Shown: one piece after another, positions 1-64,000 of the stretch
How the letters are laid out: each line of letters opens with the position of its first letter
Numbering within the stretch: position 1 is the stretch's first letter
Assembly (NCBI RefSeq): GCF_014651675.1
Contig: NZ_BMXI01000012.1
Location: 62,001-126,000, forward strand
Direction of reading: 5' to 3'
DNA: 64,000 nt
Origin: Roseibacillus persicicus
GTDB lineage: Bacteria; Verrucomicrobiota; Verrucomicrobiia; Verrucomicrobiales; Akkermansiaceae
Program-made: the position numbers and the translations under genes
Notes under the pieces: generated by a model
What the model saw: only the letters and a program-made list of their open reading frames with translations
The model's database searches: none
Told to the model about the DNA's origin: nothing

Positions 1-2
1 TA

Positions 3-1673
3 ACCACCCGAACAAACCAAGCCCGCGGGTTCTTCGGTAGCTTCAGCCGCAGCTACAACCTTGAGCTGGACCTTCCGGAGGTCACCTTCTCTGCCACGGC
101 CCTCCCCAAGGGCGCTCCCGCGGACTTCCAAGGCGCCGTGGGTGACTTCACTCTAGAGGCCGCCCTCGATGTCACTTCCGAACTGAAACCCGGGGACCCT
201 GTGATGCTAAGTCTCACCGTTTCGGGAGAAGGCAACCTCGACACCCTTGCCCCTCCTGTTCTGGATGCCCCGGAATCCAACTGGAAAATCTATCCGTCGT
301 CGCGAAATGAGAAAGACGGAGCACGCCGGACCAATCAAGGAACGGTCGTCTTCACCCAGATTCTGCGCCCTCGGGTTCCGATCAAGGAAGTCCCCGCCTT
401 CACCCTTCCATTCTTCAACCCCAAGACCGCGAAGTACGAGACTCTTCGCAGCGCCCCCATCCCGCTCAATCTTTCCCCAGTTGTCAGCCAATCCGCAGGG
501 GTTCCGCAAGCTGGGCTCGTGCCCATTGCCGAGATGCAAGACATCCTCGGACTCATTGAGCCCCAGCCATTTCGCTCCAAAGACGGGATTCAGCTTGGTC
601 TCTGGTGGCAGATTTTCCCTGCCGCCATCGTCGCAGTCCTTGCCTTTTTGCTTATTAAACGTCAGCTCCCCCGCCTCCAGTCCAACAATCCGGAAAAGAC
701 CCGGCTTCACACCGAGCTCAAGGAGTTGGAAGAGCTTGGCACACCCTCGGAATTTCTCCGGGCAGCTGCACATCTGGCTGAAAGCCATGGACTAGCCGGC
801 GACGAATTTGTGGCGGATCTCATCGAAGAGCGGGACCGCTTTTGCTTCCAACCAGGTGAACAACCCGGAAAGTTGGAGAACAGTCGCCGACAGGAAATTC
901 TCAAGAACCTGAGAGAAAAACTCAGTCTTGGGATCATGCTTCTGACCCTCTTCCTTGTCTGGCAACCAACGACCGCAGAAGCCTTTCACGACAAGGCTCA
1001 GGCAGCCTGGGATGAGGGCAACTATCAGGAGGCACTGGATGCCTATCAACTATCACTCAAAGATGAGAAAACTCCGGACCTTCTCTACAACATCGCGAAC
1101 TGTTACTACCGGCTTGATCAACCGGGCAAAGCCGCACTCTTTTACCGGCGAGCCCTAGAGCTGAATCCGAGCCATCCGGAATCGCTTCAGAATCTCGCAT
1201 TTTTAGAGCGCAAAATGGGAGCAATCCCAACGCCCGAGAGCGACCTTCCCGCTTGGTCCAAGAAGCTCACTACCCCTCTTCTTACCAACCTTCTCCTTGG
1301 CCTGGTGTGGCTCTTTCTCATCGCCGTTTTGATTCGATTCGTCCTCCGCAGCTCGCGAGTCCAGCAGCTCTCGACCCTGACCATGATCGGGACCGGGCTC
1401 ATGGGGATTCTGTTCGGGGTCTTGCTGTTCTTCCATCCCGGCAAAGAAGAGATCGTCGAACTCGATACGGTCCTCATCAGTGATGAACCCACCGAGGTTC
1501 GAACTGAACCTTCATCGGGAGGCAGCGAGATCTTGAATGCCAACCCATCCACCGCCTGCCGGGTCCTCACCCAGCGCGGAAACTGGTCGTATATCGAGCT
1601 TCCCAATCAAACCCGGGGCTGGATTGAAAGCGATGCCCTTGAGCCGATCGCTTTTCCCGAAAATCAATCATAA
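3..1673 (+). CDS. BatD/BatE-like fusion membrane protein (5' end outside window)
   Basis: The frame is open to the left edge, so the start lies upstream; 556 residues are visible. The N-terminal part has the repeated beta-domain character of BatD (a segment near nt 165-240 typical of the 'oxygen tolerance' family), ending in a transmembrane helix (about nt 604-657). A second hydrophobic stretch beginning at an in-frame ATG (nt 936) reads like a complete signal peptide ending in AEA. It is followed by TPR repeats (about nt 985-1210), two more membrane helices (1282-1433) and an SH3-like domain (1465-1650) as in BatE-type proteins. Bat proteins work with VWA-domain BatA/BatB in the envelope; the partner genes would be expected upstream, outside the window. 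The order suggests fusion of batD and batE by loss of a stop codon. Family placement is confident, exact function is not. Confidence 0.8.
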   Translation, partial: TTRTNQARGFFGSFSRSYNLELDLPEVTFSATALPKGAPADFQGAVGDFTLEAALDVTSELKPGDPVMLSLTVSGEGNLDTLAPPVLDAPESNWKIYPSSRNEKDGARRTNQGTVVFTQILRPRVPIKEVPAFTLPFFNPKTAKYETLRSAPIPLNLSPVVSQSAGVPQAGLVPIAEMQDILGLIEPQPFRSKDGIQLGLWWQIFPAAIVAVLAFLLIKRQLPRLQSNNPEKTRLHTELKELEELGTPSEFLRAAAHLAESHGLAGDEFVADLIEERDRFCFQPGEQPGKLENSRRQEILKNLREKLSLGIMLLTLFLVWQPTTAEAFHDKAQAAWDEGNYQEALDAYQLSLKDEKTPDLLYNIANCYYRLDQPGKAALFYRRALELNPSHPESLQNLAFLERKMGAIPTPESDLPAWSKKLTTPLLTNLLLGLVWLFLIAVLIRFVLRSSRVQQLSTLTMIGTGLMGILFGVLLFFHPGKEEIVELDTVLISDEPTEVRTEPSSGGSEILNANPSTACRVLTQRGNWSYIELPNQTRGWIESDALEPIAFPENQS

Positions 1674-1940
1674 TCAACTCCGGCCCTGGACCAAAGAGGA
1701 GTTGCGAGCCTTTATCTTGCGAGCTCACCACCGTTCGTCCTCGTGTCATAAGGATCAAAATCAGAGTTATCTCCAATTGCCGCGGCTTCCTTCCAACCAA
1801 TCCTTCCCCGGCTGACCTCATTGAGAGTCTCCGGATCAGTGCGAGAACCTTCTCAGTCCAAGTCGCGGCAACGGTATTTACCCGTTTCGAAAATAAGCGA
1901 AAACGCGTTGAGCTCCTGAGTTTAAATAGATCAACCGTCC

Positions 1941-3341
1941 TCAATATCGATAATCCGCGCCATCGCGACTGACCTGGCAAGAACGCTCAATTGCCTCCAC
2001 TTTCTCAAACAGTTCTTTAACAAGCGCTGGCTTATCCTTCGCAAGGTCACGTTCCTCAAAAGGGTCCTCGGCGATGTTGTAAAGTCGAATCCGACCACCG
2101 CCCTTTTTCGCCTCCTGAAGAAGTTTATAGTCCCCGCTTATCAGTGCCTTTCCATCAATTTCTTGAACAAGTCGACGGAAACCAAAAAAGAGTTCTCCTT
2201 CGCGCGTTTGCTTGTCATTTTTCATAAAGGGCATGAGATCCACGCCATCGATGGGACGCCTCTCTTTTGAGGAAAAGCTAAAATCCACTAACCCTGCAAT
2301 CGTTGGAAAAAAATCCACCGTGGCACATCTGGCCGAAACAATGGTTTCCGGCTGAATCACACCTGGCCATTCCGCACAGGCAGGAACGAGAGTTCCCCCC
2401 TCATACATCGTATGTTTATGCCCTTTGAATGGCCCGGCCGAAGCAATCCCTTTTCTCGTAGCTCCATCGGACGGACCATTGTCGCTACAAAAGAAAACAA
2501 CTGTCTTTTTTTCGAGCCCCAGCTCCCGAAGCTTGCTCCGCAACCGCCCGATCTGCTCGTCCATCGCAGTGATGCAACCATAGTAATTCTGGCGGGTGGA
2601 ACCAAATTCCCGGTAGAGCTTCTTGTATTCAGGACCTGCCACAACTGGATCATGGGGGGCGTGAAACCAGACCGTGGCGAGAAAGGGCTGCTCCTTGTTC
2701 TTCTCAATAAAGGGAATGACCCGGTCCATAATGATGCGGCTATCATCACCGCTCATATTCTCGCTCACTGGCTTGCCGTTCTCAAAATAAGGCGCGCCAC
2801 CTTTCCAAGGTTCCCCTTCTTTTTGCCCCCACTGGCTCCAGCCCTTTGGCGTGATCCCGGGGTCCCAAGTTGGAACCGCGCTAGTGGTTGCAAAGCTGTA
2901 GTCAAAGCCGTGGTGCCCTGGTGGCGAATAGTAGCCTCTGGAACCCACATCATCAGGGTCGACCCAGCCAATGTGCCATTTCCCAAAAAAACCGGTTTGA
3001 TATCCCTTCTCCTTCACCATCTCCGCGACCGTGATTTCCCCCACCCTCATTCCTCCGGTGTGCGCGGCCAATATTCCATACCGAAACGGATAGCGACCGG
3101 TGAGACAACTCCCCCGAGTAGGAGAACACAGGGGGGAAGCCGCATAGAAGCGCTCGAACTTTGCACCACTGCGTGCCATCTCATCCAAATTGGGAGTCAA
3201 GAGATCAGGATGGCCGTTGAAACCAACATCTCCCCACCCCTGATCATCGCTCATCAGCAGAATGACATTGGGAGGTTCGGCCTTCGCAGCTACTGGAAAA
3301 ACGCAAAATAAGGCGCTGACGGCGAGAGGTCTAAGATTCAT
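1941..3341 (-). CDS. Sulfatase, Cys-type, exported
   Basis: This 466-residue protein begins with a signal peptide ending in AKA, followed by the family opening PPNVILLMSDDQGWGD, which carries metal-binding Asp residues. The formylglycine signature C-S-P-T-R is at residue 72. An arylsulfatase-type hydrolase of this family removes sulfate esters, here probably from marine polysaccharides in the periplasm, after oxidation of the Cys by FGE or an anaerobic maturase (neither is in the window). The ATG at 3341 is preferred over a GTG two codons upstream. It lies 67 nt downstream of the sigma-factor operon on the same strand, so it may be read through from that operon or be separate. Substrate cannot be told from sequence. 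Confidence 0.92.
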   Translation of the reverse strand: MNLRPLAVSALFCVFPVAAKAEPPNVILLMSDDQGWGDVGFNGHPDLLTPNLDEMARSGAKFERFYAASPLCSPTRGSCLTGRYPFRYGILAAHTGGMRVGEITVAEMVKEKGYQTGFFGKWHIGWVDPDDVGSRGYYSPPGHHGFDYSFATTSAVPTWDPGITPKGWSQWGQKEGEPWKGGAPYFENGKPVSENMSGDDSRIIMDRVIPFIEKNKEQPFLATVWFHAPHDPVVAGPEYKKLYREFGSTRQNYYGCITAMDEQIGRLRSKLRELGLEKKTVVFFCSDNGPSDGATRKGIASAGPFKGHKHTMYEGGTLVPACAEWPGVIQPETIVSARCATVDFFPTIAGLVDFSFSSKERRPIDGVDLMPFMKNDKQTREGELFFGFRRLVQEIDGKALISGDYKLLQEAKKGGGRIRLYNIAEDPFEERDLAKDKPALVKELFEKVEAIERSCQVSRDGADYRY

Positions 3342-3408
3342 GACCACACTCTAGCCACTTCGAAAAAGAGCACAATTCCGGAGAAACCGGATGCCGAGTA
3401 TCCTCCTG

Positions 3409-3864
3409 TTAGAGCTCGAGATGCTTCGACATTTTCAAATGAGGCAAGCCGACTTCCTCAAACTCCGAGCCAACCTGGACATACCCTAAAGCATCATAAA
3501 ACCCCTTCACCGCCAACCTGACGTGAAGGGTAAAGTGACGGAATCCTCGCCTGAAGAGCTCGTGCTCCAGTTCCGTCATCAGACGAGCTCCCACTCCCTG
3601 ACGCTGAACCTCAGAACTCACCGCCACTTGGCGAATTTTGACTAAAGACTCATGAAGCGGAACCCCGATCGCGCAGGCGATGAGTTTCTGCTCGTCGGAA
3701 AACAGACCGAAATGAATCTGGGAGTCCTCCTCCGTGAGATCCTCGTCAAATAGAGAGAGACCCAGCGGCTCGCGCAGAACTTTGTCCCGCAACAGACATT
3801 CTTCCCGATACTCGTCGGTCCCATATCCTATTTCGCAAACTCTCACGGCTGAAGAGCCTTCCAT
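3409..3864 (-). CDS. GNAT-family N-acetyltransferase
   Basis: This 151-residue single-domain protein has the acetyl-CoA pyrophosphate-binding loop RQGVGA near residue 89, after the beta-strand IRQVAV, and the C-terminal FYDALGYVQVG strand-helix typical of GNAT enzymes. The substrate is unknown; the closest general class is ElaA/YjdJ-like small acetyltransferases. Its start overlaps the end of the rhodanese gene by 22 nt, so it is probably translationally coupled and the last gene of the ECF sigma operon. Its stop codon TAA lies in CTCTAACAG. Confidence 0.85.
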   Translation of the reverse strand: MEGSSAVRVCEIGYGTDEYREECLLRDKVLREPLGLSLFDEDLTEEDSQIHFGLFSDEQKLIACAIGVPLHESLVKIRQVAVSSEVQRQGVGARLMTELEHELFRRGFRHFTLHVRLAVKGFYDALGYVQVGSEFEEVGLPHLKMSKHLEL

Positions 3865-4283
3865 CCACCTGCTAGCACGAAAATTTGATCTTCCGGAAGA
3901 AGCCCGAGCTCCTTGATTTTCTGCGCGACGGGCTCACTGGAACCGCAGCCTTCGGTCGCGCAATAGACCACAACCGATTCCGCACTGGCGAGGCTTTCGA
4001 AGGCCTCACTCATCAAAGATGGAAAATCTTCCGAAGGATGATCTGTGAGAAGAACCGATCCCGGATGGCCATTCTTTTGCCACAACTCTCGGGTTCGAGC
4101 ATCAACCCACACCACTCCTGGCAATTTTGCCGCATCAGCAAAACAGATATAACCCTCCTTCAGATCCGCGGGGTCACAAACCGCTTCGACGTCCGGCCCC
4201 CCTGTGACGGCCCAAGTTCCGACCGCAGCAGCTCCAGAGAGCGCAACAATCACAAGTAGTTCCAGCATCGCTCGCGCGATCAT
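3843..4283 (-). CDS. Membrane-anchored rhodanese-domain protein
   Basis: The 146-residue protein has an N-terminal hydrophobic helix (residues 5-27) that should anchor or export it, then one rhodanese domain (about 45-143). The active-site loop is C-A-T-E-G-C-G-S-S, with the first Cys at the expected persulfide position. Rhodanese domains carry sulfane sulfur or act as thiol redox sensors. The ATG overlaps the stop of the DUF1573 gene by 4 nt (ATGA). Its position behind a sigma/anti-sigma pair suggests an envelope thiol or sulfur response, but this is inference. A later ATG at 4268 would still leave the hydrophobic helix. Confidence 0.85.
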   Translation of the reverse strand: MIARAMLELLVIVALSGAAAVGTWAVTGGPDVEAVCDPADLKEGYICFADAAKLPGVVWVDARTRELWQKNGHPGSVLLTDHPSEDFPSLMSEAFESLASAESVVVYCATEGCGSSEPVAQKIKELGLLPEDQIFVLAGGWKALQP

Positions 4284-4981
4284 GGCTTGGCCGCAGTTGC
4301 TGGAACCATACTTGGCTTGGTTACCACCACATAAGCCTGGTAGTTCTGGTGCTTCTTATACTTGCTGTCCGTGGCGACCCGCAAAAGACCAAAACCTCGC
4401 GTCTCCGTATCAGTTGGAGTCACTTCAAGCCGGTAGCTCTTGCCTTCCTCGATGGTCTTGAGACTGTAGGGAAACTTCTCCCCGTTGGTTGCCGTTACAT
4501 CCAATATTTTCAGTGGATCAGGCGAATTGATGGTGATTTCAAAAACCTTTGTCTCAGCCGCGCCACCCTCTTCCCATTTCAGGGTCTTGGGCTCAATTTT
4601 GACCAACTCCGGCATGGTCATTCTAACGGTGAGATCGTGGCGGGTGCCGTCATCCATAAGGATGGAGATCTGTTTGTCGACCGTTCCGCGAAAGTTACCT
4701 ACCTTAAACAATCCCCGCACGGTTCCCTTCTCACCAGCAGCCCAAACCAAACGGCCCCCATCGCTAATCTGGGCCTCCAGACATGAGCAAGGAGCGTCGT
4801 AACGTTTGATGGTGGCAGGGCTATCACCGCTGCTCGTAAAGACAAAGTCAGCTTCGATCTGCTCCTGGTCAGGTTTCGCTGTGACTTCAATGAGAGTCTT
4901 CTCGAAAGTCAGCTCTCCCGCATTTGCGCCTGCCGCAACAAGGAACCAAGTGGTCAGGCCTGTTAGAATTGTTCTTTTCAT
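4280..4981 (-). CDS. DUF1573-domain exported protein
   Basis: This 233-residue protein has a signal peptide (LTTWFLVAAGANA) followed by an Ig-like fold of the DUF1573 family. Visible family features are the F-x-F-T-N/S-S-G-like strand VFTSSGDSPATIKRYDAPCSC with its Cys pair, and the glycine-rich strand GEKGTVRGLFKVGNFRG. DUF1573 proteins are common in Bacteroidota, Planctomycetota and Verrucomicrobiota and have no settled function. The gene overlaps its upstream and downstream neighbours by 4 nt each, so it is firmly part of the sigma-factor operon. Confidence 0.85.
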   Translation of the reverse strand: MKRTILTGLTTWFLVAAGANAGELTFEKTLIEVTAKPDQEQIEADFVFTSSGDSPATIKRYDAPCSCLEAQISDGGRLVWAAGEKGTVRGLFKVGNFRGTVDKQISILMDDGTRHDLTVRMTMPELVKIEPKTLKWEEGGAAETKVFEITINSPDPLKILDVTATNGEKFPYSLKTIEEGKSYRLEVTPTDTETRGFGLLRVATDSKYKKHQNYQAYVVVTKPSMVPATAAKP

Positions 4982-5469
4982 TTCTCGCTCAAAGGTAGCA
5001 ACTCAATGCCAAGAATCAACCTTCCACCTCTCCAATCGGGTCCGGCGATGTAGAGCCACTTTCCATTTTTCAACGGATGAGTCGTCTTCATGACCTTTCT
5101 TTTTCCCTGCCAGAGTTCCAGATCAAGCTTAACCCCGTCAGCCTCTGCCTGACTATTGGGCTCGAAGCTGAGCAGAATCTCGTCCGACCCTTTCATCGGA
5201 GAGGACCAGTTGGTGTAACTCCTCCAAATCGGCTTCACCTCCGAACCCAGCAGACCATAATTCTTGAAGTGCAGATTCTTTAGTAGCTCCATTCGCCCGG
5301 CGTGGCCCTTGTCTGCGACCGGAACATCGGGCACGACCTCCGCCAAGTTATCATTCGTGCCGAATAAAAGCACCGTCCGCAAGCGGGCCACGGTCTCTTT
5401 ACCCGGATCCTGCGCGAATCCGACGGCGACTAGAAGAAACCAGAGCGAAAATGTAGCTACGGCTTTCAT
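4978..5469 (-). CDS. Exported protein of unknown function
   Basis: This 163-residue protein has a clear signal peptide (FSLWFLLVAVGFA, cut before QDPGKE). The mature part is about 143 residues, rich in beta-type sequence, with Trp residues (RSYTNWS, LWQGKRK, PDWRGG) and no cysteine. I do not recognise a family. It starts immediately after the stop of the anti-sigma gene and overlaps DUF1573 by 4 nt. Given the operon, a periplasmic partner of the DUF1573 protein or a sensor input for the anti-sigma factor are reasonable guesses only. Confidence 0.75.
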   Translation of the reverse strand: MKAVATFSLWFLLVAVGFAQDPGKETVARLRTVLLFGTNDNLAEVVPDVPVADKGHAGRMELLKNLHFKNYGLLGSEVKPIWRSYTNWSSPMKGSDEILLSFEPNSQAEADGVKLDLELWQGKRKVMKTTHPLKNGKWLYIAGPDWRGGRLILGIELLPLSEK

Positions 5470-6069
5470 CTAGTACACTTGAACTGAGCGTTGGGTCGAA
5501 ATCAGCTGAACCGCGCTATCGGACTCATTGAAGCTTTGTCCTCCGGCCATCAGGTCAAAGGAATCGGGAATAGGCTGCAGACCATCCAGAACGATCACAC
5601 TCGTCCCCGCCCCATCCGCATTTACGATACTTGCCGTGACTCCGCCTTCCGGCGTATAGACGACCGAGCGATTCTGTGACACGACCAACCGTTCAGGCGT
5701 AGGCGAGTTCCCCACCCGGGTGCCAGCCAGAAACGCAACCGCCATCGCCCCCACCGCTACCGGAGCCAACCACCAGCGTAACGCGTCACGCCAAGATGAA
5801 GCCGCAGGTTTCGCAGGCGGATGATCAGCTTCATCTGCATCCCGAATCGCTTGCTCCAACTTTGTCTGGAAAAAGTCGCCGTAGGGCACATCCGCAGGCT
5901 CGGCGTAAACCGCCAACAAGTCTTCCCGGACCTGAGAATGGCCAGCACGCATGGTAGCCAGCTCAGGCTCAGCTTCCAGAATGCGTTTCAACTCTTCATT
6001 CTCGCTGGCAGACAACACCTCGTCGTCCATCCACCGTATTACCAGCTCTTCTTTACGCTCCTGCTTCAT
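5470..6069 (-). CDS. Probable transmembrane anti-sigma factor
   Basis: The 199-residue protein has an N-terminal acidic helical domain (ELVIRWMDDEVLSASENEELKRIL) resembling anti-sigma domains but without the zinc ligands of the ZAS type, one membrane helix near residues 99-117 (WWLAPVAVGAMAVAFLAG), and an about 80-residue exported C-terminal part. The gene directly follows and overlaps the ECF sigma gene, the usual arrangement for a cognate anti-sigma factor. The ATG at 6069 is chosen over a GTG one codon upstream. Identity rests on context and topology more than on sequence motifs. Confidence 0.75.
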   Translation of the reverse strand: MKQERKEELVIRWMDDEVLSASENEELKRILEAEPELATMRAGHSQVREDLLAVYAEPADVPYGDFFQTKLEQAIRDADEADHPPAKPAASSWRDALRWWLAPVAVGAMAVAFLAGTRVGNSPTPERLVVSQNRSVVYTPEGGVTASIVNADGAGTSVIVLDGLQPIPDSFDLMAGGQSFNESDSAVQLISTQRSVQVY

Positions 6070-6721
6070 CACTTAATAATCCTTGTAGTTTCTTACGTGC
6101 ATAGAACAAACGGCTCATCACCGTTCCCATCGAAATTTCCATCACATCCGCAATTTCCTTGTAATCCATTCCTTGAACCTCCCTCAGAAGCACGATCTCC
6201 TGATGCTCGGGGGAAAGTTTCGCCATCGCGTCTTCTATACGCACCCTGAGCTCATCATTTCTCAAAGCTTCGTCCGGTCGTGAATCCTGGCTCGGCATCG
6301 TCCGGGCACCCGCCGCGATTTGGCTTTCCTTCATCAGCTGGTCATCGAATTCCCCCGCGCTCTCCAACTTCCGCTTCCGCATCCAGTCATAGACCACGTT
6401 GTGGACGATTCGATAGAGCCAAGTTGAAAACTTGGCACGAGCCTCAAACTTCGGAAGAGCTTTCCAAACCTTCACGAAGACGACTTGGGACAAGTCCCAA
6501 GCGTCAGCTTCGTTTTTCACCATGTTCTGTATCATCGCATAAACCCTTCCACGATGACGGACAACAAGGTCCTCAAAAGCCCGGGAGTCGCCTCCCTGAC
6601 TGCGAGCGACGAGCTCCAAGTCGCTTTCCGCGTCTTGTTCCTCTTCACCTCCTCCTCCAGCAGTGGCACCGGAGTCTTCCGCCATCACCCCTTTCGACGC
6701 TGACCTGCTGAATAAATTCAT
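6053..6721 (-). CDS. ECF-type RNA polymerase sigma factor (RpoE-like)
   Basis: This 222-residue protein has both sigma-70 modules. Region 2 holds VRHRGRVYAMIQNMVKNEADAWDLSQVVFVKVWKAL and FSTWLYRIVHNVVYDWMR, which melt and bind the -10. Region 4 holds LSPEHQEIVLLREVQGMDYKEIADVMEISMGTVMSRLFYARKKL, the helix-turn-helix for the -35. The N-terminal extension of about 35 acidic/Gly-rich residues is longer than in minimal ECF factors. It is the first gene of a six-gene operon ending with the GNAT gene. ECF operons are usually self-activated, but I cannot identify the promoter. The start is the ATG at 6721; a TTG lies one codon upstream. Confidence 0.95.
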   Translation of the reverse strand: MNLFSRSASKGVMAEDSGATAGGGGEEEQDAESDLELVARSQGGDSRAFEDLVVRHRGRVYAMIQNMVKNEADAWDLSQVVFVKVWKALPKFEARAKFSTWLYRIVHNVVYDWMRKRKLESAGEFDDQLMKESQIAAGARTMPSQDSRPDEALRNDELRVRIEDAMAKLSPEHQEIVLLREVQGMDYKEIADVMEISMGTVMSRLFYARKKLQGLLSDEAGA

Positions 6722-6887
6722 CAAAATTTAACGAATTCGAAGAATGCCCAATTGCCCCTCAAAAGGCAAGACGTGGCTCAGTCGAAAATAAAGTCAGAAA
6801 AAGCCGCTAAATCTTTGAACGAATCCCGTTCTGGTCAGTCTACTCCTAATGTAACAAGCGTCTGTTTGTTGCAGTCTTCATATAAAG

Positions 6888-6967
6888 GGTGAACACCGTA
6901 GGGGACCTGAACAACCCTCTACAAACCTAACTGGGGAAGCCGTAACTGGCTTCCCCAGTTTGTTTAT
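6888..6967 (+). ncRNA. Candidate small structured RNA
   Basis: Three consecutive hairpins are visible: GGTG/CACC at the start, GTAGGGG (6898-6904) pairing with CCC-T-CTAC (6915-6922), and a 13-bp terminator stem followed by TGTTTA. No plus-strand gene lies upstream, so the terminator needs some transcript to end. No known RNA family is recognised; it does not read as tmRNA, SRP RNA or a recognisable 6S RNA. It could also be part of the sigma gene's 5' region read on the other strand. Confidence 0.35.
6929..6967 (+). terminator. Strong intrinsic terminator hairpin
   Basis: A perfect 13-bp stem (6929-6941 with 6948-6960, AACTGGGGAAGCC) closes a 6-base loop and is followed by TGTTTA on the plus strand. 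The minus-strand tail is poorer in T, so the plus orientation is favoured. Confidence 0.65.
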
Positions 6968-7080
6968 CGACTCTTTGCCAGCTTACCCGATTCCAAGGAA
7001 CGGACACCGTCCACCCCTAACGGGCGCTCCAAACCATTTCGGTGTTCCTCCCTCCACAATGCGCCCCAGCAAACGCAAAA

Positions 7081-7105
7081 CGACCCCGTGTTGAATACGG
7101 GGTCG
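7081..7105 (-). terminator. Terminator of the S20/zinc-ribbon transcript
   Basis: A perfect 9-bp stem CGACCCCGT (7081-7089 with 7097-7105) with a 7-base loop is followed on the minus strand by TTTTGCGTTT. It lies 45 nt downstream of the zinc-ribbon gene. Confidence 0.75.
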
Positions 7106-7150
7106 AGCTACTTGGACCGATTGTCCAATCAAAGAATAAAGAAACGCGCT

Positions 7151-7381
7151 CTATTGAAGGTCGGCGGCAGTAACGGACTGCTGCTCACGGGAACCTAGGA
7201 CCAGTGCCTGCTCAATCACGCGGGGCGCTGAGGTGTCAAAGCGATAGCTATGACAGTTGGGACAAATTGCCACCTGGGCCCCAACAATGGAGTCGCAACC
7301 TTCACAAACTTGAAAGTTGTTTGGGCTGGACGCGATTTCGCGCGCTTTCGCAGCCCTATTCTGAATAGCAGAATCCCCCAT
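7151..7381 (-). CDS. Small zinc-ribbon protein of unknown function
   Basis: A 76-residue protein with two CxxC pairs, C-E-G-C and C-P-N-C, 14 residues apart, predicting one structural zinc ribbon. The flanks are a polar N-terminal helix and a Gln/Val-rich tail. It follows rpsT by 18 nt on the same strand and shares its terminator, so it is probably expressed with ribosomal protein S20, which suggests but does not prove a role near the ribosome or RNA. The first 25 and last 20 residues carry no recognisable motif. Confidence 0.7.
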   Translation of the reverse strand: MGDSAIQNRAAKAREIASSPNNFQVCEGCDSIVGAQVAICPNCHSYRFDTSAPRVIEQALVLGSREQQSVTAADLQ

Positions 7382-7399
7382 TGCCTGTTCAATCCTACG

Positions 7400-7669
7400 C
7401 TATTTGCTGCTGGCAGCTTTTACCGCAGCGGCAGCCTTGCTCTTCAAGTTAGCGGCTTTGTTCTTATGGAACACGCTTTTCTTGGCAGCACGGTCAACGG
7501 CAGAAGAATACTTCGCCAATGCTTCGGAGATTGCTTTCTCGTCACCGGCTTCAGTTGCGGTGTCAATCCCCTTGCGAAGGTTTTTCACCTTGGTTTTGAG
7601 GACACGATTGTTTGTGGTGCGGGTCTCGATTTGGCGGACGCGCTTGAGGGCTGATGGATTGTTTGCCAT
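7400..7669 (-). CDS. rpsT: 30S ribosomal protein S20 (bS20)
   Basis: The 89-residue basic protein begins MANNPSALKRVRQ and continues with the long helices and Lys/Ala-rich tail (KNKAANLKSKAAAAVKAAS) typical of S20, which binds 16S rRNA early in 30S assembly. The start at 7669 is set by the conserved MANxxSA opening; there is no Shine-Dalgarno sequence in the short leader (TTAAAAACATC). A promoter with a C-rich discriminator is recognisable upstream (listed). The gene heads a transcript that includes the zinc-ribbon gene. Confidence 0.97.
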   Translation of the reverse strand: MANNPSALKRVRQIETRTTNNRVLKTKVKNLRKGIDTATEAGDEKAISEALAKYSSAVDRAAKKSVFHKNKAANLKSKAAAAVKAASSK

Positions 7670-7687
7670 GATGTTTTTAAGCAGAAA

Positions 7688-7723
7688 GGGGCGCGAACCT
7701 AGAAGGACCGCGCCCAGTGTCAA
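7688..7723 (-). promoter_or_regulatory. rpsT promoter with C-rich discriminator
   Basis: On the minus strand TTGACA (7718-7723) is followed after 16 nt by TAGGTT (7696-7701) and then CGCGCCCC. The -10 keeps the key T, A and final T. The start of transcription would fall near 7689, giving a leader of about 20 nt. A GC-rich discriminator is typical of growth-rate and ppGpp-controlled ribosomal promoters. Confidence 0.6.
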
Positions 7724-7731
7724 GAAAAGGA

Positions 7732-8379
7732 TTAGTTGTATTTCAAACTCAGGTATTTGGTGTGAGCCGGACGGCCGTATTTGGCGTAATACTTGCGACC
7801 TTCTGGAGTGCGGTCCAAGGAGCCACGGATGATTTTCACATCTGCTCCCACACCTACACGACGGTAGAGGTCCATCACATCATTCGACTTCATCCGAATG
7901 CAGCCATAGCTGGCCGGACGACCGATATTCTTCTCTTCAGGAGTACCGTGAATGTAAATCAAGCGGCGAAAAGTATTGGAGTTGTTTGCTTCCTTGCCCC
8001 GCAACCAAAGGATTCGAGTCACGATTGGGTCACGACCAGGAGTATTGGGCTTCAGAACTTCACCGGTGGGACGACGGCCTTTGAATACGGTTCCCGGACG
8101 CGCATTGCCGCCAATCTTCTGGGCAATCTCAAGCTTACCAAGCGGAGTGCGATTACTTCCGGGGTCACTCCCGATACCGAACTTCGAAGTGGAAATCGGA
8201 TAAATCTTGGTCGCCTTTCCGCCTTTAACCAACAACATGGATTGATCGCGAACACTGACAATCATTTCACTGTCGTTGTCAACGGTGGCATTGTTGGACC
8301 CGCAGCTAGAGAGTCCGACTAGAGCAAGCGCGGCTGCACCAAGAGTAACGGCTTTGAGAAGTTTTTTTCCGTAATTCAC
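7732..8379 (-). CDS. L,D-transpeptidase (YkuD domain) lipoprotein
   Basis: A 215-residue protein starting at GTG. Residues 1-26 form a lipoprotein signal ending in the lipobox L-S-S-C26. The YkuD domain (about 40-175) carries the catalytic HGT (His144) and S-Y-G-C-I-R-M with nucleophile Cys160. Such enzymes make 3-3 cross-links in peptidoglycan or attach proteins to it in the periplasm. The usual motif is SHGC; here the His before Gly is Tyr, a tolerated variation in some families. It starts 9 nt after the glycosyltransferase stop, so the two form an operon. Confidence 0.9.
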   Translation of the reverse strand: MNYGKKLLKAVTLGAAALALVGLSSCGSNNATVDNDSEMIVSVRDQSMLLVKGGKATKIYPISTSKFGIGSDPGSNRTPLGKLEIAQKIGGNARPGTVFKGRRPTGEVLKPNTPGRDPIVTRILWLRGKEANNSNTFRRLIYIHGTPEEKNIGRPASYGCIRMKSNDVMDLYRRVGVGADVKIIRGSLDRTPEGRKYYAKYGRPAHTKYLSLKYN

Positions 8380-8388
8380 AATATTAAA

Positions 8389-9906
8389 TTATTTTGAAGA
8401 TGACGCTGATAAAGGTGACTTTTTGCGACCGACACCGCTCTCTAGCAGAATTCCGGCCAAAGATGCAAGTGACGTATACAAGAATCCAATTGGGAAAGGA
8501 AGCAAAAATATAAAGGAAACTAAATTACCTGTCGCGAGCGCATCGGCTACAACGAACAAAAAGAAGCAACCGAAGAGGAATTCCACTAGAGGCGTAATGG
8601 ATTTGTGCGCCTTGTAAGATCCTGTCCGCTTCTGAACAGTGCCCCCCGTTTGAGCAGAGTCCCCATATTTCGGGGTTCTGACGAATCCTGACTCACGATT
8701 GAAAATAGCCTCGATGACAGCCTTTGCGTTATTGACCGACATCCCGATCCCCAAGGCAATCAAGAGCGGAAGATACTTCAACTCCCCAAGCCAAGAGTCC
8801 GGTCGGAGCGCCTTTTGCGAAGTCACGTAGAAGAACAAGATGGAGGACATCCCGAAGAACATGATCGGGAGATAGATGAGCTGCTGGGCCCAACCCGGCA
8901 TATCTGGCTGAAACTTCTGATTCGGGAAAATCAGGAAAAGAAGGAGGAAAAGCAGCAAATAGGCGAAGTTGGCAGTCAAGTGAGCAGTCGCCTCCATTTT
9001 GACATAAAGTGGAAACTTGCTCTTCCAAATGGCGGGGAGAACCTTCTTACAAACCTGAATCGAACCCTTCGTCCAGCGATGCTGCTGATTCTTGAATCCG
9101 TTCATGTCGACTGGAAGCTCGGCTGGAGTCTCCACCTCATTGAGGAAGATGAATTTCCATCCCTTCAACTGGGCCCGGTAGCTGAGGTCCATGTCCTCAG
9201 TGAGAGTATCGTGTTCCCAGCCGCCAGCATCTTCGATGCAACTCTTGCGCCAAATTCCAGCCGTCCCGTTGAAAGTGAAGAATCGGCCACTGCGATTGCG
9301 CGCCGTCTGCTCCAGCTCCAAGTGACCGTCCAAGAACATGGCTTGGACGCGGGTCAGGAGGTTGAATGTGCGGTTGAGGTGACCCCAGCGAGTCTGAATC
9401 AAACCCACCCGCTCATCCGTGAAGTGATGAATCATTTCCATCAACACCTCTTTCTTGGGAACGAAGTCAGCATCCAGAATGAAGATGAACTCCCCTTTGG
9501 CGCGCTTCATCCCATTCTCAAGAGCCCCCGCCTTGAATCCCGAGCGGTCGGTGCGGTGGATGAAATCAACGTCGAATCCTTGCGCGCTCAGGCGTTCGCA
9601 CTCTTCTCGCGCAATCTCAGTCGTATCGTCCGTGGAATCGTCCAAGAACTGAACCTGAAGCTTTTCCACGGGGTAGTCCATTTCGGAAACCGCCTTCAGG
9701 AGACGCTTGACCACGTGACGTTCGTTGAAAACCGGAAGCTGAACCGTCACAACCGGCAGCTCTTCGAAGGTCGACTTAGCAATCGGCTTCTTCCGCGAAT
9801 GCTTAAGGTAGAGGACGATGATACCCAAGCGGTGCAAGCTATAGGCGCTTAGTCCGACGAGGACCAAGACATAGCTGATGAACCAGAACCAGTTGATTGC
9901 TTCCAT
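8389..9906 (-). CDS. Membrane processive glycosyltransferase, family 2 (cellulose-synthase-like)
   Basis: This 505-residue protein has one N-terminal membrane helix, a GT2 domain, and about four C-terminal helices. The GT2 motifs are all present: LDDSTDDT, the DxD-type ILDADF, the TEDMDLSYRAQLKGW catalytic Asp block, and Q-Q-H-R-W for processive synthesis. It probably polymerises a beta-linked sugar from a nucleotide sugar and passes it across the inner membrane. The ATG at 9906 is preferred: an upstream TTG adds 23 basic residues before the membrane helix. It is in an operon with an L,D-transpeptidase. No PilZ domain is seen. Confidence 0.9.
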   Translation of the reverse strand: MEAINWFWFISYVLVLVGLSAYSLHRLGIIVLYLKHSRKKPIAKSTFEELPVVTVQLPVFNERHVVKRLLKAVSEMDYPVEKLQVQFLDDSTDDTTEIAREECERLSAQGFDVDFIHRTDRSGFKAGALENGMKRAKGEFIFILDADFVPKKEVLMEMIHHFTDERVGLIQTRWGHLNRTFNLLTRVQAMFLDGHLELEQTARNRSGRFFTFNGTAGIWRKSCIEDAGGWEHDTLTEDMDLSYRAQLKGWKFIFLNEVETPAELPVDMNGFKNQQHRWTKGSIQVCKKVLPAIWKSKFPLYVKMEATAHLTANFAYLLLFLLLFLIFPNQKFQPDMPGWAQQLIYLPIMFFGMSSILFFYVTSQKALRPDSWLGELKYLPLLIALGIGMSVNNAKAVIEAIFNRESGFVRTPKYGDSAQTGGTVQKRTGSYKAHKSITPLVEFLFGCFFLFVVADALATGNLVSFIFLLPFPIGFLYTSLASLAGILLESGVGRKKSPLSASSSK

Positions 9907-10158
9907 AATAATCTTGGGGAACACTCTCGTAGACCCGTGAGCCGTTCGTTTGCTCGACTTTTTTTCTTTTGTCAAGCCAACCGAGATACTTTCTCTGACT
10001 GCGGAAGATGAACTTAACCATTGATTATGAGCATTTTATGAATTTTATTTTGATTTTCAAGGAAGCCAAAATAATTTTTATTGTGACCTTTTTCGGATGA
10101 ATTCGAGGACGGCTTTGGCGTGAGGACGAACTTTGATGGCGATCTTCGTTATTCGGCG

Positions 10159-10191
10159 TTGTCACCGTCCTTTGCGCAACCCTAAGCTGGC
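10159..10191 (+). promoter_or_regulatory. Putative dnaX promoter, almost leaderless
   Basis: TTGTCA (10159-10164), an 18-nt spacer and TAAGCT (10183-10188) are followed by GGCCCCACG. The predicted transcript start is only a few bases before the TTG start codon at 10200, and no Shine-Dalgarno sequence is present. Confidence 0.4.
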
Positions 10192-10199
10192 CCCACGTT

Positions 10200-11741
10200 T
10201 TGAGTTACCAAGTCTTCGCCCGCAAGTATCGCCCTAGGACCTTCAAAGATGTTTTGGGTCAGGACCATGTCGTTCGCACCCTACGGAACGCCATTGAGCA
10301 GGGACGGTTGGCACATGCCTACCTGTTTGTTGGCCCCCGCGGCACGGGAAAGACCTCGACCGCCCGTATCTTCGCAAAGGCTCTCAATAGCCCAGGCGGC
10401 CCTTCCATCGACTTCGATCCCGACGATCCGGATTTGCTCGAAATCGCGGAAGGGACTTCGCTGGACGTCCTGGAGATCGATGGTGCCTCCAACAACGGGG
10501 TCGAGCAGGTTCGCCAACTGCGCGAGACCGTGCAATACGCTCCCGCCAAGTCCCCTTTCAAAATTTACTACATCGATGAGGTTCACATGCTCTCCAATGC
10601 GGCCTTCAATGCCCTCCTGAAGACTCTCGAGGAACCGCCTGCGCACGTGAAGTTCATCTTCGCAACCACCGAACCGAACAAGATCCTGCCGACCATTATC
10701 TCCCGTTGTCAGAGATTTGACCTCCGGCCCATTCCAACCGACATCATTGCCAAACAGCTGCTTCACATTGCCTCCGAAGAAGGCGTGGCACTGGACGAGT
10801 CCGCAGCTTGGGCAATTGCCAAAGGAGCGGATGGCGGGATGCGGGATGCCCAATCGATGCTGGACCAGCTGGTCGCCTTCTGCGGCGAGCAAATCAAGGA
10901 GGATGACGTTCAACACATCTTCGGCTTCACCTCAGGCGAAACGATCGCCACATTGGTGTCCTCCCTTTTCCAGAAAGACACTTCGCAGCTTCTCAATCTA
11001 CTAAACGACCTGGCGGCTTCAGGAAAAAATCTTTCCCAGCTCCTGCAAGAGCTGATCAATACCCTGCGAGCCTTACTCATTCACAAGATCGATCCCAAGG
11101 CGGGCCGCGAAGGACTTTCGGATGAGGTCTGGAACAAACTGACCGCTCTTACCGAAAAGTCTCCTGCCGACCGCCTGCTTGCACTGATGGACATCCTCTC
11201 GACCGCTGAAGCCGGAATGCGATGGGCCGCGAACAAGCAACTTCATCTCGAATTGGCATTGATACGCTCGGTGGAAGCATTGGATGAGATCCGCATCTCC
11301 GATGTCATCAAAGCATTGGAAAAAGGAGGCCTCTCCGATGACCTGCCAAGTCTTCCCACCCAGCAGGCTCCGGCTCAGGCAACCGAAGCAACACCTCAGG
11401 CCCCTTCTGAACCGGCTACAGAATCTCCCGCAGCTCCGCACGCGGAAAGCGCTACCGCAGAATCCTCCGAGGCCCAGCCCGCCGCCGCCCAGTCCGCGTC
11501 GGCCACCACCTCCGGCGAGGATGATGTCATCCTCAGCCCTATCGAGCGCCTGATGCAAGATGCGCCGGACGAACGGGAGGACGAGCCCGAACCGGAACCC
11601 GCACCATCGGCAGCCACTCAAGCTCCTCAAAAGGAAGAACCTGCTGCTGAAGCGAAACCCCAGCCACCCGCAGACGACTTCCACAACGACCCGTTAATCA
11701 AAGACGCGATCGAAGTCTTTAAGGGGAAGTTAAAAAGCTAA
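10200..11741 (+). CDS. dnaX: DNA polymerase III gamma/tau subunit
   Basis: This 513-residue clamp-loader ATPase starts at TTG, fixed by the conserved opening MSYQVFARKYRPRTF. It shows Walker A GPRGTGKTST, Walker B IYYIDEVHML, sensor 1 FATTEPNKI and the arginine finger S-R-C-Q-R-F. The Cys4 zinc module normally found between Walker A and the DVLEIDGASN motif is absent: the region reads NSPGGPSIDFDPDDPDLLEI with no Cys. After the collar domain (to about residue 370) comes an Ala/Pro/Glu-rich tail of about 120 residues with no clear tau C-terminal domain. I see no A-AAA-AAG slippery site. The exported ACP gene starts 12 nt downstream. Confidence 0.97.
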   Translation: MSYQVFARKYRPRTFKDVLGQDHVVRTLRNAIEQGRLAHAYLFVGPRGTGKTSTARIFAKALNSPGGPSIDFDPDDPDLLEIAEGTSLDVLEIDGASNNGVEQVRQLRETVQYAPAKSPFKIYYIDEVHMLSNAAFNALLKTLEEPPAHVKFIFATTEPNKILPTIISRCQRFDLRPIPTDIIAKQLLHIASEEGVALDESAAWAIAKGADGGMRDAQSMLDQLVAFCGEQIKEDDVQHIFGFTSGETIATLVSSLFQKDTSQLLNLLNDLAASGKNLSQLLQELINTLRALLIHKIDPKAGREGLSDEVWNKLTALTEKSPADRLLALMDILSTAEAGMRWAANKQLHLELALIRSVEALDEIRISDVIKALEKGGLSDDLPSLPTQQAPAQATEATPQAPSEPATESPAAPHAESATAESSEAQPAAAQSASATTSGEDDVILSPIERLMQDAPDEREDEPEPEPAPSAATQAPQKEEPAAEAKPQPPADDFHNDPLIKDAIEVFKGKLKS

Positions 11742-11753
11742 AGCTGCCATCGA

Positions 11754-12092
11754 ATGAAAAGCATTCTTCTCGCTACGGCTCTGGCCGGCACGACGATCTT
11801 CACTCTCAGCTGTCAACCGAACGGAGAAGGCAAGGTTCCGCAGCAGGTCGAAAACACCAGCGCTACCACTCTTAGGATTAAAGAGCTCATCTCTGAACTT
11901 CTCGAAGTCCCTCCCTCGCAAATTCAGCCCGGCGATTCTTTCATCGCGGACTTGGGCGCAGATTCACTCGATTTCGTCGAACTCATCATGGCTACGGAAG
12001 AGGAGTTCGGAATCACCATCCCAGATTCCGAAGCCGTTGAACTCACAACCGTCGGAGCTTTAATTGCTTACTTGAAGTCCCCAAGAACCTGA
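11754..12092 (+). CDS. Acyl carrier protein with N-terminal export signal
   Basis: A 112-residue protein. Residues 36-112 are a good ACP: acidic four-helix pattern, the phosphopantetheine site G-A-D-S-L with Ser71, helix II DFVELIMATEEEFGITIP, and TTVGALIAYL at the end. Residues 1-20 are a basic-hydrophobic segment (MKSILLATALAGTTIFTLSC) resembling a lipoprotein signal; the box T-L-S-C lacks the usual Leu at -3. No ATG, GTG or TTG lies in frame between nt 11754 and the ACP domain, so a cytoplasmic start is not available. It follows dnaX by 12 nt and is probably co-transcribed. This is unlikely to be the fatty-acid-synthesis ACP, which should be encoded elsewhere with fab genes. An exported ACP would be unusual. 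Confidence 0.8.
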   Translation: MKSILLATALAGTTIFTLSCQPNGEGKVPQQVENTSATTLRIKELISELLEVPPSQIQPGDSFIADLGADSLDFVELIMATEEEFGITIPDSEAVELTTVGALIAYLKSPRT

Positions 12093-12139
12093 CGCTGCCG
12101 ACAACTTGCGTCGACAATTCGACCTCCGAGAGGCATTGC

Positions 12140-12631
12140 ATGGGTGTGTCCAAGCTTGCCCTGATTCTCTTTCTTTTCCTTCCTCTTTCCGCAGCCGAAC
12201 AGAGGAAGCACCAAGCGTCAATCAGCCTCACTTACCTAAATTCTGAACAAGCAGGCCGAGCCCTTGAGCAATTGTTTGAGGGAGACCTCCGGGTGAAAAA
12301 ATCCGGCGATGCGATTATCTTGGTCTCTTCGGACGAACTCACGGCTCTGACAAAGGCCCTCTCCCTTATTTCTCGAATCGATCTCCCCCACATTTCAGTC
12401 CCCACTCACTTCTTCCAACTCGGCTTCACTGACTGCGAGCGGATAGCGGCGCAACTGGAGAAACTTCTATCAAATGAGACGGCGGAGTTTACTCTCACGC
12501 CGGACCCAAGGACCAATCGAATCTTCCTGATTGGAGACGACAATCTGAAACTGAAAGTCGAAAAATTCATCGCCGAAGCCGAAGCCGAAGCCGAAGCCGC
12601 CAATGCCAATCCAGACGAGGTGGCATCATAA
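12140..12631 (+). CDS. Small exported protein with secretin N-type domain
   Basis: A 163-residue protein with a signal peptide (LALILFLFLPLSAAE). The mature part resembles one and a half secretin N0/N1-type repeats: ISLTYLNSEQAGRALEQLF, IILVSSDELTALTKALSLISRID, then FFQLGFTDCERIAAQLEKLL and PDPRTNRIFLIGDDNLKLKVEKFI. Such domains form the periplasmic ring of GspD/PilQ, but the outer-membrane barrel is missing, so this is a stand-alone periplasmic fragment or adaptor. The C-terminus carries four Glu-Ala pairs from a GAAGCC repeat. It lies 47 nt after the ACP gene on the same strand. Function unknown. Confidence 0.7.
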   Translation: MGVSKLALILFLFLPLSAAEQRKHQASISLTYLNSEQAGRALEQLFEGDLRVKKSGDAIILVSSDELTALTKALSLISRIDLPHISVPTHFFQLGFTDCERIAAQLEKLLSNETAEFTLTPDPRTNRIFLIGDDNLKLKVEKFIAEAEAEAEAANANPDEVAS

Positions 12632-12911
12632 GCTTCGCAGAAGTGAGGGGTGAGTCCTTCCCTATTTCACTCCTCCCACTGACTTTTGCTCTGTCTCTCG
12701 CCCCCGGACAAACGGACCGATGCCATCCGATAGTTGCGGGTACATCATCCGCTCGCAGCCCCTTGTTTCAAGGAGGACAGTGTCTAAGAGAACGGTCTGG
12801 TGAGGTCCACTGTCCATCGAGGACCCGAAAATCACAAAAGAACTTATTGCAAAAGTCTTCTCCGGAGTTGATCCAAGGGTTCGCAACTCAACTCCCTAGA
12901 CAAATACTACG

Positions 12912-13199
12912 ATGAACATCGCCAAACTCATGGAACAGGCTAAAAAGCTGCAAGAAGCTCAAGCCGATCTCTCAAGCAAAACTGTCGAAGCTTCGGACCC
13001 TTCCGGAAAAGTCACCGTGGTGGCCAACGGGGCTGGCGAGATTCAATCCCTGACCATTGACCCTGCAATTGTTTCAGCCGACGACACTGAATTTCTTCAG
13101 AACCTGGTGATGAGCACCTGCAACTCCGCCCTGAAGGAGGCCCGCGAGAGTGCGGCAAAGGATATGGCAGCCAATCTCAACATTCCCGGCTTGGGCTAG
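12912..13199 (+). CDS. YbaB/EbfC-family nucleoid-associated protein
   Basis: This 95-residue protein shows the family pattern: a start helix MNIAKLMEQAKKLQEAQADL, then VEASDPSGKVTVVANGAGEIQSLTIDP and a C-terminal helix with Ala-rich repeats. YbaB binds DNA as a dimer with little sequence preference. In many bacteria ybaB lies between dnaX and recR; here it remains near dnaX (1.2 kb downstream) while recR is 12 kb away on the other strand. The 280 nt upstream (12632-12911) hold no credible gene. Confidence 0.93.
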   Translation: MNIAKLMEQAKKLQEAQADLSSKTVEASDPSGKVTVVANGAGEIQSLTIDPAIVSADDTEFLQNLVMSTCNSALKEARESAAKDMAANLNIPGLG

Positions 13200-13316
13200 C
13201 AGGCCTTTACCTCATTCACTTGACGGGAAGGGCCTTTGACAACTTGGCCTCGAGCCCTCCCCTCTCTTTTTTCTGTCAGAATGCCAATCTGGACGAATTC
13301 AGGCAGACGCCGGGCG

Positions 13317-15158
13317 CTATAGCTTCAGCTTTCCATCATTGGACCCGGAGGCGAAAGTCTGGCGAAAGACTTCGGTGCCCAAGGCCTTGGGACCGCCCCA
13401 ATTCACCTCAACCCGGTCGTCGCCCAAGACGATATCCATCAGCTTTTTCTTCATCTTCATCGCGACCTTGCGGTGCTCTTCGTCGTAAGCGAGATTCTTC
13501 ACTTCCTTCGGATCCGACGGGAGATGATAAAGGCCCGGATCCAACTCTTCATAGCTGGCCTGCAAAGCCCAATCCAGATTTGCGCCGCGCTTGGAACTCG
13601 GGCGGGTTTGCATGGAAAAGCAATAGTCTTTCGTGCGGATAAAGGCGCGTGGTCCAGTGACAGCATGACTTTCCCCCACGATATAGTCGCGCGGAGACGA
13701 CTCCCCGGAAGCCACCTTGCCAAGATCCCGCCCATTTAGATAGGAAAACTGGTCAGCCTCCAAATCAGCACCAGCTGCAGCCAAAATAGTCGGCGCAATA
13801 TCAACGAATTCGGTAAAGTCCGTCACGACCTTGCCAGCGGGAAAGGCCTCTTGATCTGAACTCACGACAATGACTGGATTGAGAGTATCGATTCGCCACG
13901 GAGAGAACTTCGAGACCGAACCGTGGTCGTTCAACTTCCAACCGTGGTCGCCACAGACATAGACAATCATCCACTCTTGCCCGTTCTTCTCACTATATTC
14001 CACAAAGGAGTCCGCCGCTTGCCCCACAAGCGAATCACCATAGGCGCAAAAGGCGAAGTAGTCCTGAATCATCGTCTGCTTTTCCTCTTCTGAAAAGTGG
14101 TCACTGAAACCGACATTGACCTGTTTGCGCAGTTGCTTGGGCATCGTTTTCAACTCATCACCAATCACTTCGGGAATCTGATAAGTGTGTGACTGGAACT
14201 TCGCCCGATAGTCGGCAGGAGGGAGAACCGGAGTATGAGGGAAGTCGAAACCAACATGGGCAAAAACCGGCTTCTTCGGGTCCGGCCCACGGAAGGTCCG
14301 GCTACCGGCCTCGAAGGTTTTCTCCTGATTCTCGAGATACTGCCCCAGAACCGATGCATAGTAACCGTCCCGGGTCTTTCCCGCCGGGCGGGAGCTGACC
14401 CCGGCCAGAATCATTCCGCTATCGAGATGCCTTCCCTTCTTTTCGTTATAGTGCCGCAAGAACTCATACTTCTCAGTCGCCGCCTGGGTTCGCCCCGCAT
14501 ACTTCGGAAACATCTTTTCGACCTCCAGCGAAAGATAGGTGAATCCATCCTCCGGGGTATAAAGAAACTCCAAGTTCGGAATCGGCTTCTCCAATTTTTT
14601 GCCATCGATTGAATTGAACCAATCTTTACCCCAGGCCGTCAGGCCATCGCGATGCAGTCCCTTGAAGTCGGCGCTTTGTTGATACACGGGATAGCCCTTG
14701 GCCCACTTCCCACTCTCATCGATTTTTTTCAGGCGAACTCCCAGCTTCCCGACATGAAAAGTCTGATAACCCAAGTTCACCAACTGCTCGGGAAAGGGAG
14801 GCTTCCAATGCTCCGCGCTGCTGTTGTGATACTCGAACTCATAAATTCCCGAGTGCCACGGATAGCGGCCAAAATGCATCGCCGCCCTGGAAGGAGCACA
14901 GCCTGGCGAATGACAATAGGTATTGATAAAGGTGGTTCCTCGCGCTGCCAATTTATCGACTTGAGGAGATTCCACATAGCCCAGTTCACTATGTTCCCGC
15001 CCGTCGACAATTCGATTGAAGGCTCTGATGGAATCGTAGCGCTGGTCGTCAGTCACCAGCCAGAGCACGTTCGGTTGCTTTTCTGCCGCCACTGCTGCTG
15101 TCGCCGTCCATCCTCCTGCGGCCAATGCCACGAGCAATCTTAATTTTTCTGTCTTCAT
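13317..15158 (-). CDS. Sulfatase, Cys-type, exported (second)
   Basis: The 613-residue protein has a signal peptide ([19 protein letters not shown]) and the sulfatase opening [15 protein letters not shown]. The formylglycine signature is C-A-P-S-R with Cys87 (a second Cys sits at 82). [11 protein letters not shown] and the conserved HVGKLG follow. C-terminal metal-site regions such as [22 protein letters not shown] resemble the iduronate/heparan-sulfatase branch. The ATG at 15158 is chosen because it directly precedes the signal peptide; the open frame extends 83 codons further without support. It is divergent in sequence from the first sulfatase, so it should act on a different substrate. 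Confidence 0.93.
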
Positions 15159-15312
15159 CGGGTTCTTATTCAGAGCAGGCCAACTTTCCTTGAGCCTACT
15201 TGATTCTCGCAAAGGAAACGTCTCCAGCCGACCCGAACCTGCAGTGGGATTGTGTCGAAATGCGGGAACACTGGACCTCAGCCTCCCAGCCTCGTGCTGA
15301 ACTCCTAGTAAA

Positions 15313-15341
15313 TTGACAAGGCCCCTAGCGCTGACAAAATG
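15313..15341 (+). promoter_or_regulatory. Possible promoter for the phosphatase-family gene
   Basis: TTGACA at 15313-15318 is a perfect -35. The 17-nt position downstream reads AAAATG, a weak -10, followed by CCCCCA. It sits 49 nt before the ATG at 15390. Confidence 0.3.
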
Positions 15342-15389
15342 CCCCCACAGGAACGGCCAAGAGGGTCTTTCCCCACCACCCTTTTCCCA

Positions 15390-16391
15390 ATGAACAAAAC
15401 CCGGCACCCCGTTGGCCTCGTCCTGGTTTTGCTCTCACTCGTCCTCAACTTCATCTCCGTTGTTCTGTATGTGCAGCAGCCGGATACCTTTGCGGCCTTC
15501 ACGGTTCTACCCATTTGGCTGTGGGGAGCGCTCGGTCTCCTCTTTTCTCTCGCTTCCTACTTTCTCTTCAGGTCTCCACTCTCGCTGTTTACCTCCACGA
15601 TGTGGTTTCTAGTGATTCTCGTGCTTTCCGACGAGGCACCGGGCCTGGTCCGTTTCGGGCAGACCACGCCGGAGGATGGCCGGGCGGCCCCCTACCTCAA
15701 TCGCCAACCTCTTCGAGTGATCACCTGCAATTGGTCCAGCGACAGCCGTCCCATTGGACCGGCAATTGCGCCGTGGGAACCCGATATTGTTTTCATTCAG
15801 GAGATGCCCCACCCCTATCTCATCAAGCAACTCGCGGACACCCTCTACGGCAACACCGGTGACTATCGCTACGATGAGAACCACGCCTGCGGAGTTGTCC
15901 TCCGGGGACGAATTAAAAAAGCGCTCCTGGAGCCTCAATATCGCTCGCAGTATCTCACCGCCCGACTCCCCAACGGAAACCTCATCGAACTGGCCAATAT
16001 CCATCTGCAACCCGCCTCCACCAATCTCTCCTTATGGAGTCCTTCCTGCTGGAAAGAGCATCGACAGAACCGGATGCGACGTCGTAGTGAACTCCAGTTT
16101 GCCCTCGCTTTTCTCAACGAATACACCCCCTTTCCCAATCGTCCAACCCTCATTGCCGGGGACTTCAACGCCCCTGCCACGGATGGCGCATCCGACGTTC
16201 TTGCACGAGACTTCACCGACACGTTTGAAGCAGTGGGTACGGGATGGGGCAATACCTATCACCGCCGTTTTCCCCTCCTCCGTCTCGATCAAATTCACGC
16301 CTCCCATCACTTCCTGCCATTGCGCTCCCGGGCGGTCACGATTGAGGAATCCGAGCACCGGATGGTCGTGAGCGATCTACTATTGGAATAA
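15390..16391 (+). CDS. Membrane-anchored endonuclease/exonuclease/phosphatase-family protein
   Basis: The 333-residue protein begins with about three membrane helices (residues 8-95), followed by an EEP domain. Visible motifs are RVITCNW (first strand), DIVFIQEM with the metal-binding Glu, [14 protein letters not shown] (Asp-Asn) and the final [12 protein letters not shown] with Ser-(Asp/Glu)-His. Proteins of this layout (YafD-like) are envelope-associated phosphodiesterases of unknown substrate. The ATG at 15390 is preferred to one 17 codons upstream. It is divergent from the sulfatase gene across 231 nt. Confidence 0.85.
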
Positions 16392-16554
16392 GGTAAATCG
16401 GCCGACTAGACCGGGCTCTGCCCGTCAACAGAATGCTCAAGCGCTGTGGAACTCATTTGTTTGCAAAGCAGTCCAAACACACCGCTTAAAACATCGCCTA
16501 CAGTCGCCTAAATTTTCCGTTTCGTTTTCATCCATCCCACGCCACACTTTCGCC

Positions 16555-17001
16555 ATGTCACAGCACACCACCCAGCTCGCTTGGTCCCGCAATGATTCGT
16601 CCTTTGCCTACAAAGAGTATCCCCGCGAGCATCAAATCGACTTCGGAAACGGCCACACCATCCCTTGCACCGCTGCTGCCGAATATCTGGGCAATCCCGA
16701 CCTCCCCGATCCTGAGCAAGCCTTTGTCGGCTCACTTTCCAGCTGCCACATGCTCACCTTTTTGGCCTTTTGCTCTCTCCAAAAGCTAACTCTCGACAGC
16801 TACTCCGACGAGGCGGTGGGATTCTTGGAAAAGGGCGAAAACGGAAAGCCGGTCCTCGCCAGGGTAGAACTTCATCCGAAGACGGTTTTTGCTGACGGCG
16901 TGGAAGTTTCAGCCGAAAAGCTCGCCGAACTGCACCACAAGGCCCACGAGGAATGCTTCTTGGCAAACTCCGTGAAGACCGAGATTGTGACCATCCTCTA
17001 A
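16555..17001 (+). CDS. OsmC/Ohr-family peroxiredoxin-like protein
   Basis: A 148-residue cytoplasmic protein with the family's two redox cysteines: S-S-C-H-M-L-T-F in the first long helix and H-E-E-C-F-L-A-N-S near the end. The N-terminal beta-sheet (QLAWSRNDSSFAYKEYPREHQ) and IPCTAAAEYLGNPDL also fit. OsmC proteins reduce organic hydroperoxides. The gene is followed 18 nt later by the VWA protein gene. It stands 163 nt after the preceding gene, so it probably has its own promoter, which I cannot pin down. Confidence 0.92.
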   Translation: MSQHTTQLAWSRNDSSFAYKEYPREHQIDFGNGHTIPCTAAAEYLGNPDLPDPEQAFVGSLSSCHMLTFLAFCSLQKLTLDSYSDEAVGFLEKGENGKPVLARVELHPKTVFADGVEVSAEKLAELHHKAHEECFLANSVKTEIVTIL

Positions 17002-17019
17002 TTCGGCCAAGCTCGCCCT

Positions 17020-19758
17020 GTGTTCGAACGCCCGGAATTCCTCATTCTCTTCCCCGCTCTTCTCGTTCTGGGATTTGTCTGGAAGCGCTTGCACCTCTTT
17101 CAGCCACTCAGGCTGGCGATTCTGGCGGTCCTCACCCTGCTTTTGGCCGATCCGCGAATCACGAAGCAGCAAAAGGCTCTGGACCTTTGGGTGCTGTTGG
17201 ACCGCTCGGAATCCACCGAAGATTTGGTCGACCAAAGCCTGCCGGAGTGGACCGAGCTTCTGGAGGACTCCAAGCCGACTCGCAAAGACCGCCTCCGCTA
17301 TATTGATTATGCCGCCGAGGTCATCGAGCAGGAACAGAACGACCGGGCTGTTTATACGGGTTCGCGCAAACTCACCCGCACGGGTCTGGCCATCCAGAAC
17401 GCGCTGGCGCTGGCCGAGAGTGACCGGCCCTCACGGGTGCTGGTGTTTTCGGACGGTTTTGCAACCGAATCCCTGGCCTCTGCAACTGCCAAGCTGAAGG
17501 CGCAGGGAGTCCCACTGGACTACCGCTTGGTTCGTGACGAGACCGCTGACGACTATTCCATCTCGCGCTTCACCATTCCTTCGCGTGCCCAGACGGGCGA
17601 ACCCTTTGTCATCGGCATCACCGTTCGCGGGGCGGAGGACCGGGAGATCCCGTTGAAAATCTATCGCAATGACGCCCTCCTCAGCGACACGCGGGTCACC
17701 TTGATCAACGGAGTGGCGAAAACCGAGTTCACCGACCGCTTGGCCCGCACGGGCTCCTACCAATACCGGGCCGAAATCGTCCCCGCCGCTGCCGAACCTG
17801 CCATCGAGGACGCGCACCCCGGCAACAATTCCACCGACCGCTGGATCCAGATCACAGGAGGTCCACGCGTTCTTTTGGTTACCAAATACAATCCCGATCC
17901 TCTGGAGAAAGTCCTCGCCAACCAGAGCTATTCTCTGGAGGTCGTGCGCGACTCTTCCAAGCTCCGGGTTGGACAACTCGCTGGAGCTAAAGCAGTCATC
18001 TTCAACAATGTCCCAGCCTTCGAGATTCCCGGCGACTTTCTCGACGCAATTCCCTTTTACGTCGAAGAACAAGGCGGAGGCTTCCTCATGGCCGGCGGCA
18101 AACAGTCCTTCGGTTCAGGAGGCTATTATCAATCTGCCATCGACGATCTTCTCCCGATCTCGATGGAGCTGAAGAACGAGCACCGCAAGCTTGCGGTCGC
18201 CATGGCCGTCGTCATCGACCGCTCCGGCTCCATGTCCATGACCGTAAACGGTGGCGGCAAGCCCATCACCAAGATGCAATTGGCCAACAACGGAACTGCC
18301 GAGGCCATCAAGCTTCTGGGAGCAATGGACGAAATCGCCATTTTAGCCGTCGACTCGGAGCCCCACAACATCGTCAAGCTCACCCAAATCGGAAACAAAA
18401 AGAACGACCTCATGGGCAAGGCCCGCCGCATGCAGTCCCAAGGCGGAGGGATCTATGTCTATCGAGGGCTGAAGGCCGCTTGGGACCAGCTCAAGAAATC
18501 CAAGGTCGGCACCAAACACATCATTCTATTCTCCGATGCCGCCGACTCCGAGGAGCCCGGGGATTACAAAAATCTTCTCAAGGAAATGGATGCGGCGGGA
18601 GCTACGGTCTCCGTGATTGGTCTGGGCTCCAAGACAGACCCCGATGCAAGACTGTTAGAAGACATCGCCAAGCTGGGAAATGGTCGCATGTTCTTCACCG
18701 ACCGCCCCCTTTCCATCCCCAAGCTCTTTGCGCAAGAGACCGTGACCATCGCGCGCTCGGCTTTCCTAACAGACCCTATCAAGACCCAGCCTACTGGCCG
18801 CGGGGCCGAGATTTTTCAACGCCAAGTCAACTGGTTGCCTGCGGTGGACGGTTACAATCTTTCCTACGCCCGCCCCGACGCGACCACCTCCCTGGTCGCG
18901 CAAGATGAATACCTCGCCCCCCTGGTGGCGCACGCCCGTCGTGGACTCGGACGCACGATGGCAATCTCCTTCCCTCTGGGTGGGGAATTCTCGCAGCGCA
19001 CCCGCGACTGGGATGGCTACGGCAATTTTCTCCAGTCTGTCGGCAATTGGATTGCCGGAGATGCGATTCCACCCGGCCTGGGCATGCGCAACCGTCTGGA
19101 AGGCACCACCCTGACCCTGGACTTGCTCTATGATCTGGATGAATGGACCGAGCGCTTCTCGCAGAGTCCCCCTACCATCAAAATGCTCGACGGCTATGGA
19201 GGCGGCGAGCCTTATGAAGTGACGTGGAAAAGACTGGCTCCGGGTCACTTCACCCTCACTCGCGAACTGGAGGAAGGCTCTGTGGTGCGGGGGTCCATTC
19301 AGGCTGGACGCCACGCCCTCCCCTTCGGCCCTCTGGCGGTCGGTTCTTCGACAGAATGGACCTTCGACGCAGACCGTCTCGCCGAGCTCCGCGCTGCATC
19401 AGCAGCAACTGGAGGACGCGAGCTCATCGACCTGTCAAAGGCTTGGCTACGCCCTCCCGCAAGCTATGCCACCGACCTCCGTATTCCACTCGTCGTCATC
19501 GCGCTACTGCTCATGCTCCTGGACGCTTTGATCTCACGCATGGGCTGGACTTTACCGCAATTCGCTTTGCCTCAGGGCAAGGTCGTCAAGACCCGCGAGG
19601 TCACCCAAGCATCCACGGCGCCGACAAGCGAATCAGCCTCCGCCAAGCCGACCTCCCGGCCTCTTCCCGACGAGACCTCCAGTTCCACCGGGGCCCCACC
19701 CCCCACCTCACCAACGGGCCGCACTTCGCGCTTTGACCGGGCGAAGCGTCGCAAGTAG
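17020..19758 (+). CDS. Large VWA-domain membrane protein
   Basis: This 912-residue protein starts at GTG. Two N-terminal helices (PEFLILFPALLVLGF and LRLAILAVLTLLLA) give the BatA/BatB-like opening. They are followed by a first degenerate VWA-like region (LWVLLDRSES), an Ig-like stretch, a glutamine-amidotransferase-like fold region (about 285-380), then a canonical VWA domain with MIDAS D-R-S-G-S at residues 400-404. One more membrane helix (about 828-848) precedes a Ser/Thr/Pro-rich, basic tail. Such proteins are found near MoxR/Bat genes and are thought to act in envelope assembly or chaperoning. It may be linked in function with the Bat-like fusion at the left edge. Confidence 0.85.
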   Translation: MFERPEFLILFPALLVLGFVWKRLHLFQPLRLAILAVLTLLLADPRITKQQKALDLWVLLDRSESTEDLVDQSLPEWTELLEDSKPTRKDRLRYIDYAAEVIEQEQNDRAVYTGSRKLTRTGLAIQNALALAESDRPSRVLVFSDGFATESLASATAKLKAQGVPLDYRLVRDETADDYSISRFTIPSRAQTGEPFVIGITVRGAEDREIPLKIYRNDALLSDTRVTLINGVAKTEFTDRLARTGSYQYRAEIVPAAAEPAIEDAHPGNNSTDRWIQITGGPRVLLVTKYNPDPLEKVLANQSYSLEVVRDSSKLRVGQLAGAKAVIFNNVPAFEIPGDFLDAIPFYVEEQGGGFLMAGGKQSFGSGGYYQSAIDDLLPISMELKNEHRKLAVAMAVVIDRSGSMSMTVNGGGKPITKMQLANNGTAEAIKLLGAMDEIAILAVDSEPHNIVKLTQIGNKKNDLMGKARRMQSQGGGIYVYRGLKAAWDQLKKSKVGTKHIILFSDAADSEEPGDYKNLLKEMDAAGATVSVIGLGSKTDPDARLLEDIAKLGNGRMFFTDRPLSIPKLFAQETVTIARSAFLTDPIKTQPTGRGAEIFQRQVNWLPAVDGYNLSYARPDATTSLVAQDEYLAPLVAHARRGLGRTMAISFPLGGEFSQRTRDWDGYGNFLQSVGNWIAGDAIPPGLGMRNRLEGTTLTLDLLYDLDEWTERFSQSPPTIKMLDGYGGGEPYEVTWKRLAPGHFTLTRELEEGSVVRGSIQAGRHALPFGPLAVGSSTEWTFDADRLAELRAASAATGGRELIDLSKAWLRPPASYATDLRIPLVVIALLLMLLDALISRMGWTLPQFALPQGKVVKTREVTQASTAPTSESASAKPTSRPLPDETSSSTGAPPPTSPTGRTSRFDRAKRRK

Positions 19759-19770
19759 CTCTCTAAAAAA

Positions 19771-19805
19771 ATAAGGCCACCGAATCGGTGACCTTATCGA
19801 AAAAA
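19771..19805 (-). terminator. Terminator, mainly for the DUF481 gene
   Basis: A 12-bp stem with one mismatch (19771-19782 with 19786-19797, ATAAGG-C-CACCG) has a 3-base loop. The minus-strand side ends in TTTTTTT, so it terminates the minus-strand barrel gene. It also lies 12 nt after the VWA gene and may work weakly in both directions. Confidence 0.75.
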
Positions 19806-19825
19806 GAACAGTAAGCGGCAGCCTG

Positions 19826-21343
19826 TTAGAACTGCACTGCGATTCCGGAGGTCAGCGTCAAATCGTCTTTCTCCAAACCGGCAGCGGGCTGGTTGTCATA
19901 CACGTAAGTTCCCGCCAAACGCCAAGAAAGATGGCTCGTGATGTCCGCATCCAAATACGCATTGAAGGTATAGAGCGTGTTATCAAAATCGTTCGGGTCG
20001 GCATCAGCTACCAGCGACTGGTTGAAGGTCAGACGGGGCCCAATATTCCAAGTGAACCTCTCCGCAGCCCGTAGGGCGAAGTAACTGTCTTCCACCCCGG
20101 CGACTTCTTCGAAGACATAAGCCGGACCTCCTTCGAGCGCGAGGGTCATACGCTCATTCTTGATGAGGTAGTAGCCCAAGAGCGCATTGGGCGTCAGTCG
20201 GTAACTGACTTGCGCGATATCATCTCGCAGGAACCCCAAGCCAGCGCCAAGATACAGCCGTTCATTCAACAGACGATTGTATCGCGCCGAGGCCGCGAGA
20301 GCATCGGACGAGGTGGTGCTGTCAGTCTCGCCATAGGAATAGGCCGCACTCAGAAAGAACTCGTTGCTGGCGGACCGGTAAGCCGTGTCGTAGGCAAGCG
20401 AGGCCTGCAAGCTGTCGGAGTTTCCTTTCGCCAATGACAAGCCCAGTGCTGCCGTCGTCACCCATCCCATTGCGGGGTCTCCCGGAGCGGCATCAGCAGG
20501 CTTCAAGGTTCGCCGGCCTTCCGCTTCGGGTTCGGGAAACCCTCCCAAAGAGTATGAAAGACCAAAGAGGAGAGCGATGTCGTCTTCTCCTTTCCCTGCC
20601 GTTGGAGTGCTATCGAAAAGGTAACGCAGACTGGTGCGCACCGCCCATCGCTCAGTCAAAAGAGTGTCGATACCCGCGTCCACGGTGAGAAAATAGTCGC
20701 CAAAGTCCTCCATGCGGGGAGTGAATACTGCGTTCTGCCAAATCTTGGAACGCGAGTTCAGTTGATGCTCAAAGTGTTGGCCAAAACGAATGGTGGTGAA
20801 GTTTTCGCTCTGTCCCCCCTGTTGTTCCCAGCCATAACCTGGCCCGACCTCAAAGGAGAGTTTGGTCCGGTCGTTCTTTATCAAATGATAACCAAGAACC
20901 CCCGCCAGATCGACCCGGTAGTCCACATCCGCAAGCTCGTCGGAATAGTAGGACGCCGCCAGCCCCAGATAAATCCGGTCGGTGAGAAGCCGTTGCCCCT
21001 GCGCGAAAACTCGCAACGAATCAGTAGCAGCCACCCCATCATTCTCGGAATAAAGATAGTCAGCGCCAACGAGCCCCTCCCAGACTGTTCCCTCATAGGT
21101 TGCGAGCCCCTGCAAGGAGTAAGCCATGCTATCGGAATTGCCCTGAGCAAGAGCCATATTGGCCGCCGCAGTGACGTCCCAAGGACTCCCGACGGACCCG
21201 GCCCCGCCCAAATTACTGGCGAAGTCGCCCGAGTTCGTGCCGCCATCGCCATTGAGGGGACCGAAAGCCGAGGTGCCGGCGAATACCGGAAGGATGCTCG
21301 CCAACGGCAAGACTGTCAGAATTGATTTGGTTTTTGTAGCCAT
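19826..21343 (-). CDS. Tandem DUF481 outer-membrane beta-barrel protein
   Basis: The 505-residue protein has a signal peptide (LTVLPLASILPVFAG) and two copies of a DUF481 (YdiY-like) barrel, about residues 50-255 and 290-505. Both copies run in the same order: W-x-V/T-T-A-A-x-x-x-L-A-x-G-N-S-D-S, a RLLxxRLYLG strand, V-x-YR-x-x-x-x-x-LGYxLIKN, a GPxYxxE strand, and a terminal strand LRYLFDSTPTAGKGEDD or GTYVYDNQPAAGLEKDD. The protein ends in Phe, typical of outer-membrane barrels. Family members are usually single barrels of about 250 residues. Function unknown, perhaps a porin or envelope structure protein. It is divergent from dnaG. Confidence 0.88.
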   Translation of the reverse strand: MATKTKSILTVLPLASILPVFAGTSAFGPLNGDGGTNSGDFASNLGGAGSVGSPWDVTAAANMALAQGNSDSMAYSLQGLATYEGTVWEGLVGADYLYSENDGVAATDSLRVFAQGQRLLTDRIYLGLAASYYSDELADVDYRVDLAGVLGYHLIKNDRTKLSFEVGPGYGWEQQGGQSENFTTIRFGQHFEHQLNSRSKIWQNAVFTPRMEDFGDYFLTVDAGIDTLLTERWAVRTSLRYLFDSTPTAGKGEDDIALLFGLSYSLGGFPEPEAEGRRTLKPADAAPGDPAMGWVTTAALGLSLAKGNSDSLQASLAYDTAYRSASNEFFLSAAYSYGETDSTTSSDALAASARYNRLLNERLYLGAGLGFLRDDIAQVSYRLTPNALLGYYLIKNERMTLALEGGPAYVFEEVAGVEDSYFALRAAERFTWNIGPRLTFNQSLVADADPNDFDNTLYTFNAYLDADITSHLSWRLAGTYVYDNQPAAGLEKDDLTLTSGIAVQF

Positions 21344-21473
21344 CTTGAATGCCTCCTTTGGACTCCCCGCACCGGCAAAAAGTCATCATTGTTTTTGTTC
21401 TGACAATTCAGAGGATTTTTCATCTGCTAACCTTGCAAATCAGCGCCCCCAAGCGTTCAATCCTGACCCGCGC

Positions 21474-23273
21474 GTGGCCCAGATTCCTCCCGAAACCAAA
21501 GAGCTCATTCTTGCCCAGACCGACATCGTCGATCTGATCAACGGCTATGTTCCGTTGCGCCGTGCAGGTTCGGTCTTCAAAGCCAACTGCCCTTTTCATA
21601 CCGAAAAGACCCCGTCCTTCAACGTCAACCCCGCCATGCAGCGTTACAAGTGCTTCGGCTGCGGCGAGGGTGGTGACGCCATCTCATTCTTGATGAAGTT
21701 CAAGAACATGCCCTTCCCCGACGCCTTGCGGGAATTGGCGACCAAGGCTGGCGTGACCATCATCGAGGAAGTCGAGGATCCCGAAGCCATCCGCGCCAGA
21801 CAAATCCGCTCCAGACTGTTAGAGCTGCAGAACAAGGCGACCCGCTACATGCACGAACTCTTGCTCAGCCATCCCGACGCCGAACACGCTCGTGCGTATC
21901 TAAAAGGACGAGGTTATGGTAAAGAAATGGCTGAAAAATGGGAAGTTGGTTGGATGCCAGGCAACCCGCGTATGTTTTTGAACTGGGCCAAAGACGCGGG
22001 TTTTAGTGGACGCGAACTTTGCGGCACCGGCATGGCTTCGCAAAAAGACGAAGGGAATCCACGCGCGGGACTTTATGTGAGATTTCGCGACCGCTTGATG
22101 TTTCCGATTAAGAACGACTACGGAGACATTATCGGCTTTTCGGGTCGACAGCTGGTCGAGGACAAAAAGTCGGGCAAGTATGTCAATTCGCCGGAAACCG
22201 CTTTGTTTAAAAAGTCCCGTGTTTTCTTTGGCCTCGACAAGGCGCGTCGAGCAATAGGAAGAGAAAAGTTTGCTCTGATTACCGAGGGGCAAATTGATGT
22301 GATAGCCTGTCACGAGGCAGGGCTTGAGAACACGATAGGCACCATGGGCACCGCTACAACGCCGGACCATGCTCGCATGCTCAAACGCTACACCGAATCG
22401 GTCGTAGCTTGTTTCGACTCTGATTCCGCTGGTCACAAAGCCATTGCCAAGATCTTCAGCGAATGTGCCGCTCTTGGCCTAGAGGTTCGGGTCGCCACCC
22501 TGCCCGAGGGACAAGATCCCGACTCCCTCATCAAGTCGCAGGGCGTCGAGGCCTTCCGCGCCCTACTAGACAAAGCGAGTGGCTTCTTCGACTACCAGAT
22601 CGACCATGCCATCCTCACCAGCGACCTTTCCCAACCGGTCAAAAAGGCCAACCTCGCTCGCGACCTGGCCGTCTATCTCAAGAAGGTTGCCGAACCCGTC
22701 ACCCGCGACTCCCTGATGGCCCACTGCGCCACCCGCCTGGGTCTGGGACTGCCTGAATTCCGCGAAACCCTGAACCGCACCAAGGAAGAGCGCAGCTACG
22801 CGCCGAAAGACGATGGCGAACAGCAACGGGTCGAACCACGGGTCTACAACGACTCCGTGCTCCTCCTCTGCCTGCTGGCTCTCCAATCCATGGAGGTGCA
22901 GGACTGGCTTTGCGAGCAAACGGAAAGCCTCATCGAAACCCTGGCCAACCTGCCGGGCCAAGACACTTTGGTGCGCATTCTGGGACAACGCCCCGATCCC
23001 GCGCAACCTGCCTCGATCAATCGCTTTCTCGGCGAGTGCGAGCCGGCAGACAGCCTGACCCTGGCCTCCGCACTGGAGAAACCCGCTCCGCCCAATCCAC
23101 TGGAACATGCCATCCGGGAACTTAACCTCTTGTCACGCAAGTCATTGGAAAAACGACGAAGCGAAATTTCCTCCCAATTGCGCGATTCCAGCCTCGATTC
23201 AGCGCAAATTTTAGCCCTCATGACGGAGGCCAATGAAATCAGCAAGACACTACGAGACAGCAATAATCCTTGA
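21474..23273 (+). CDS. dnaG: DNA primase
   Basis: A 599-residue primase starting at GTG (21474), set by the usual opening IPPETKELILAQTDIVDLI. The CHC2 zinc site is C39-P-F-H42 with C60-F-G-C63. The Toprim core shows ITEGQIDVIACHEAG and VACFDSDSAGHKA. The C-terminal helicase-binding part (about 430-599) is weakly conserved. DnaG makes RNA primers for Okazaki fragments. It precedes rpoD by 119 nt, as in the classical macromolecular synthesis operon, but without rpsU. A patch at about nt 21895-22440 uses more A/T-ending codons than the rest of the gene. Confidence 0.97.
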   Translation: MAQIPPETKELILAQTDIVDLINGYVPLRRAGSVFKANCPFHTEKTPSFNVNPAMQRYKCFGCGEGGDAISFLMKFKNMPFPDALRELATKAGVTIIEEVEDPEAIRARQIRSRLLELQNKATRYMHELLLSHPDAEHARAYLKGRGYGKEMAEKWEVGWMPGNPRMFLNWAKDAGFSGRELCGTGMASQKDEGNPRAGLYVRFRDRLMFPIKNDYGDIIGFSGRQLVEDKKSGKYVNSPETALFKKSRVFFGLDKARRAIGREKFALITEGQIDVIACHEAGLENTIGTMGTATTPDHARMLKRYTESVVACFDSDSAGHKAIAKIFSECAALGLEVRVATLPEGQDPDSLIKSQGVEAFRALLDKASGFFDYQIDHAILTSDLSQPVKKANLARDLAVYLKKVAEPVTRDSLMAHCATRLGLGLPEFRETLNRTKEERSYAPKDDGEQQRVEPRVYNDSVLLLCLLALQSMEVQDWLCEQTESLIETLANLPGQDTLVRILGQRPDPAQPASINRFLGECEPADSLTLASALEKPAPPNPLEHAIRELNLLSRKSLEKRRSEISSQLRDSSLDSAQILALMTEANEISKTLRDSNNP

Positions 23274-23323
23274 CGAAGATCATACCTTTCTCCAAGAGTC
23301 TCGCCTTCGCGGGCTCCAGAGCT

Positions 23324-23332
23324 TGCTATAAT
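23324..23332 (+). promoter_or_regulatory. Extended -10 promoter for rpoD
   Basis: TGCTATAAT at 23324-23332 is a perfect extended -10 (TGn-TATAAT). The -35 region (CTTCGC area) is weak, as expected for an extended -10 promoter. It lies between dnaG and rpoD, 60 nt before the rpoD ATG, giving rpoD its own transcript besides read-through from dnaG. Confidence 0.65.
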
Positions 23333-23392
23333 AGGTGAATTGTAGCCATTCGCGAACGACTCACCCTTACTTCTCATCCTCCCAATATCATC

Positions 23393-25246
23393 ATGGCGAA
23401 AAAAAAGGTAGCTGCAAAAAAGACTCCCACTCCTACGGCTAAAAAGAAGACAGCTTCCAAAAAAACGAGCGCGACGAAGCCTGCAGCAAAAAAAACCGCC
23501 GCCAAGAAGCCTGCCGCTAAGAAAACGACTGCCGCAGACAAAAAAGCCGCTCCAAAGAAGGCGGCCAAGAAAGCAGCGGCTCCAGCCAAGGAAGAAGCCA
23601 ACGCTGCCAAGACGGAGGAAGCTCCAACCGGAAAGAGCCGGCTCGACTCCCCTGAGATTCAAGAAGTCATTCGCGAACTGATCAAGCTCGCCAAGGAGCA
23701 GGGCTACCTGACCCACGATGACGTCAACGACCTCCTGCCCAAGGACATGGTCGAGCCCTCCGACATCGAGGGAATCTACGAACGTCTCCGCAGCATGGAG
23801 TTCGACATCATCGACGCCTCCGATGTGGACCGCTTTAAAGATAAGAAGAGCGATGATGCCGCCAGTTCCGACGATGGAAAGACCGAGAAGCTCGATATCC
23901 TCGATGACCCCGTCCGCATGTATCTCAAGCAGATGGGCCAGGTTCCCCTGCTGACCCGTGAGCAAGAGGTGGAAATCTCCAAGCGCATCGAAGATGCCGA
24001 AATCAATGTTCAGAAGTATCTCCATCGCTTCGGCTACGTGGCCCAGTGCTATCTGGAACTCGCGCAAAAGCTGGAGCGCGGCAAAGAGCGCTTCGACCGG
24101 GTGATTCTCGACAAAAAGATCGAGAGCCGCGAGCGCTACATGAAGGTTCTGCCCAAGCTCTGCCTCTCCGTCCAGCAACTCCACGAGGAAACCTCAACGA
24201 TCTGGCGCAAACTTTCCGCCAAGAATCCCCGCGGCAAGAAAAAGCTGGAGGACCAGTTCGCCAAGAATCTCACCAACCTCGCCCGCCAGTACGGACGCTA
24301 CTACTACAAGCAGAAGGTCGTGGAGGACTTCTGCGACCAGGTGGACGACTACGAGACCAAGTTCTGGCGCTACACCCGCAAGGTCGAAGCCGGAGGCAAG
24401 GATGCCGATGAATTCGAGACCAAATTGCGCGAGATTCAACAGGAGACCTGGTGCACCAGCGAATCCTTCGAGCAAAACAAAAGCGACCTCCGCCACTGGA
24501 TGCGCGAAGCCCACAAGGCCAAGACCGAAATGGTCGAAGCCAACCTGCGTCTCGTGATTTCCATCGCGAAGAAATACACCAACCGCGGCCTTTCATTCCT
24601 GGACCTCATTCAGGAAGGCAACATGGGCCTCATGAAGGCGGTGGAAAAGTTCGAGTATCGTCGCGGTTACAAATTCTCAACCTACGCCACTTGGTGGATT
24701 CGTCAGGCCATCACCCGTTCCATTGCGGACCAGGCCCGGACAATCCGGATCCCGGTCCATATGATCGAGACCATCAACAAGCTGATGCGCGTGCAGAAGC
24801 AGTTGGTTCAGGAGTATGGTCGTGAGCCATCCCCCGACGAAATCGCGGAGGAGATTCACTTGCCCGTCGAGCGGGTGCGCGCCGTCCTCAAGATGGCCCA
24901 GCAGCCGATTTCGCTGCAGGCTCCCGTTGGCGATTCCGACGACACCTCCTTCGGAGACTTCATTGAGGATAAAGCCGCGGACAACCCGATGGAAGAAGCG
25001 GGCTTTGCGATGTTGAAGGACAAAATCATCGAAGTCCTCGACTCCCTCACCGAACGTGAGCGCGAAGTTCTCGAACAACGCTTTGGACTCAAGGACGGCT
25101 ACAGCCGCACCCTCGAAGAAGTCGGCCGTCAGTTCCAAGTAACCCGCGAACGAATTCGCCAGATCGAAGCCAAGGCCCTTCGTAAGATGCGCCACCCAAC
25201 CCGGATCCGGAAGTTGGAAGGCTTCATCGAGTTGCCAACCGACTAG
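23393..25246 (+). CDS. rpoD: Primary RNA polymerase sigma factor (RpoD) with histone-H1-like tail
   Basis: The 617-residue protein contains region 1.1 (about 82-145), region 1.2 ([29 protein letters not shown]), region 2 ([59 protein letters not shown]), region 3 and region 4 ([30 protein letters not shown]), all matching housekeeping sigma-70. The first about 78 residues are an added Lys/Ala/Pro tail of AKK and PAAKK repeats, like histone H1 or bacterial HctB-like proteins. The ATG at 23393 is the only reasonable start, followed at once by the Lys run. It ends before a strong terminator. Confidence 0.98.
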
Positions 25247-25272
25247 TCGCCTCTCACGAACCCAATTTTCAG

Positions 25273-25309
25273 GCCCGAACTGCAGCTCCTGCGGTTCGGG
25301 CTTTTGTTT
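25273..25309 (+). terminator. rpoD terminator
   Basis: GCCCGAAC (25273-25280) pairs with GTTCGGGC (25294-25301), with an inner GCAG/CTGC pairing, followed by TTTTGTTT. It lies 27 nt after the rpoD stop. Confidence 0.85.
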
Positions 25310-25326
25310 GCCTGGTAGGATCGCGC

Positions 25327-25935
25327 CTAGAAATTTTTCCGACCTTCAAAAGCTCTCGTCAAGGTCAGGTCATCAGCAAATTCCAGCCCACCCCCTGCCG
25401 GAAGCCCTTGCGCAAGACGGGTCACTTGACAGTTCTTTCCCCGAAGGACATCAGCAAGATAACTCGCCGTCGCTTCGCCTTCCACATCAGCACCCACCGC
25501 GAGGACGACCTCGACCGGCTCCGCACTGGCGGACACTCGTCTTACGAGTTCTCCAATTCGCAAATCCTCGGGAGTGACGTTGTCCAGCGGAGAAAGCTTT
25601 CCGCCCAAGCAATGGTAGCGTCCATTGAAGGCTCCGGAACGCTCGATTGGCAGCACCTCCGCCGGTTGCTCCACCACACAGAGCCGGGCGTCGTCCCGGC
25701 GCGTGTCATCACAAACCGAGCACCCTGTCGAGGTCGCGAAAAACCCGCACAAGGGGCAACTCCGCACCTCGGTCTTGGCGGTGTGAAGGGCAGCGGCAAG
25801 CTCCAGCGGATTGGCCCGCTCGTTCTGCAACAACCATATCGCGATCCGCTCCGCACTGCGTGGTCCCACTCCCGGCAAACGCTTCAGCTCACCGATCAAT
25901 TCGCCCACGACACCCGGATAGTCCACTCTCGCCAT
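25327..25935 (-). CDS. recR: Recombination mediator RecR
   Basis: A 202-residue protein with the helix-hairpin-helix LKRLPGVGPRSAERIAIWLL, the C4 zinc finger C-P-L-C...C-S-V-C, and the Toprim domain (LCVVEQPAEVLPIE, ending in VLAVGADVEGEATASYLAD). The C-terminal VTRLAQGLPAGGGLEFADDLTL is the conserved Walker-B-like end. RecR acts with RecO/RecF in loading RecA at gaps. In most bacteria it follows dnaX-ybaB; here it stands alone, convergent with rpoD. Confidence 0.97.
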   Translation of the reverse strand: MARVDYPGVVGELIGELKRLPGVGPRSAERIAIWLLQNERANPLELAAALHTAKTEVRSCPLCGFFATSTGCSVCDDTRRDDARLCVVEQPAEVLPIERSGAFNGRYHCLGGKLSPLDNVTPEDLRIGELVRRVSASAEPVEVVLAVGADVEGEATASYLADVLRGKNCQVTRLAQGLPAGGGLEFADDLTLTRAFEGRKNF

Positions 25936-25993
25936 TTCGGCAGTCTAGCGCATCCCCGCTTCGGTGCGAAAAAAACCTTCGTCAGAATCTCGA

Positions 25994-26761
25994 TTATCGC
26001 CGCCGTCGCCAAAGCCCCACCGCAGCGATTGAACAAAGAATTCCGCTCGCAGGTTCAGGAATGGCAGGAGGACTATAACCCAGCGCAAAGAAGACATCAT
26101 CCCCGGCCGCCCCAGCCGCAAAACCAGAGGGCATCTCGATGGTAACCTGCGAGCCCGAACCGCCGAAGTCTTTCAGATTGAAAAAGGCAACCCCGGACTC
26201 GCCATCATTGCCGCTGCCGGGTTGCAATTGGCCGTTCGTTGCATTCCACTCCATCGCTCCCGTAAGCGCGCCCGCGCCACCGTTCCAGCCCTGCATCCCC
26301 TGATACTCCAAGGGAACGTTTCTCGCTCCATCATTGGCGAGAATTCCCAAGGGACCGTGCTGGAAGCTGTCATCCCGGTAGAGACTTCCCACCGCAAGCC
26401 ACCAATCCCCGGGTTGACTGAGATCCAGCGTGATCGTCCACGAGGGTACCGAACCAATGGGAGCCACCCGCACTAAAAATCCGTCGACTGCACGGTCTCC
26501 CACCGTATTGGTCGGCACCAAGTCCCCGTCTTCCCATTGGACTCCGTCGAGGCGATTCGCGGTGCCAACTTCCAACGGGAATCCTGCCAAGACCGCCAAT
26601 GAAACTTCAGCAAGAACTGAGTCCGAATCGTCCAAGAGGAAGAAGTCACCATTTGTGACCCCGGAAGGAGTCAACCAGTCAACGGGCTCCGCCTGCGCCT
26701 GCACGCAGGGCAAGGCGGCAATGGAAACCTTTACCAAAAGAAACACCTGAATCGATTTCAT
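25994..26761 (-). CDS. PEP-CTERM sorting-domain protein
   Basis: The 255-residue protein has a signal peptide (VFLLVKVSIAALPCVQA) and a C-terminal PEP-CTERM signal: IPEPASG, a hydrophobic helix (ILCSIAAVGLW) and RRRR. The middle is a beta-rich, Asp/Gly/Asn-rich region with no motif I recognise. PEP-CTERM proteins are exported and processed by exosortase; no exosortase gene is in the window. It starts 22 nt after the stop of the giant gene on the same strand, so it is probably co-transcribed as the distal gene. Confidence 0.85.
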   Translation of the reverse strand: MKSIQVFLLVKVSIAALPCVQAQAEPVDWLTPSGVTNGDFFLLDDSDSVLAEVSLAVLAGFPLEVGTANRLDGVQWEDGDLVPTNTVGDRAVDGFLVRVAPIGSVPSWTITLDLSQPGDWWLAVGSLYRDDSFQHGPLGILANDGARNVPLEYQGMQGWNGGAGALTGAMEWNATNGQLQPGSGNDGESGVAFFNLKDFGGSGSQVTIEMPSGFAAGAAGDDVFFALGYSPPAIPEPASGILCSIAAVGLWRRRR

Positions 26762-26783
26762 AGGATTACTCTAACTGTTCGGC

Positions 26784-29700
26784 TCATTCAGCAGCGGCCT
26801 CAGTCGCATTCAGTCGGAAGAAGTACTTTTCGGGCAACTCGGCGGGATCGAATTCAAATATGGTAAAGTCCATTGACTCGGTCTCCGGGCGGCCGTCATC
26901 GTCGCCGAAGAGGTCGATGCTCGCATTCCAATCGAAACTCGGAATCTCTTCCCAGCCTCCTCCAATGTCCGAACTTCGCTGTGGTGCAAATTCCACATAG
27001 TCTTCGGATCCTTTGCGGCGATGCATGGTGATCTGCACCAGACGGAAAGACCCTTGCTCCGACAATTCTATCGCGATAGGTGGTTCATCATCGGTCAATG
27101 GATTGGTGAGCATGGCCATCTCGTAGACGTTTGCTCTTTGGTCACCATCAGGATCCGCATCAGGTCCCAGATCTCCCAATGAAACGTCGGAGGGCAATTC
27201 TTCCCCGAAGGCTTCGGTGACCCAAGACCAGTAGAGATCGTCTTCCGCCACCTGAATGACCAATTGTCCCGTGGTAGTGAGGCCGTTGGCTGTCGCGGTG
27301 AGAGGAATCTGATAGCTTGCTGCTGCTACTCCGGAAGTATCCCAAGCAACCCGACCAACTCCTCCTCCCAAATCAGAGAATGACGAACCGGGCGCACCCG
27401 AGACATTCGCCCCGAGCACAATCGGATCTCCATCCGGATCAACGGCGACCACATCAAAGCTGTAGCTGCGGCCCTCCAGCCAGAGAAGCACCGGGATAGG
27501 TGCAAAGGCAGGAGGAAGGTCCTCTTCCACATCGACAACCGTCACAGAGAAGCTGGATTGAGCCATCAGATTCGGGCTCCCATTATCCGTAGCCATGACG
27601 GTGATGATGTGACTCTTTCCTGCTTGTTCATTAGTAGGCATCCAAGTGACCACCCCCGTCGCAGAGTCTATCGCCGCACCTGTCGGCGCGTTGCTTCCCA
27701 GCGAGTAGGTCAACTGCTGAATGGGCACGTCACCATCCGAAGCATCCATATCAACGATGAGCACTCCTCCGGCTGAAAGCGTCCGGGGACTGACCGAATT
27801 CAAGGTCGGAGCACTGTTGGTATCCTGCACCGTAATGGTAAATTCCTCATTGGCTACACCGGCTGGTTCGGCGGCATCCTGAGCTACCACGACAACTGTA
27901 ATTGTGCTTCCTCCAGAAGTTTCTCCCGTCACCCAACGCATCTCGCCAGTAATGGGATTGATGGTCAGACCTGTCGCCGTCGTTCCCACTGAGAACCTCA
28001 GATCGCCATTGTTCCCATCCGGGTCATTGGCATAGGCCTGCAGGATAAAGGTCTGCCCTTCTTGGATACTCTGATCGGCGATTGGCGATATCGTTGGCGG
28101 CAGATTCTCATCCACCACGGTCGTTGTCGCCTCCGCGACAGGAGATTTGACCTCGTTGTTGCCGGCATGGTCGATGGCTACGGAATAGAATGAGTAGGTC
28201 TCCCCTACCGTGCCGGGATAGACCGCTCCAGCCTCAGGCGTGTTGTCTTTCCACAACGACCAAGCACTACCATTGGCTGAGACATAGACATCGTAGAGAG
28301 CCACTCCCACGTTGTCACTCCCGCTCCAGAAGACTGGGATATCTGCCGGGCTGTTAGCCGGCAGCGCCGCCATCGAACTGGTGGGAGGCACAGAGTCCGC
28401 TTCGGGATTCACCTCATAGGTCAGCGTGTAGGTCCCCGGGCTGTCACAATCCACCAGGTGGAGGATGTTCTCGTAGATGGGTCGTCGTCCTTGACCAATA
28501 AAGGTACGGTCCGTGCTCCAGGCGTTGGAATCCAACTGCAAGATCTCACCATCTGAACGCGCCACACTGACCAAATTGAAATCCCCATCGCCGGGATCAG
28601 GAATCCGAATGTAGTTCCAGCCACTAAAGGCCCCCGTATTGAGCGTGACTGAGAAGTTTCCGCTACCAAGAGTCCCGGTCACAGAACCACTTTCTTGCAC
28701 TGTCACCAACTCAATCTCCCCATCTTGGAAGTGGATCGTGTCCGGGTAATCGTTCACATCCACCACATCATTCACGAGAAAGGCGGTCGAGCCATCCTTG
28801 GCGTCGATCACCCGAATCATCTCGTGAATTTCCACATTCTGCAGTAGCGAGATCCGGGAATCTCCCAGGCCTGTCACGTGCTCGAAGGTTGCATCGTAAT
28901 CGATAAAGAGGCCTTGCAACGTCGAGGTCATGAACCACGTGGCAATCGCATTTTCCTGCGGACCAAGATCTCCGAAGTCCGCTGTTAGAGATGGGGTCAC
29001 GGATTCGCCATCGACTTGTGTCGCGATAATCTTGAAGTCGACAAAGAGACCTTTCTCGTTTTCCACAATCTCGGGTTGGCCGGAAATAATCTTTAAGTCG
29101 CGAGCGGTTCCATAGCCGCTGTTTTCTACCAACACTGCCAACTTGTAAGGAACAGAAGGCTCAATCGCATCGGTGTAAGGATCGTCGGCATAGACATCGC
29201 GCTGATGGAAATACTTCAGCGAAAGCGCCGCATCGGGACGAACCGTGATGGGCACATTCTCGACCGGTATGGTGAACTCGAGACCGTCCTGCTCAAAGGT
29301 GATCACTCCACCAACCGTATACTGCTTCTCCTCAGTCAATGCAGCGGTGTCCCGTGGAATCAGCGTCCATTGCACTGTCCCAGAGCTACTCTCGTCAATT
29401 GTTCCTGAACCCTCGATGCTATCAAGACCATCCAACCGACTCACCTGAATATTGAACAGGTCCTCCGAAGGCTCACCCAACAAGTCACGAATCTGAAGGT
29501 CAAAGCCGACATCGGTAACGTTGGCATCGTCTCGCTCGTTCTCCAATACCAAGGTCGCCTCGAAGGCTGTGCGGGTCAGCATGAGGTCTTGAGAGATCTC
29601 GATTTTCACCCGTGCGCAAGCCCCGCCTTGTCCATCGGCGAGGGCCTCTTGAACTTCCTGCACTCCCTTGATTGATTGCTCAAGGGGATCCAGGAACCCT

Positions 29701-32700
29701 TCCTCGCGACTCTCATCCACCGCCTCAATGAAGTTACCAACGGCCTCCTTCAATTGGCTGTCGTAGATGAAGTCCACGCTATCACCCTCCGGCACATCTT
29801 CTGGTTCAAAGATATCGAGTAGGGAGTATTCCCAGGTTCGGTTCCATCTTGCCACGATTGCCGCGAATTCGGGGGCATAGGAATCAAACGGCTCAGCCAA
29901 GGTCGCCAACTCGGCAGCCTCGGCAGCAGAGATAAACACTTCGTCCGGTGAGTCATTCTGAATGGCTTGGACAAAGCGGGCATGCCAGGCGATTCCCTCA
30001 TCATAGGTCATCAGGAAAACCCTTTCCCGCGAGCCGAAGATAACAGCCGGAACATCAAAGTAGGTTTCGAGACGAGAGAATCCCGGAGTGGCTTCCAAGG
30101 CAAACTGCCTCTGCTCGACACTTAGATATTCATACCAAGGAACTCCAATGACAACGGCAGCACCCGACTTGTCGCCTTTCCGCTCTTTGAAAGAGGCCAA
30201 CTTCGCGGAACCTCCTCCGAAGGGACCTCCCGGGCCCCCTCCGCCTCCAGCACCTCCGCCGCCGCCTCCTCCAGCATCGGCCGCACACCTCCGCATCGCC
30301 TCAAGGCAAGCAATTGTCGCCGTGGCGGGAGTCGGGTCAAAGAATCCGGCAGCAGCGAGAGCGCAATCCCCTGCCGCTCGCGCGCCTCCTTCACCAGTCA
30401 TGATTGCCGTGCCGGTATTATACCCGCAGTTCCAGGCACTGTAGAGGTCTCCGATGATTGGAATGTAGCCAATTACGCAATCGAGCGCAGCCTTCTGCAC
30501 ACAAGGGTCGCAAGCGTCCAGGGAGGAGAAGGAAGACGACGAGCCACTCGCTCCGCCGCCACCTCCACCGCCGCCACCTCCGCTGCCGAAGTAGCCACCG
30601 TGGAAGCCAAGGTAGCCTCCACCGCCACCTCCTCCGCCGCCGCCACAATTTCCAACAACTCCACTGAACCCAATTCCGGAAGACTTGCCGACATCATTGG
30701 GACCGCAGGGGTAGGACCATACCAACTTGCCTCCCGCACCACACGGCACGCTGGCGGCCTTCTCTCCTTTTTTGAGCTTTCTAACAGACTTTAGCCCACC
30801 CTCATCCAAGGTGACGACATTGCCTTCTTCGTCAAAGATGCCAATGCGCGTGATGCTCACTGGCACCACAAGCGAACTCTTCGCGGGAATGGTTCCCACG
30901 TTTTGAATCAGCGGAGTGAAGCGATAGAAGGGATGGCTTGAGAATTCGAATTCACTATTCTGTGCGTCGATGAAGCCTTGGTTGGTGATTGTCACATTGA
31001 CCACCTTACCCTGCCCCAGCGCTCGAAGATCTTCCACATCGATGCTGGCAGGTGAGAGAGTGACCACCGGCGCGGGAACATTGGTTTCGAAAGTGGTCTC
31101 CACAGTAATGCGGTAGGTATCTTCGATCTCCACCTCCTCTACCGTCCAAGTGTAGGTAACCAGTTGCTTGGAGATGAAGGCCAACTCGGTGGTTAGCACC
31201 CCGGCATTAACGAAAATATTATTCGAATAGCGCTCATGCTGCGGCGCGGTGACTTCCACCCGATACCATCCCTCCATCAAGTCAGGGAAGCTTGCCACAC
31301 CGTCCAGTCCTGTGGTCACCGTAGCGATTTGCTGGGAGGAGATGGCATCGCGCACAACCACTGTGGCACCCTCAAGAGCCGGAGCTTCCTCGGTAAAGTA
31401 GTAAAGTTCGTCCACCACTTTGATGTCGAGATCTCCCATCAAATCGGAGACCACCCGGAAGCGATAGTTGATATTGCGAGACCCTCCATTGGCCGCATTC
31501 AGCGCCAGATTGCCCGTGAAAAGAGTCAAGTCCACCGTGGCATCGGGTGCCAGTTGAAGAGAGACCGTAGTGCTCTCTCCGGGGTCCAGCGAGGCGATCG
31601 GATTACTGGATGACAGCGACATCCAGGGAACATCTGGCAGAAGCACCTGAATCGGTCCGGTGGCAAGACCTCCTGTATTGGTGACTTGGAAGCTCGCAGA
31701 CTTCGAAGTCCCCCGTAGCACCGAACAATCCAAACTGGACGGGTCCAGAGTGAGCACGGGAACCAGCCGATCCGCTCGAACCGAGATTCCCCGCGCTCGC
31801 AAAACTCCTTCCGCAGTATTGACTTCAAGTCCAAACAACCCGGTGCCCGAAAAACCTGCCGCTGCAGAAACGGAGATTGGCACTACCATTTCTCCTCCGG
31901 CAGGAATCATAGTGCCAGGAGCCATCGGGCTGATGGTCAGCCCTGAAGGAAGGTCGCTAACGACCGACAAATCCACCCCCGTTAAATCCTGACTGTTAGG
32001 ATTGGATAGAGTGGTTTGCACCACGACCGTTTCCCCTTCATTCAGTCGGACTGCTGGAGGTTGGCTGAATCCAATCGTCAGAATCTCAAAAGCATCTTGC
32101 ACCGGAGCGCTCGAAGTTCCGGGGTGAGTCGCTCCAATCGTATACGAACCACCTTCATTCGGCAGCGGAGTCCAAGTAGTGGTGAAGTCGCCGTTCGAGT
32201 CCGTGAAGGCCGAGATGACCCGTTCGGTCTCACCCATCCTGATGTGAATATTCACCATTGAGAAGGACGCGTCCAATCCCTCCGGAGTAGTAGCCGATCC
32301 TGTGAACTCGATTGGGGTATTAGCCGGAATAGTCGTTTCTTCAGCTTGAACCACGACGTTATAGGCAGGAATCACCTCTAACGGAATCGCCCTCACCGCC
32401 GTATTGTTCGTCTCGAGAACCTCCTCCACGGTATTCGCGGGATCGACCGTCACAATGAGATAGTATTCTCCAACCTCTCGCGGAACGAAGATGGAAACAT
32501 TTCGACTATAGCTCCCATTGGCCAAGACATCGCCGGTCTGTTCAATTTGCCGGAGAATCACATCATCTTCACTCGGCGAAGGATCGGTGGAAAGATACAC
32601 CCGCTCAAGGAAGATGTTTTCGATTGAGTCTTCCAAGCCCAGATTCCGAACTCGATAGCCGACCGAAATCGTGCTCTCGGACTTCGCGGTGAGAGGGGCG

Positions 32701-35700
32701 CTCAGCTGGTCGGGAGCAAAGTCCGGAAGAGCCTCGTCCGTCACCGAGAACCTTGCCAAGCCATCAGTGTAGCCCGGTGCCGAAGCCCTCAGAATGACCG
32801 TTCGGGTTCCCGACGACACACTATTTAGAGCAGTCACAGATACCGGAACTTCAGATACCCCCGCAGGGAAAGTCACGCTGCTGGGAGCCGAAATTTCACC
32901 CATGGGCGTCTGGGTCAAATCCACAGTCAGGGCATCAACAGGTTCAAGCCCGCCTCGCCTGAGGGTAAAGCTATGAATACTTCCCTCATTCAATAGGGAG
33001 GCATCTGGCAACAGCGTCAACGATGGCCCCTCGTTATCGCGCACTTCCAATGTCGAGATGGAAGAAGTTGATACCACTTGGGAGCCCGCCTCAACCCGAG
33101 CTTGCAGGTCCAAGAACTGGTTCCCATCGGCCAGACTATTGTCGATGATCGACACCACAAAACCGATCTCCAATTGACCAGCCGGGATAGTCACAAACGA
33201 GGGCACGGTCGCTTGGTCAGGGGCTGTGTTTGAAAGGTAGACGCGCTGTGACAAACTACTCGCATCAGCCCGGCGCACCCGTGCTGTAACGGCTCCGAAA
33301 TCCTCGGAAACACTTGTTTCATCAACTTCCAGAGTCAGCACCGGGGTGTCATCGTCCAACAAAAACAGGTTACTAGTCGCATCCCTGTGATTGAGTGCGG
33401 TTGCGTTCACTGTCACCGTACTCGGTGCCTCTACCCGCGAATCCTGAATTGCTGTTAGAATAAAATCCGCGCTAGTGCTACCCGCTGGAATCAGAATTGG
33501 CTGCAGGGTTTCCACTTCTCCCGCCCGATTGGTGCCCACCACCACGGAGACGTCTTCGGCCACGGCTGAGGGGATGGAAACCTGTCCTTGCAGGGGAGCC
33601 CCTTCCGCCAAGGTGTCGCTCGGGAAGGCCAAGGTGAGTTGAGGAAACTCTCTGACCCGAGTCACAGATACCGCGTTGGAATTAGGACTGCTACCCGCTC
33701 GATTCACGGCCGTCGCGACGAAGGAGCTCAATCCAACTGGAAGGCTGGCGGTATAGTTCAGGAATCCTCCCGAATTTGCATAGCCAGAGAAAATCAAAGT
33801 CCCATCCCGACGGATTCTCACATTCGCCGAAGGAACAGTCGTGATTTGCAAGGTGACAGTGGGCTCCTCCACTTCCACCCCAGTGCCCGGCTGGGAAATA
33901 ACAGGTGCGGGCAAGGTTGCCAAATTGACTGAAATCTCGATTTGTTCTTCAGAGAAAGTGCCTGCAGTGTCGAAAACCCGCGCTATCAAATTGTAGGAAC
34001 CGTCAGGAACACTGCCGACATTCCAGTTAGCTAACAATCCATTACCCTCAAAAGTATCACGACCGATGAGAACCTGATTCTGGGCACCGACAGGTTGATA
34101 GTAGAACTCGGCAGAGGCAACCCCCTGATTATCTGTAGCAGTCACGCTCAGCTGCCCAGACTCGGTCAAGACCTCACCTCCCAACAGCGGACTTCCATTC
34201 CAACTGAAAGAAGTAATTGTCGGAGGCTGGGCGTCGATATCGTAGGCTGCGCTGGCAACTCCGGAAGGATTGAATCCCGCCTTGTAACCGCGCGCCCGCA
34301 CGGTTGCATCCGCTGGCACCGTGAAAGAACCGGTATAGACAGGAGACCCTTGGTCAGGAATGCTCCCATCGGTGGTCACGTAAAGAGTTGCTCCATCCGT
34401 GCTGGTCTCGATGCTCACCTCAACCGCTGACGTGTAGGTCCCTCCCGCAGGAGAAATCACTGGAGTGGAAACGGTTTGACTAAACTCCGCATCGCTAAAG
34501 AGCTGACTCTGGGGCACTGCTGCAAAGGGTTCGCTAAACGACTCCCACCGGAAGCTGATGACCGCGCTGCTCACCTCCTCGACATACTCTAGCTGGATGT
34601 CATAGAGCACCCCCGCCTCCAACGTCACTGGAGCCGCAAACCGTTCCACCAGACTGCTCGAATCCAGCTCATCGATCAGCACCTCCGAAGGCTCGAAGGT
34701 TCCATTTCGGTCCAGATCGATCATCAGGCGGGATCCATCATCACGAGTAGAGAAAATGTATTCTTCTGAGAAACGAGGAAGGATTTGCCCTGTCCATCGC
34801 ACCGAGAAGTAGTCCGGTCCGATAGCCGGGTCAGGACTTCCCCCACCCCAATTGAAATCCACGTTGGGATCCAAGCGAGTCAAGGATGCCCCCGTGAAAT
34901 CCTCATTGTCATAATAGGTTCCCAATAGTCCGTCGCCCCCTCCCGGAGGATCGCCAATGAGATAAGTCGCTTCCGAAAGATTACTGGGATTGAAGCCGTC
35001 CAAGAACGCGCGCGCACGAACTCGGGCGGAAGCGGTTAGAACGATGGAAGCTTCATACAAGGTCGAGCTCTCATCCGGCACCGAGCCATCCAAGGTATAG
35101 TAGATAGCAGCCCCCGGACTCGCGCTCTGCAACTCGACAGTGACTCCACCCGGGTGGAGTCCTCCCCCACTTGGCGAAAAGCCAACCACTCCGGTTGCCG
35201 AACTCGCTATTCCATAGGTTGCCCGTATCTCGTCCTCAAAGACCTCCCGGTCAAAATCGTTGAGCGTCCCTTTGAAGAGAATCACTTCACTCATCGCCCC
35301 CGAGAAGTAAGCATCATTCGACCAATTGCTCCGCCCCACATAGTTGAGATGGCGAATCACATTGAATGGCAGATCGACATTGCCTTCTACCTCCAGATTC
35401 CCGTTTCGATAGATTCGGGTTCGCCCATCCGGCTCCTGCACTACGGTCAGGATTTGGTCGGTGAGTGAACGCAGGGAATCGGTAGAGGAGATCCCCGAAG
35501 ATGATCCACCACGCCGAAGACCGAAGTGAAAATTCGTTGAGGTGGCTTCGCGAGCAAAGAAAATATTGTCGTTGTTGGTTCCTTGGCCGAAATCGATCAA
35601 TCGCTCCCAGGAAGATAGAGACTCATCTGGCGAAGTGACGAAAATGGCGGTGAGACCATTTTCAAAGTCTTCAAATCCCGGCCTAACAGACAAATAGTCA

Positions 35701-38700
35701 TCGACTCCATCGAAGAGCACCCCTCCCGAGTTCCCAATAGCCGTCGCGCTAAAGGTCGGAGCACTGCTGGAAGCAGCCACTACGGCATCTGCTCCCTGAC
35801 CAGATAGATCGCGCCAGGTGGTCACCTCCGAACCATCGACTTCAACCCCGTAAGTTCCGCTCAACCACAGAGTCAGATTGTCCCTCGACGGAGGAACAGG
35901 CGCCGCTCCATCGATGAAAAAGACCCCGGTGGTAACTGGGCTGGCCAGGTATCCGGAAAGGAACGAACGAGCTTTGACGGTGGTATTGGCTGACACCGTA
36001 AAGCTACCGGCATATAGCGTCGAGCTCTCTGTCGGTTCGCTCCCATCCAAGGTGTAGCGAATCTCCGCCCCCGGCACCTGTCCCTCCAGCGTGATCGTTT
36101 GACTGGTAGCAAAAAGGCCTCCACGAGGAGTCATCCCCGGTTCCGGAAGCGCTTCGGGCGTCAGACCGTGCTTGTCGGAAAGAGCCTTGGCAACCGCCTG
36201 GCGTTCACCCGGCGTTAGGACCCGATCATAGATGATCAACTCAGCGAGGTCGGCATTGACCGGTTGATTGTAGACACCCTCTCCGCCCCCCAATGCGATC
36301 CGTCCCAAGTTCCCGACATACGATGGGTTCTGCGTGGAATCTCTCCCGGCAAAGAAGTATCGACTGCCACCCTCCCCTTGTTCGCCAATCACGAGAACAG
36401 GCTGGTCAGACGGCAGCGGAGTTTGCGAAATCCATCCGTCAGCGTAGAAGCCCTGTGTCCCCGAGTGCGGCCCCAACAACCAGTTGTTCCCGCTGGCGCT
36501 TTGCAACAATCGGCCATACGAGCCTCCCAGATGCTCCAACACCATGAAGACTGTCGAAGGTCTTTCCACGAGGTAATCGACTGGACCTAAAAGACCATCA
36601 TTGACCCCGTCAAATCTGACGGCATTGGTCGGCGGCTGAGCTGCGGTGAGATTGGGGATCCGAAAGCGGCAATTCGCCGTCATAAGGTAGCGGTCATCAT
36701 TGACCGCGGTCCCCGGGTAAAGCGTCGCTTCATTTTGCGAATAGCGACTGCGATTAAGGTATGTGATCCCAAAGTTGACCGGCTGATTGTTCAGATCTTG
36801 GCTGAGGTAAATGTCATCGCCAGTATAGCCAGTTGCATACAAGGCATAGGTTCCCGGCTGAAGTAAAATGGGGCTCGGCAAAGGAAGAAGCCGAATGCCT
36901 TCCTCCAAGACTCCGGGATTCGCATCCGTAAAGGTCAACTCTGCGAGGAGAGCCCCAGCAGTATCATCGGATCGGTCTGCGGATGTGTTGCCACTTGTCC
37001 CACCGTCATCCATCTCAATCAACTTGACTGTGATCGACCCCTTGATGCCATCACCATAGGCATCCAATGCACCTAAATGAGTCACCTCCAAAGAACGGTC
37101 CACTTGGAAGTCGCTTCCTATAAACCCGCTGTAACCTCCGGTCAGGCTCGATGACGTATAAGGTGCCAGCAGGCGGCTCTTGCCTTCTCCCCCAAAGGCA
37201 TCTTCTACCAATGCCGGGGCACGTTCTTCCGATACTTGATAAACGTCCCTCCCGTGCCCAGAGAGATCCCGCCAGCGTTCGACCCTGCCGGATGTACCCA
37301 ATTCAACTCCCACATCTCCTGTGATCCAGAAGGCAGGATCTGACACGGGAAGCGGGTGCTCGTTTTCGTCCCCATAGAACGTTTCGGCGACCGGACTGGC
37401 CTCCAGCCCCGGACCGAATGCTTTGGCCTTCACAAGCGTTCCTCGCGGGACGGAGAATGGCCCCGCATAGAGGGCCGACCCTGCAGTGGGCTCGCTGCCA
37501 TCCAAAGTATAGCGAATCTCCACGCCTGGTGTCACAGACGAGATACTGACCTCCACCGAATTCGACCCGTAGCTGGCGAAAGGTCCGATCTCGGGAGTTT
37601 CTGCCCGCGCGGGATAGACTCCGCTGCGAGCGGCGAGGTAATTGGACACGAGACTGATCTCGCTTTCATCAAGCGCCCGGTCGTAAACCACCACTTCGGA
37701 AATCCGGACTGCGATCGGATCGAATGAAACCCCATTTTCTCCTCCCCCCAGAAGCAAACGCCCTGGCGAGGCCGACGAGAGAAACGGATTAACGGTCACA
37801 TTGTTTCCATTTCTCCAGGCCGTCGTTTGATCCGTGTCATTGACCATTGCGGCCAGCATCGGCGTTCTCAACTCGAAGCTTTCCTCCCGCACCCATCCTC
37901 CGGCGTAAAAGCCGCGACGATCAATCGACCAGTTGCTCCCGGAGGAATTCTGCAGCACATCGCCATTGTCTTCGCGGTCTACCTCAAAGGTCACAAAGAC
38001 CGTGGAGGGCCGGCCAAAGTCCATTGCCTCCACCCCATGCAAGGCATCATCGACCCCATCAAATACGACAGCAGGAACAGATGCTGAACCACCCTCTGGA
38101 GCGACCCTGAAGTTAGCGACCCCATTGTAGTCCAACGGTCCACTGCCATCGACAATCGTCGGGAACGCTCCTGCCGTGCCGTTGTAGACGCAGGTCGGAA
38201 AAGAAAATCTATCGTCGGAGATCGTGTTGGATCCCTGGCTCTCGCGATAACGATCTCCCCCTGTGTAACCCCAGGCAAAGACAGTGTATTCCCCAGGACC
38301 GAGAGTCACAGGACTCGGAAGAGGCTTGAACCGTTGCTGGGTGCCCACCAGCTCGCCGGGAGAAGCTTGCGTGAAGGTTTCGGATGCAAGCAGAACTCCT
38401 CCGGAATCATCGCCCCGGGCAGCCGTTCCATTGTCGTCGCGAGTCCACACTTCCACTGTGATGGTTCCACTAAAGCCGTCACCCAGGTGGTCGAACGCTC
38501 CCAAGTGAGTGAGCTCGATCTCGCTATGGACGGTGAGGTCATTACCCAGACTTCCGGAGTAGTTTCGAGTTCCAATATCATCCGTGATTCGAATCGCTCC
38601 CCGGCTCGTATCGTTGATGCCATCGCTCACAAGGGTGGGACGCAGGGAGGAAATGCTCTGCAAAACATCGTTCCCGTTCCCGGTCAAATCGCTCCAGGAT

Positions 38701-41700
38701 GAGACCCGTCCTTCTCCATCTACAGTCAACCCGCAATCGGCGCGCAACCACATCGTCGCATCGGCAACGGGCAACTCAATCCCACCAGAATCACCATAAA
38801 ACTCATCTCTAACAGAACCACCCAGTCCAGCCAAGTAAGCACGAGCGCGAACCTTGGTCCCGCGTGCAACCGCAAGCGCCCCAGTGTAGAGAGGACTGGC
38901 CTCGCTCGGCTCGCTCCCATCCAGCGTATACCGAATTTCCGCACCCACAGCAGACTCGAGCGTCACGGACACTGCGCCCGTTCCAAAATCTCCTTCCGGC
39001 GAAAATGCCACTTCCGGAGCACTCCGCGGCTCACCGAGATAGCGACTCTCCAACCAATTTTCCACCGAGAGCATTTCACTTTCATTCAGGACGCGGTCAA
39101 AGGAGAGCACCTCCGCAATCTCAACCCACAACGGGCTGTAAGAATTTCCAACTCCTCCTCCCAAAGTCAGCCGGTTGGGCGAACCCACTCTTGTTTCATG
39201 CTCGGTCCAATCCTCCCCGTTCATGAAAAAGCGGCTTCCTGCCCCTTCCATTGTCATTCCGGCGATGGCAACCTCGGCTCGGGGAATGGTGCGATTGTTG
39301 ACCCAGTTGGTATTGTAGAAGCCATCGTTGCGGAGCATCCACCAGTTGGCGTCGCCCGGGCTGCTTTGCATCACATAACCACCGCTTGTCCCCTTCCGCT
39401 CAAAAACGACAAAGACCGTAGCAGGCCGATCAATTTCAGAGCCAGGCACCGCCCACAGACCATCATTCACACCGTCGAAACTGACCGTGGGCAAGGAGGA
39501 CACCGTTCCACTGGTCCGATTGAATACGAAGTTCGCCGAACCCTCATACTTCACCTCGTCACTATCCAAATTAGTCGGCCAAGCCCCCAGGGTGGAGATA
39601 TAGCGCGAGCGATTGACAAACTCGATACCTTGCCCACTTAACCACGAACCACTGGTAGAGTTCTTGTAAAGATTGGTTCCCGAAAAGCCCCACCCTAACA
39701 GAGTGTAACTGCCAGGCGTTAGAATCAGAGGAGAAGGCAGGGTCTTACTCCTCAAGCTATCCGCCCCCAAGGTCCCCGGCTCCGCGGGAGTAAACTCAAC
39801 TTCAACCAGGGAAGTTCCCGCAAGATCGTCCTCCGGGGTCCGTGGTGTTCCGCTCTCGTTGCGCTCCCAGATGGCGACCGTGACCGCAGTTGCAAATCCG
39901 TCCCCCAAATGATCGAATGCCTGCAATTCTGTAATTTCAATTTCTTCCGTGACAATGAAATCCATCCCGAGAGTTCCATTGTGGGCGTAGACGCCTGCAT
40001 TCGTATTTGTTGAGGTCTGAATGGCGGTTCCCCCGCCTACACTCAGTCCTATGGGTTCAAGCGCAGGCCGCTGATAGCCGGTGCCTTGTTCAAAGTCTCT
40101 TCCGTTCCCGCTGAGATCCTGCCACTGCATCACGCGGCCCTCGGAATCGAGCTCGACCCCCCGATCAGCGCGCAGCCACAGATTGGCACCGCCCACGGGC
40201 ACCTCGCTGGCACTACTATCTTCATAGTAGCGAGCGGCAACCCCACTCTCGGGATTACTGGCAAGAAAGGCCTTAGCCCGCACTTCCGTTCCACGGGCCA
40301 CACTGATAGCCGCAGAATAGAGCGGGGAAGCAGTATCGGGCTCACTTCCATCCAGAGTATAGCGAATCGCAGCTCCCGGCGTGGCGCAGGAAATCGTTAC
40401 TGATACCGGCGAGCTACCAAGAGCCGCACTTGGCGAAATTACCGGAGTATCGACCGGCAAAGCATCAAACCCATAGCGCTCGGCCAAGTAATTGTTAACC
40501 ACCCACCGCTCGCTGTCGGTCAATTCTTTCTCATAGGCCAGGATTTCCGCAATCCTCGCCGCAACCGGTGAGGTGGAGCGGCCTACTCCTCCGCCGATTG
40601 CCAAGCGACCGGGATTTGCAGCGTTGAAGTTCCCGAAGTGCGTCCAGTCCTCCCCGTTCACCCTCACTCGGGTACCTGCGGCTTGGTTTTCCATTTCCAC
40701 GAACCAGGGTTCGCGCCAGTCCCGTTCCTGATTCCGGACAACACCATTGCAGTAAGCCAAGTTCTGGCTCAGATACCAATGGGGACCGCCGGAACTATTC
40801 TGCATGATGAATCCGCCATCATTCCAGTCTCTCTCATAGACAATAAAAATACTTCCCGGCCGGGAAAGAGAGAGAGTTTCGGGAGCTTGCAAGCCATCAT
40901 TGCTGCCATCGAACCGGACCGCCGCCCGTTCGAACAGAGTCTCACCAGATATCGTGAAGCGGAAGTTTGCGGCGCTCGCATAACGATCATCATATGACGA
41001 AAAACTTGTCCCCCAGGCCCCGGGAGAACCTGCTGGGGAGTAACGCCCTTTCCCGACTCTCCGCACCGCACGAACGGCACTACCGGAATCATTGGAAGCA
41101 ACATGGTAGCTCTGGCTGCCATATCCCCAGGCTCCGATGTAGTAGCTTCCGGGGGCCAGGGTCACGGGAGCAGCCAGGCTCTTCCAACGCTGGTTCCCCT
41201 CCAGATCGCCGGGTTCAGCGACAGTAAATTCCAGCTGAGTCAAAATCGCTCCTTCACCGTCATCCGTGGTGATCTCAGGAGTTCCGTTCTCAAGCCGCTG
41301 CCAAATGGCCACCGTAATTGATTCAGAAAGCCCGTCTCGATTGTTGTCGAAGACCCCCAATTCGGTCACTTGGATCTCCTCATCAACAACAAAATCCGTT
41401 CCGACGGTCCCCGTGTAGCTACTGTTGCCATTTGCGTTCAGCGCGATTCGCGAAAGCTGTCCTCCACCGGAGGTGAAAGCATTGGTAACGATGGCTGGTC
41501 GCTTGGATTCATCGCTTTGTTCGAAGTGATTGCCATTGCCGGACTGATCTTCCCAACGCTCAATCAGACCCGCACCATCAGTAATGATTCCCATATCTCC
41601 TCTCAACCAAACAGCCGGATCCGAGATAGGGGGAGACTGAGCAAACATTTGAGCCGTGGACAAGAGGATCCATGCGACAAACCCAGTTGAGAGTTTTCGA

Positions 41701-41708
41701 AATTTCAT
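26784..41708 (-). CDS. Giant modular surface protein, 4974 residues
   Basis: One uninterrupted frame of 14.9 kb. A signal peptide (VAWILLSTAQMFA) is followed by five LamG-like modules opening with W-L-x-x-D-x-G-V and W-x-D-L-S/T-G-x-G. Each is followed by a chitobiase-type C-terminal module (YTLDGSEP...LY...TxVKAKAF; six in all). Then come a PA14 domain (about nt 34500-34920), Ig-like and Calx-beta repeats (32740-34240), CARDB/NEW3-type domains (31780-32720), a carboxypeptidase-regulatory-like domain (31200-31440), a Gly/Cys-rich segment (30190-30680), further beta-domains, two cadherin-like/He-PIG repeats (27540-28120) and a terminal Ca-binding DPDADPDGD segment. Probably a secreted adhesin or carbohydrate-binding surface fibre. 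No C-terminal anchor is seen. The ATG at 41708 directly precedes the signal; a TTG lies ten codons upstream. Confidence 0.9.
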   Translation of the reverse strand: MKFRKLSTGFVAWILLSTAQMFAQSPPISDPAVWLRGDMGIITDGAGLIERWEDQSGNGNHFEQSDESKRPAIVTNAFTSGGGQLSRIALNANGNSSYTGTVGTDFVVDEEIQVTELGVFDNNRDGLSESITVAIWQRLENGTPEITTDDGEGAILTQLEFTVAEPGDLEGNQRWKSLAAPVTLAPGSYYIGAWGYGSQSYHVASNDSGSAVRAVRRVGKGRYSPAGSPGAWGTSFSSYDDRYASAANFRFTISGETLFERAAVRFDGSNDGLQAPETLSLSRPGSIFIVYERDWNDGGFIMQNSSGGPHWYLSQNLAYCNGVVRNQERDWREPWFVEMENQAAGTRVRVNGEDWTHFGNFNAANPGRLAIGGGVGRSTSPVAARIAEILAYEKELTDSERWVVNNYLAERYGFDALPVDTPVISPSAALGSSPVSVTISCATPGAAIRYTLDGSEPDTASPLYSAAISVARGTEVRAKAFLASNPESGVAARYYEDSSASEVPVGGANLWLRADRGVELDSEGRVMQWQDLSGNGRDFEQGTGYQRPALEPIGLSVGGGTAIQTSTNTNAGVYAHNGTLGMDFIVTEEIEITELQAFDHLGDGFATAVTVAIWERNESGTPRTPEDDLAGTSLVEVEFTPAEPGTLGADSLRSKTLPSPLILTPGSYTLLGWGFSGTNLYKNSTSGSWLSGQGIEFVNRSRYISTLGAWPTNLDSDEVKYEGSANFVFNRTSGTVSSLPTVSFDGVNDGLWAVPGSEIDRPATVFVVFERKGTSGGYVMQSSPGDANWWMLRNDGFYNTNWVNNRTIPRAEVAIAGMTMEGAGSRFFMNGEDWTEHETRVGSPNRLTLGGGVGNSYSPLWVEIAEVLSFDRVLNESEMLSVENWLESRYLGEPRSAPEVAFSPEGDFGTGAVSVTLESAVGAEIRYTLDGSEPSEASPLYTGALAVARGTKVRARAYLAGLGGSVRDEFYGDSGGIELPVADATMWLRADCGLTVDGEGRVSSWSDLTGNGNDVLQSISSLRPTLVSDGINDTSRGAIRITDDIGTRNYSGSLGNDLTVHSEIELTHLGAFDHLGDGFSGTITVEVWTRDDNGTAARGDDSGGVLLASETFTQASPGELVGTQQRFKPLPSPVTLGPGEYTVFAWGYTGGDRYRESQGSNTISDDRFSFPTCVYNGTAGAFPTIVDGSGPLDYNGVANFRVAPEGGSASVPAVVFDGVDDALHGVEAMDFGRPSTVFVTFEVDREDNGDVLQNSSGSNWSIDRRGFYAGGWVREESFELRTPMLAAMVNDTDQTTAWRNGNNVTVNPFLSSASPGRLLLGGGENGVSFDPIAVRISEVVVYDRALDESEISLVSNYLAARSGVYPARAETPEIGPFASYGSNSVEVSISSVTPGVEIRYTLDGSEPTAGSALYAGPFSVPRGTLVKAKAFGPGLEASPVAETFYGDENEHPLPVSDPAFWITGDVGVELGTSGRVERWRDLSGHGRDVYQVSEERAPALVEDAFGGEGKSRLLAPYTSSSLTGGYSGFIGSDFQVDRSLEVTHLGALDAYGDGIKGSITVKLIEMDDGGTSGNTSADRSDDTAGALLAELTFTDANPGVLEEGIRLLPLPSPILLQPGTYALYATGYTGDDIYLSQDLNNQPVNFGITYLNRSRYSQNEATLYPGTAVNDDRYLMTANCRFRIPNLTAAQPPTNAVRFDGVNDGLLGPVDYLVERPSTVFMVLEHLGGSYGRLLQSASGNNWLLGPHSGTQGFYADGWISQTPLPSDQPVLVIGEQGEGGSRYFFAGRDSTQNPSYVGNLGRIALGGGEGVYNQPVNADLAELIIYDRVLTPGERQAVAKALSDKHGLTPEALPEPGMTPRGGLFATSQTITLEGQVPGAEIRYTLDGSEPTESSTLYAGSFTVSANTTVKARSFLSGYLASPVTTGVFFIDGAAPVPPSRDNLTLWLSGTYGVEVDGSEVTTWRDLSGQGADAVVAASSSAPTFSATAIGNSGGVLFDGVDDYLSVRPGFEDFENGLTAIFVTSPDESLSSWERLIDFGQGTNNDNIFFAREATSTNFHFGLRRGGSSSGISSTDSLRSLTDQILTVVQEPDGRTRIYRNGNLEVEGNVDLPFNVIRHLNYVGRSNWSNDAYFSGAMSEVILFKGTLNDFDREVFEDEIRATYGIASSATGVVGFSPSGGGLHPGGVTVELQSASPGAAIYYTLDGSVPDESSTLYEASIVLTASARVRARAFLDGFNPSNLSEATYLIGDPPGGGDGLLGTYYDNEDFTGASLTRLDPNVDFNWGGGSPDPAIGPDYFSVRWTGQILPRFSEEYIFSTRDDGSRLMIDLDRNGTFEPSEVLIDELDSSSLVERFAAPVTLEAGVLYDIQLEYVEEVSSAVISFRWESFSEPFAAVPQSQLFSDAEFSQTVSTPVISPAGGTYTSAVEVSIETSTDGATLYVTTDGSIPDQGSPVYTGSFTVPADATVRARGYKAGFNPSGVASAAYDIDAQPPTITSFSWNGSPLLGGEVLTESGQLSVTATDNQGVASAEFYYQPVGAQNQVLIGRDTFEGNGLLANWNVGSVPDGSYNLIARVFDTAGTFSEEQIEISVNLATLPAPVISQPGTGVEVEEPTVTLQITTVPSANVRIRRDGTLIFSGYANSGGFLNYTASLPVGLSSFVATAVNRAGSSPNSNAVSVTRVREFPQLTLAFPSDTLAEGAPLQGQVSIPSAVAEDVSVVVGTNRAGEVETLQPILIPAGSTSADFILTAIQDSRVEAPSTVTVNATALNHRDATSNLFLLDDDTPVLTLEVDETSVSEDFGAVTARVRRADASSLSQRVYLSNTAPDQATVPSFVTIPAGQLEIGFVVSIIDNSLADGNQFLDLQARVEAGSQVVSTSSISTLEVRDNEGPSLTLLPDASLLNEGSIHSFTLRRGGLEPVDALTVDLTQTPMGEISAPSSVTFPAGVSEVPVSVTALNSVSSGTRTVILRASAPGYTDGLARFSVTDEALPDFAPDQLSAPLTAKSESTISVGYRVRNLGLEDSIENIFLERVYLSTDPSPSEDDVILRQIEQTGDVLANGSYSRNVSIFVPREVGEYYLIVTVDPANTVEEVLETNNTAVRAIPLEVIPAYNVVVQAEETTIPANTPIEFTGSATTPEGLDASFSMVNIHIRMGETERVISAFTDSNGDFTTTWTPLPNEGGSYTIGATHPGTSSAPVQDAFEILTIGFSQPPAVRLNEGETVVVQTTLSNPNSQDLTGVDLSVVSDLPSGLTISPMAPGTMIPAGGEMVVPISVSAAAGFSGTGLFGLEVNTAEGVLRARGISVRADRLVPVLTLDPSSLDCSVLRGTSKSASFQVTNTGGLATGPIQVLLPDVPWMSLSSSNPIASLDPGESTTVSLQLAPDATVDLTLFTGNLALNAANGGSRNINYRFRVVSDLMGDLDIKVVDELYYFTEEAPALEGATVVVRDAISSQQIATVTTGLDGVASFPDLMEGWYRVEVTAPQHERYSNNIFVNAGVLTTELAFISKQLVTYTWTVEEVEIEDTYRITVETTFETNVPAPVVTLSPASIDVEDLRALGQGKVVNVTITNQGFIDAQNSEFEFSSHPFYRFTPLIQNVGTIPAKSSLVVPVSITRIGIFDEEGNVVTLDEGGLKSVRKLKKGEKAASVPCGAGGKLVWSYPCGPNDVGKSSGIGFSGVVGNCGGGGGGGGGGYLGFHGGYFGSGGGGGGGGGGASGSSSSFSSLDACDPCVQKAALDCVIGYIPIIGDLYSAWNCGYNTGTAIMTGEGGARAAGDCALAAAGFFDPTPATATIACLEAMRRCAADAGGGGGGGAGGGGGPGGPFGGGSAKLASFKERKGDKSGAAVVIGVPWYEYLSVEQRQFALEATPGFSRLETYFDVPAVIFGSRERVFLMTYDEGIAWHARFVQAIQNDSPDEVFISAAEAAELATLAEPFDSYAPEFAAIVARWNRTWEYSLLDIFEPEDVPEGDSVDFIYDSQLKEAVGNFIEAVDESREEGFLDPLEQSIKGVQEVQEALADGQGGACARVKIEISQDLMLTRTAFEATLVLENERDDANVTDVGFDLQIRDLLGEPSEDLFNIQVSRLDGLDSIEGSGTIDESSSGTVQWTLIPRDTAALTEEKQYTVGGVITFEQDGLEFTIPVENVPITVRPDAALSLKYFHQRDVYADDPYTDAIEPSVPYKLAVLVENSGYGTARDLKIISGQPEIVENEKGLFVDFKIIATQVDGESVTPSLTADFGDLGPQENAIATWFMTSTLQGLFIDYDATFEHVTGLGDSRISLLQNVEIHEMIRVIDAKDGSTAFLVNDVVDVNDYPDTIHFQDGEIELVTVQESGSVTGTLGSGNFSVTLNTGAFSGWNYIRIPDPGDGDFNLVSVARSDGEILQLDSNAWSTDRTFIGQGRRPIYENILHLVDCDSPGTYTLTYEVNPEADSVPPTSSMAALPANSPADIPVFWSGSDNVGVALYDVYVSANGSAWSLWKDNTPEAGAVYPGTVGETYSFYSVAIDHAGNNEVKSPVAEATTTVVDENLPPTISPIADQSIQEGQTFILQAYANDPDGNNGDLRFSVGTTATGLTINPITGEMRWVTGETSGGSTITVVVVAQDAAEPAGVANEEFTITVQDTNSAPTLNSVSPRTLSAGGVLIVDMDASDGDVPIQQLTYSLGSNAPTGAAIDSATGVVTWMPTNEQAGKSHIITVMATDNGSPNLMAQSSFSVTVVDVEEDLPPAFAPIPVLLWLEGRSYSFDVVAVDPDGDPIVLGANVSGAPGSSFSDLGGGVGRVAWDTSGVAAASYQIPLTATANGLTTTGQLVIQVAEDDLYWSWVTEAFGEELPSDVSLGDLGPDADPDGDQRANVYEMAMLTNPLTDDEPPIAIELSEQGSFRLVQITMHRRKGSEDYVEFAPQRSSDIGGGWEEIPSFDWNASIDLFGDDDGRPETESMDFTIFEFDPAELPEKYFFRLNATEAAAE
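30190..30680 (-). other. Gly-tract and Cys-rich hydrophobic segment inside the giant protein
   Basis: Two poly-glycine tracts (about 30540-30660 and 30190-30280) bracket a hydrophobic, Cys-rich stretch. Its core reads CVIGYIPIIGDLYSAWNCGY and continues with DCALAAAG and ACLEAMRRCA, with about eight cysteines. The core resembles the helical 'pre-toxin TG' type modules seen in some secreted polymorphic toxins, by eye only. The rest of the giant protein is nearly all beta-domains, so this helical core stands out. Confidence 0.6.
34330..41630 (-). repeat. Five LamG-like plus chitobiase-C-terminal repeat units
   Basis: Repeat openings (W-L-x-x-D-x-G) lie near nt 41610, 40170, 38745, 37330 and 35860. 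The TLDGSEP-type modules lie near 40340, 38915, 37490, 36040, 35080 and 34350. Units one to four are about 1.4 kb each and hold an inserted domain (G-x-x-G-x-D-F/L-x-V ... PSPxxLxPGxYxxxAWGYxG) within the LamG module. Unit five lacks the insert and is about 0.8 kb. Copies are diverged at protein level, so they are old duplications. Confidence 0.8.
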
Positions 41709-42095
41709 AGCGTTGTGTTCCGTAGAATTCGCTACCAAATATCCAAATTCCCCACAATTCTCCTTCAGTCACAGAGAACTCCTCAATCTTCTAATCTACC
41801 TAAAGAGAGTCCTTTACGACTTCAGCAAACTTTGCGAAGCAGCCGGAAAAAAGTCTTACTAATCTTGAATAATTCCCTAACAGTGTGGAGATTGGCTATT
41901 TTGGAGCCGAAGCCCTGTTTCACCGAACAGACCTTGTTTTCCAGTTTCGAAAAACGCCAGAAATCGCCCGTTTAGAGAATTTCTTCTATTTTTTCCGTTT
42001 TCAGCACTTTAAAAAAGCGCGTTTTTACCGAAAAACAGCCATTTTCGCCTTGCAAATCACCCCCTCCGAGGCAAAAGAAGGGCGTAGCGACTCTT
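41709..42095. other. Divergent intergenic region between the giant gene and ilvB
   Basis: The 387 nt hold no credible gene. The ilvB side is AT-rich with T- and A-runs (41985-42040). I see no leader peptide rich in Ile/Leu/Val codons and no clear attenuator hairpin before ilvB. Confidence 0.5.
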
Positions 42096-43826
42096 ATGGC
42101 AAAAAAACAAGCACTCGACGGAGCTCAGGCTCTCATCAAGACCCTCGACGACTTGGGTATAGAATATATCTTCGGTTACTCAGGCGGAGCAGCCATTCCA
42201 ATCTTTGACGCCCTTGAAACGGTCAAGACTAAGATGAAGTTTATTTTGGTCCGGCACGAACAAGGGGCTGTTCACATGGCAGACGGGTACGCCCGTGCCA
42301 CAGGGAAACCCGCAGCGGTGTTGGTCACTTCCGGCCCCGGGGCAGGAAACACCGTCACCGGTCTCATGACCGCCATGATGGACTCGGTCCCGATGATTGT
42401 GCTCTGCGGGCAACAAGTGACATGGATGCTTGGGAAAGACGCTTTCCAAGAGGCGGACATTTTCGGAATCACTATCCCGGTTGTTAAGCATAACTACTTG
42501 GTCAAGGACACGAACGCGCTGGCCCGTATCGCTCGCGAGGCTTACCACATTTCCACCACAGGTCGCCCCGGTCCGGTTCTCATCGACATCCCCAAGAACA
42601 TCTCCTCCGGAGAATTCACCGGAGAGATGGACGGAGAGCTCGATCTCCCCGGTTACGATCCATATGAGTCTCTCAATATCGATCCCACTGGGATTGAGGA
42701 AGCGGCTGGCATGATCGCCTTGGCCAAACGCCCCGTCATCCTTGCGGGACAAGGCTGCATGATCTCCCGCGCCGACAAGGAATTGATGCAACTGGCGACT
42801 ACTCTTGGCTGCCCGGTGACCTCCACCCTTCTGGGTAAAGGAGTCTTCCCCGAGACGCATGACCTCTCGCTGGGAATGCTCGGCATGCACGGCACCGCCT
42901 ACGCCAACAAGGCTATGGTCGAGTGCGACCTGCTCATCAATGTCGGTTCCCGCTTCGACGACCGCATCATTGGTAATGCCGAGAAGTTCTGCTCCAGCGC
43001 GAAAATCATTCACATCGACATCGACCCGGCGGAGATGGACAAGATGATCCGTCCCGACGTGCAGATCGTGGGCGACGCCAAAGCAGCCCTGACCCAGCTT
43101 TTGGAGAAGGTGCAGCCGCTCGAAACCACCGATTGGCTCACTCACCTCGACGGCTACAAGAAAAAGTATCCCCTCACCTTCCGCAAGCAGGGCGGCCTGC
43201 GCATGCAGCAGGTGATTCACGAACTCTACGAGCAAACCGAGGGTAAAGCCATCGTCTCAACCGACGTGGGTCAGCACCAGATGTGGGCCGCGCAGTTCTA
43301 TAAGAATGACGAATCCTATCACTGGCTGTCCTCCGGCGGAGCAGGCACCATGGGCTTTGGATTCCCTGCCGCAATCGGCGCTCAACTCGCTCAACCAGAC
43401 AAGACGGTAATCTCCATCTCCGGCGATGGCGGCTTCCAGATGACTTTGTTCGAACTCGCGACGGCGCAGATCCACAAGTTGCCGATCAAGATCGTAGTTC
43501 TCAACAACCACTACCTCGGCATGGTTCGTCAGTGGCAGGAACTCTTCTTCGACAACCGCGAGTCCGGAGTAGATCTGCTCGGTAACCCCGACTTCTGCAA
43601 GTTGGCCGCCGCATACGACATCCCGAGTGTCAACATCAAGCGCCCGGCTGACGTGGCCCGCAAGATTGAAGAAGCTCTCGCCTACAACGATGGCCCCATC
43701 CTCATTCACGCGGAGTGTGTCAAAACCGAGAATGTTTTCCCAATGATTCCCGCCGGTGCGGCGCTCGAGGATATGATCACCGAGACGCCCAAGACCAAGA
43801 TGGCCAAGCCTGTTGGCTCCACCTAG
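42096..43826 (+). CDS. ilvB: Acetolactate synthase large subunit
   Basis: This 576-residue ThDP-dependent enzyme joins two pyruvates, or pyruvate and 2-oxobutyrate, as the first common step of valine, leucine and isoleucine synthesis. It shows the N-terminal G-Y-S-G-G-A-A with catalytic Glu in [21 protein letters not shown], the FAD-region sequences, and the ThDP motif [43 protein letters not shown]. Length is normal for IlvB/IlvI. ilvN follows after 122 nt that contain a stable RNA hairpin. Confidence 0.98.
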
Positions 43827-43844
43827 GCCGGAAAGTTTGACTTC

Positions 43845-43893
43845 GCGCCGGTTTGCCAGTTCCTCGAGAGACTCAAACCTGACAATCCGGCGC
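43845..43893 (+). other. Stable hairpin between ilvB and ilvN
   Basis: GCGCCGG (43845-43851) can pair with CCGGCGC (43887-43893), with a second inner helix GTTTG/CAAAC (43851-43855 with 43874-43878). ATTTAAAA follows. It may slow 3' decay, end part of the ilvB transcripts or tune ilvN expression. Confidence 0.4.
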
Positions 43894-43948
43894 ATTTAAA
43901 AAACAAGACCGCAAACTTTCAATCACCTATTCTTAATCACACTTTCTC

Positions 43949-44485
43949 ATGAAAACAATTGTCACCACTGACACTCCGGCTGCCGACATGACTCGCGGCG
44001 GAACTCACACGCTTTCAGTTCTCGTCAATAATGACCCCGGCGTTTTGATGCGCATCTGTCAGGTCTTTGCCCGACGAGGCTTCAATATCGATTCCCTGGT
44101 TGTTTCCCAAGGACGGACCAAAGACTTCTCCCGCATGACGATCGGTATCTCGGGAGATCCCGAGGGCTTGGAGCAAATCATCAAACAGGTCAACAAGCTC
44201 ATCGACGTGATCCATTGCTTCGAGCACAGCGCGGAAAACGCAGTGGTCAAGGAAATGCTTTTGGTAAAAGCACTCGTCGACTCCGACAAGCGCACCGAAG
44301 CACTCCAGATTGTCGACCACTTCGGTGGCAAGGCTCTCGACCTGACCCCGACCTCCATGATTGCCATGTTCCAAGGCGATAGCCCGAAAATCGATGCTGC
44401 CATCGGAATGATGTCCAGTTTCAAAATCATCGAAACTGTCCGGACCGGTAAAGTTGTCATGGCCAGAGGCGAACAACCAACCTAG
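43949..44485 (+). CDS. ilvN: Acetolactate synthase small (regulatory) subunit
   Basis: A 178-residue protein with an N-terminal ACT domain (HTLSVLVNNDPGVLMRICQVFARRGFNIDSLVV) and the C-terminal IlvH-type domain (ELLLVKA-like EMLLVKALVDSDKRTEALQIVDHFGGKALDLTPTSMIAMFQGD). It binds the large subunit and gives valine feedback control. About 15 extra residues precede the ACT domain. The next gene begins 12 nt after its stop, so ilvB-ilvN-DUF2059-tag probably form one transcript. Confidence 0.97.
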   Translation: MKTIVTTDTPAADMTRGGTHTLSVLVNNDPGVLMRICQVFARRGFNIDSLVVSQGRTKDFSRMTIGISGDPEGLEQIIKQVNKLIDVIHCFEHSAENAVVKEMLLVKALVDSDKRTEALQIVDHFGGKALDLTPTSMIAMFQGDSPKIDAAIGMMSSFKIIETVRTGKVVMARGEQPT

Positions 44486-44497
44486 AGTTCCCGCGCT

Positions 44498-45013
44498 ATG
44501 AAAGCACTGATTGCATCTACTACCCTTGCTCTTCTCACTGCCTTTTCCTCTGCACAGGAAGCGAACGAAGAGAGCCTCGCAGCCGCAGCCAAGCTCATTG
44601 AGACCATGGAGGTCCGCCAGGAGATGGCTACCGGCTTCAAAGCCGCGATGGAGCCCATGCTCCAGCCCATGATCCAGCAGCTGGGTCTCAATCCTGAGCA
44701 AGTTGCGGAACTCAACGAAATCTTCACCAGCTGGTGGGAAGAAGATGTCGATCAGGAAGCGGTCATTGAAAAGTTTAAGAACGTCTACGCGGAGACTTTC
44801 ACTGCGGAGGAACTCACCGAGCTGGAGCTTTTTTATCAGACTCCCCTCGGGAAGAAGATGCTTCACCTCATGCCTGAGCTGACCCAAAAGGGAATGCAAA
44901 TCGGGATGGAAGCAGCACAAGCCAAGCAGCCCGAGTTGATGGCCAAGATGAAAGCTTTCGAAGAAAAGGTCAGCAAGCAAAAGGCCCCTGCGGAAGAAGC
45001 TCCGGCCGAGTAA
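44498..45013 (+). CDS. DUF2059-domain exported protein
   Basis: This 171-residue protein has a signal peptide (LIASTTLALLTAFSSA) and a helical DUF2059 domain: AETFTAEELTELELFYQTPLGKKMLHLMPELTQKGMQIG is the family's typical stretch. The tail is Lys/Ala/Glu/Pro-rich. Members are common periplasmic proteins of unknown function. It sits between ilvN (12 nt) and tag (4 nt), so it shares their transcript without an evident link in function. Confidence 0.88.
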   Translation: MKALIASTTLALLTAFSSAQEANEESLAAAAKLIETMEVRQEMATGFKAAMEPMLQPMIQQLGLNPEQVAELNEIFTSWWEEDVDQEAVIEKFKNVYAETFTAEELTELELFYQTPLGKKMLHLMPELTQKGMQIGMEAAQAKQPELMAKMKAFEEKVSKQKAPAEEAPAE

Positions 45014-45017
45014 ACTC

Positions 45018-45608
45018 GTGACCAATCTCGCTGAAGGGCTCGAACTGGGCCCCGATCAATTGCCCCGCTGCTGGTGGGGCAATTCTTTTGATGACTATCG
45101 GCATTATCATGATCATGAGTGGGGCCAGCCGGTTCACGACGACCACCTGTTGTTTCAAAAGGTGGCACTGGAGAGCTTTCAGTCAGGTTTGAGCTGGCTG
45201 ACAATCTTGCGAAAAAGAGAGAACTTTCGCGCAGCCTTTGCGAAGTTTGATTTCGAAAAAGTCGCCCTGTTCGACGAGGACGATGTCGCCCGCCTCTTGG
45301 GGGACGCGGGCATCATTCGACACCGGGGAAAAATCGAAGCCACTATCAACAATGCCCAGCGGGCCTGCGAGCTTGTGGAGGAATACGGCAGTCTCGACGC
45401 GTTCTTTTGGCAGTTCACTCCCCCCGCAGAAGAACGTCCTGAACGACTCGACAAAACCTCTATCCCCTCGCAGAGCCCAACCTCCATGCGGCTTTCCAAG
45501 GAGCTCAAAAGGCGAGGCTGGAAGTTCGTGGGCCCCACCACCGCCTATTCGCTGATGCAGGCCTGCGGGATGGTCAACGACCACCTCGAAGGCTGCTCCT
45601 TCCGATGA
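45018..45608 (+). CDS. tag: DNA-3-methyladenine glycosylase I
   Basis: A 196-residue base-excision repair enzyme starting at GTG, 4 nt after the DUF2059 stop. It shows RCWWGNS, YHDHEWGQPVHDD, FQSGLSWLTILRKRENFRAAFAKFD and the C-terminal SKELKRRGWKFVGPTTAYSLMQACGMVNDHLEGC. The Cys and His zinc ligands of Tag are at both ends (Cys in RCWW, His in YHD, His in NDH, Cys in EGC). It removes 3-methyladenine from DNA. Confidence 0.97.
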   Translation: MTNLAEGLELGPDQLPRCWWGNSFDDYRHYHDHEWGQPVHDDHLLFQKVALESFQSGLSWLTILRKRENFRAAFAKFDFEKVALFDEDDVARLLGDAGIIRHRGKIEATINNAQRACELVEEYGSLDAFFWQFTPPAEERPERLDKTSIPSQSPTSMRLSKELKRRGWKFVGPTTAYSLMQACGMVNDHLEGCSFR

Positions 45609-45646
45609 GAAAGATCCTCAAGAGGACTCTTGCTCTTGTTCCATAT

Positions 45647-46420
45647 TTATCTTCGGCGTCTGACCAAGACCAGACAGCACAAGCCCAAAAGCATTCCTGT
45701 GGAGGGCTCGGGGATGGAGAAGGCACCGACGACAATTGGAACATTGGGCTCAGTTTCATAACCCCACCCAGGAACAAAACCCGAGCCATCACGAAGCGGA
45801 AAAATAGAAACCCAAGCATAGTGCCAGTCGCCTTCTGATTCGCCTGGAAGCCGGACCTGAAGAAAAGGATAGTCACTCTGGCTTGTGAAGAAACCCGAGA
45901 CCTCTACCCCTCCCCCAACGAGGCCTCCACTAGCGCTGTAAAGTTGAGCACTGTCTTGTCCTTTCCAGCCGAGTCCGGGAGCCCAGCCTTCAGAAGCATT
46001 ACGAAGCTCGACAGTATCAGGACCAAGAATGTCAAACCTCGATGCTGGGATTCCGTAATTGTTTTCATCTCCAGTGACCACCCCTCCTCCTAGAGGCGTT
46101 CCTTTGGGAAGAAACCAAGTGACAAATTCACTTCCCCCAAGAGGGACAGCGATCATTGTGTTTGCCGATATCCCTGTGATCAGAACGTCATTGTTTCCAT
46201 CCCGATCCAAATCAATTAGAATATCACAAATCGACTGAGAACAGAAGCCCCCAAAACCTGCGACTTCTAAACCTCCACTCGCATTTCCTTCGCCAAGGCC
46301 GATATCGAAAACCAATTGACCCGGAAATTGACTCGTAATGTGAGTGACCAAAGCAGCCTGCCCCAAAAGGCAGGCTGCAATGGAAACAAAGCAAAACAAG
46401 CTTAGCCTATTTCTCTTCAT
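45647..46420 (-). CDS. PEP-CTERM sorting-domain protein (second)
   Basis: The 257-residue protein has a signal peptide (LFCFVSIAACLLGQA) and a C-terminal IPEPSTG, hydrophobic helix and RRRR, the PEP-CTERM signal. Mid-protein DILIDLDRDGNNDVLITG looks like an Asp-rich Ca-binding or FG-GAP-like loop. A similar C-terminus occurs at 25994, but the two proteins differ elsewhere. It would be anchored in the envelope after exosortase processing. Function unknown. Confidence 0.82.
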   Translation of the reverse strand: MKRNRLSLFCFVSIAACLLGQAALVTHITSQFPGQLVFDIGLGEGNASGGLEVAGFGGFCSQSICDILIDLDRDGNNDVLITGISANTMIAVPLGGSEFVTWFLPKGTPLGGGVVTGDENNYGIPASRFDILGPDTVELRNASEGWAPGLGWKGQDSAQLYSASGGLVGGGVEVSGFFTSQSDYPFLQVRLPGESEGDWHYAWVSIFPLRDGSGFVPGWGYETEPNVPIVVGAFSIPEPSTGMLLGLCCLVLVRRRR

Positions 46421-46931
46421 AGATTTCTGCTAGAGAGACTGATAGCTAGGGTGCACTTTCGCAACTCGGAAATCCTTGCTTGGCGATATTGACAAAGGCT
46501 CGGAACTTGCCGTGGTTTCATCAACCCGGACGTTGAAGATTCCGCTTGCAACAGTCCCAGTCACCAGACCTTCCTCACCTCCAATACACACAGTATTCGC
46601 CAGCGTGCGCTCCCCAAGTAGGGGTGGCACTTACCTCTCCTCAAGGGAAAGAGTAACTCTTGTTGTTAAACTGAAAGGGAATATTACCATTGGCCATCCC
46701 ATCCAGAGGCAGGCGTGCAGGCTCTATTCCGGGAGTCCCCTTAACCGGACTCCCTTCTACTGTTCGGACTATCATACTTTCCTCCCCACCATCAGAAAGA
46801 TTCATCTCTTTGATAAAAGTTCGTTGCCCAGTTGAGAGCGCGAGATCGCTTCCTGAAATCATTGAAGCAGCGAAATCAAAATAAGACCGTTTGCCAGATG
46901 AACTTGTCGAAAGAAATAGGAAGAAACCTTT
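46421..46931 (-). pseudogene. Intergenic stretch with possible decayed gene
   Basis: No intact gene is evident. Two short minus-strand frames, 46641-46862 and 46430-46630, lie end to end in different frames and share a related phrase (GGEESMIVRTVEG and GGEEGLVTGTVAS). This could be a frameshifted remnant of one gene of about 145 codons upstream of the PEP-CTERM gene, or chance. Confidence 0.2.
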
Positions 46932-48545
46932 CTATTCCTCCTCCGGATCAAAGATATTGACTGGGGTGAAGTCCTCGTCGGCAAGCCCCGGAAGATCATT
47001 TTTCAAGTTGCTGGAAAAGCTGAACAGGTCGCGGCGCCTGTCGAGGATTTGCCGAACACTTCCAGAGCTGCGCGAGCGATAGAGATCGTTGATGTCGAGG
47101 TCGCTCACCAGCATCATCTCCACGTTCGGATCCGCTTCGGCTAGGATTCCATCCCGCGCGAACTCGGAGTCACTGGGCGTAAAGACCCCTGCCCGCCCAT
47201 AGTGAATATCCATCGCCGGAACACTCGGAAGGTTCCCCACCACCCCGGCAGTGACAACGTAGAGTTGATTCTCTACTGCCCGAGCCTGCGAACAAATCCT
47301 CACCCGCTGATAACCGGGACGATCATCAGTGCAGTAAGGAACAAAGATGATCTCCGCCCCTTGGTCAGAGAGATAGCGAGCAGCTTCAGGGAACTCGGAG
47401 TCATAGCAAATGAGGACCCCGATGCGAGCCTTGGGAGTATCAAACACCCTCAACTCGCTGCCGCCGGTGATGCCCCAGTATTTCACTTCTGACGGGGTGA
47501 TGTGCAACTTGGGCTGCGAGACATGACTCCCGTCCGGCGAGAAAATGGGACAGGCGTTGTAGATGGTATCTCCCCGGCGCATGGGATGGCTACCCGCCAC
47601 AATATAGAGCCCATACTCACGCGCCATGCGGGACATAAGCTCGATGAACTCTTCTTCCATATCAGCAAGACGGGAGATGCCCTCAGGTGCGGGTAGATTC
47701 TTGAGCGCATCCTGCGAGAGCAGCTGAACGGAAAAGAATTCGGGGAAAAGCACGAAATCCGCCCGATAGTCGTGCGCGGTCTCCACGAAGTACTCCACCT
47801 GGTCTGCGAACTCCTGAAAGGAATTGATTTTGCGAACCTGATACTGCACTGCCGCAACACGGACCTTGCGCTGATCCTCGTCCTCTATCGGCACGTAGTC
47901 AGGATTGAGCCATTCAATGAGCGATGCGTTGTTCTTGCTGTTGGGGTCGGTGATATAATGCTTCAGCAAGCCCCTCACCACAAAGCCCTCCCGCAACTGG
48001 AATGAGAGCACAAGGTCGCGAATCTCTCCCAGTTCGACTTTGTGGATATACTCTTCGGGAGTCATCTCACCCGCCACCTCGGCATAACCGTGGAGACGGC
48101 CGCCGGCCAGGATACGCCGGAGATTAAGACTGCGGCAAAGCTCGCGGCGGGCCTCATAAAGAATGGAGCCCACTCCCGCCCCGCGCACCTCGGGGTCGAC
48201 GAAAACATCCGCCCCATAGAGCGTATCGCCCTGCGGGTCATGATTGTGAAAGAACCCCCCATCTGTGATCCCGGCGTAGGTGTGAGGGCGATAAGGATCG
48301 TCACCGAGCGTGACAATCAGCGAGCAAACCGCGCCAACAATCACTCCGTCCAGGACGGCCACAATCTGACCTGCAGGGAAAAGGCGTTGATGGGTCAGGA
48401 GATGACCCCGCGTCCACACCACATTCTCCTCCGCCATCGCAGGAAAGCACCGTTTGTTGAGTTCGACCAAATAGTCGATATCGGTAGCCTCAGCTGAGCG
48501 CAGAGTGACCAGCCCCCGGGGCGTTGGGTGGGAAGTAGTATTCAT
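46932..48545 (-). CDS. GNAT acetyltransferase - carbon-nitrogen hydrolase fusion (YhcX-like)
   Basis: A 537-residue two-domain protein. Residues about 13-205 are a GNAT domain (VDPEVRGAGVGSILYEARREL acetyl-CoA loop). Residues about 230-520 are a nitrilase-superfamily domain with the Glu-Lys-Cys set: DFVLFPEFF, QPKLHITPSE and IGVLICYDSEFPEAARYL with Cys380. The layout matches the known YhcX type of B. subtilis and relatives; substrates are not established, but amide hydrolysis coupled to acetyl transfer is proposed. It has no obvious operon partners. Confidence 0.9.
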   Translation of the reverse strand: MNTTSHPTPRGLVTLRSAEATDIDYLVELNKRCFPAMAEENVVWTRGHLLTHQRLFPAGQIVAVLDGVIVGAVCSLIVTLGDDPYRPHTYAGITDGGFFHNHDPQGDTLYGADVFVDPEVRGAGVGSILYEARRELCRSLNLRRILAGGRLHGYAEVAGEMTPEEYIHKVELGEIRDLVLSFQLREGFVVRGLLKHYITDPNSKNNASLIEWLNPDYVPIEDEDQRKVRVAAVQYQVRKINSFQEFADQVEYFVETAHDYRADFVLFPEFFSVQLLSQDALKNLPAPEGISRLADMEEEFIELMSRMAREYGLYIVAGSHPMRRGDTIYNACPIFSPDGSHVSQPKLHITPSEVKYWGITGGSELRVFDTPKARIGVLICYDSEFPEAARYLSDQGAEIIFVPYCTDDRPGYQRVRICSQARAVENQLYVVTAGVVGNLPSVPAMDIHYGRAGVFTPSDSEFARDGILAEADPNVEMMLVSDLDINDLYRSRSSGSVRQILDRRRDLFSFSSNLKNDLPGLADEDFTPVNIFDPEEE

Positions 48546-48612
48546 GGACTGCGCGCAAACTAAGACGCTTTTTTAGAGAAGAAAGCGCGAATTGAGTGCT
48601 CGCCCTCTTTTA

Positions 48613-48909
48613 TCACCCGCCCTCGCTGGAAGAGATCAAGGCCAACTTCTGCCTCCGGGTCAGAGCCTTGATGCGGAGCTCCTCCTTGCAAGCCTCGGAC
48701 CGACTCCCGATCTCCTTTCGAAAGACCAGCTCCAAAGGCAGCTTGCCTCTCGTATATTTCGCCCCCTTGGGGCCTTGCGACTCGTGCTCGGCGAAACGTC
48801 TCGCGACGTCCGTCGCAATGCCAGTATAGAGCGAACCATCACCGCAGCGAATCATGTAGACCCACCAGATCACGACAGGCTTCGCCTGCTCTAACTTGTC
48901 AGAAGCCAT
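48613..48909 (-). CDS. GIY-YIG domain protein (YhbQ-like)
   Basis: A 98-residue single GIY-YIG fold: WVYMIRCGDGSLYTGIATDVARRFAEHESQGPKGAKYTRGKLPLELVF, with the two Tyr-containing strands, the catalytic-type Arg and Glu (EACKEELRIKALTR). Stand-alone small members are uncharacterised nucleases. The ATG at 48909 overlaps the DEAD-box gene stop region by 11 nt; an earlier start adds five residues. Probably co-expressed with the helicase. Confidence 0.9.
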   Translation of the reverse strand: MASDKLEQAKPVVIWWVYMIRCGDGSLYTGIATDVARRFAEHESQGPKGAKYTRGKLPLELVFRKEIGSRSEACKEELRIKALTRRQKLALISSSEGG

Positions 48910-50041
48910 TGAGGGCCATTTCACCAGTATCTATCAACGGCACCCGCTTCTTCATCTTTTTCTGGATGACTTTGAAGTGATGCTCCTCCTCGGGACTAAC
49001 CAGTGAAATCGCAACCCCACTTCGGTCAGCCCGGCCTGTTCTACCAATGCGATGGATATAATCCTTGGGCGAACGCGGGAGTTCATAGTTGATCACATAG
49101 GGCAGTTCTTCAATATCGACTCCACGAGCTAACAAGTCCGTGGAAACCAAGACAGGAAGAAGACCTTCCTTGAATTGCCGCAAGGTAATCTGGCGGGTCT
49201 GTTGCGCCATCTTGGAGTGAATGGCCCCCGCCCGTATTTGATTCCGGCAAAGCTTCACCACGATGGCATCCACGCGGAACGTCGAGGAGGCGAAGACAAG
49301 CGCCTGCTTCATCTTTTGCTCCCGCAGGAGATAGCGCAAGAGAGGCCCCTTGCGCTCTTCCGTGACCGCATAGGCGACTTGCTCAATGAGTTCCGTGTCT
49401 TGGGATTCAGGCTCAATCTTCACCACCACCGGCTCCTCTAACAAGACCTGCTGAACTTGGCTCAGATCCGCGCTTAAAGTCGCTGAAAAAAGGAGATTCT
49501 GTCGCTTCTTGGGCAGAAGGGACAAGATGCGGTTAACCTCGGATTGAAAACCCAAGTTGAGAATCTTGTCGGCCTCATCGAGAACCAAAGTCGAGACCGC
49601 AGACAATTGGACAGCATTGCTCTCCACCAAGTCCAATAACCGGCCGGGAGTTGCCACCAGAATATCCACCTTCGCCAAGGCTTTCATTTGTGGATTGATG
49701 GAGACGCCTCCGTAAACTGCCCGGCAGCGAACCATTTGAGGAAGCGCCGCCACAAAATTCTGAAAGACGTGGTGAACTTGGTCAGCCAACTCACGAGTGG
49801 GAACCAGCACCAACACGGTGGGCTCGCGATGGGTAGCCAGCGCGCGACCACTCATGTTTTGCAAAATCGGCAGAACATAGCTCGCAGTCTTACCCGAACC
49901 GGTCCGAGCAATCCCAAGCACATCCCTCCCCGCCAACACCGCCGGAATCGCCCCCGCCTGAATCGGAGTCGCTTCTCGGAAGGACGACTTTTCAAGAAGA
50001 GCCAAAAGCTGGGGCAGCAAGCCGAAGGAATGAAAAGACAT
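48899..50041 (-). CDS. DEAD-box ATP-dependent RNA helicase (RhlE-like)
   Basis: This 380-residue protein holds all helicase motifs: F-R-E-A-T-P-I-Q (Q motif), ARTGSGKT (I), PTRELADQ (Ia), TPGRLLDL (Ib), DEAD (II), FSATL (III), ARGVDIEELPYVINYE (V) and HRIGRTGRADRSG (VI). The C-terminal extension past motif VI is very short, so it is a minimal core, probably for ribosome assembly or mRNA turnover. Confidence 0.96.
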   Translation of the reverse strand: MSFHSFGLLPQLLALLEKSSFREATPIQAGAIPAVLAGRDVLGIARTGSGKTASYVLPILQNMSGRALATHREPTVLVLVPTRELADQVHHVFQNFVAALPQMVRCRAVYGGVSINPQMKALAKVDILVATPGRLLDLVESNAVQLSAVSTLVLDEADKILNLGFQSEVNRILSLLPKKRQNLLFSATLSADLSQVQQVLLEEPVVVKIEPESQDTELIEQVAYAVTEERKGPLLRYLLREQKMKQALVFASSTFRVDAIVVKLCRNQIRAGAIHSKMAQQTRQITLRQFKEGLLPVLVSTDLLARGVDIEELPYVINYELPRSPKDYIHRIGRTGRADRSGVAISLVSPEEEHHFKVIQKKMKKRVPLIDTGEMALNGF

Positions 50042-50180
50042 GATAAAAGTCAGAGCCTTTCAAAAGGATTTGGCTCTGGTTCAGTGGGAATATCAGGGAA
50101 TACTGGAGGGGAAAAGCTTCTCCTGGTAGATATGGCCAGATTGCCTCTCCCATCACCCCCACTTGTCAGCTTTCGGGTCG

Positions 50181-51389
50181 CTACGAGATTCCGGCCAAGG
50201 AACGCTGGCGCCACCACTCGCATGCGGTGAGCTCAGGAGGGTTGCACAAACGCTCCAAGCAGGCTTCCCATTCCTCTTCCCCTTCGATGATCTCCACTTC
50301 GATGCGTAGAAAATAGAGCGGCACGTTTATCTCCGTTGGGCGAGGAAAACGGACGGCGTCCTTTTCAGTCGTCACGATGAAATCCACGTCGCGTTCCAGC
50401 GCCCGGGTGAAGACCGCATCGACATCCTTCTGTGGAAATACCTGATGGTCACCAAAAGTGCGATGAAACATGACGTCGGCACCGAGCTCGGTCAGCAGGC
50501 GCTCGAAACTCTCCGGCACTGCAATCCCGCTCATCGCCGCAACATACTTGCCCTTCAGGTCCGACAATTCCAGACGCTTTCCTTCGATGAAGACATCCTC
50601 CAGATACTGCGGAGCGTGCCGAGTCTGGATGATGGGCGCGGTCTTGTTGTATTTCTGCAGCCGCCCTATCTGCGCATCGCTGAGCGGCTGATGACAGCGG
50701 GTAACAAAGATATAGTTCGCCCGGCTCAAGTTCGCCGGAGGCTCGCGCAAAGTGCCCCGGGGAATGAGAGCATCGGTCCCGAAGGGGCGCTCCGCATCCA
50801 CCAGAACGACATCGACCGCATGATCCAACTTCAGATATTGCAGCCCATCATCCAACAAGAGGATATCCGCCCCCAATTCCTTCACCGCGAAGCGGCCGCC
50901 CTTGACGCGGTCACGATCCACAACCACTCCCACGCCGGGCAGTAAATTCTTGGCCAACATGTAGGGCTCATCCCCTGCGAACTCCACCGCCAACCGCAGT
51001 CTTTCTCCATCACTCACAACTTTGGGAAAATCTCCCGGCTCCTCCTCCCGTTGCCCTCGCCACACCTGCCGCTCTTCCAGCTTTCGACTTTTATAACCTC
51101 GACTGAGAATCACGGGCTTGCGGCCACGTTTGATGAGGGCCTTGCAGAAGAATTCCACCACCGGAGTCTTGCCTGTGCCACCCATTGTTAAATTTCCGAT
51201 GCTCACGACCTTCACCCCCAGGCGCGCCTGTCCCTTCAAGCCGAGCCGAAAGAGAAGGAGCCGAATCCGCACCACCACGGCAAAGATCCAAGAGAAAACC
51301 CGAAAAACCAGCCGAGCCACCCCTGCCGCGAAACCCTTCTCGCGTCCAAAAATGACATCCGCCCCCCATTTTTCCAAATCTTGACCCAT
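50181..51389 (-). CDS. lpxK: Tetraacyldisaccharide 4'-kinase
   Basis: The 402-residue protein phosphorylates the lipid A precursor at the inner membrane. It shows the P-loop [14 protein letters not shown] (about residues 63-76), [43 protein letters not shown] and the C-terminal [12 protein letters not shown]. An N-terminal hydrophobic helix (about 28-48) gives membrane attachment. The ATG at 51389 is preferred; upstream in-frame codons add an unconserved segment. Presence implies LPS. The gene is longer than the E. coli enzyme (328 residues), mostly from N-terminal and internal extensions. Confidence 0.95.
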
Positions 51390-51544
51390 GCTGGACACAG
51401 TGGAATGAAACACTGGGAAGCCCAGAAACGAAACCTCGAAGTCTGACGTAGCAGCAGGAACGGTCCCGATGCAACCCACAAACCAAGCTCGGTTGAGCAA
51501 CTCCCCACTGGACCTCGGAGGCGGGTTGGTTCAAGTTGACGCCG

Positions 51545-52831
51545 ATGTCAGTTGGACCCCTTTCCCAGAAGATTTTTGCCCGAGCCAAGACCTTGATTCC
51601 AGGTGGAGTGAACTCCCCTGTCCGTGCCTTTAAGAACGTTGATGGCGATCCGTTTTTTGTCCGTCGCGCCAAGGGCTCGCGCATTGAGGATATCGATGGC
51701 AAGCACTACATCGATTACATCGGCTCTTGGGGGCCCAACATTCTGGGTCACGCCCCGATTCCTGTGACGAACGCGATCCACGAGGCCGCCAAGGACGGCA
51801 TTTCGTATGGAATCCCCAATTTGGGCGAGGTGGAGATGGCTCAGAAGATCATCGATTGGGTGCCTTCGGTCGAGAAGGTGCGGATGACGAACTCGGGCAC
51901 TGAGGCGACGATGTCTTGCGTGCGATTGGCTCGAGGATTTACGGGGCGGGATAAGATTATCAAATTCGAAGGCCACTATCATGGTCATGTGGACTCCCTG
52001 CTGGTTTCGGCAGGTTCAGGAGCGCTCACTCTTGGCGAACCGGATTCCGCCGGCGTCCCGAAGAGCTTTGCGGCCGAGACCATTACTCTCCCTTACAATC
52101 AACCCGAAAAGCTGGAGGAAGCCTTCGCTCAATACGGTGAACAGATTGCGGCGGTGATTACCGAATCTTATCCAGCCAACGCAGGGCTCATTTTTCCTCG
52201 GGCTGGATTCCTTCAATTGATGCGCGATCTCACTCGGAAGCATGGCGCGTTGCTGATTTTCGACGAAGTGATGACTGGATTCCGTCTCGCGAAGGGCGGA
52301 GTTCAGGAGCTGGAAGGTTTCACCGCGGATCTTGTGGCGATGGGCAAGGTCATCGGCGGCGGATTGCCAGTGGGTGCCTTTGGTGGTCGGGCCGACATCA
52401 TGGATCACCTCGCGCCAGTGGGTCCCGTCTATCAAGCCGGGACGCTGTCGGGCAATCCGCTGGCGATGGTGGCGGGCTTGACCCAACTGCGTGAACTCGA
52501 GCACAACAATGGATTCGTGCATCTGGACCAACTCGGCGCGCACTTCGAACAGGGTCTAACCTCCGTTCTTTCAGCCAAAGGCATCCCCCATCGGCTCAAT
52601 CGGGTGGGCTCGATGTTCTGCCTCTACTTCCTCGATGAAGAAATCGTCAATGTCGAGACTGTGCAAAAGCAAGACTTCGATGTTTTCAAAAAACTCTTTT
52701 GGGGCTGTTTGGAAGAAGGTATCTATCTCGCACCCAGCCTCTACGAAACAGGCTTCATCTCCATGGCTCACTCGATTGAAGACCTTGATGAAACGATCGA
52801 AGTGATAGAAAAAGTGGTTTCAAAATGGTAG
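51545..52831 (+). CDS. hemL: Glutamate-1-semialdehyde 2,1-aminomutase
   Basis: A 428-residue PLP enzyme of the C5 haem pathway. Visible are the opening IFARAKTLIPGGVNSPVRAFKNV, NSGTEATMSCVRLARGFTGRDKIIKFEGHYHGH, LLIFDEVMTGFRLAKGG and the PLP Lys in MGKVIGGGLPVGAFGG. ATG 51545 is favoured; a TTG three codons upstream is possible and sits closer to a GGAGG. The gene has more G and T in third positions than flanking genes, which may reflect a different history. Confidence 0.97.
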   Translation: MSVGPLSQKIFARAKTLIPGGVNSPVRAFKNVDGDPFFVRRAKGSRIEDIDGKHYIDYIGSWGPNILGHAPIPVTNAIHEAAKDGISYGIPNLGEVEMAQKIIDWVPSVEKVRMTNSGTEATMSCVRLARGFTGRDKIIKFEGHYHGHVDSLLVSAGSGALTLGEPDSAGVPKSFAAETITLPYNQPEKLEEAFAQYGEQIAAVITESYPANAGLIFPRAGFLQLMRDLTRKHGALLIFDEVMTGFRLAKGGVQELEGFTADLVAMGKVIGGGLPVGAFGGRADIMDHLAPVGPVYQAGTLSGNPLAMVAGLTQLRELEHNNGFVHLDQLGAHFEQGLTSVLSAKGIPHRLNRVGSMFCLYFLDEEIVNVETVQKQDFDVFKKLFWGCLEEGIYLAPSLYETGFISMAHSIEDLDETIEVIEKVVSKW

Positions 52832-52849
52832 CGCATCCTTGTCGATACT

Positions 52850-52868
52850 GGAGTCTCTGTTAGACTCC
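52850..52868 (+). other. Hairpin downstream of hemL
   Basis: GGAGTCT (52850-52856) and AGACTCC (52862-52868) form a perfect 7-bp stem with a 5-base loop. There is no T-run on either side, so it may be a Rho-type end, an RNA-stability hairpin or a protein site rather than an intrinsic terminator. Confidence 0.4.
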
Positions 52869-52921
52869 GGCGTTCGGTCCTGGTTCATCCAGATCACGAG
52901 CACCCAACTGCTCGGCTCGAC

Positions 52922-55900
52922 ATGAAGCGCCCCACTCCTCTCCTCGCTTGCACTGCAGTTCTCCTCCTCGTTCTCGGACTGTGGTTCTGGAGTTTACGAT
53001 GGGCTACAGATATTCCACCCGGACAAGAGACCACCGCTTTCACCAAGTCCTCCCAGAAAGACTCCGCGAGCAGAGACCGGGCGCGGTCCCTTAGAGGAGC
53101 GCGAAAGAGCACCGCCCCCAAGGAAACCAATCCACCTCAACACGTAGCGAGCCAGCTGAAGCGAGGAGCCAACCAACGTTTGCTGTGGAACGATGTTGAG
53201 AAACTGCACCGCGAAGTTGTCGCAGGCAGTCTTTCCCCAGAACGGGTTTTCTCCGTTCGAGGAGGAAGTCCCGTTGGTCCGCTCACCCTCGACGAGCATT
53301 CCCTCTCCGCGGTGGAAGGCCGCCTCGATGTGGAGGCTTTGGAACGGTTTCTCGACTCTGCGGACGAAATCCTAGTCCTTCCCCTCAATGCCGAAATGGA
53401 GGTCTTGGTCCGAGTGAGCTCCATTCTTTCCCGCGGCCCCCTCACCCGGACCCTGACTGGTTCGGTGGTGGACAACCCCTACGGCGATGTCCTTCTGGTG
53501 ACACATGATGGCGCGGTGAGTGGTTCGGTGGCGTTCTTGGACCAGAATATCCATTATCAGTTTGCCATGGCCGGCAACGGTGATGTCGCGATCCGGCATC
53601 TCGATCCCGAGAGCTACCACGCCCCTTGCGGAAATCCCAATGCTCTCCCGACGAAAGCCTCCTTAGAGACTCCAGAGGCCCAGGGTAGCGAAAAATTAAT
53701 CTCTCCTCCCCCAGGCGCCCATGTCATCGATGGCGTGGTTGGCTATGGAGTCGAGGCCCGGGAAGCTCAGGGTGGAATTGCGGCGATCGAAGCCCTCATC
53801 CTGGCCTCCGTGGACCGCACCAATCTGGCCTTTGCCAATAGCAATGCCGGGGCCGTTTACTTCACCCTCCTTGCGACGGCGGAAGACCCCGACTACAACT
53901 TTCCCGGACTTTACACGGGGAACATGGGGTCCTCTGACGAGCTGGGAGACCTCGAGGTCCACGGCGACGGAGTGCTGGATACCATCTCGCAACTCGCTCT
54001 GGACCTGGGAGCCGATCAACAGACGATGGTGGTCAAACAAGCGGATGGCTCTGCCGGAATCGCCTACCGACCGGGCCACTCGATGATTGCGGCGCGGGAC
54101 TACATGACCTCGACCCGTCTCGTTTTTCCGCACGAGTTGGGCCACAACATCGGCTGCAAACACTCTTGGGGCGACTCGCTCTCTGACTTGGAGAACGGCC
54201 ACAGTTACGGCTGGCGCTTCAAGCCACCGAGCTCGGAGGGGGTCCGCACAATCATGGCCTATGACTGGAATTGGGGAAGAGGCGCAGTCATCCCCTATTT
54301 TGCCAATCCAGATGTCTTTTACCGGGGAGCTCGAACCGGAGCCTACGACGGCTCCATTGTCACGACCCAATCAACGGGAGACTATCGCTACGCCCACGGT
54401 GGCTATATTGGAAATGCCGGGACTGGCTTCGATGGCAGTCGCGCAACCCTGGGGGCCCGCAACGGTCCCTATGTGACGGAAACCGCTTTCCTTTTGGGCA
54501 ATCGCGATAGGCGCGAGCCGCTGGTCGTACTGGAACCCTCCGGAAGCGACCAGTGGGAGCGGGGCAGCACGGAAACGATCTATTGGAGAGGTGGCGGCCA
54601 CTCTGATAATGTGAATATCGACCTTCTTCGAGGCGACGTCTTCATCGCTGAGATCGCCCGAAATGTCCCCGCCTATCAACGCTTCTTTTCGTGGACTATT
54701 CCAGCGACTCCCACTGGCAACGATTACTCAATCCGCGTCACCTTGGCTGGCGAGATGTCGAGGTCTAGCGCCCCTTTTCAGATCTATTCCCTCGCGGATG
54801 ACGATGATGGCGACGGCTTGGCGAATACCTTGGAGAGCAACACCGGTATCTTCGTGAGCATCAACGACACAGGAACCAATCCGGATGATGCCGACAGCGA
54901 TGACGATGGTTACAGCGATGCACTGGAAGTCGCCGCCGGAACCGATCCCAATCGCGGCGACTACTACCCTTCCAATCATGGCTTCATCCTTTTGGAAGAC
55001 TTCGAAAGCACCCTCTTTCCCCTCAATGGCAGCGCGAGAAACATCCGCAGTTGGAACACCCCGGACGACCCGAACGGGCTCACCGTTGAGCCCGATCCCG
55101 ACCTCTCCGGAAACCGGGTGGGCGCCATCAATGGTCAAGGCTCGGCTATTGATGTATTCCTCAATCTCCCCAACATGATTGGGGCTGATGCAGAGGCGAC
55201 TCTCTACTTTGAACTTCGTCTTGGGGGAATCAACAATACGACAATCGGCCTTACCGATGTGGCTTCGCCCTATGTCTGGAGCAATTACGAAGCGCACCTT
55301 CAATTGAAAGAGGCCACCTACGTCAATCATGCCGGAGTCGAACTCGTCGCGGGAGACGCTTTTCCCGCTGAGCATTGGGTTCGGGTTTGGCTCCAAGTCA
55401 ACAATGCGAACGACACTTTCAAAGTCCATGTGCAGAATTTCGCGACTCCAACCGAGCCTTCCCCTCCGAGGGTCCAGCTAGTCTCCGGTGAGATCTCTGA
55501 ATTTAACTTCCGCAACGGCACCTTGGATCCCTTGCAAAGCTTCGGAATCCGCACGAGTAGCGCCCTCCAATCAGGCGAGCGCATTCACCTCGACAACCTT
55601 TACCTTCACCCAACGGAACAGAGCCATCGAAACCCAACCCACCTCGAGCCACCGGGGTTCCTGCTTTTGGAAAATTTTGAGGGAGAAGAGTTTACCCTCG
55701 GAGCCAGCGTCCATCACGAACGAAGCTGGAACGCGGAAGATGCGCCCGCCTCTCTGACGGTTGTTAAGGACCCCGACCAATCCGCCAATCGGGTTGCTGC
55801 AGTGAATGGAGTCAGCGAAACGGCGGAGAGCTTCCTCCGAATGCCTCTGGCCATCTCCGACCGTTCATCGGGCACTCTGTTTTTTGAGATTCGTCCCGAC

Positions 55901-56542
55901 CGCGGAGGGCTCCTATCACTCGGTCTTTCCGACCGCCCGTCACCCAGCCAGCGAGACGATTTTCAGGCAGAAATTCGAATCAATCAGTTCCTATTCGCTT
56001 GGGACTGGGCGGAAGACCTCAACACCTTCTTCAAACCTATCGAGGACCAATGGCTGAAAGTATGGCTTGTCGTTCACAACGACGCCAAAGCGTTCGAACT
56101 GCATGTTCAAGAGCCCGGCGCAAGCTCCCCGCAACAACTCTCAGCGAGTGAATTCCGGAACCTCTTTCCGTTCCGAGATACCAGTGGCAATTTTTTACGC
56201 ACATTCCTCATTCAACCCGACGCCACCTTGGGGCTCGGGGAAGTCTACTATCTCGACAATCTCTATTTGGACCCCCATGCCATCAATTTGGACGACCCGA
56301 CCCGGATCCCCATTTTGCCCAAGGTCGACTCCATCTCCTTCTCAACCACCGGCATCGAAGTGGCAGTATCCGAATTGCTCGACAACCAAAGCTATCTCTT
56401 GGAAAGAGCGGCAAGTCTGGCTGGTCCGTGGACCACTATTGAGGAAGGCTTCGTGCCCACCATGGACACGCATCTCTTCCAAGACGAAGAGCCCGCGGAG
56501 AGCCGGGGCTTCTATCGCTTTCAGGTCGAATTCCTTCCGTAA
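52922..56542 (+). CDS. Large secreted zinc metalloprotease with C-terminal Ca-binding and LamG-like repeats
   Basis: The 1206-residue protein has a signal or anchor helix (ACTAVLLLVLGLWFWSL) and a pro-region to about residue 250. The metzincin catalytic domain shows HELGHNIGCKH (His404, His408, His414; reprolysin-like HExxHxxGxxH), with a following AYD-type turn (TIMAYDWN). After it come an Ig-like domain (about 530-615), a thrombospondin-type-3 Asp-rich segment (DDDGDGLANTLES, DADSDDDGYSDALE), and two related repeats opening GFILLEDFE and GFLLLENFE (about 695-905 and 915-1120). A final beta-domain may be a sorting or adhesion module. The usual Met-turn Met lies in TIMAY. It is probably exported to act on proteins outside the cell. 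Confidence 0.88.
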   Translation: MKRPTPLLACTAVLLLVLGLWFWSLRWATDIPPGQETTAFTKSSQKDSASRDRARSLRGARKSTAPKETNPPQHVASQLKRGANQRLLWNDVEKLHREVVAGSLSPERVFSVRGGSPVGPLTLDEHSLSAVEGRLDVEALERFLDSADEILVLPLNAEMEVLVRVSSILSRGPLTRTLTGSVVDNPYGDVLLVTHDGAVSGSVAFLDQNIHYQFAMAGNGDVAIRHLDPESYHAPCGNPNALPTKASLETPEAQGSEKLISPPPGAHVIDGVVGYGVEAREAQGGIAAIEALILASVDRTNLAFANSNAGAVYFTLLATAEDPDYNFPGLYTGNMGSSDELGDLEVHGDGVLDTISQLALDLGADQQTMVVKQADGSAGIAYRPGHSMIAARDYMTSTRLVFPHELGHNIGCKHSWGDSLSDLENGHSYGWRFKPPSSEGVRTIMAYDWNWGRGAVIPYFANPDVFYRGARTGAYDGSIVTTQSTGDYRYAHGGYIGNAGTGFDGSRATLGARNGPYVTETAFLLGNRDRREPLVVLEPSGSDQWERGSTETIYWRGGGHSDNVNIDLLRGDVFIAEIARNVPAYQRFFSWTIPATPTGNDYSIRVTLAGEMSRSSAPFQIYSLADDDDGDGLANTLESNTGIFVSINDTGTNPDDADSDDDGYSDALEVAAGTDPNRGDYYPSNHGFILLEDFESTLFPLNGSARNIRSWNTPDDPNGLTVEPDPDLSGNRVGAINGQGSAIDVFLNLPNMIGADAEATLYFELRLGGINNTTIGLTDVASPYVWSNYEAHLQLKEATYVNHAGVELVAGDAFPAEHWVRVWLQVNNANDTFKVHVQNFATPTEPSPPRVQLVSGEISEFNFRNGTLDPLQSFGIRTSSALQSGERIHLDNLYLHPTEQSHRNPTHLEPPGFLLLENFEGEEFTLGASVHHERSWNAEDAPASLTVVKDPDQSANRVAAVNGVSETAESFLRMPLAISDRSSGTLFFEIRPDRGGLLSLGLSDRPSPSQRDDFQAEIRINQFLFAWDWAEDLNTFFKPIEDQWLKVWLVVHNDAKAFELHVQEPGASSPQQLSASEFRNLFPFRDTSGNFLRTFLIQPDATLGLGEVYYLDNLYLDPHAINLDDPTRIPILPKVDSISFSTTGIEVAVSELLDNQSYLLERAASLAGPWTTIEEGFVPTMDTHLFQDEEPAESRGFYRFQVEFLP

Positions 56543-56552
56543 TCGCCGGAGC

Positions 56553-56978
56553 TTACTGGCCGCTACGAATCAGCCTGACCCTCTCGGCGCAGCAAGGACA
56601 GCTCATCACCTTGGGCACAGTGAGCAAAGAAAAGGCCAACGGAACCTTGGCCGAGCCCAAAAGCTTGGGCACACCAGGTTTCACCAAGTTCTTGGTCGAC
56701 ATAAAAAGGGAGGCCTTGCAGAGCGGACAGGTCACCCGGCGGGCATTCGCCAAGACATTGATTCCAGTGACCACAAACACGGCAAAGCTGGCAGCCAAGG
56801 CGTAGAGAATTTCTTTCTTAGCGCTGGCTCCATCAACGAGGAGAACCCACAAAATCAATCCGCCAAACAAAAAGAGCGAGACCCGTGAGGCCAGAAAGCA
56901 AAAAGCGGCGACAAAGTAACGGCCTCGCGAAACGACATTTCGACGACCACCGCTTGAGGATGAATTGGAAGAATTCAT
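56553..56978 (-). CDS. Small membrane protein with split zinc-ribbon
   Basis: A 141-residue protein with a Ser/Asn-rich start, two membrane helices (about 22-45 and 52-72), then C-P-L-C and C-P-C-C motifs 39 residues apart. The cysteine pairs could form a cytoplasmic zinc ribbon. I do not recognise a family. The ATG at 56978 is preferred; an upstream start adds 21 residues. It is convergent with the metalloprotease gene (10 nt gap), so it is unlikely to be its partner by transcription. Confidence 0.7.
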   Translation of the reverse strand: MNSSNSSSSGGRRNVVSRGRYFVAAFCFLASRVSLFLFGGLILWVLLVDGASAKKEILYALAASFAVFVVTGINVLANARRVTCPLCKASLFMSTKNLVKPGVPKLLGSAKVPLAFSLLTVPKVMSCPCCAERVRLIRSGQ

Positions 56979-57034
56979 CCCGGAAACCTTCCTACTAGCT
57001 CGAAAGGAAGGAGCGTTTGATTTCGTTGGCAACA

Positions 57035-57063
57035 TTGACAATTGGGGGGTATATTTTTAATTG
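57035..57063 (+). promoter_or_regulatory. Possible sigma-70 promoter upstream of rpmI-rplT
   Basis: TTGACA (57035-57040), a 17-nt spacer and TAATTG (57058-57063). It points toward rpmI and would give a leader of about 560 nt, besides the promoter next to rpmI. It may instead serve an unrecognised short RNA. Confidence 0.35.
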
Positions 57064-57589
57064 TGCTAAACGGTTCTTTACAGATAGCTTCTTCACACAT
57101 CGAAAGTTGGGTTAGGCTTTCTAAGTTCAAGGCAATCAGTAGACAACCCTAATCAGTCTCTTCGTCACAAATTGAACTGAAAAGGAATGTCATTCCGAGG
57201 AACCTACTGAATTTCTCCGAGGTGTCTAACAGATTTTTTTGTCTGTGTTCTAGGGGGATGCACGGCCCGATCGGAGCAAAGTAAGAAGTCATCATCCCTC
57301 AAACCGGACGACTCCCCTCGAATTTCATAAAATTGCTTATTAAAAATATTTTCCCTCATTAGCAAAGAATCGAAGAACTATACTTGCTTGAATTATGAAT
57401 AAACTTCAGGGAGCACACAAAACTCGCTCATAAGATAGGCCATTTCCCTCCTGCCCGACCTTTTCCGCCTCCCAAAACAAGGACCAAAACACCCCTCACC
57501 CACCCCGCCGACAGCCAGGGAGACATCGCTTCTCTTGACCACAGTCTTCCCTGCATTCAGAAAAAAAGAGTCACCTGCAGAGAATCCCC
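57064..57589. other. Long gene-free leader region before rpmI
   Basis: About 525 nt with no credible gene, AT-rich at 57330-57370. infC, which often precedes rpmI, is not here. A small T-run hairpin (AACAGA/TCTGT around 57227-57246) is visible. I see no clear L20-type autoregulatory structure, though fold comparison would be needed. Confidence 0.4.
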
Positions 57590-57627
57590 TTGATCTTCCA
57601 CAAGAAATCCCTAGTTTCCGCCGCCCC
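57590..57627 (+). promoter_or_regulatory. rpmI promoter with C-rich discriminator, almost leaderless
   Basis: TTGATC (57590-57595), 16-nt spacer, TAGTTT (57612-57617), then CCGCCGCCCC running directly into the ATG. The predicted leader is only a few bases. The block CCCTAGTTTCCGCCGCCC is nearly repeated before rpsP (58511-58527). Confidence 0.5.
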
Positions 57628-57843
57628 ATGGCAAGAACATCTGGCAAAGCCAAAACCCGCAAAGCAGTCGCTAAACGATTCAAAGTGACTGGCTCGGGCA
57701 AGATCTTGCGCCGCAAGCAGGGTAAACGTCACATTCTTACGAAGAAATCTCGTAAGCGTAAGCGTTCACTCGGCAAAGCAGTGTTGGCTGATGAGACTAA
57801 TCTCAAGGCCATTCGCGAGAACCTGCCCTTCGGGAAACGATAG
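57628..57843 (+). CDS. rpmI: 50S ribosomal protein L35 (bL35)
   Basis: A 71-residue, very basic protein with KAKTRKAVAKRFKVTGSGKI and the RHILTKKSRKRKRSLGKA core of bL35. The ATG at 57628 is set by this conserved start (MARTSGKAKTRKA); the open frame extends 31 codons upstream without support. rplT follows after 100 nt. Confidence 0.95.
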   Translation: MARTSGKAKTRKAVAKRFKVTGSGKILRRKQGKRHILTKKSRKRKRSLGKAVLADETNLKAIRENLPFGKR

Positions 57844-57943
57844 ATAGGAATCCCCCGCGCCGCCTGTTTCCGATGGAAACCGAATAAACGAGACGGCCGG
57901 GGACGAACAAACACAAACCGTTTATTCAAGTAGAAAATAACAA

Positions 57944-58315
57944 ATGCCAAGAGCTACAAATGGACCAGCTTCCCGGAAACGTCGGAAACGCGTATTATTG
58001 CGCGCCAAGGGTTTTCGCGGCTTCCGCTCCAAACTGTTTCGCTATGCCAAAGACGCTGTCTACAAGGCACGTCAGTATGAGTATCGCGACCGCAAAAAAC
58101 GCAAAGGGCAATTCCGTCGTCTTTGGATCCAGCGTATCAATGCTGGCACCCGGGCACAGGGATTGACCTACTCCCGCTTTATTGAGGGATTGAATGCTTC
58201 CAACATCGCAGTGGACCGCAAGGTTCTCGCCGACCTCGCGGTCAACGATATCGACGCCTTCAATACTTTTTGCGACGCGGCCAAACAAGGTCTCGAACAA
58301 AAAGCAGCTAAATAG
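57944..58315 (+). CDS. rplT: 50S ribosomal protein L20 (bL20)
   Basis: The 123-residue protein shows MPRATNGPASRKRRKRVLLRAKGFRGFRSKLFRYAKDAVYKARQYEYRDRKKRKGQFRRLWIQRINAGTR, the family's conserved N-terminal helix and core. bL20 binds 23S rRNA early in 50S assembly and often represses its own mRNA. The transcript ends in the terminator at 58411. Confidence 0.97.
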   Translation: MPRATNGPASRKRRKRVLLRAKGFRGFRSKLFRYAKDAVYKARQYEYRDRKKRKGQFRRLWIQRINAGTRAQGLTYSRFIEGLNASNIAVDRKVLADLAVNDIDAFNTFCDAAKQGLEQKAAK

Positions 58316-58410
58316 GCTGCCCTGAAGGCTCCTTTTGCCTTATTCTAGAAATCTAACATCTCGTCGACCGGCCGACCGCACACACTAAGTCGGACAACGA
58401 GATTTGAAAA

Positions 58411-58440
58411 GAGCCACCAATTATGGTGGCTCTTTTTCTC
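58411..58440 (+). terminator. rpmI-rplT terminator
   Basis: GAGCCACC (58411-58418) pairs with GGTGGCTC (58425-58432), extended by AAAA/TTTT, with a 6-base loop and TTTTTCTC tail. Confidence 0.88.
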
Positions 58441-58489
58441 TCCGGATGTCACAACCCGGATATAAATCACTCCTCCCGCAAAATTTAAC

Positions 58490-58527
58490 TTGGCAAAGCG
58501 CAGCTATTCCCCCAAGTTCCGCCGCCC
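58490..58527 (+). promoter_or_regulatory. rpsP promoter region
   Basis: TTGGCA (58490-58495), 17-nt spacer, CAAGTT (58513-58518) followed by CCGCCGCCCA. The -10 is poor, but the block CCCAAGTTCCGCCGCCC matches the one before rpmI with one change and one base gap. Confidence 0.35.
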
Positions 58528-58541
58528 ACAAAAGAACAGAT

Positions 58542-58796
58542 ATGGTAGCACTCAGACTGACTCGCAAAGGCTCGAAAGACCGTCCCTATTACAAGATCGT
58601 AGCCATCGATAGCCGTGACCGTCGCGACGGGCGTCCTATCGAGCAAGTTGGCACATACAACCCCATGGAAGAAGGTGTGAACTACACCATCGACTTGGAA
58701 AAGACCGACAAATGGCTTTCGAATGGCGCCCAGCCATCCGAAACCGTGAACAGCATCATTCGCAAAGCCCGCAAGGCAGCGAAGGCTAGCGCTTAA
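58542..58796 (+). CDS. rpsP: 30S ribosomal protein S16 (bS16)
   Basis: An 84-residue protein: [41 protein letters not shown] is the standard S16 N-terminus, and the body and basic tail fit. The ATG at 58542 is set by this conserved start; an earlier in-frame start has no support. It stands alone, without the rimM-trmD-rplS genes that often follow it, and ends at the terminator at 58845. Confidence 0.96.
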
Positions 58797-58844
58797 GCAC
58801 CTCTTTTACACTTCCATCGGTCCATCCGACCATGGAGCCTCATA

Positions 58845-58874
58845 TCGGCCCATTCGAACGGGTCGATTTTTTTT
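58845..58874 (+). terminator. rpsP terminator
   Basis: TCGGCCC (58845-58851) pairs with GGGTCGA (58860-58866; one G-U pair) over an 8-base loop, followed by eight T. The T-run covers an earlier in-frame TTG, which supports placing the next gene's start at 58927. Confidence 0.85.
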
Positions 58875-58926
58875 GCCTTGCGACCTAGCCGCAGACCCCA
58901 ATCTGTGGAATCACTTCTCCCAGCTC

Positions 58927-60180
58927 ATGACTCCAACCTCACTCGCCCTTCTCATCGTCATCGCTCTGTTCCTCTTGTGGAAACTCGACTTCATCGCGAG
59001 CCTACTGACGCTCAAGAACCTTCAGCCAGCTCTTCCTGAAGAGTTTGCTGATGTTTGGGACGAAGAAAAGTATGCTGAGTCTTTGGCCTACGAACGGGCC
59101 GGGGCCCAGTTTGGAATCGTCTCCTCCATCGTTTCCCTGACCGGCCTACTTGCCTTCTGGTTCGCGGGTGGCTTTGGGCTCATTGACGTTTGGGTTCGCT
59201 CCTTCGAGCTTTCCCCGATCTGGACCGGCATCTTCTACATTGGGGTCATCTTCCTACTCAGCACCCTTCTCTCGCTTCCCTTCGACATTTATCACACCTT
59301 CGTTTTGGAAGAAAAGTTTGGCTTCAACAAGACCACCCCGGCCACCTTCATTGGCGATCAAATCAAAGGCCTTGTATTGGCAGCCCTCCTCGGCATCCCC
59401 CTAATCGCCCTAATCCTCTGGCTCTTCAACTCCTTCCCCAACGCCTGGATTTACGCTTGGCTCGCCACCACCGCCTTCTCGCTCTTAATTCAATTTCTCG
59501 CCCCATCTCTCATTCTCCCCCTTTTCAACAAGTTCACCCCGATGGAAGACGGGGAGCTCAAATCAGCAATCGAAGCGATGGCTGCCAAATGCGACTTTCC
59601 CCTCGCCGGACTCTTCGTCATCGACGGCTCCAAGCGCTCCACGAAGTCAAACGCCTATTTTACCGGCTTCGGCAAAACCAAGAAAATTGCTCTCTACGAC
59701 ACCCTGATTGAGAGCCAAAGCACCGAGGAGTTGGTCGGTGTGCTGGCGCACGAAATCGGACACTTCAAGAAGAAGCACATTATCCAACGAATCGCCATTT
59801 CCATCTTGCAGATGGCGCTCATCTTCTTCCTCCTCGGCCTTGTGACGACCGCCACCAATCCGTTCACCCAAACCCTCTTCGAGGCTTTCAAAGTGGACCA
59901 AATCTCCGTCTATGTGGGACTGGTCATCTTCTTCATCCTCTTCAAGCCAATTTCCCGGCTCATCTCAATAGGAATGAGCCTGCTTTCGAGAAAGCACGAG
60001 TTCGAGGCCGACCATTACGCAGCGACCGTTCAGGGAACTCCTGAACACCTGTCCATGGCCTTGAAAAAGCTATCCCGGAACAACCTCTCCAATCTCACTC
60101 CACACCCGCTCGAAGTCTTCCTTCACCATTCCCACCCCCCTGTCCTGCAGCGCCTGGAGGCTCTCAACAAAGAGGCATAA
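58927..60180 (+). CDS. M48-family membrane metalloprotease (Ste24-like)
   Basis: A 417-residue polytopic membrane protein with about seven hydrophobic segments. The zinc motif is HEIGHFKKKH (residues 275-279) with the third ligand Glu in EADHYA (Glu360). FNKTTPATFIGDQIKG and YFTGFGKTKKIALYDTLIE fit the Ste24/CAAX-prenyl-protease branch rather than the shorter HtpX. In bacteria it probably clears or processes membrane proteins. The ATG at 58927 leaves the first membrane helix intact. Confidence 0.93.
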   Translation: MTPTSLALLIVIALFLLWKLDFIASLLTLKNLQPALPEEFADVWDEEKYAESLAYERAGAQFGIVSSIVSLTGLLAFWFAGGFGLIDVWVRSFELSPIWTGIFYIGVIFLLSTLLSLPFDIYHTFVLEEKFGFNKTTPATFIGDQIKGLVLAALLGIPLIALILWLFNSFPNAWIYAWLATTAFSLLIQFLAPSLILPLFNKFTPMEDGELKSAIEAMAAKCDFPLAGLFVIDGSKRSTKSNAYFTGFGKTKKIALYDTLIESQSTEELVGVLAHEIGHFKKKHIIQRIAISILQMALIFFLLGLVTTATNPFTQTLFEAFKVDQISVYVGLVIFFILFKPISRLISIGMSLLSRKHEFEADHYAATVQGTPEHLSMALKKLSRNNLSNLTPHPLEVFLHHSHPPVLQRLEALNKEA

Positions 60181-60612
60181 GACACGGAAGTTAGGAACTT
60201 TGCGCCTCCGTCCCCAAGTTATTCACAATCGAATTCTACCACTTGTTGTTGGTTCTCACAAAGAGTCCAAGGAAGTTTCCGTATCCGCACCCACCATTGT
60301 GAATAAGTCGTGAATAGTTGTGGAAAAGCAAAAACAACCATCATTTAACTTATTAAAAATGAGCACCAAAGAGATGAATTCCACGCGTTTTCACACTACA
60401 AAAAAGAGCGAATAACTCTTTAATTATTTAGTTTTCCTGACTTTAACGAAATTCAGAAAACTTCTTTCTTGAGTCTTCCATCATCGCGAGGCAGAGCGGG
60501 AAACTTTCCACTCTTCACAAAGTTATTCACAAGCCGTGTGAAAAGTTAGAAGCAAGAGCGTCACCGGGAAAAAATCGCTATCCCCTTGGCAATAGGCAGG
60601 CTAATCTGGGCC
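60181..60612. other. Gene-free AT-rich region with DnaA-box cluster
   Basis: The 432 nt hold no gene. Four perfect matches to TTWTNCACA are visible: TTATTCACA at 60219-60227 (+) and 60523-60531 (+), TGTGAATAA at 60298-60306 (-) and TGTGGAAAA at 60319-60327 (-). Near matches lie at 60387-60395 and 60537-60545. Between them is an AT-rich stretch (about 60330-60475). This looks like an origin-type, DnaA-titrating or DnaA-regulated region upstream of nadA. The ribosomal genes to the left run toward it and base skew does not seem to switch here, which argues against it being the chromosomal oriC. Confidence 0.45.
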
Positions 60613-61548
60613 ATGCCCGTTGCACTTGACCTCGTCGAAGACATTCTCCGCCTGAAGAAGGAGAAGAACGCCGTCATCCTCGCCCACAACTATCAGGTCG
60701 GCCCCATTCAGGATATTGCTGATTACGTCGGAGACTCTCTGGGCCTGTCCTATCAGGCGCGCGAGACCGATGCTGAGGTCATCGCCTTCTGCGGAGTGCA
60801 CTTCATGGCGGAGACTGCTAAAATTCTCAATCCTGACAAAACGGTCGTGCTGCCCGACAAGGACGCAGGCTGCTCGCTGGAGCAGGCCTGCCCCGCAGAC
60901 CAACTGGAAGCCTACCTGAAGGAGAACGAGGACAAAAACTACTACGTCATCGCCTACATCAATTGTTCGGCAGGGGTAAAGGCTCTTTGCCACGTGATCT
61001 GCACTTCCGGCAACGCTCCCCTCATCGTCGAAAAAGCTCCCGCCGACCGCCCTATCCTTTTCGTTCCCGATGCCAATTTGGGTCAGTGGGTAATGGAGCA
61101 AACTGGCCGCCAGATGGATCTCTGGCAGGGCTCGTGTTATGTGCACGTCGAGTTCACCCGTGACTCGATTCACAAAATCAAAGAAGAATATCCCGACGCC
61201 CTCGTGGTCGCCCACCCCGAGTGCACCCAGGCAGTGCGACTGCTTGCGGACGAAGTTTGCTCGACGGAGAAAATGATTCACTTCTGCAAGTCCGCACCTT
61301 CTGACAACATCATCGTGGTAACCGAGTCAGGGATGCTGCATCGCCTGCGGAAAGAATGTCCGGATAAGAACCTCATTGCTGGACCTACCGACAACTGCGC
61401 TTGCGCCGACTGCCGCTACATGAAGATGAACACCTTGGAAAAACTGCACTCCTGCCTTGAAAATCTCTCTCCCCAAGTGGAAATCCCCGAGGATGTTCGT
61501 GCCAAGGCCGAGGTTTCACTACTCCGCATGCTCGAGCAATCCCGATAG
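60613..61548 (+). CDS. nadA: Quinolinate synthase A
   Basis: A 311-residue 4Fe-4S enzyme that makes quinolinate from iminoaspartate and dihydroxyacetone phosphate in NAD synthesis. It shows LAHNYQVGPIQDIADYVGDSLGLSYQA, GVHFMAETAKILNPDKTVVLPDKDAGCS, INCSAGVKALCHVICTS, HPECTQ and DNCACADCRYMKMNTLEKL, with the cluster cysteines present. The ATG at 60613 fits the family start. nadB and nadC are not adjacent. Confidence 0.97.
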   Translation: MPVALDLVEDILRLKKEKNAVILAHNYQVGPIQDIADYVGDSLGLSYQARETDAEVIAFCGVHFMAETAKILNPDKTVVLPDKDAGCSLEQACPADQLEAYLKENEDKNYYVIAYINCSAGVKALCHVICTSGNAPLIVEKAPADRPILFVPDANLGQWVMEQTGRQMDLWQGSCYVHVEFTRDSIHKIKEEYPDALVVAHPECTQAVRLLADEVCSTEKMIHFCKSAPSDNIIVVTESGMLHRLRKECPDKNLIAGPTDNCACADCRYMKMNTLEKLHSCLENLSPQVEIPEDVRAKAEVSLLRMLEQSR

Positions 61549-61560
61549 GAACGGCCTCCC

Positions 61561-62388
61561 TTAACCAAAGAGCTCCATCACCACCTGCCCCGTTGCTTCG
61601 TCTACCGACAACGCGACGGGCGCGGGCTCCGCTACCGGCATCCATCCGGTCACCTCTGTTTGGGAGGCTACCCGGACTTCTCGGAGACCCAGCTCTTCAA
61701 ACACCTTGCTGGCTACCTGAGCGTGGTTGCAGTCCTTGCTGAGATGCCCAAGCACAACTCTTTCCAGTCCCGAGGACTGAAGTTCCCGCGCAAGGTCTCG
61801 CGCCTGATGATTGGAAAGGTGACCGTGCCGCGATGAAATTCTTTGCTTTAGTGACCACGGACGGACCTCATCATCCTCGAGCATCTGGTCACAATAATTG
61901 GCTTCCAGGACCATGGCCGAGATCCCCCGCAGCCGATCAATGAGCCGGGAGCTTGCGTGACCCAAGTCAGTGACAACTCCCGCCCGCAACCCCTGATGCT
62001 CAAACAGAAACCCCACCGGGTCCACTGCATCATGGGGGATCGCAACACTCTCAACCGAAACCCCTCCGCACTCGAAGCTCTGCCCAGCAGTAAAGAGCTT
62101 CCACTGCTTCACCGAAGTCACCTTGCGAGCGAGCACCTCCTGGGTGAGCGCGGTGGCGTAGACCGGAACTTCGAACTTGCGAGAAAAGACCTCCAGACCT
62201 TTGACGTGGTCACCGTGTTCATGAGTCACAAGGATTCCGGTCAAGTCCCCGGGCTCGACGCCGAGTTCGCGCATTCGGAGGACCAGTTGCTTGGCGCTCA
62301 ATCCGGCATCTACGAGGAGACAGCCTTGCCCACTATCGAGCAAAGTCGCATTTCCCCCGCTTCCACTGCCCAACACTGCCAACCTCAT
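61561..62388 (-). CDS. MBL-fold metallo-hydrolase (YycJ/WalJ-like)
   Basis: The 275-residue protein opens MRLAVLGSGSGGNATLLDSG and carries THEHGDH (His56, His58, Asp60, His61), the metallo-beta-lactamase zinc site, with further ligands in NHQARDLAREL and GHLSKDCN. This is the YycJ-type branch, proposed to be a 5'-to-3' exonuclease or DNA-processing enzyme linked to cell division. It is convergent with nadA (12 nt gap). Confidence 0.92.
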   Translation of the reverse strand: MRLAVLGSGSGGNATLLDSGQGCLLVDAGLSAKQLVLRMRELGVEPGDLTGILVTHEHGDHVKGLEVFSRKFEVPVYATALTQEVLARKVTSVKQWKLFTAGQSFECGGVSVESVAIPHDAVDPVGFLFEHQGLRAGVVTDLGHASSRLIDRLRGISAMVLEANYCDQMLEDDEVRPWSLKQRISSRHGHLSNHQARDLARELQSSGLERVVLGHLSKDCNHAQVASKVFEELGLREVRVASQTEVTGWMPVAEPAPVALSVDEATGQVVMELFG

Positions 62389-62491
62389 GAGCCATTAGAG
62401 TAGAACGCGACCGCAATCCGCCTCAACCCTTGAGACCGTAATTCTTTCGATTTCCAGTTGGAAAAGACCAGCTCCAGTTTAAAGTCCATCC

Positions 62492-62995
62492 ATGGACACC
62501 TTTTGGGATTTTGTGAAGAGCCCGTTTGCATGGGGACTCGCTATTGGATTGGCTATTTGGTTTTTCACTTGGAAAGCCAGCATCGCGGCCAAACGCAATT
62601 TGAAAAAAGAGAATAAGCGACTCCAAGCCGAGATGCGGGATTTGGAGATGCACCTCAATACTCAGCTGAAAATCAATGCCTCGGGTAATAACTCGATCCA
62701 GGAAAAAGTAGACAACCTGAAAGAGCAAAACGAGACCTTGCGGGTCAACCTGGCTGCTTTGCAGAACAAGCCCGGCCGGAGCGAACTGCGCGCCCTTCAC
62801 ACGATGGAAACTGCGGTGCGTCTGATGCGCGAACAAGCCCCCGGTTTTGCCTCCGCATGGGAGGTTGCCCTTCGTCAGGCGGAGAACGAGTATGACGAAG
62901 CCGCTGGAGGTCTCCGAAAGCTTGTCCGCAAGGTCATCGCTCTCCCCGGGCCCGGTGAGTCGAACGAAAAGGACGACAAGCACTCCGACGACTAG
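62492..62995 (+). CDS. Membrane-anchored coiled-coil protein of unknown function
   Basis: A 167-residue protein: one N-terminal membrane helix (about 10-27), then a heptad-rich coiled coil (NLKKENKRLQAEMRDLEMHL and NSIQEKVDNLKEQNETLRVNLAALQ), and a Lys/Asp tail. No family recognised; the layout resembles small envelope scaffolds. It is divergent from the MBL gene (103 nt) and ends at a terminator. Confidence 0.75.
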   Translation: MDTFWDFVKSPFAWGLAIGLAIWFFTWKASIAAKRNLKKENKRLQAEMRDLEMHLNTQLKINASGNNSIQEKVDNLKEQNETLRVNLAALQNKPGRSELRALHTMETAVRLMREQAPGFASAWEVALRQAENEYDEAAGGLRKLVRKVIALPGPGESNEKDDKHSDD

Positions 62996-63033
62996 AAGAC
63001 CTCTTCCAGAGCCTGCCTGCAGGTTAACGAGAG

Positions 63034-63071
63034 AACCATCGGTGCGAATCGCGCTGATGGTTTTTATTTTT
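63034..63071 (+). terminator. Terminator after the coiled-coil gene
   Basis: AACCATC (63034-63040) pairs with GATGGTT (63056-63062), with additional inner pairing, followed by TTTATTTTT. Confidence 0.75.
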
Positions 63072-63345
63072 CAAGTTTCTCCCTTCTTCAAAAGATGACC
63101 GGTCGCCATTGGAAGAAAGCACTAGCTCAAACAAATCGCCCAATCACCAACAGGTCCACAGCAACAGGGGCTAGAACAGCTCCCTTGAACCTGCTTGATA
63201 AGCACGAAAAGACCTCAAACCTCATGAGGTTGAGAGAGAATACTATCCTGCGCTCTCAGCCGCCCTTCTATTCCATTTCTTTCTAGTCGAAGCCATCTCA
63301 GCTTCTTGCCCCCTGTTTGAGCCCCTACCGCCCCCCCAAAAAAAA
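63072..63345. other. Spacer with a short palindrome, no gene
   Basis: No credible gene. A perfect 14-bp palindrome AACCTCATGAGGTT lies at 63218-63231, possibly a protein site, with no gene start close by to regulate. Confidence 0.4.
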
Positions 63346-63367
63346 GACGACCCCGTTCAGGGTCGTC
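63346..63367 (-). terminator. Terminator of the Pro/Ala/Lys-rich gene
   Basis: GACGACCC (63346-63353) pairs with GGGTCGTC (63360-63367); on the minus strand a run of eight T follows, then G's. It lies 61 nt after the stop of the gene at 63429. Confidence 0.85.
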
Positions 63368-63428
63368 CTTTTGAAAAACGATGAGTTGATTTTTGCCTCA
63401 TGAGCGCTCGGCCCATGGATTCAGACTG

Positions 63429-64000
63429 CTAGTTAGCAGGTTTGGCGGCTTCGCGAAGCTTTTCGATAGCCTCTTTGGCGCGCTCCTCAGGAGTTTTTTC
63501 TGCGGCTGGCTTCTCAGAAGCCGCTGGCTCTTTCGCATCCGCGGGAGCTTGCGCAGGTTCAGCTCTGGCGGGAGCAGGAGCTTCCTTCTTCTCCTCCACT
63601 GGCTTGGGTGCCGGAGCCGGAGCCGGAGCCGGAGTCGGTTTTGCTTCTTTAGGAGCCGCTTTGGCTTCTTCCTTGGCAGGAACCTCGGCCGGCTTCACTT
63701 CTTGCTTTTTAGCTGGAGCGGGTGTCTCGGGCTTTGGTGCTGGAGTAGGCTGAGGCTCCGCTTTTTTAGGCTCTTCCTTCTTCGGCGCTGGCACAGGTTC
63801 TGCCGTTTTAGGGGCGGGAGTTGGCGCTGCCTTGGGAGCCTCAGGCTTGGGAGCAGGGGCTGGCTTTTCGACTTTAGGAGCGGGAGCGGGTTTGGCTGGC
63901 GCTGGCTTTGCTTCAGATTTTGGAGCCTCCGCCTTGGGCTTCGCCTCTTCCACCTTTGGTGCAGGCTTTTCTTCCTTGGGCGCAGGCGCTGGCTTCGGTG
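63429..64000 (-). CDS. Pro/Ala/Lys/Glu-rich low-complexity protein (N-terminus outside window)
   Basis: The frame is open to the right edge, so the start is outside. The visible 189 residues or so are almost all P, A, K and E in KPAPAPK-like repeats, including a run of Pro-Ala pairs from CCGGAG repeats. A short helical end (KTPEERAKEAIEKLREAAKPAN) closes the protein. Such linkers occur in TonB, envelope-spanning proteins, dihydrolipoamide-acyltransferase linkers or nucleoid proteins; nothing more can be said without the N-terminus. Confidence 0.8.
   Translation of the reverse strand, partial: PKPAPAPKEEKPAPKVEEAKPKAEAPKSEAKPAPAKPAPAPKVEKPAPAPKPEAPKAAPTPAPKTAEPVPAPKKEEPKKAEPQPTPAPKPETPAPAKKQEVKPAEVPAKEEAKAAPKEAKPTPAPAPAPAPKPVEEKKEAPAPARAEPAQAPADAKEPAASEKPAAEKTPEERAKEAIEKLREAAKPAN

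Follow-up and report, generated by a model that had tools for sequence, protein, structure and literature searches.

A second acyl carrier protein of Roseibacillus persicicus with a lipoprotein-type leader and a putative place in the cell envelope

Acyl carrier proteins (ACPs) are treated as internal carriers, and the cytoplasmic AcpP has no leader, unlike the protein described here. Lipoproteins of the Sec/Lgt/LspA route are the second system with which this protein can be compared. Their strict lipobox pattern is [LVI][ASTVI][GAS]C, and a looser one (after PROSITE PS00013) allows no D, E, R or K in the six residues before the cysteine, is permissive from -4 to -2 and has [AGS] directly before the cysteine. 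We know of no lipoprotein with an ACP as its cargo, and a literature search of titles and abstracts, which covered few subscription papers, found no ACP described as exported, periplasmic, secreted, extracellular, membrane-anchored or as a lipoprotein. An engineered ACP tag displayed on a cell surface keeps its fold there and can be modified at its serine, according to the accessible part of its source (PMC6344588), but it is an artificial yeast fusion, unlike the natural leader-bearing ACPs considered below.

The window, that is, the whole stretch of 64,000 nucleotides of R. persicicus DNA that was analysed, carries an ACP gene next to dnaX. The features of this region are the following (other genomes are cited by handles such as G002):

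10200..11741, + strand: dnaX, DNA polymerase III gamma/tau (Pfam DNA_pol3_delta2 and gamma3; 78% identical in G002)
11754-12092, + strand: dnaX-adjacent ACP open reading frame of 112 amino acids, with leader, linker and ACP domain
11754..11813, + strand: signal-like leader, residues 1-20, MKSILLATALAGTTIFTLSC, with the Cys20 codon at 11811-11813
11814..11861, + strand: linker, residues 21-36, without predicted structure (AlphaFold2)
11862..12089, + strand: ACP domain, residues 37-112 (PF00550 over 41-107, TIGR00517, AlphaFold2 and Foldseek)
11964..11966, + strand: Ser71 in GADSLD, the expected phosphopantetheine attachment residue (from the sequence)
12140..12631, + strand: Secretin_N-domain protein (Pfam), small and signal-like at its N-terminus
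12912..13199, + strand: ybaB/ebfC, a downstream neighbour of dnaX in six of the seven relatives looked at

The open reading frame, the complete ACP domain and Ser71 in G-A-D-S-L had been noticed in the initial annotation and are borne out by the translation and by profile matches above the cut-offs. PF00550 matches residues 41-107 (E 3.9e-18, 65.9 bits, cut-off 20.8) and the NCBIfam equivalog TIGR00517 (acyl_carrier) scores 84.6 bits (cut-off 70.45). In the AlphaFold2 model, built from a 22-row alignment, the ACP fold is confidently predicted from roughly residue 37 onwards (94-98 in blocks of ten residues between 41 and 110), helix I is predicted at residues 37-50, and confidence over the leader and linker is low. 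The ten best PDB matches of this model in Foldseek are all AcpP chains (TM-score by target 0.86-0.94). Domain, fold, the serine in GADSLD, the acidic helix II and the passing of curated cut-offs are all shared with cytoplasmic AcpP, and Ser71 and the neighbouring acidic residues are intact.

Concerning the rest of the genome, the window protein is a second ACP. An ordinary leaderless AcpP is encoded separately on contig 18 (G000:C18:61850-62062), and a frame of 3653 amino acids with three ACP domains is present on contig 19. Two matches to the phosphopantetheinyl transferase family PF01648 were found, one beside the contig-19 frame and the other on contig 1, the latter being AcpS-like and without a leader by eye.

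The signal-like segment that had been read up to Cys20 passes a leader test (basic residue, hydrophobic run, no acidic residue and [GAS]-Cys at the N-terminus), which was applied to the window and a further 390 kb or so from this genome. The test is crude, at least one cytoplasmic-looking protein also passing it, and it was passed by 14 of 364 called genes versus 6 of 1131 spurious open reading frames. The basic n-region, the hydrophobic run and the [GAS]-Cys are shared with Sec/Lgt/LspA lipoproteins; the threonine at position -3 and the ACP cargo are the differences. The lipobox had been called imperfect, and in fact T-L-S-C falls outside the strict pattern and within the looser one. Because it departs from the strict pattern, the protein is not filed here as a lipoprotein but as a probable one. 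A threonine at -3 is also present in a second gene of this genome that passes the leader test (...LVTTSC).

ATG, GTG or TTG codons are found in this frame only at residues 1, 67, 79 and 107, and upstream of the ATG at 11754 the open frame extends just four codons, so that a complete leaderless ACP cannot be made from a standard start. Hence the earlier observation that no usable start separates leader and domain holds for codons 2 to 66. A cytoplasmic protein would then require either that the leader is unused or that translation begins at a non-standard codon, for example the ATT at codon 42, and the latter would truncate the predicted helix I. The leader has a single basic residue and the lipobox is weak, and the domain itself resembles the cytoplasmic kind (its closest PDB match by sequence is the Aquifex ACP), which are points in favour of this alternative. 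However, comparable or better leaders are found on ten other ACPs, as described next, and together with the lack of start codons they make a cytoplasmic protein improbable.

The initial annotation proposed to look for the same architecture in other Verrucomicrobiota, and this search gave ten further leader-bearing ACPs. In total, leader and ACP domain are combined in 11 distinct proteins from eight genera: our own, and ten from seven other genera (G218, G279, G139, G009, G052, G640, G701, G673, G646 and G454), one of them outside the class. This number is a lower bound, as the reading covered part of the second matches to the Asp profile (see below), which occur for example in G153, G193, G197, G198, G206 and G231, and first-rank matches were examined for leaders only where the locus was fetched. 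The scan for leaders covered 287 fetched loci with an ACP-like frame, some of them overlapping (240 distinct stretches). Nine of the eleven proteins (all except those of G052 and G701) were submitted to a Pfam scan, and all nine are above the PP-binding cut-off.

When the window protein was searched against 260 genomes of its family, a match was found in 238 at 1e-10 and two matches in 12. For each of these twelve, both matches or at least the second were read. Leader and ACP are combined in our own genome, G009, G218 and G279; in G132, G133, G137, G140, G181, G184 and G185 the ACP domain lies at the C-terminal end of a membrane protein; and G276 has the mitochondrial-looking ACP described below. 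The leader-bearing ACP of G052 also came from the search with the window protein. A leader-bearing ACP was seen in at least 5 of the 260 family genomes, and with so few carriers it may be dispensable. A profile of three leader-bearing ACPs gave 41 second-rank matches in 80 further genomes of the order; every one was read, and four are leader-bearing (G640, G701, G673 and G646). Beyond the order, another 80 genomes (63 from the same class, 17 from elsewhere in the phylum) gave 43 such matches, whose loci were all fetched. One of these is leader-bearing (G454, from outside the class), and at the G360 locus no frame reached 60 amino acids. A profile of six forms with Asp at the serine position, searched against 386 genomes of the order, placed its own six members on top and, among ordinary ACPs, added one leader-bearing protein, that of G139.

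Five loci from GTDB contigs that were considered as leader-form orthologues are all ordinary leaderless AcpP, four of them with a chance MKSILLAT match in the adjoining gene, and IMG/VR gave a single ACP on a viral contig, without a leader. As a separate observation, positions 5040-5552 of a viral contig (L036) encode an ACP domain with a C-terminal extension, and the stretch VELIMATEEEFG is common to it and the window protein. The DNA pattern [LF]GADD[LF]D, which is blind to IGADDLD, GSDDLD and YGADDLD, occurred at 33 places in 29 of 387 phylum genomes, compared with 11 for a backwards control pattern. Only two of the 30 loci that were read are ACPs, both leader-bearing (G009 and G052), and the rest are chance frames by eye.

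The export or membrane tethering suggested in the initial annotation is therefore supported by recurrence, since ten further ACP-like proteins carry a lipoprotein-type leader, while the location itself is what we infer from these sequences. Homologues lacking the hydrophobic N-terminus, which had been named as evidence against export, do exist, but the ones examined turned out to be ordinary AcpP, the protein matched by 57 of 58 relatives.

Regarding ACP domains attached to larger membrane proteins, the fusions of genera g7 and g13 were considered as exported ACPs, two of them having been flagged by the leader scan, and were left out of the eleven because their topology is ambiguous. A membrane protein of about 235 amino acids occurs without an ACP match in 19 listed rows from 239 genomes of the order, and in several genomes of g7 and g13 (L085, L086, L087, L089, L167, L172, L193 and relatives) it has a C-terminal ACP domain, whose serine is present in some and missing from others. 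Three further observations were made by the way. L236 (G634:C268), in a frame from base 1, combines a transmembrane segment with what by eye resembles N-acetylmuramoyl-L-alanine amidase and, at the C-terminus, an ACP domain containing GADSLD. L173 (G276:C446:29220-29441), from a 9.4-Mb bin, is an ACP with a mitochondrial-looking presequence by eye and is probably eukaryotic contamination. Finally, unrelated lipoprotein-like genes of L086, L087 and L095 seem to begin with an almost identical short sequence, [KM]C[CY]FSSMK, which is perhaps a promoter or start-site element.

The eleven proteins are not uniform in their active site. The phosphopantetheine serine is kept in four (our own, G218, G279 and G139) and replaced by Asp in the other seven (G009, G052, G640, G701, G673, G646 and G454); these rows are related and cannot be read as independent counts, and the Asp forms nonetheless occupy two places in the tree. 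In contrast to the lost serine, the D-L-D-x-V-E-[ILV] of helix II is retained in the Asp forms. The comparison set consisted of 109 distinct ACP domains that have no leader and a score of at least 85; it includes Ser-bearing membrane fusions and was compared without G454. D-S-L is present in 107 of them, and the two exceptions are the membrane fusions of G181 and G185. One genus holds both types: the leader-bearing proteins of G139 (Ser) and G009 (Asp) share 56% identity over 130 amino acids, a stretch that takes in the linker. The model of the G646 Asp form is ACP-like with lower confidence (mean pLDDT 67), and the G009 Asp form, which has no attachment site, passes the TIGR00517 equivalog cut-off (82.7 versus 70.45 bits).

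Concerning the leaders, the strict lipobox pattern is present in six of the ten other leader-bearing ACPs (G218, G009, G052, G640, G701 and G646) and absent from our own and those of G279, G139, G673 and G454. The looser pattern is found in 10 of the 11 (nine of the ten others), G454 being the exception. The cysteine column is invariant across the ten aligned proteins, an alignment that does not include G454.

These data bear on what the protein could do. It had been suggested that an exported ACP might acylate surface proteins or lipids; nothing was found in support of this, and the absence of the serine from seven of the eleven proteins argues against acylation as a general function. An exported holo-ACP could still be a carrier if a cytoplasmic transferase loaded Ser71 with phosphopantetheine ahead of export and the thiol delivered an acyl or other group to an acceptor in the envelope. 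Such a role is possible where the serine is kept, as in the window protein with its intact Ser71 and surroundings, and the genome encodes the two transferase genes mentioned above. In addition, E. coli ACP displayed on yeast was labelled at its serine by added Sfp, as stated in the portion of the source available (PMC6344588), and this implies that an exported ACP can fold. Against this stand the serine losses, and no carrier partner was seen beside the window gene. Moreover, to our knowledge there is no acyl-donor supply for an ACP in the periplasm, and we consider a carrier of this kind unlikely, though the most deserving of the alternatives.

The serine losses suggest instead a docking module that would work without the cofactor, which is favoured because the proteins that have lost the cofactor site retain the partner-binding surface; this role leans on the Asp forms, and the window protein itself keeps its serine. 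The Foldseek list for the window model includes 8tvt, 9gm6 and 8zkp (titled as cysteine desulfurase-ISD11-ACP, MukBEF and MmpL5), complexes in which, we assume, the ACP is used at least partly as a bound protein partner, like the docking role proposed here. Mitochondrial ACP and other partner-bound ACPs are presumably not lipoproteins and keep their serine, unlike the leader-bearing Asp forms.

With 78 columns, the trees are weak, and they include up to ten leader-bearing ACPs, G454 not being placed. The closest leader-bearing relative of the window protein is that of G218; their alignment begins at residue 16, just ahead of the cysteine, with 46% identity over 97 amino acids. Pairwise scores of ordinary AcpPs against the window protein are equally high or higher (77.2 bits for G040 versus 68.6 for the G218 leader form). 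In the trees, our own protein and that of G218 join (89/81 without G279; 92/88 and 93/84 with it) in a group that falls outside the AcpP clade, and G279 departs from our own group once G218 is removed. G009 and G139 join (99/99) and adjoin ordinary AcpPs (84/84), and the five order-level Asp forms join (100/98), so that the best tree has the leader-bearing ACPs in three groups. The test of a single clade for the ten speaks neither for nor against it (AU p 0.41). Given such weak trees, the leader-bearing ACPs may be one old family or may have up to three origins or more.

The gene of G218 offers a possible clue to this scatter. It is located in an array on a 13.5-kb contig (G218:C19:1-13524, L194) with 27 attC-like repeat sites of 120-128 nt. 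In 25 of 26 cassettes the core sites at the two ends complement each other exactly (mean 4.2 and maximum 12 in 10,000 shuffles), as is expected if the repeats delimit integron cassettes, and the ACP gene is one cassette of the array, with its own ends matching. Several cassettes of this array encode small proteins with signal-like or membrane-like N-termini. Integrons have been reported from Verrucomicrobiota, according to the part of the source at hand (PMC8618304). No such repeats were found at the G279 locus, and in the window, for whose ACP gene an integron origin was likewise considered, no attC-like repeat copy was found between 10904 and 24158, where a single worn attC would escape detection. 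Cassette mobility may be part of the reason why the gene is so scattered.

The leader-bearing ACP beside dnaX is absent from G001, G002 and G003, all of the same genus. The gene order beside dnaX is dnaX-ybaB in G001 and G002 and dnaX-Secretin_N gene-ybaB in G003, and the search with the window protein found only the ordinary AcpP in G001 and in G003, once in each, and had no match in G002. Homologues of the Secretin_N protein occur in G003 (29%, at the same place) and in G022 (31%, on a contig other than that of its dnaX). The spacing of 12 nt behind dnaX given in the initial annotation is correct (dnaX stop at 11741, start of the frame at 11754), no terminator-like site was found between 11500 and 13300, and dnaX probably shares a transcription unit with the ACP gene. 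Reading the neighbourhoods of our own gene and of those in G218, G279, G009, G052 and G139 revealed no conserved partner gene. The large secreted proteins upstream of the Asp forms of G009 and G052 were considered as a shared partner and are not recognisably homologous (best E 0.26).

The absence from G001-G003, the sporadic distribution and the long end branches of six of the ten leader-bearing ACPs, our own included, would also suit the idea that a copy of an ACP gene recently fused by chance with a stray signal sequence and has little or no function. Nevertheless, helix II is retained despite large divergence, the frame stays open so close behind dnaX, and the grouping of our own protein with that of G218 is unexpected for an isolated accident. 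We leave only a slim chance to this explanation.

The best reading is a real, patchily distributed ACP that would be anchored in the envelope, its export being deduced from the leader. It is fairly probable that the window protein is a second ACP with a Sec-type leader, envelope-anchored and probably a lipoprotein, that docks a partner in the envelope through helix II. The precursor would be exported by Sec, followed by lipid attachment and cleavage at Cys20, or else the leader would be retained as an anchor. The protein would then be held either in the outer membrane or on the periplasmic face of the inner membrane, and a flexible linker would carry its ACP domain. There the four-helix domain would fold in the periplasm, and its acidic helix-II face would dock the envelope partner.

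For the phylum as a whole, a broader scenario can be put forward tentatively, with somewhat less than even confidence: an ACP may have been moved into the envelope as a lipoprotein, either more than once or early, with Ser forms that could perform thiol or acyl chemistry outside the cytoplasm, Asp forms that are free of cofactor and keep the docking surface, and a gene that is also integron-borne. An Asp form that passes an acyl carrier equivalog cut-off is a trap for annotation, because the name acyl carrier protein hides both the export and the loss of the cofactor. Moreover, a set of ACPs that are sent to the envelope and occur naturally with either Ser or Asp would make it possible to study how the ACP fold docks independently of what it carries.
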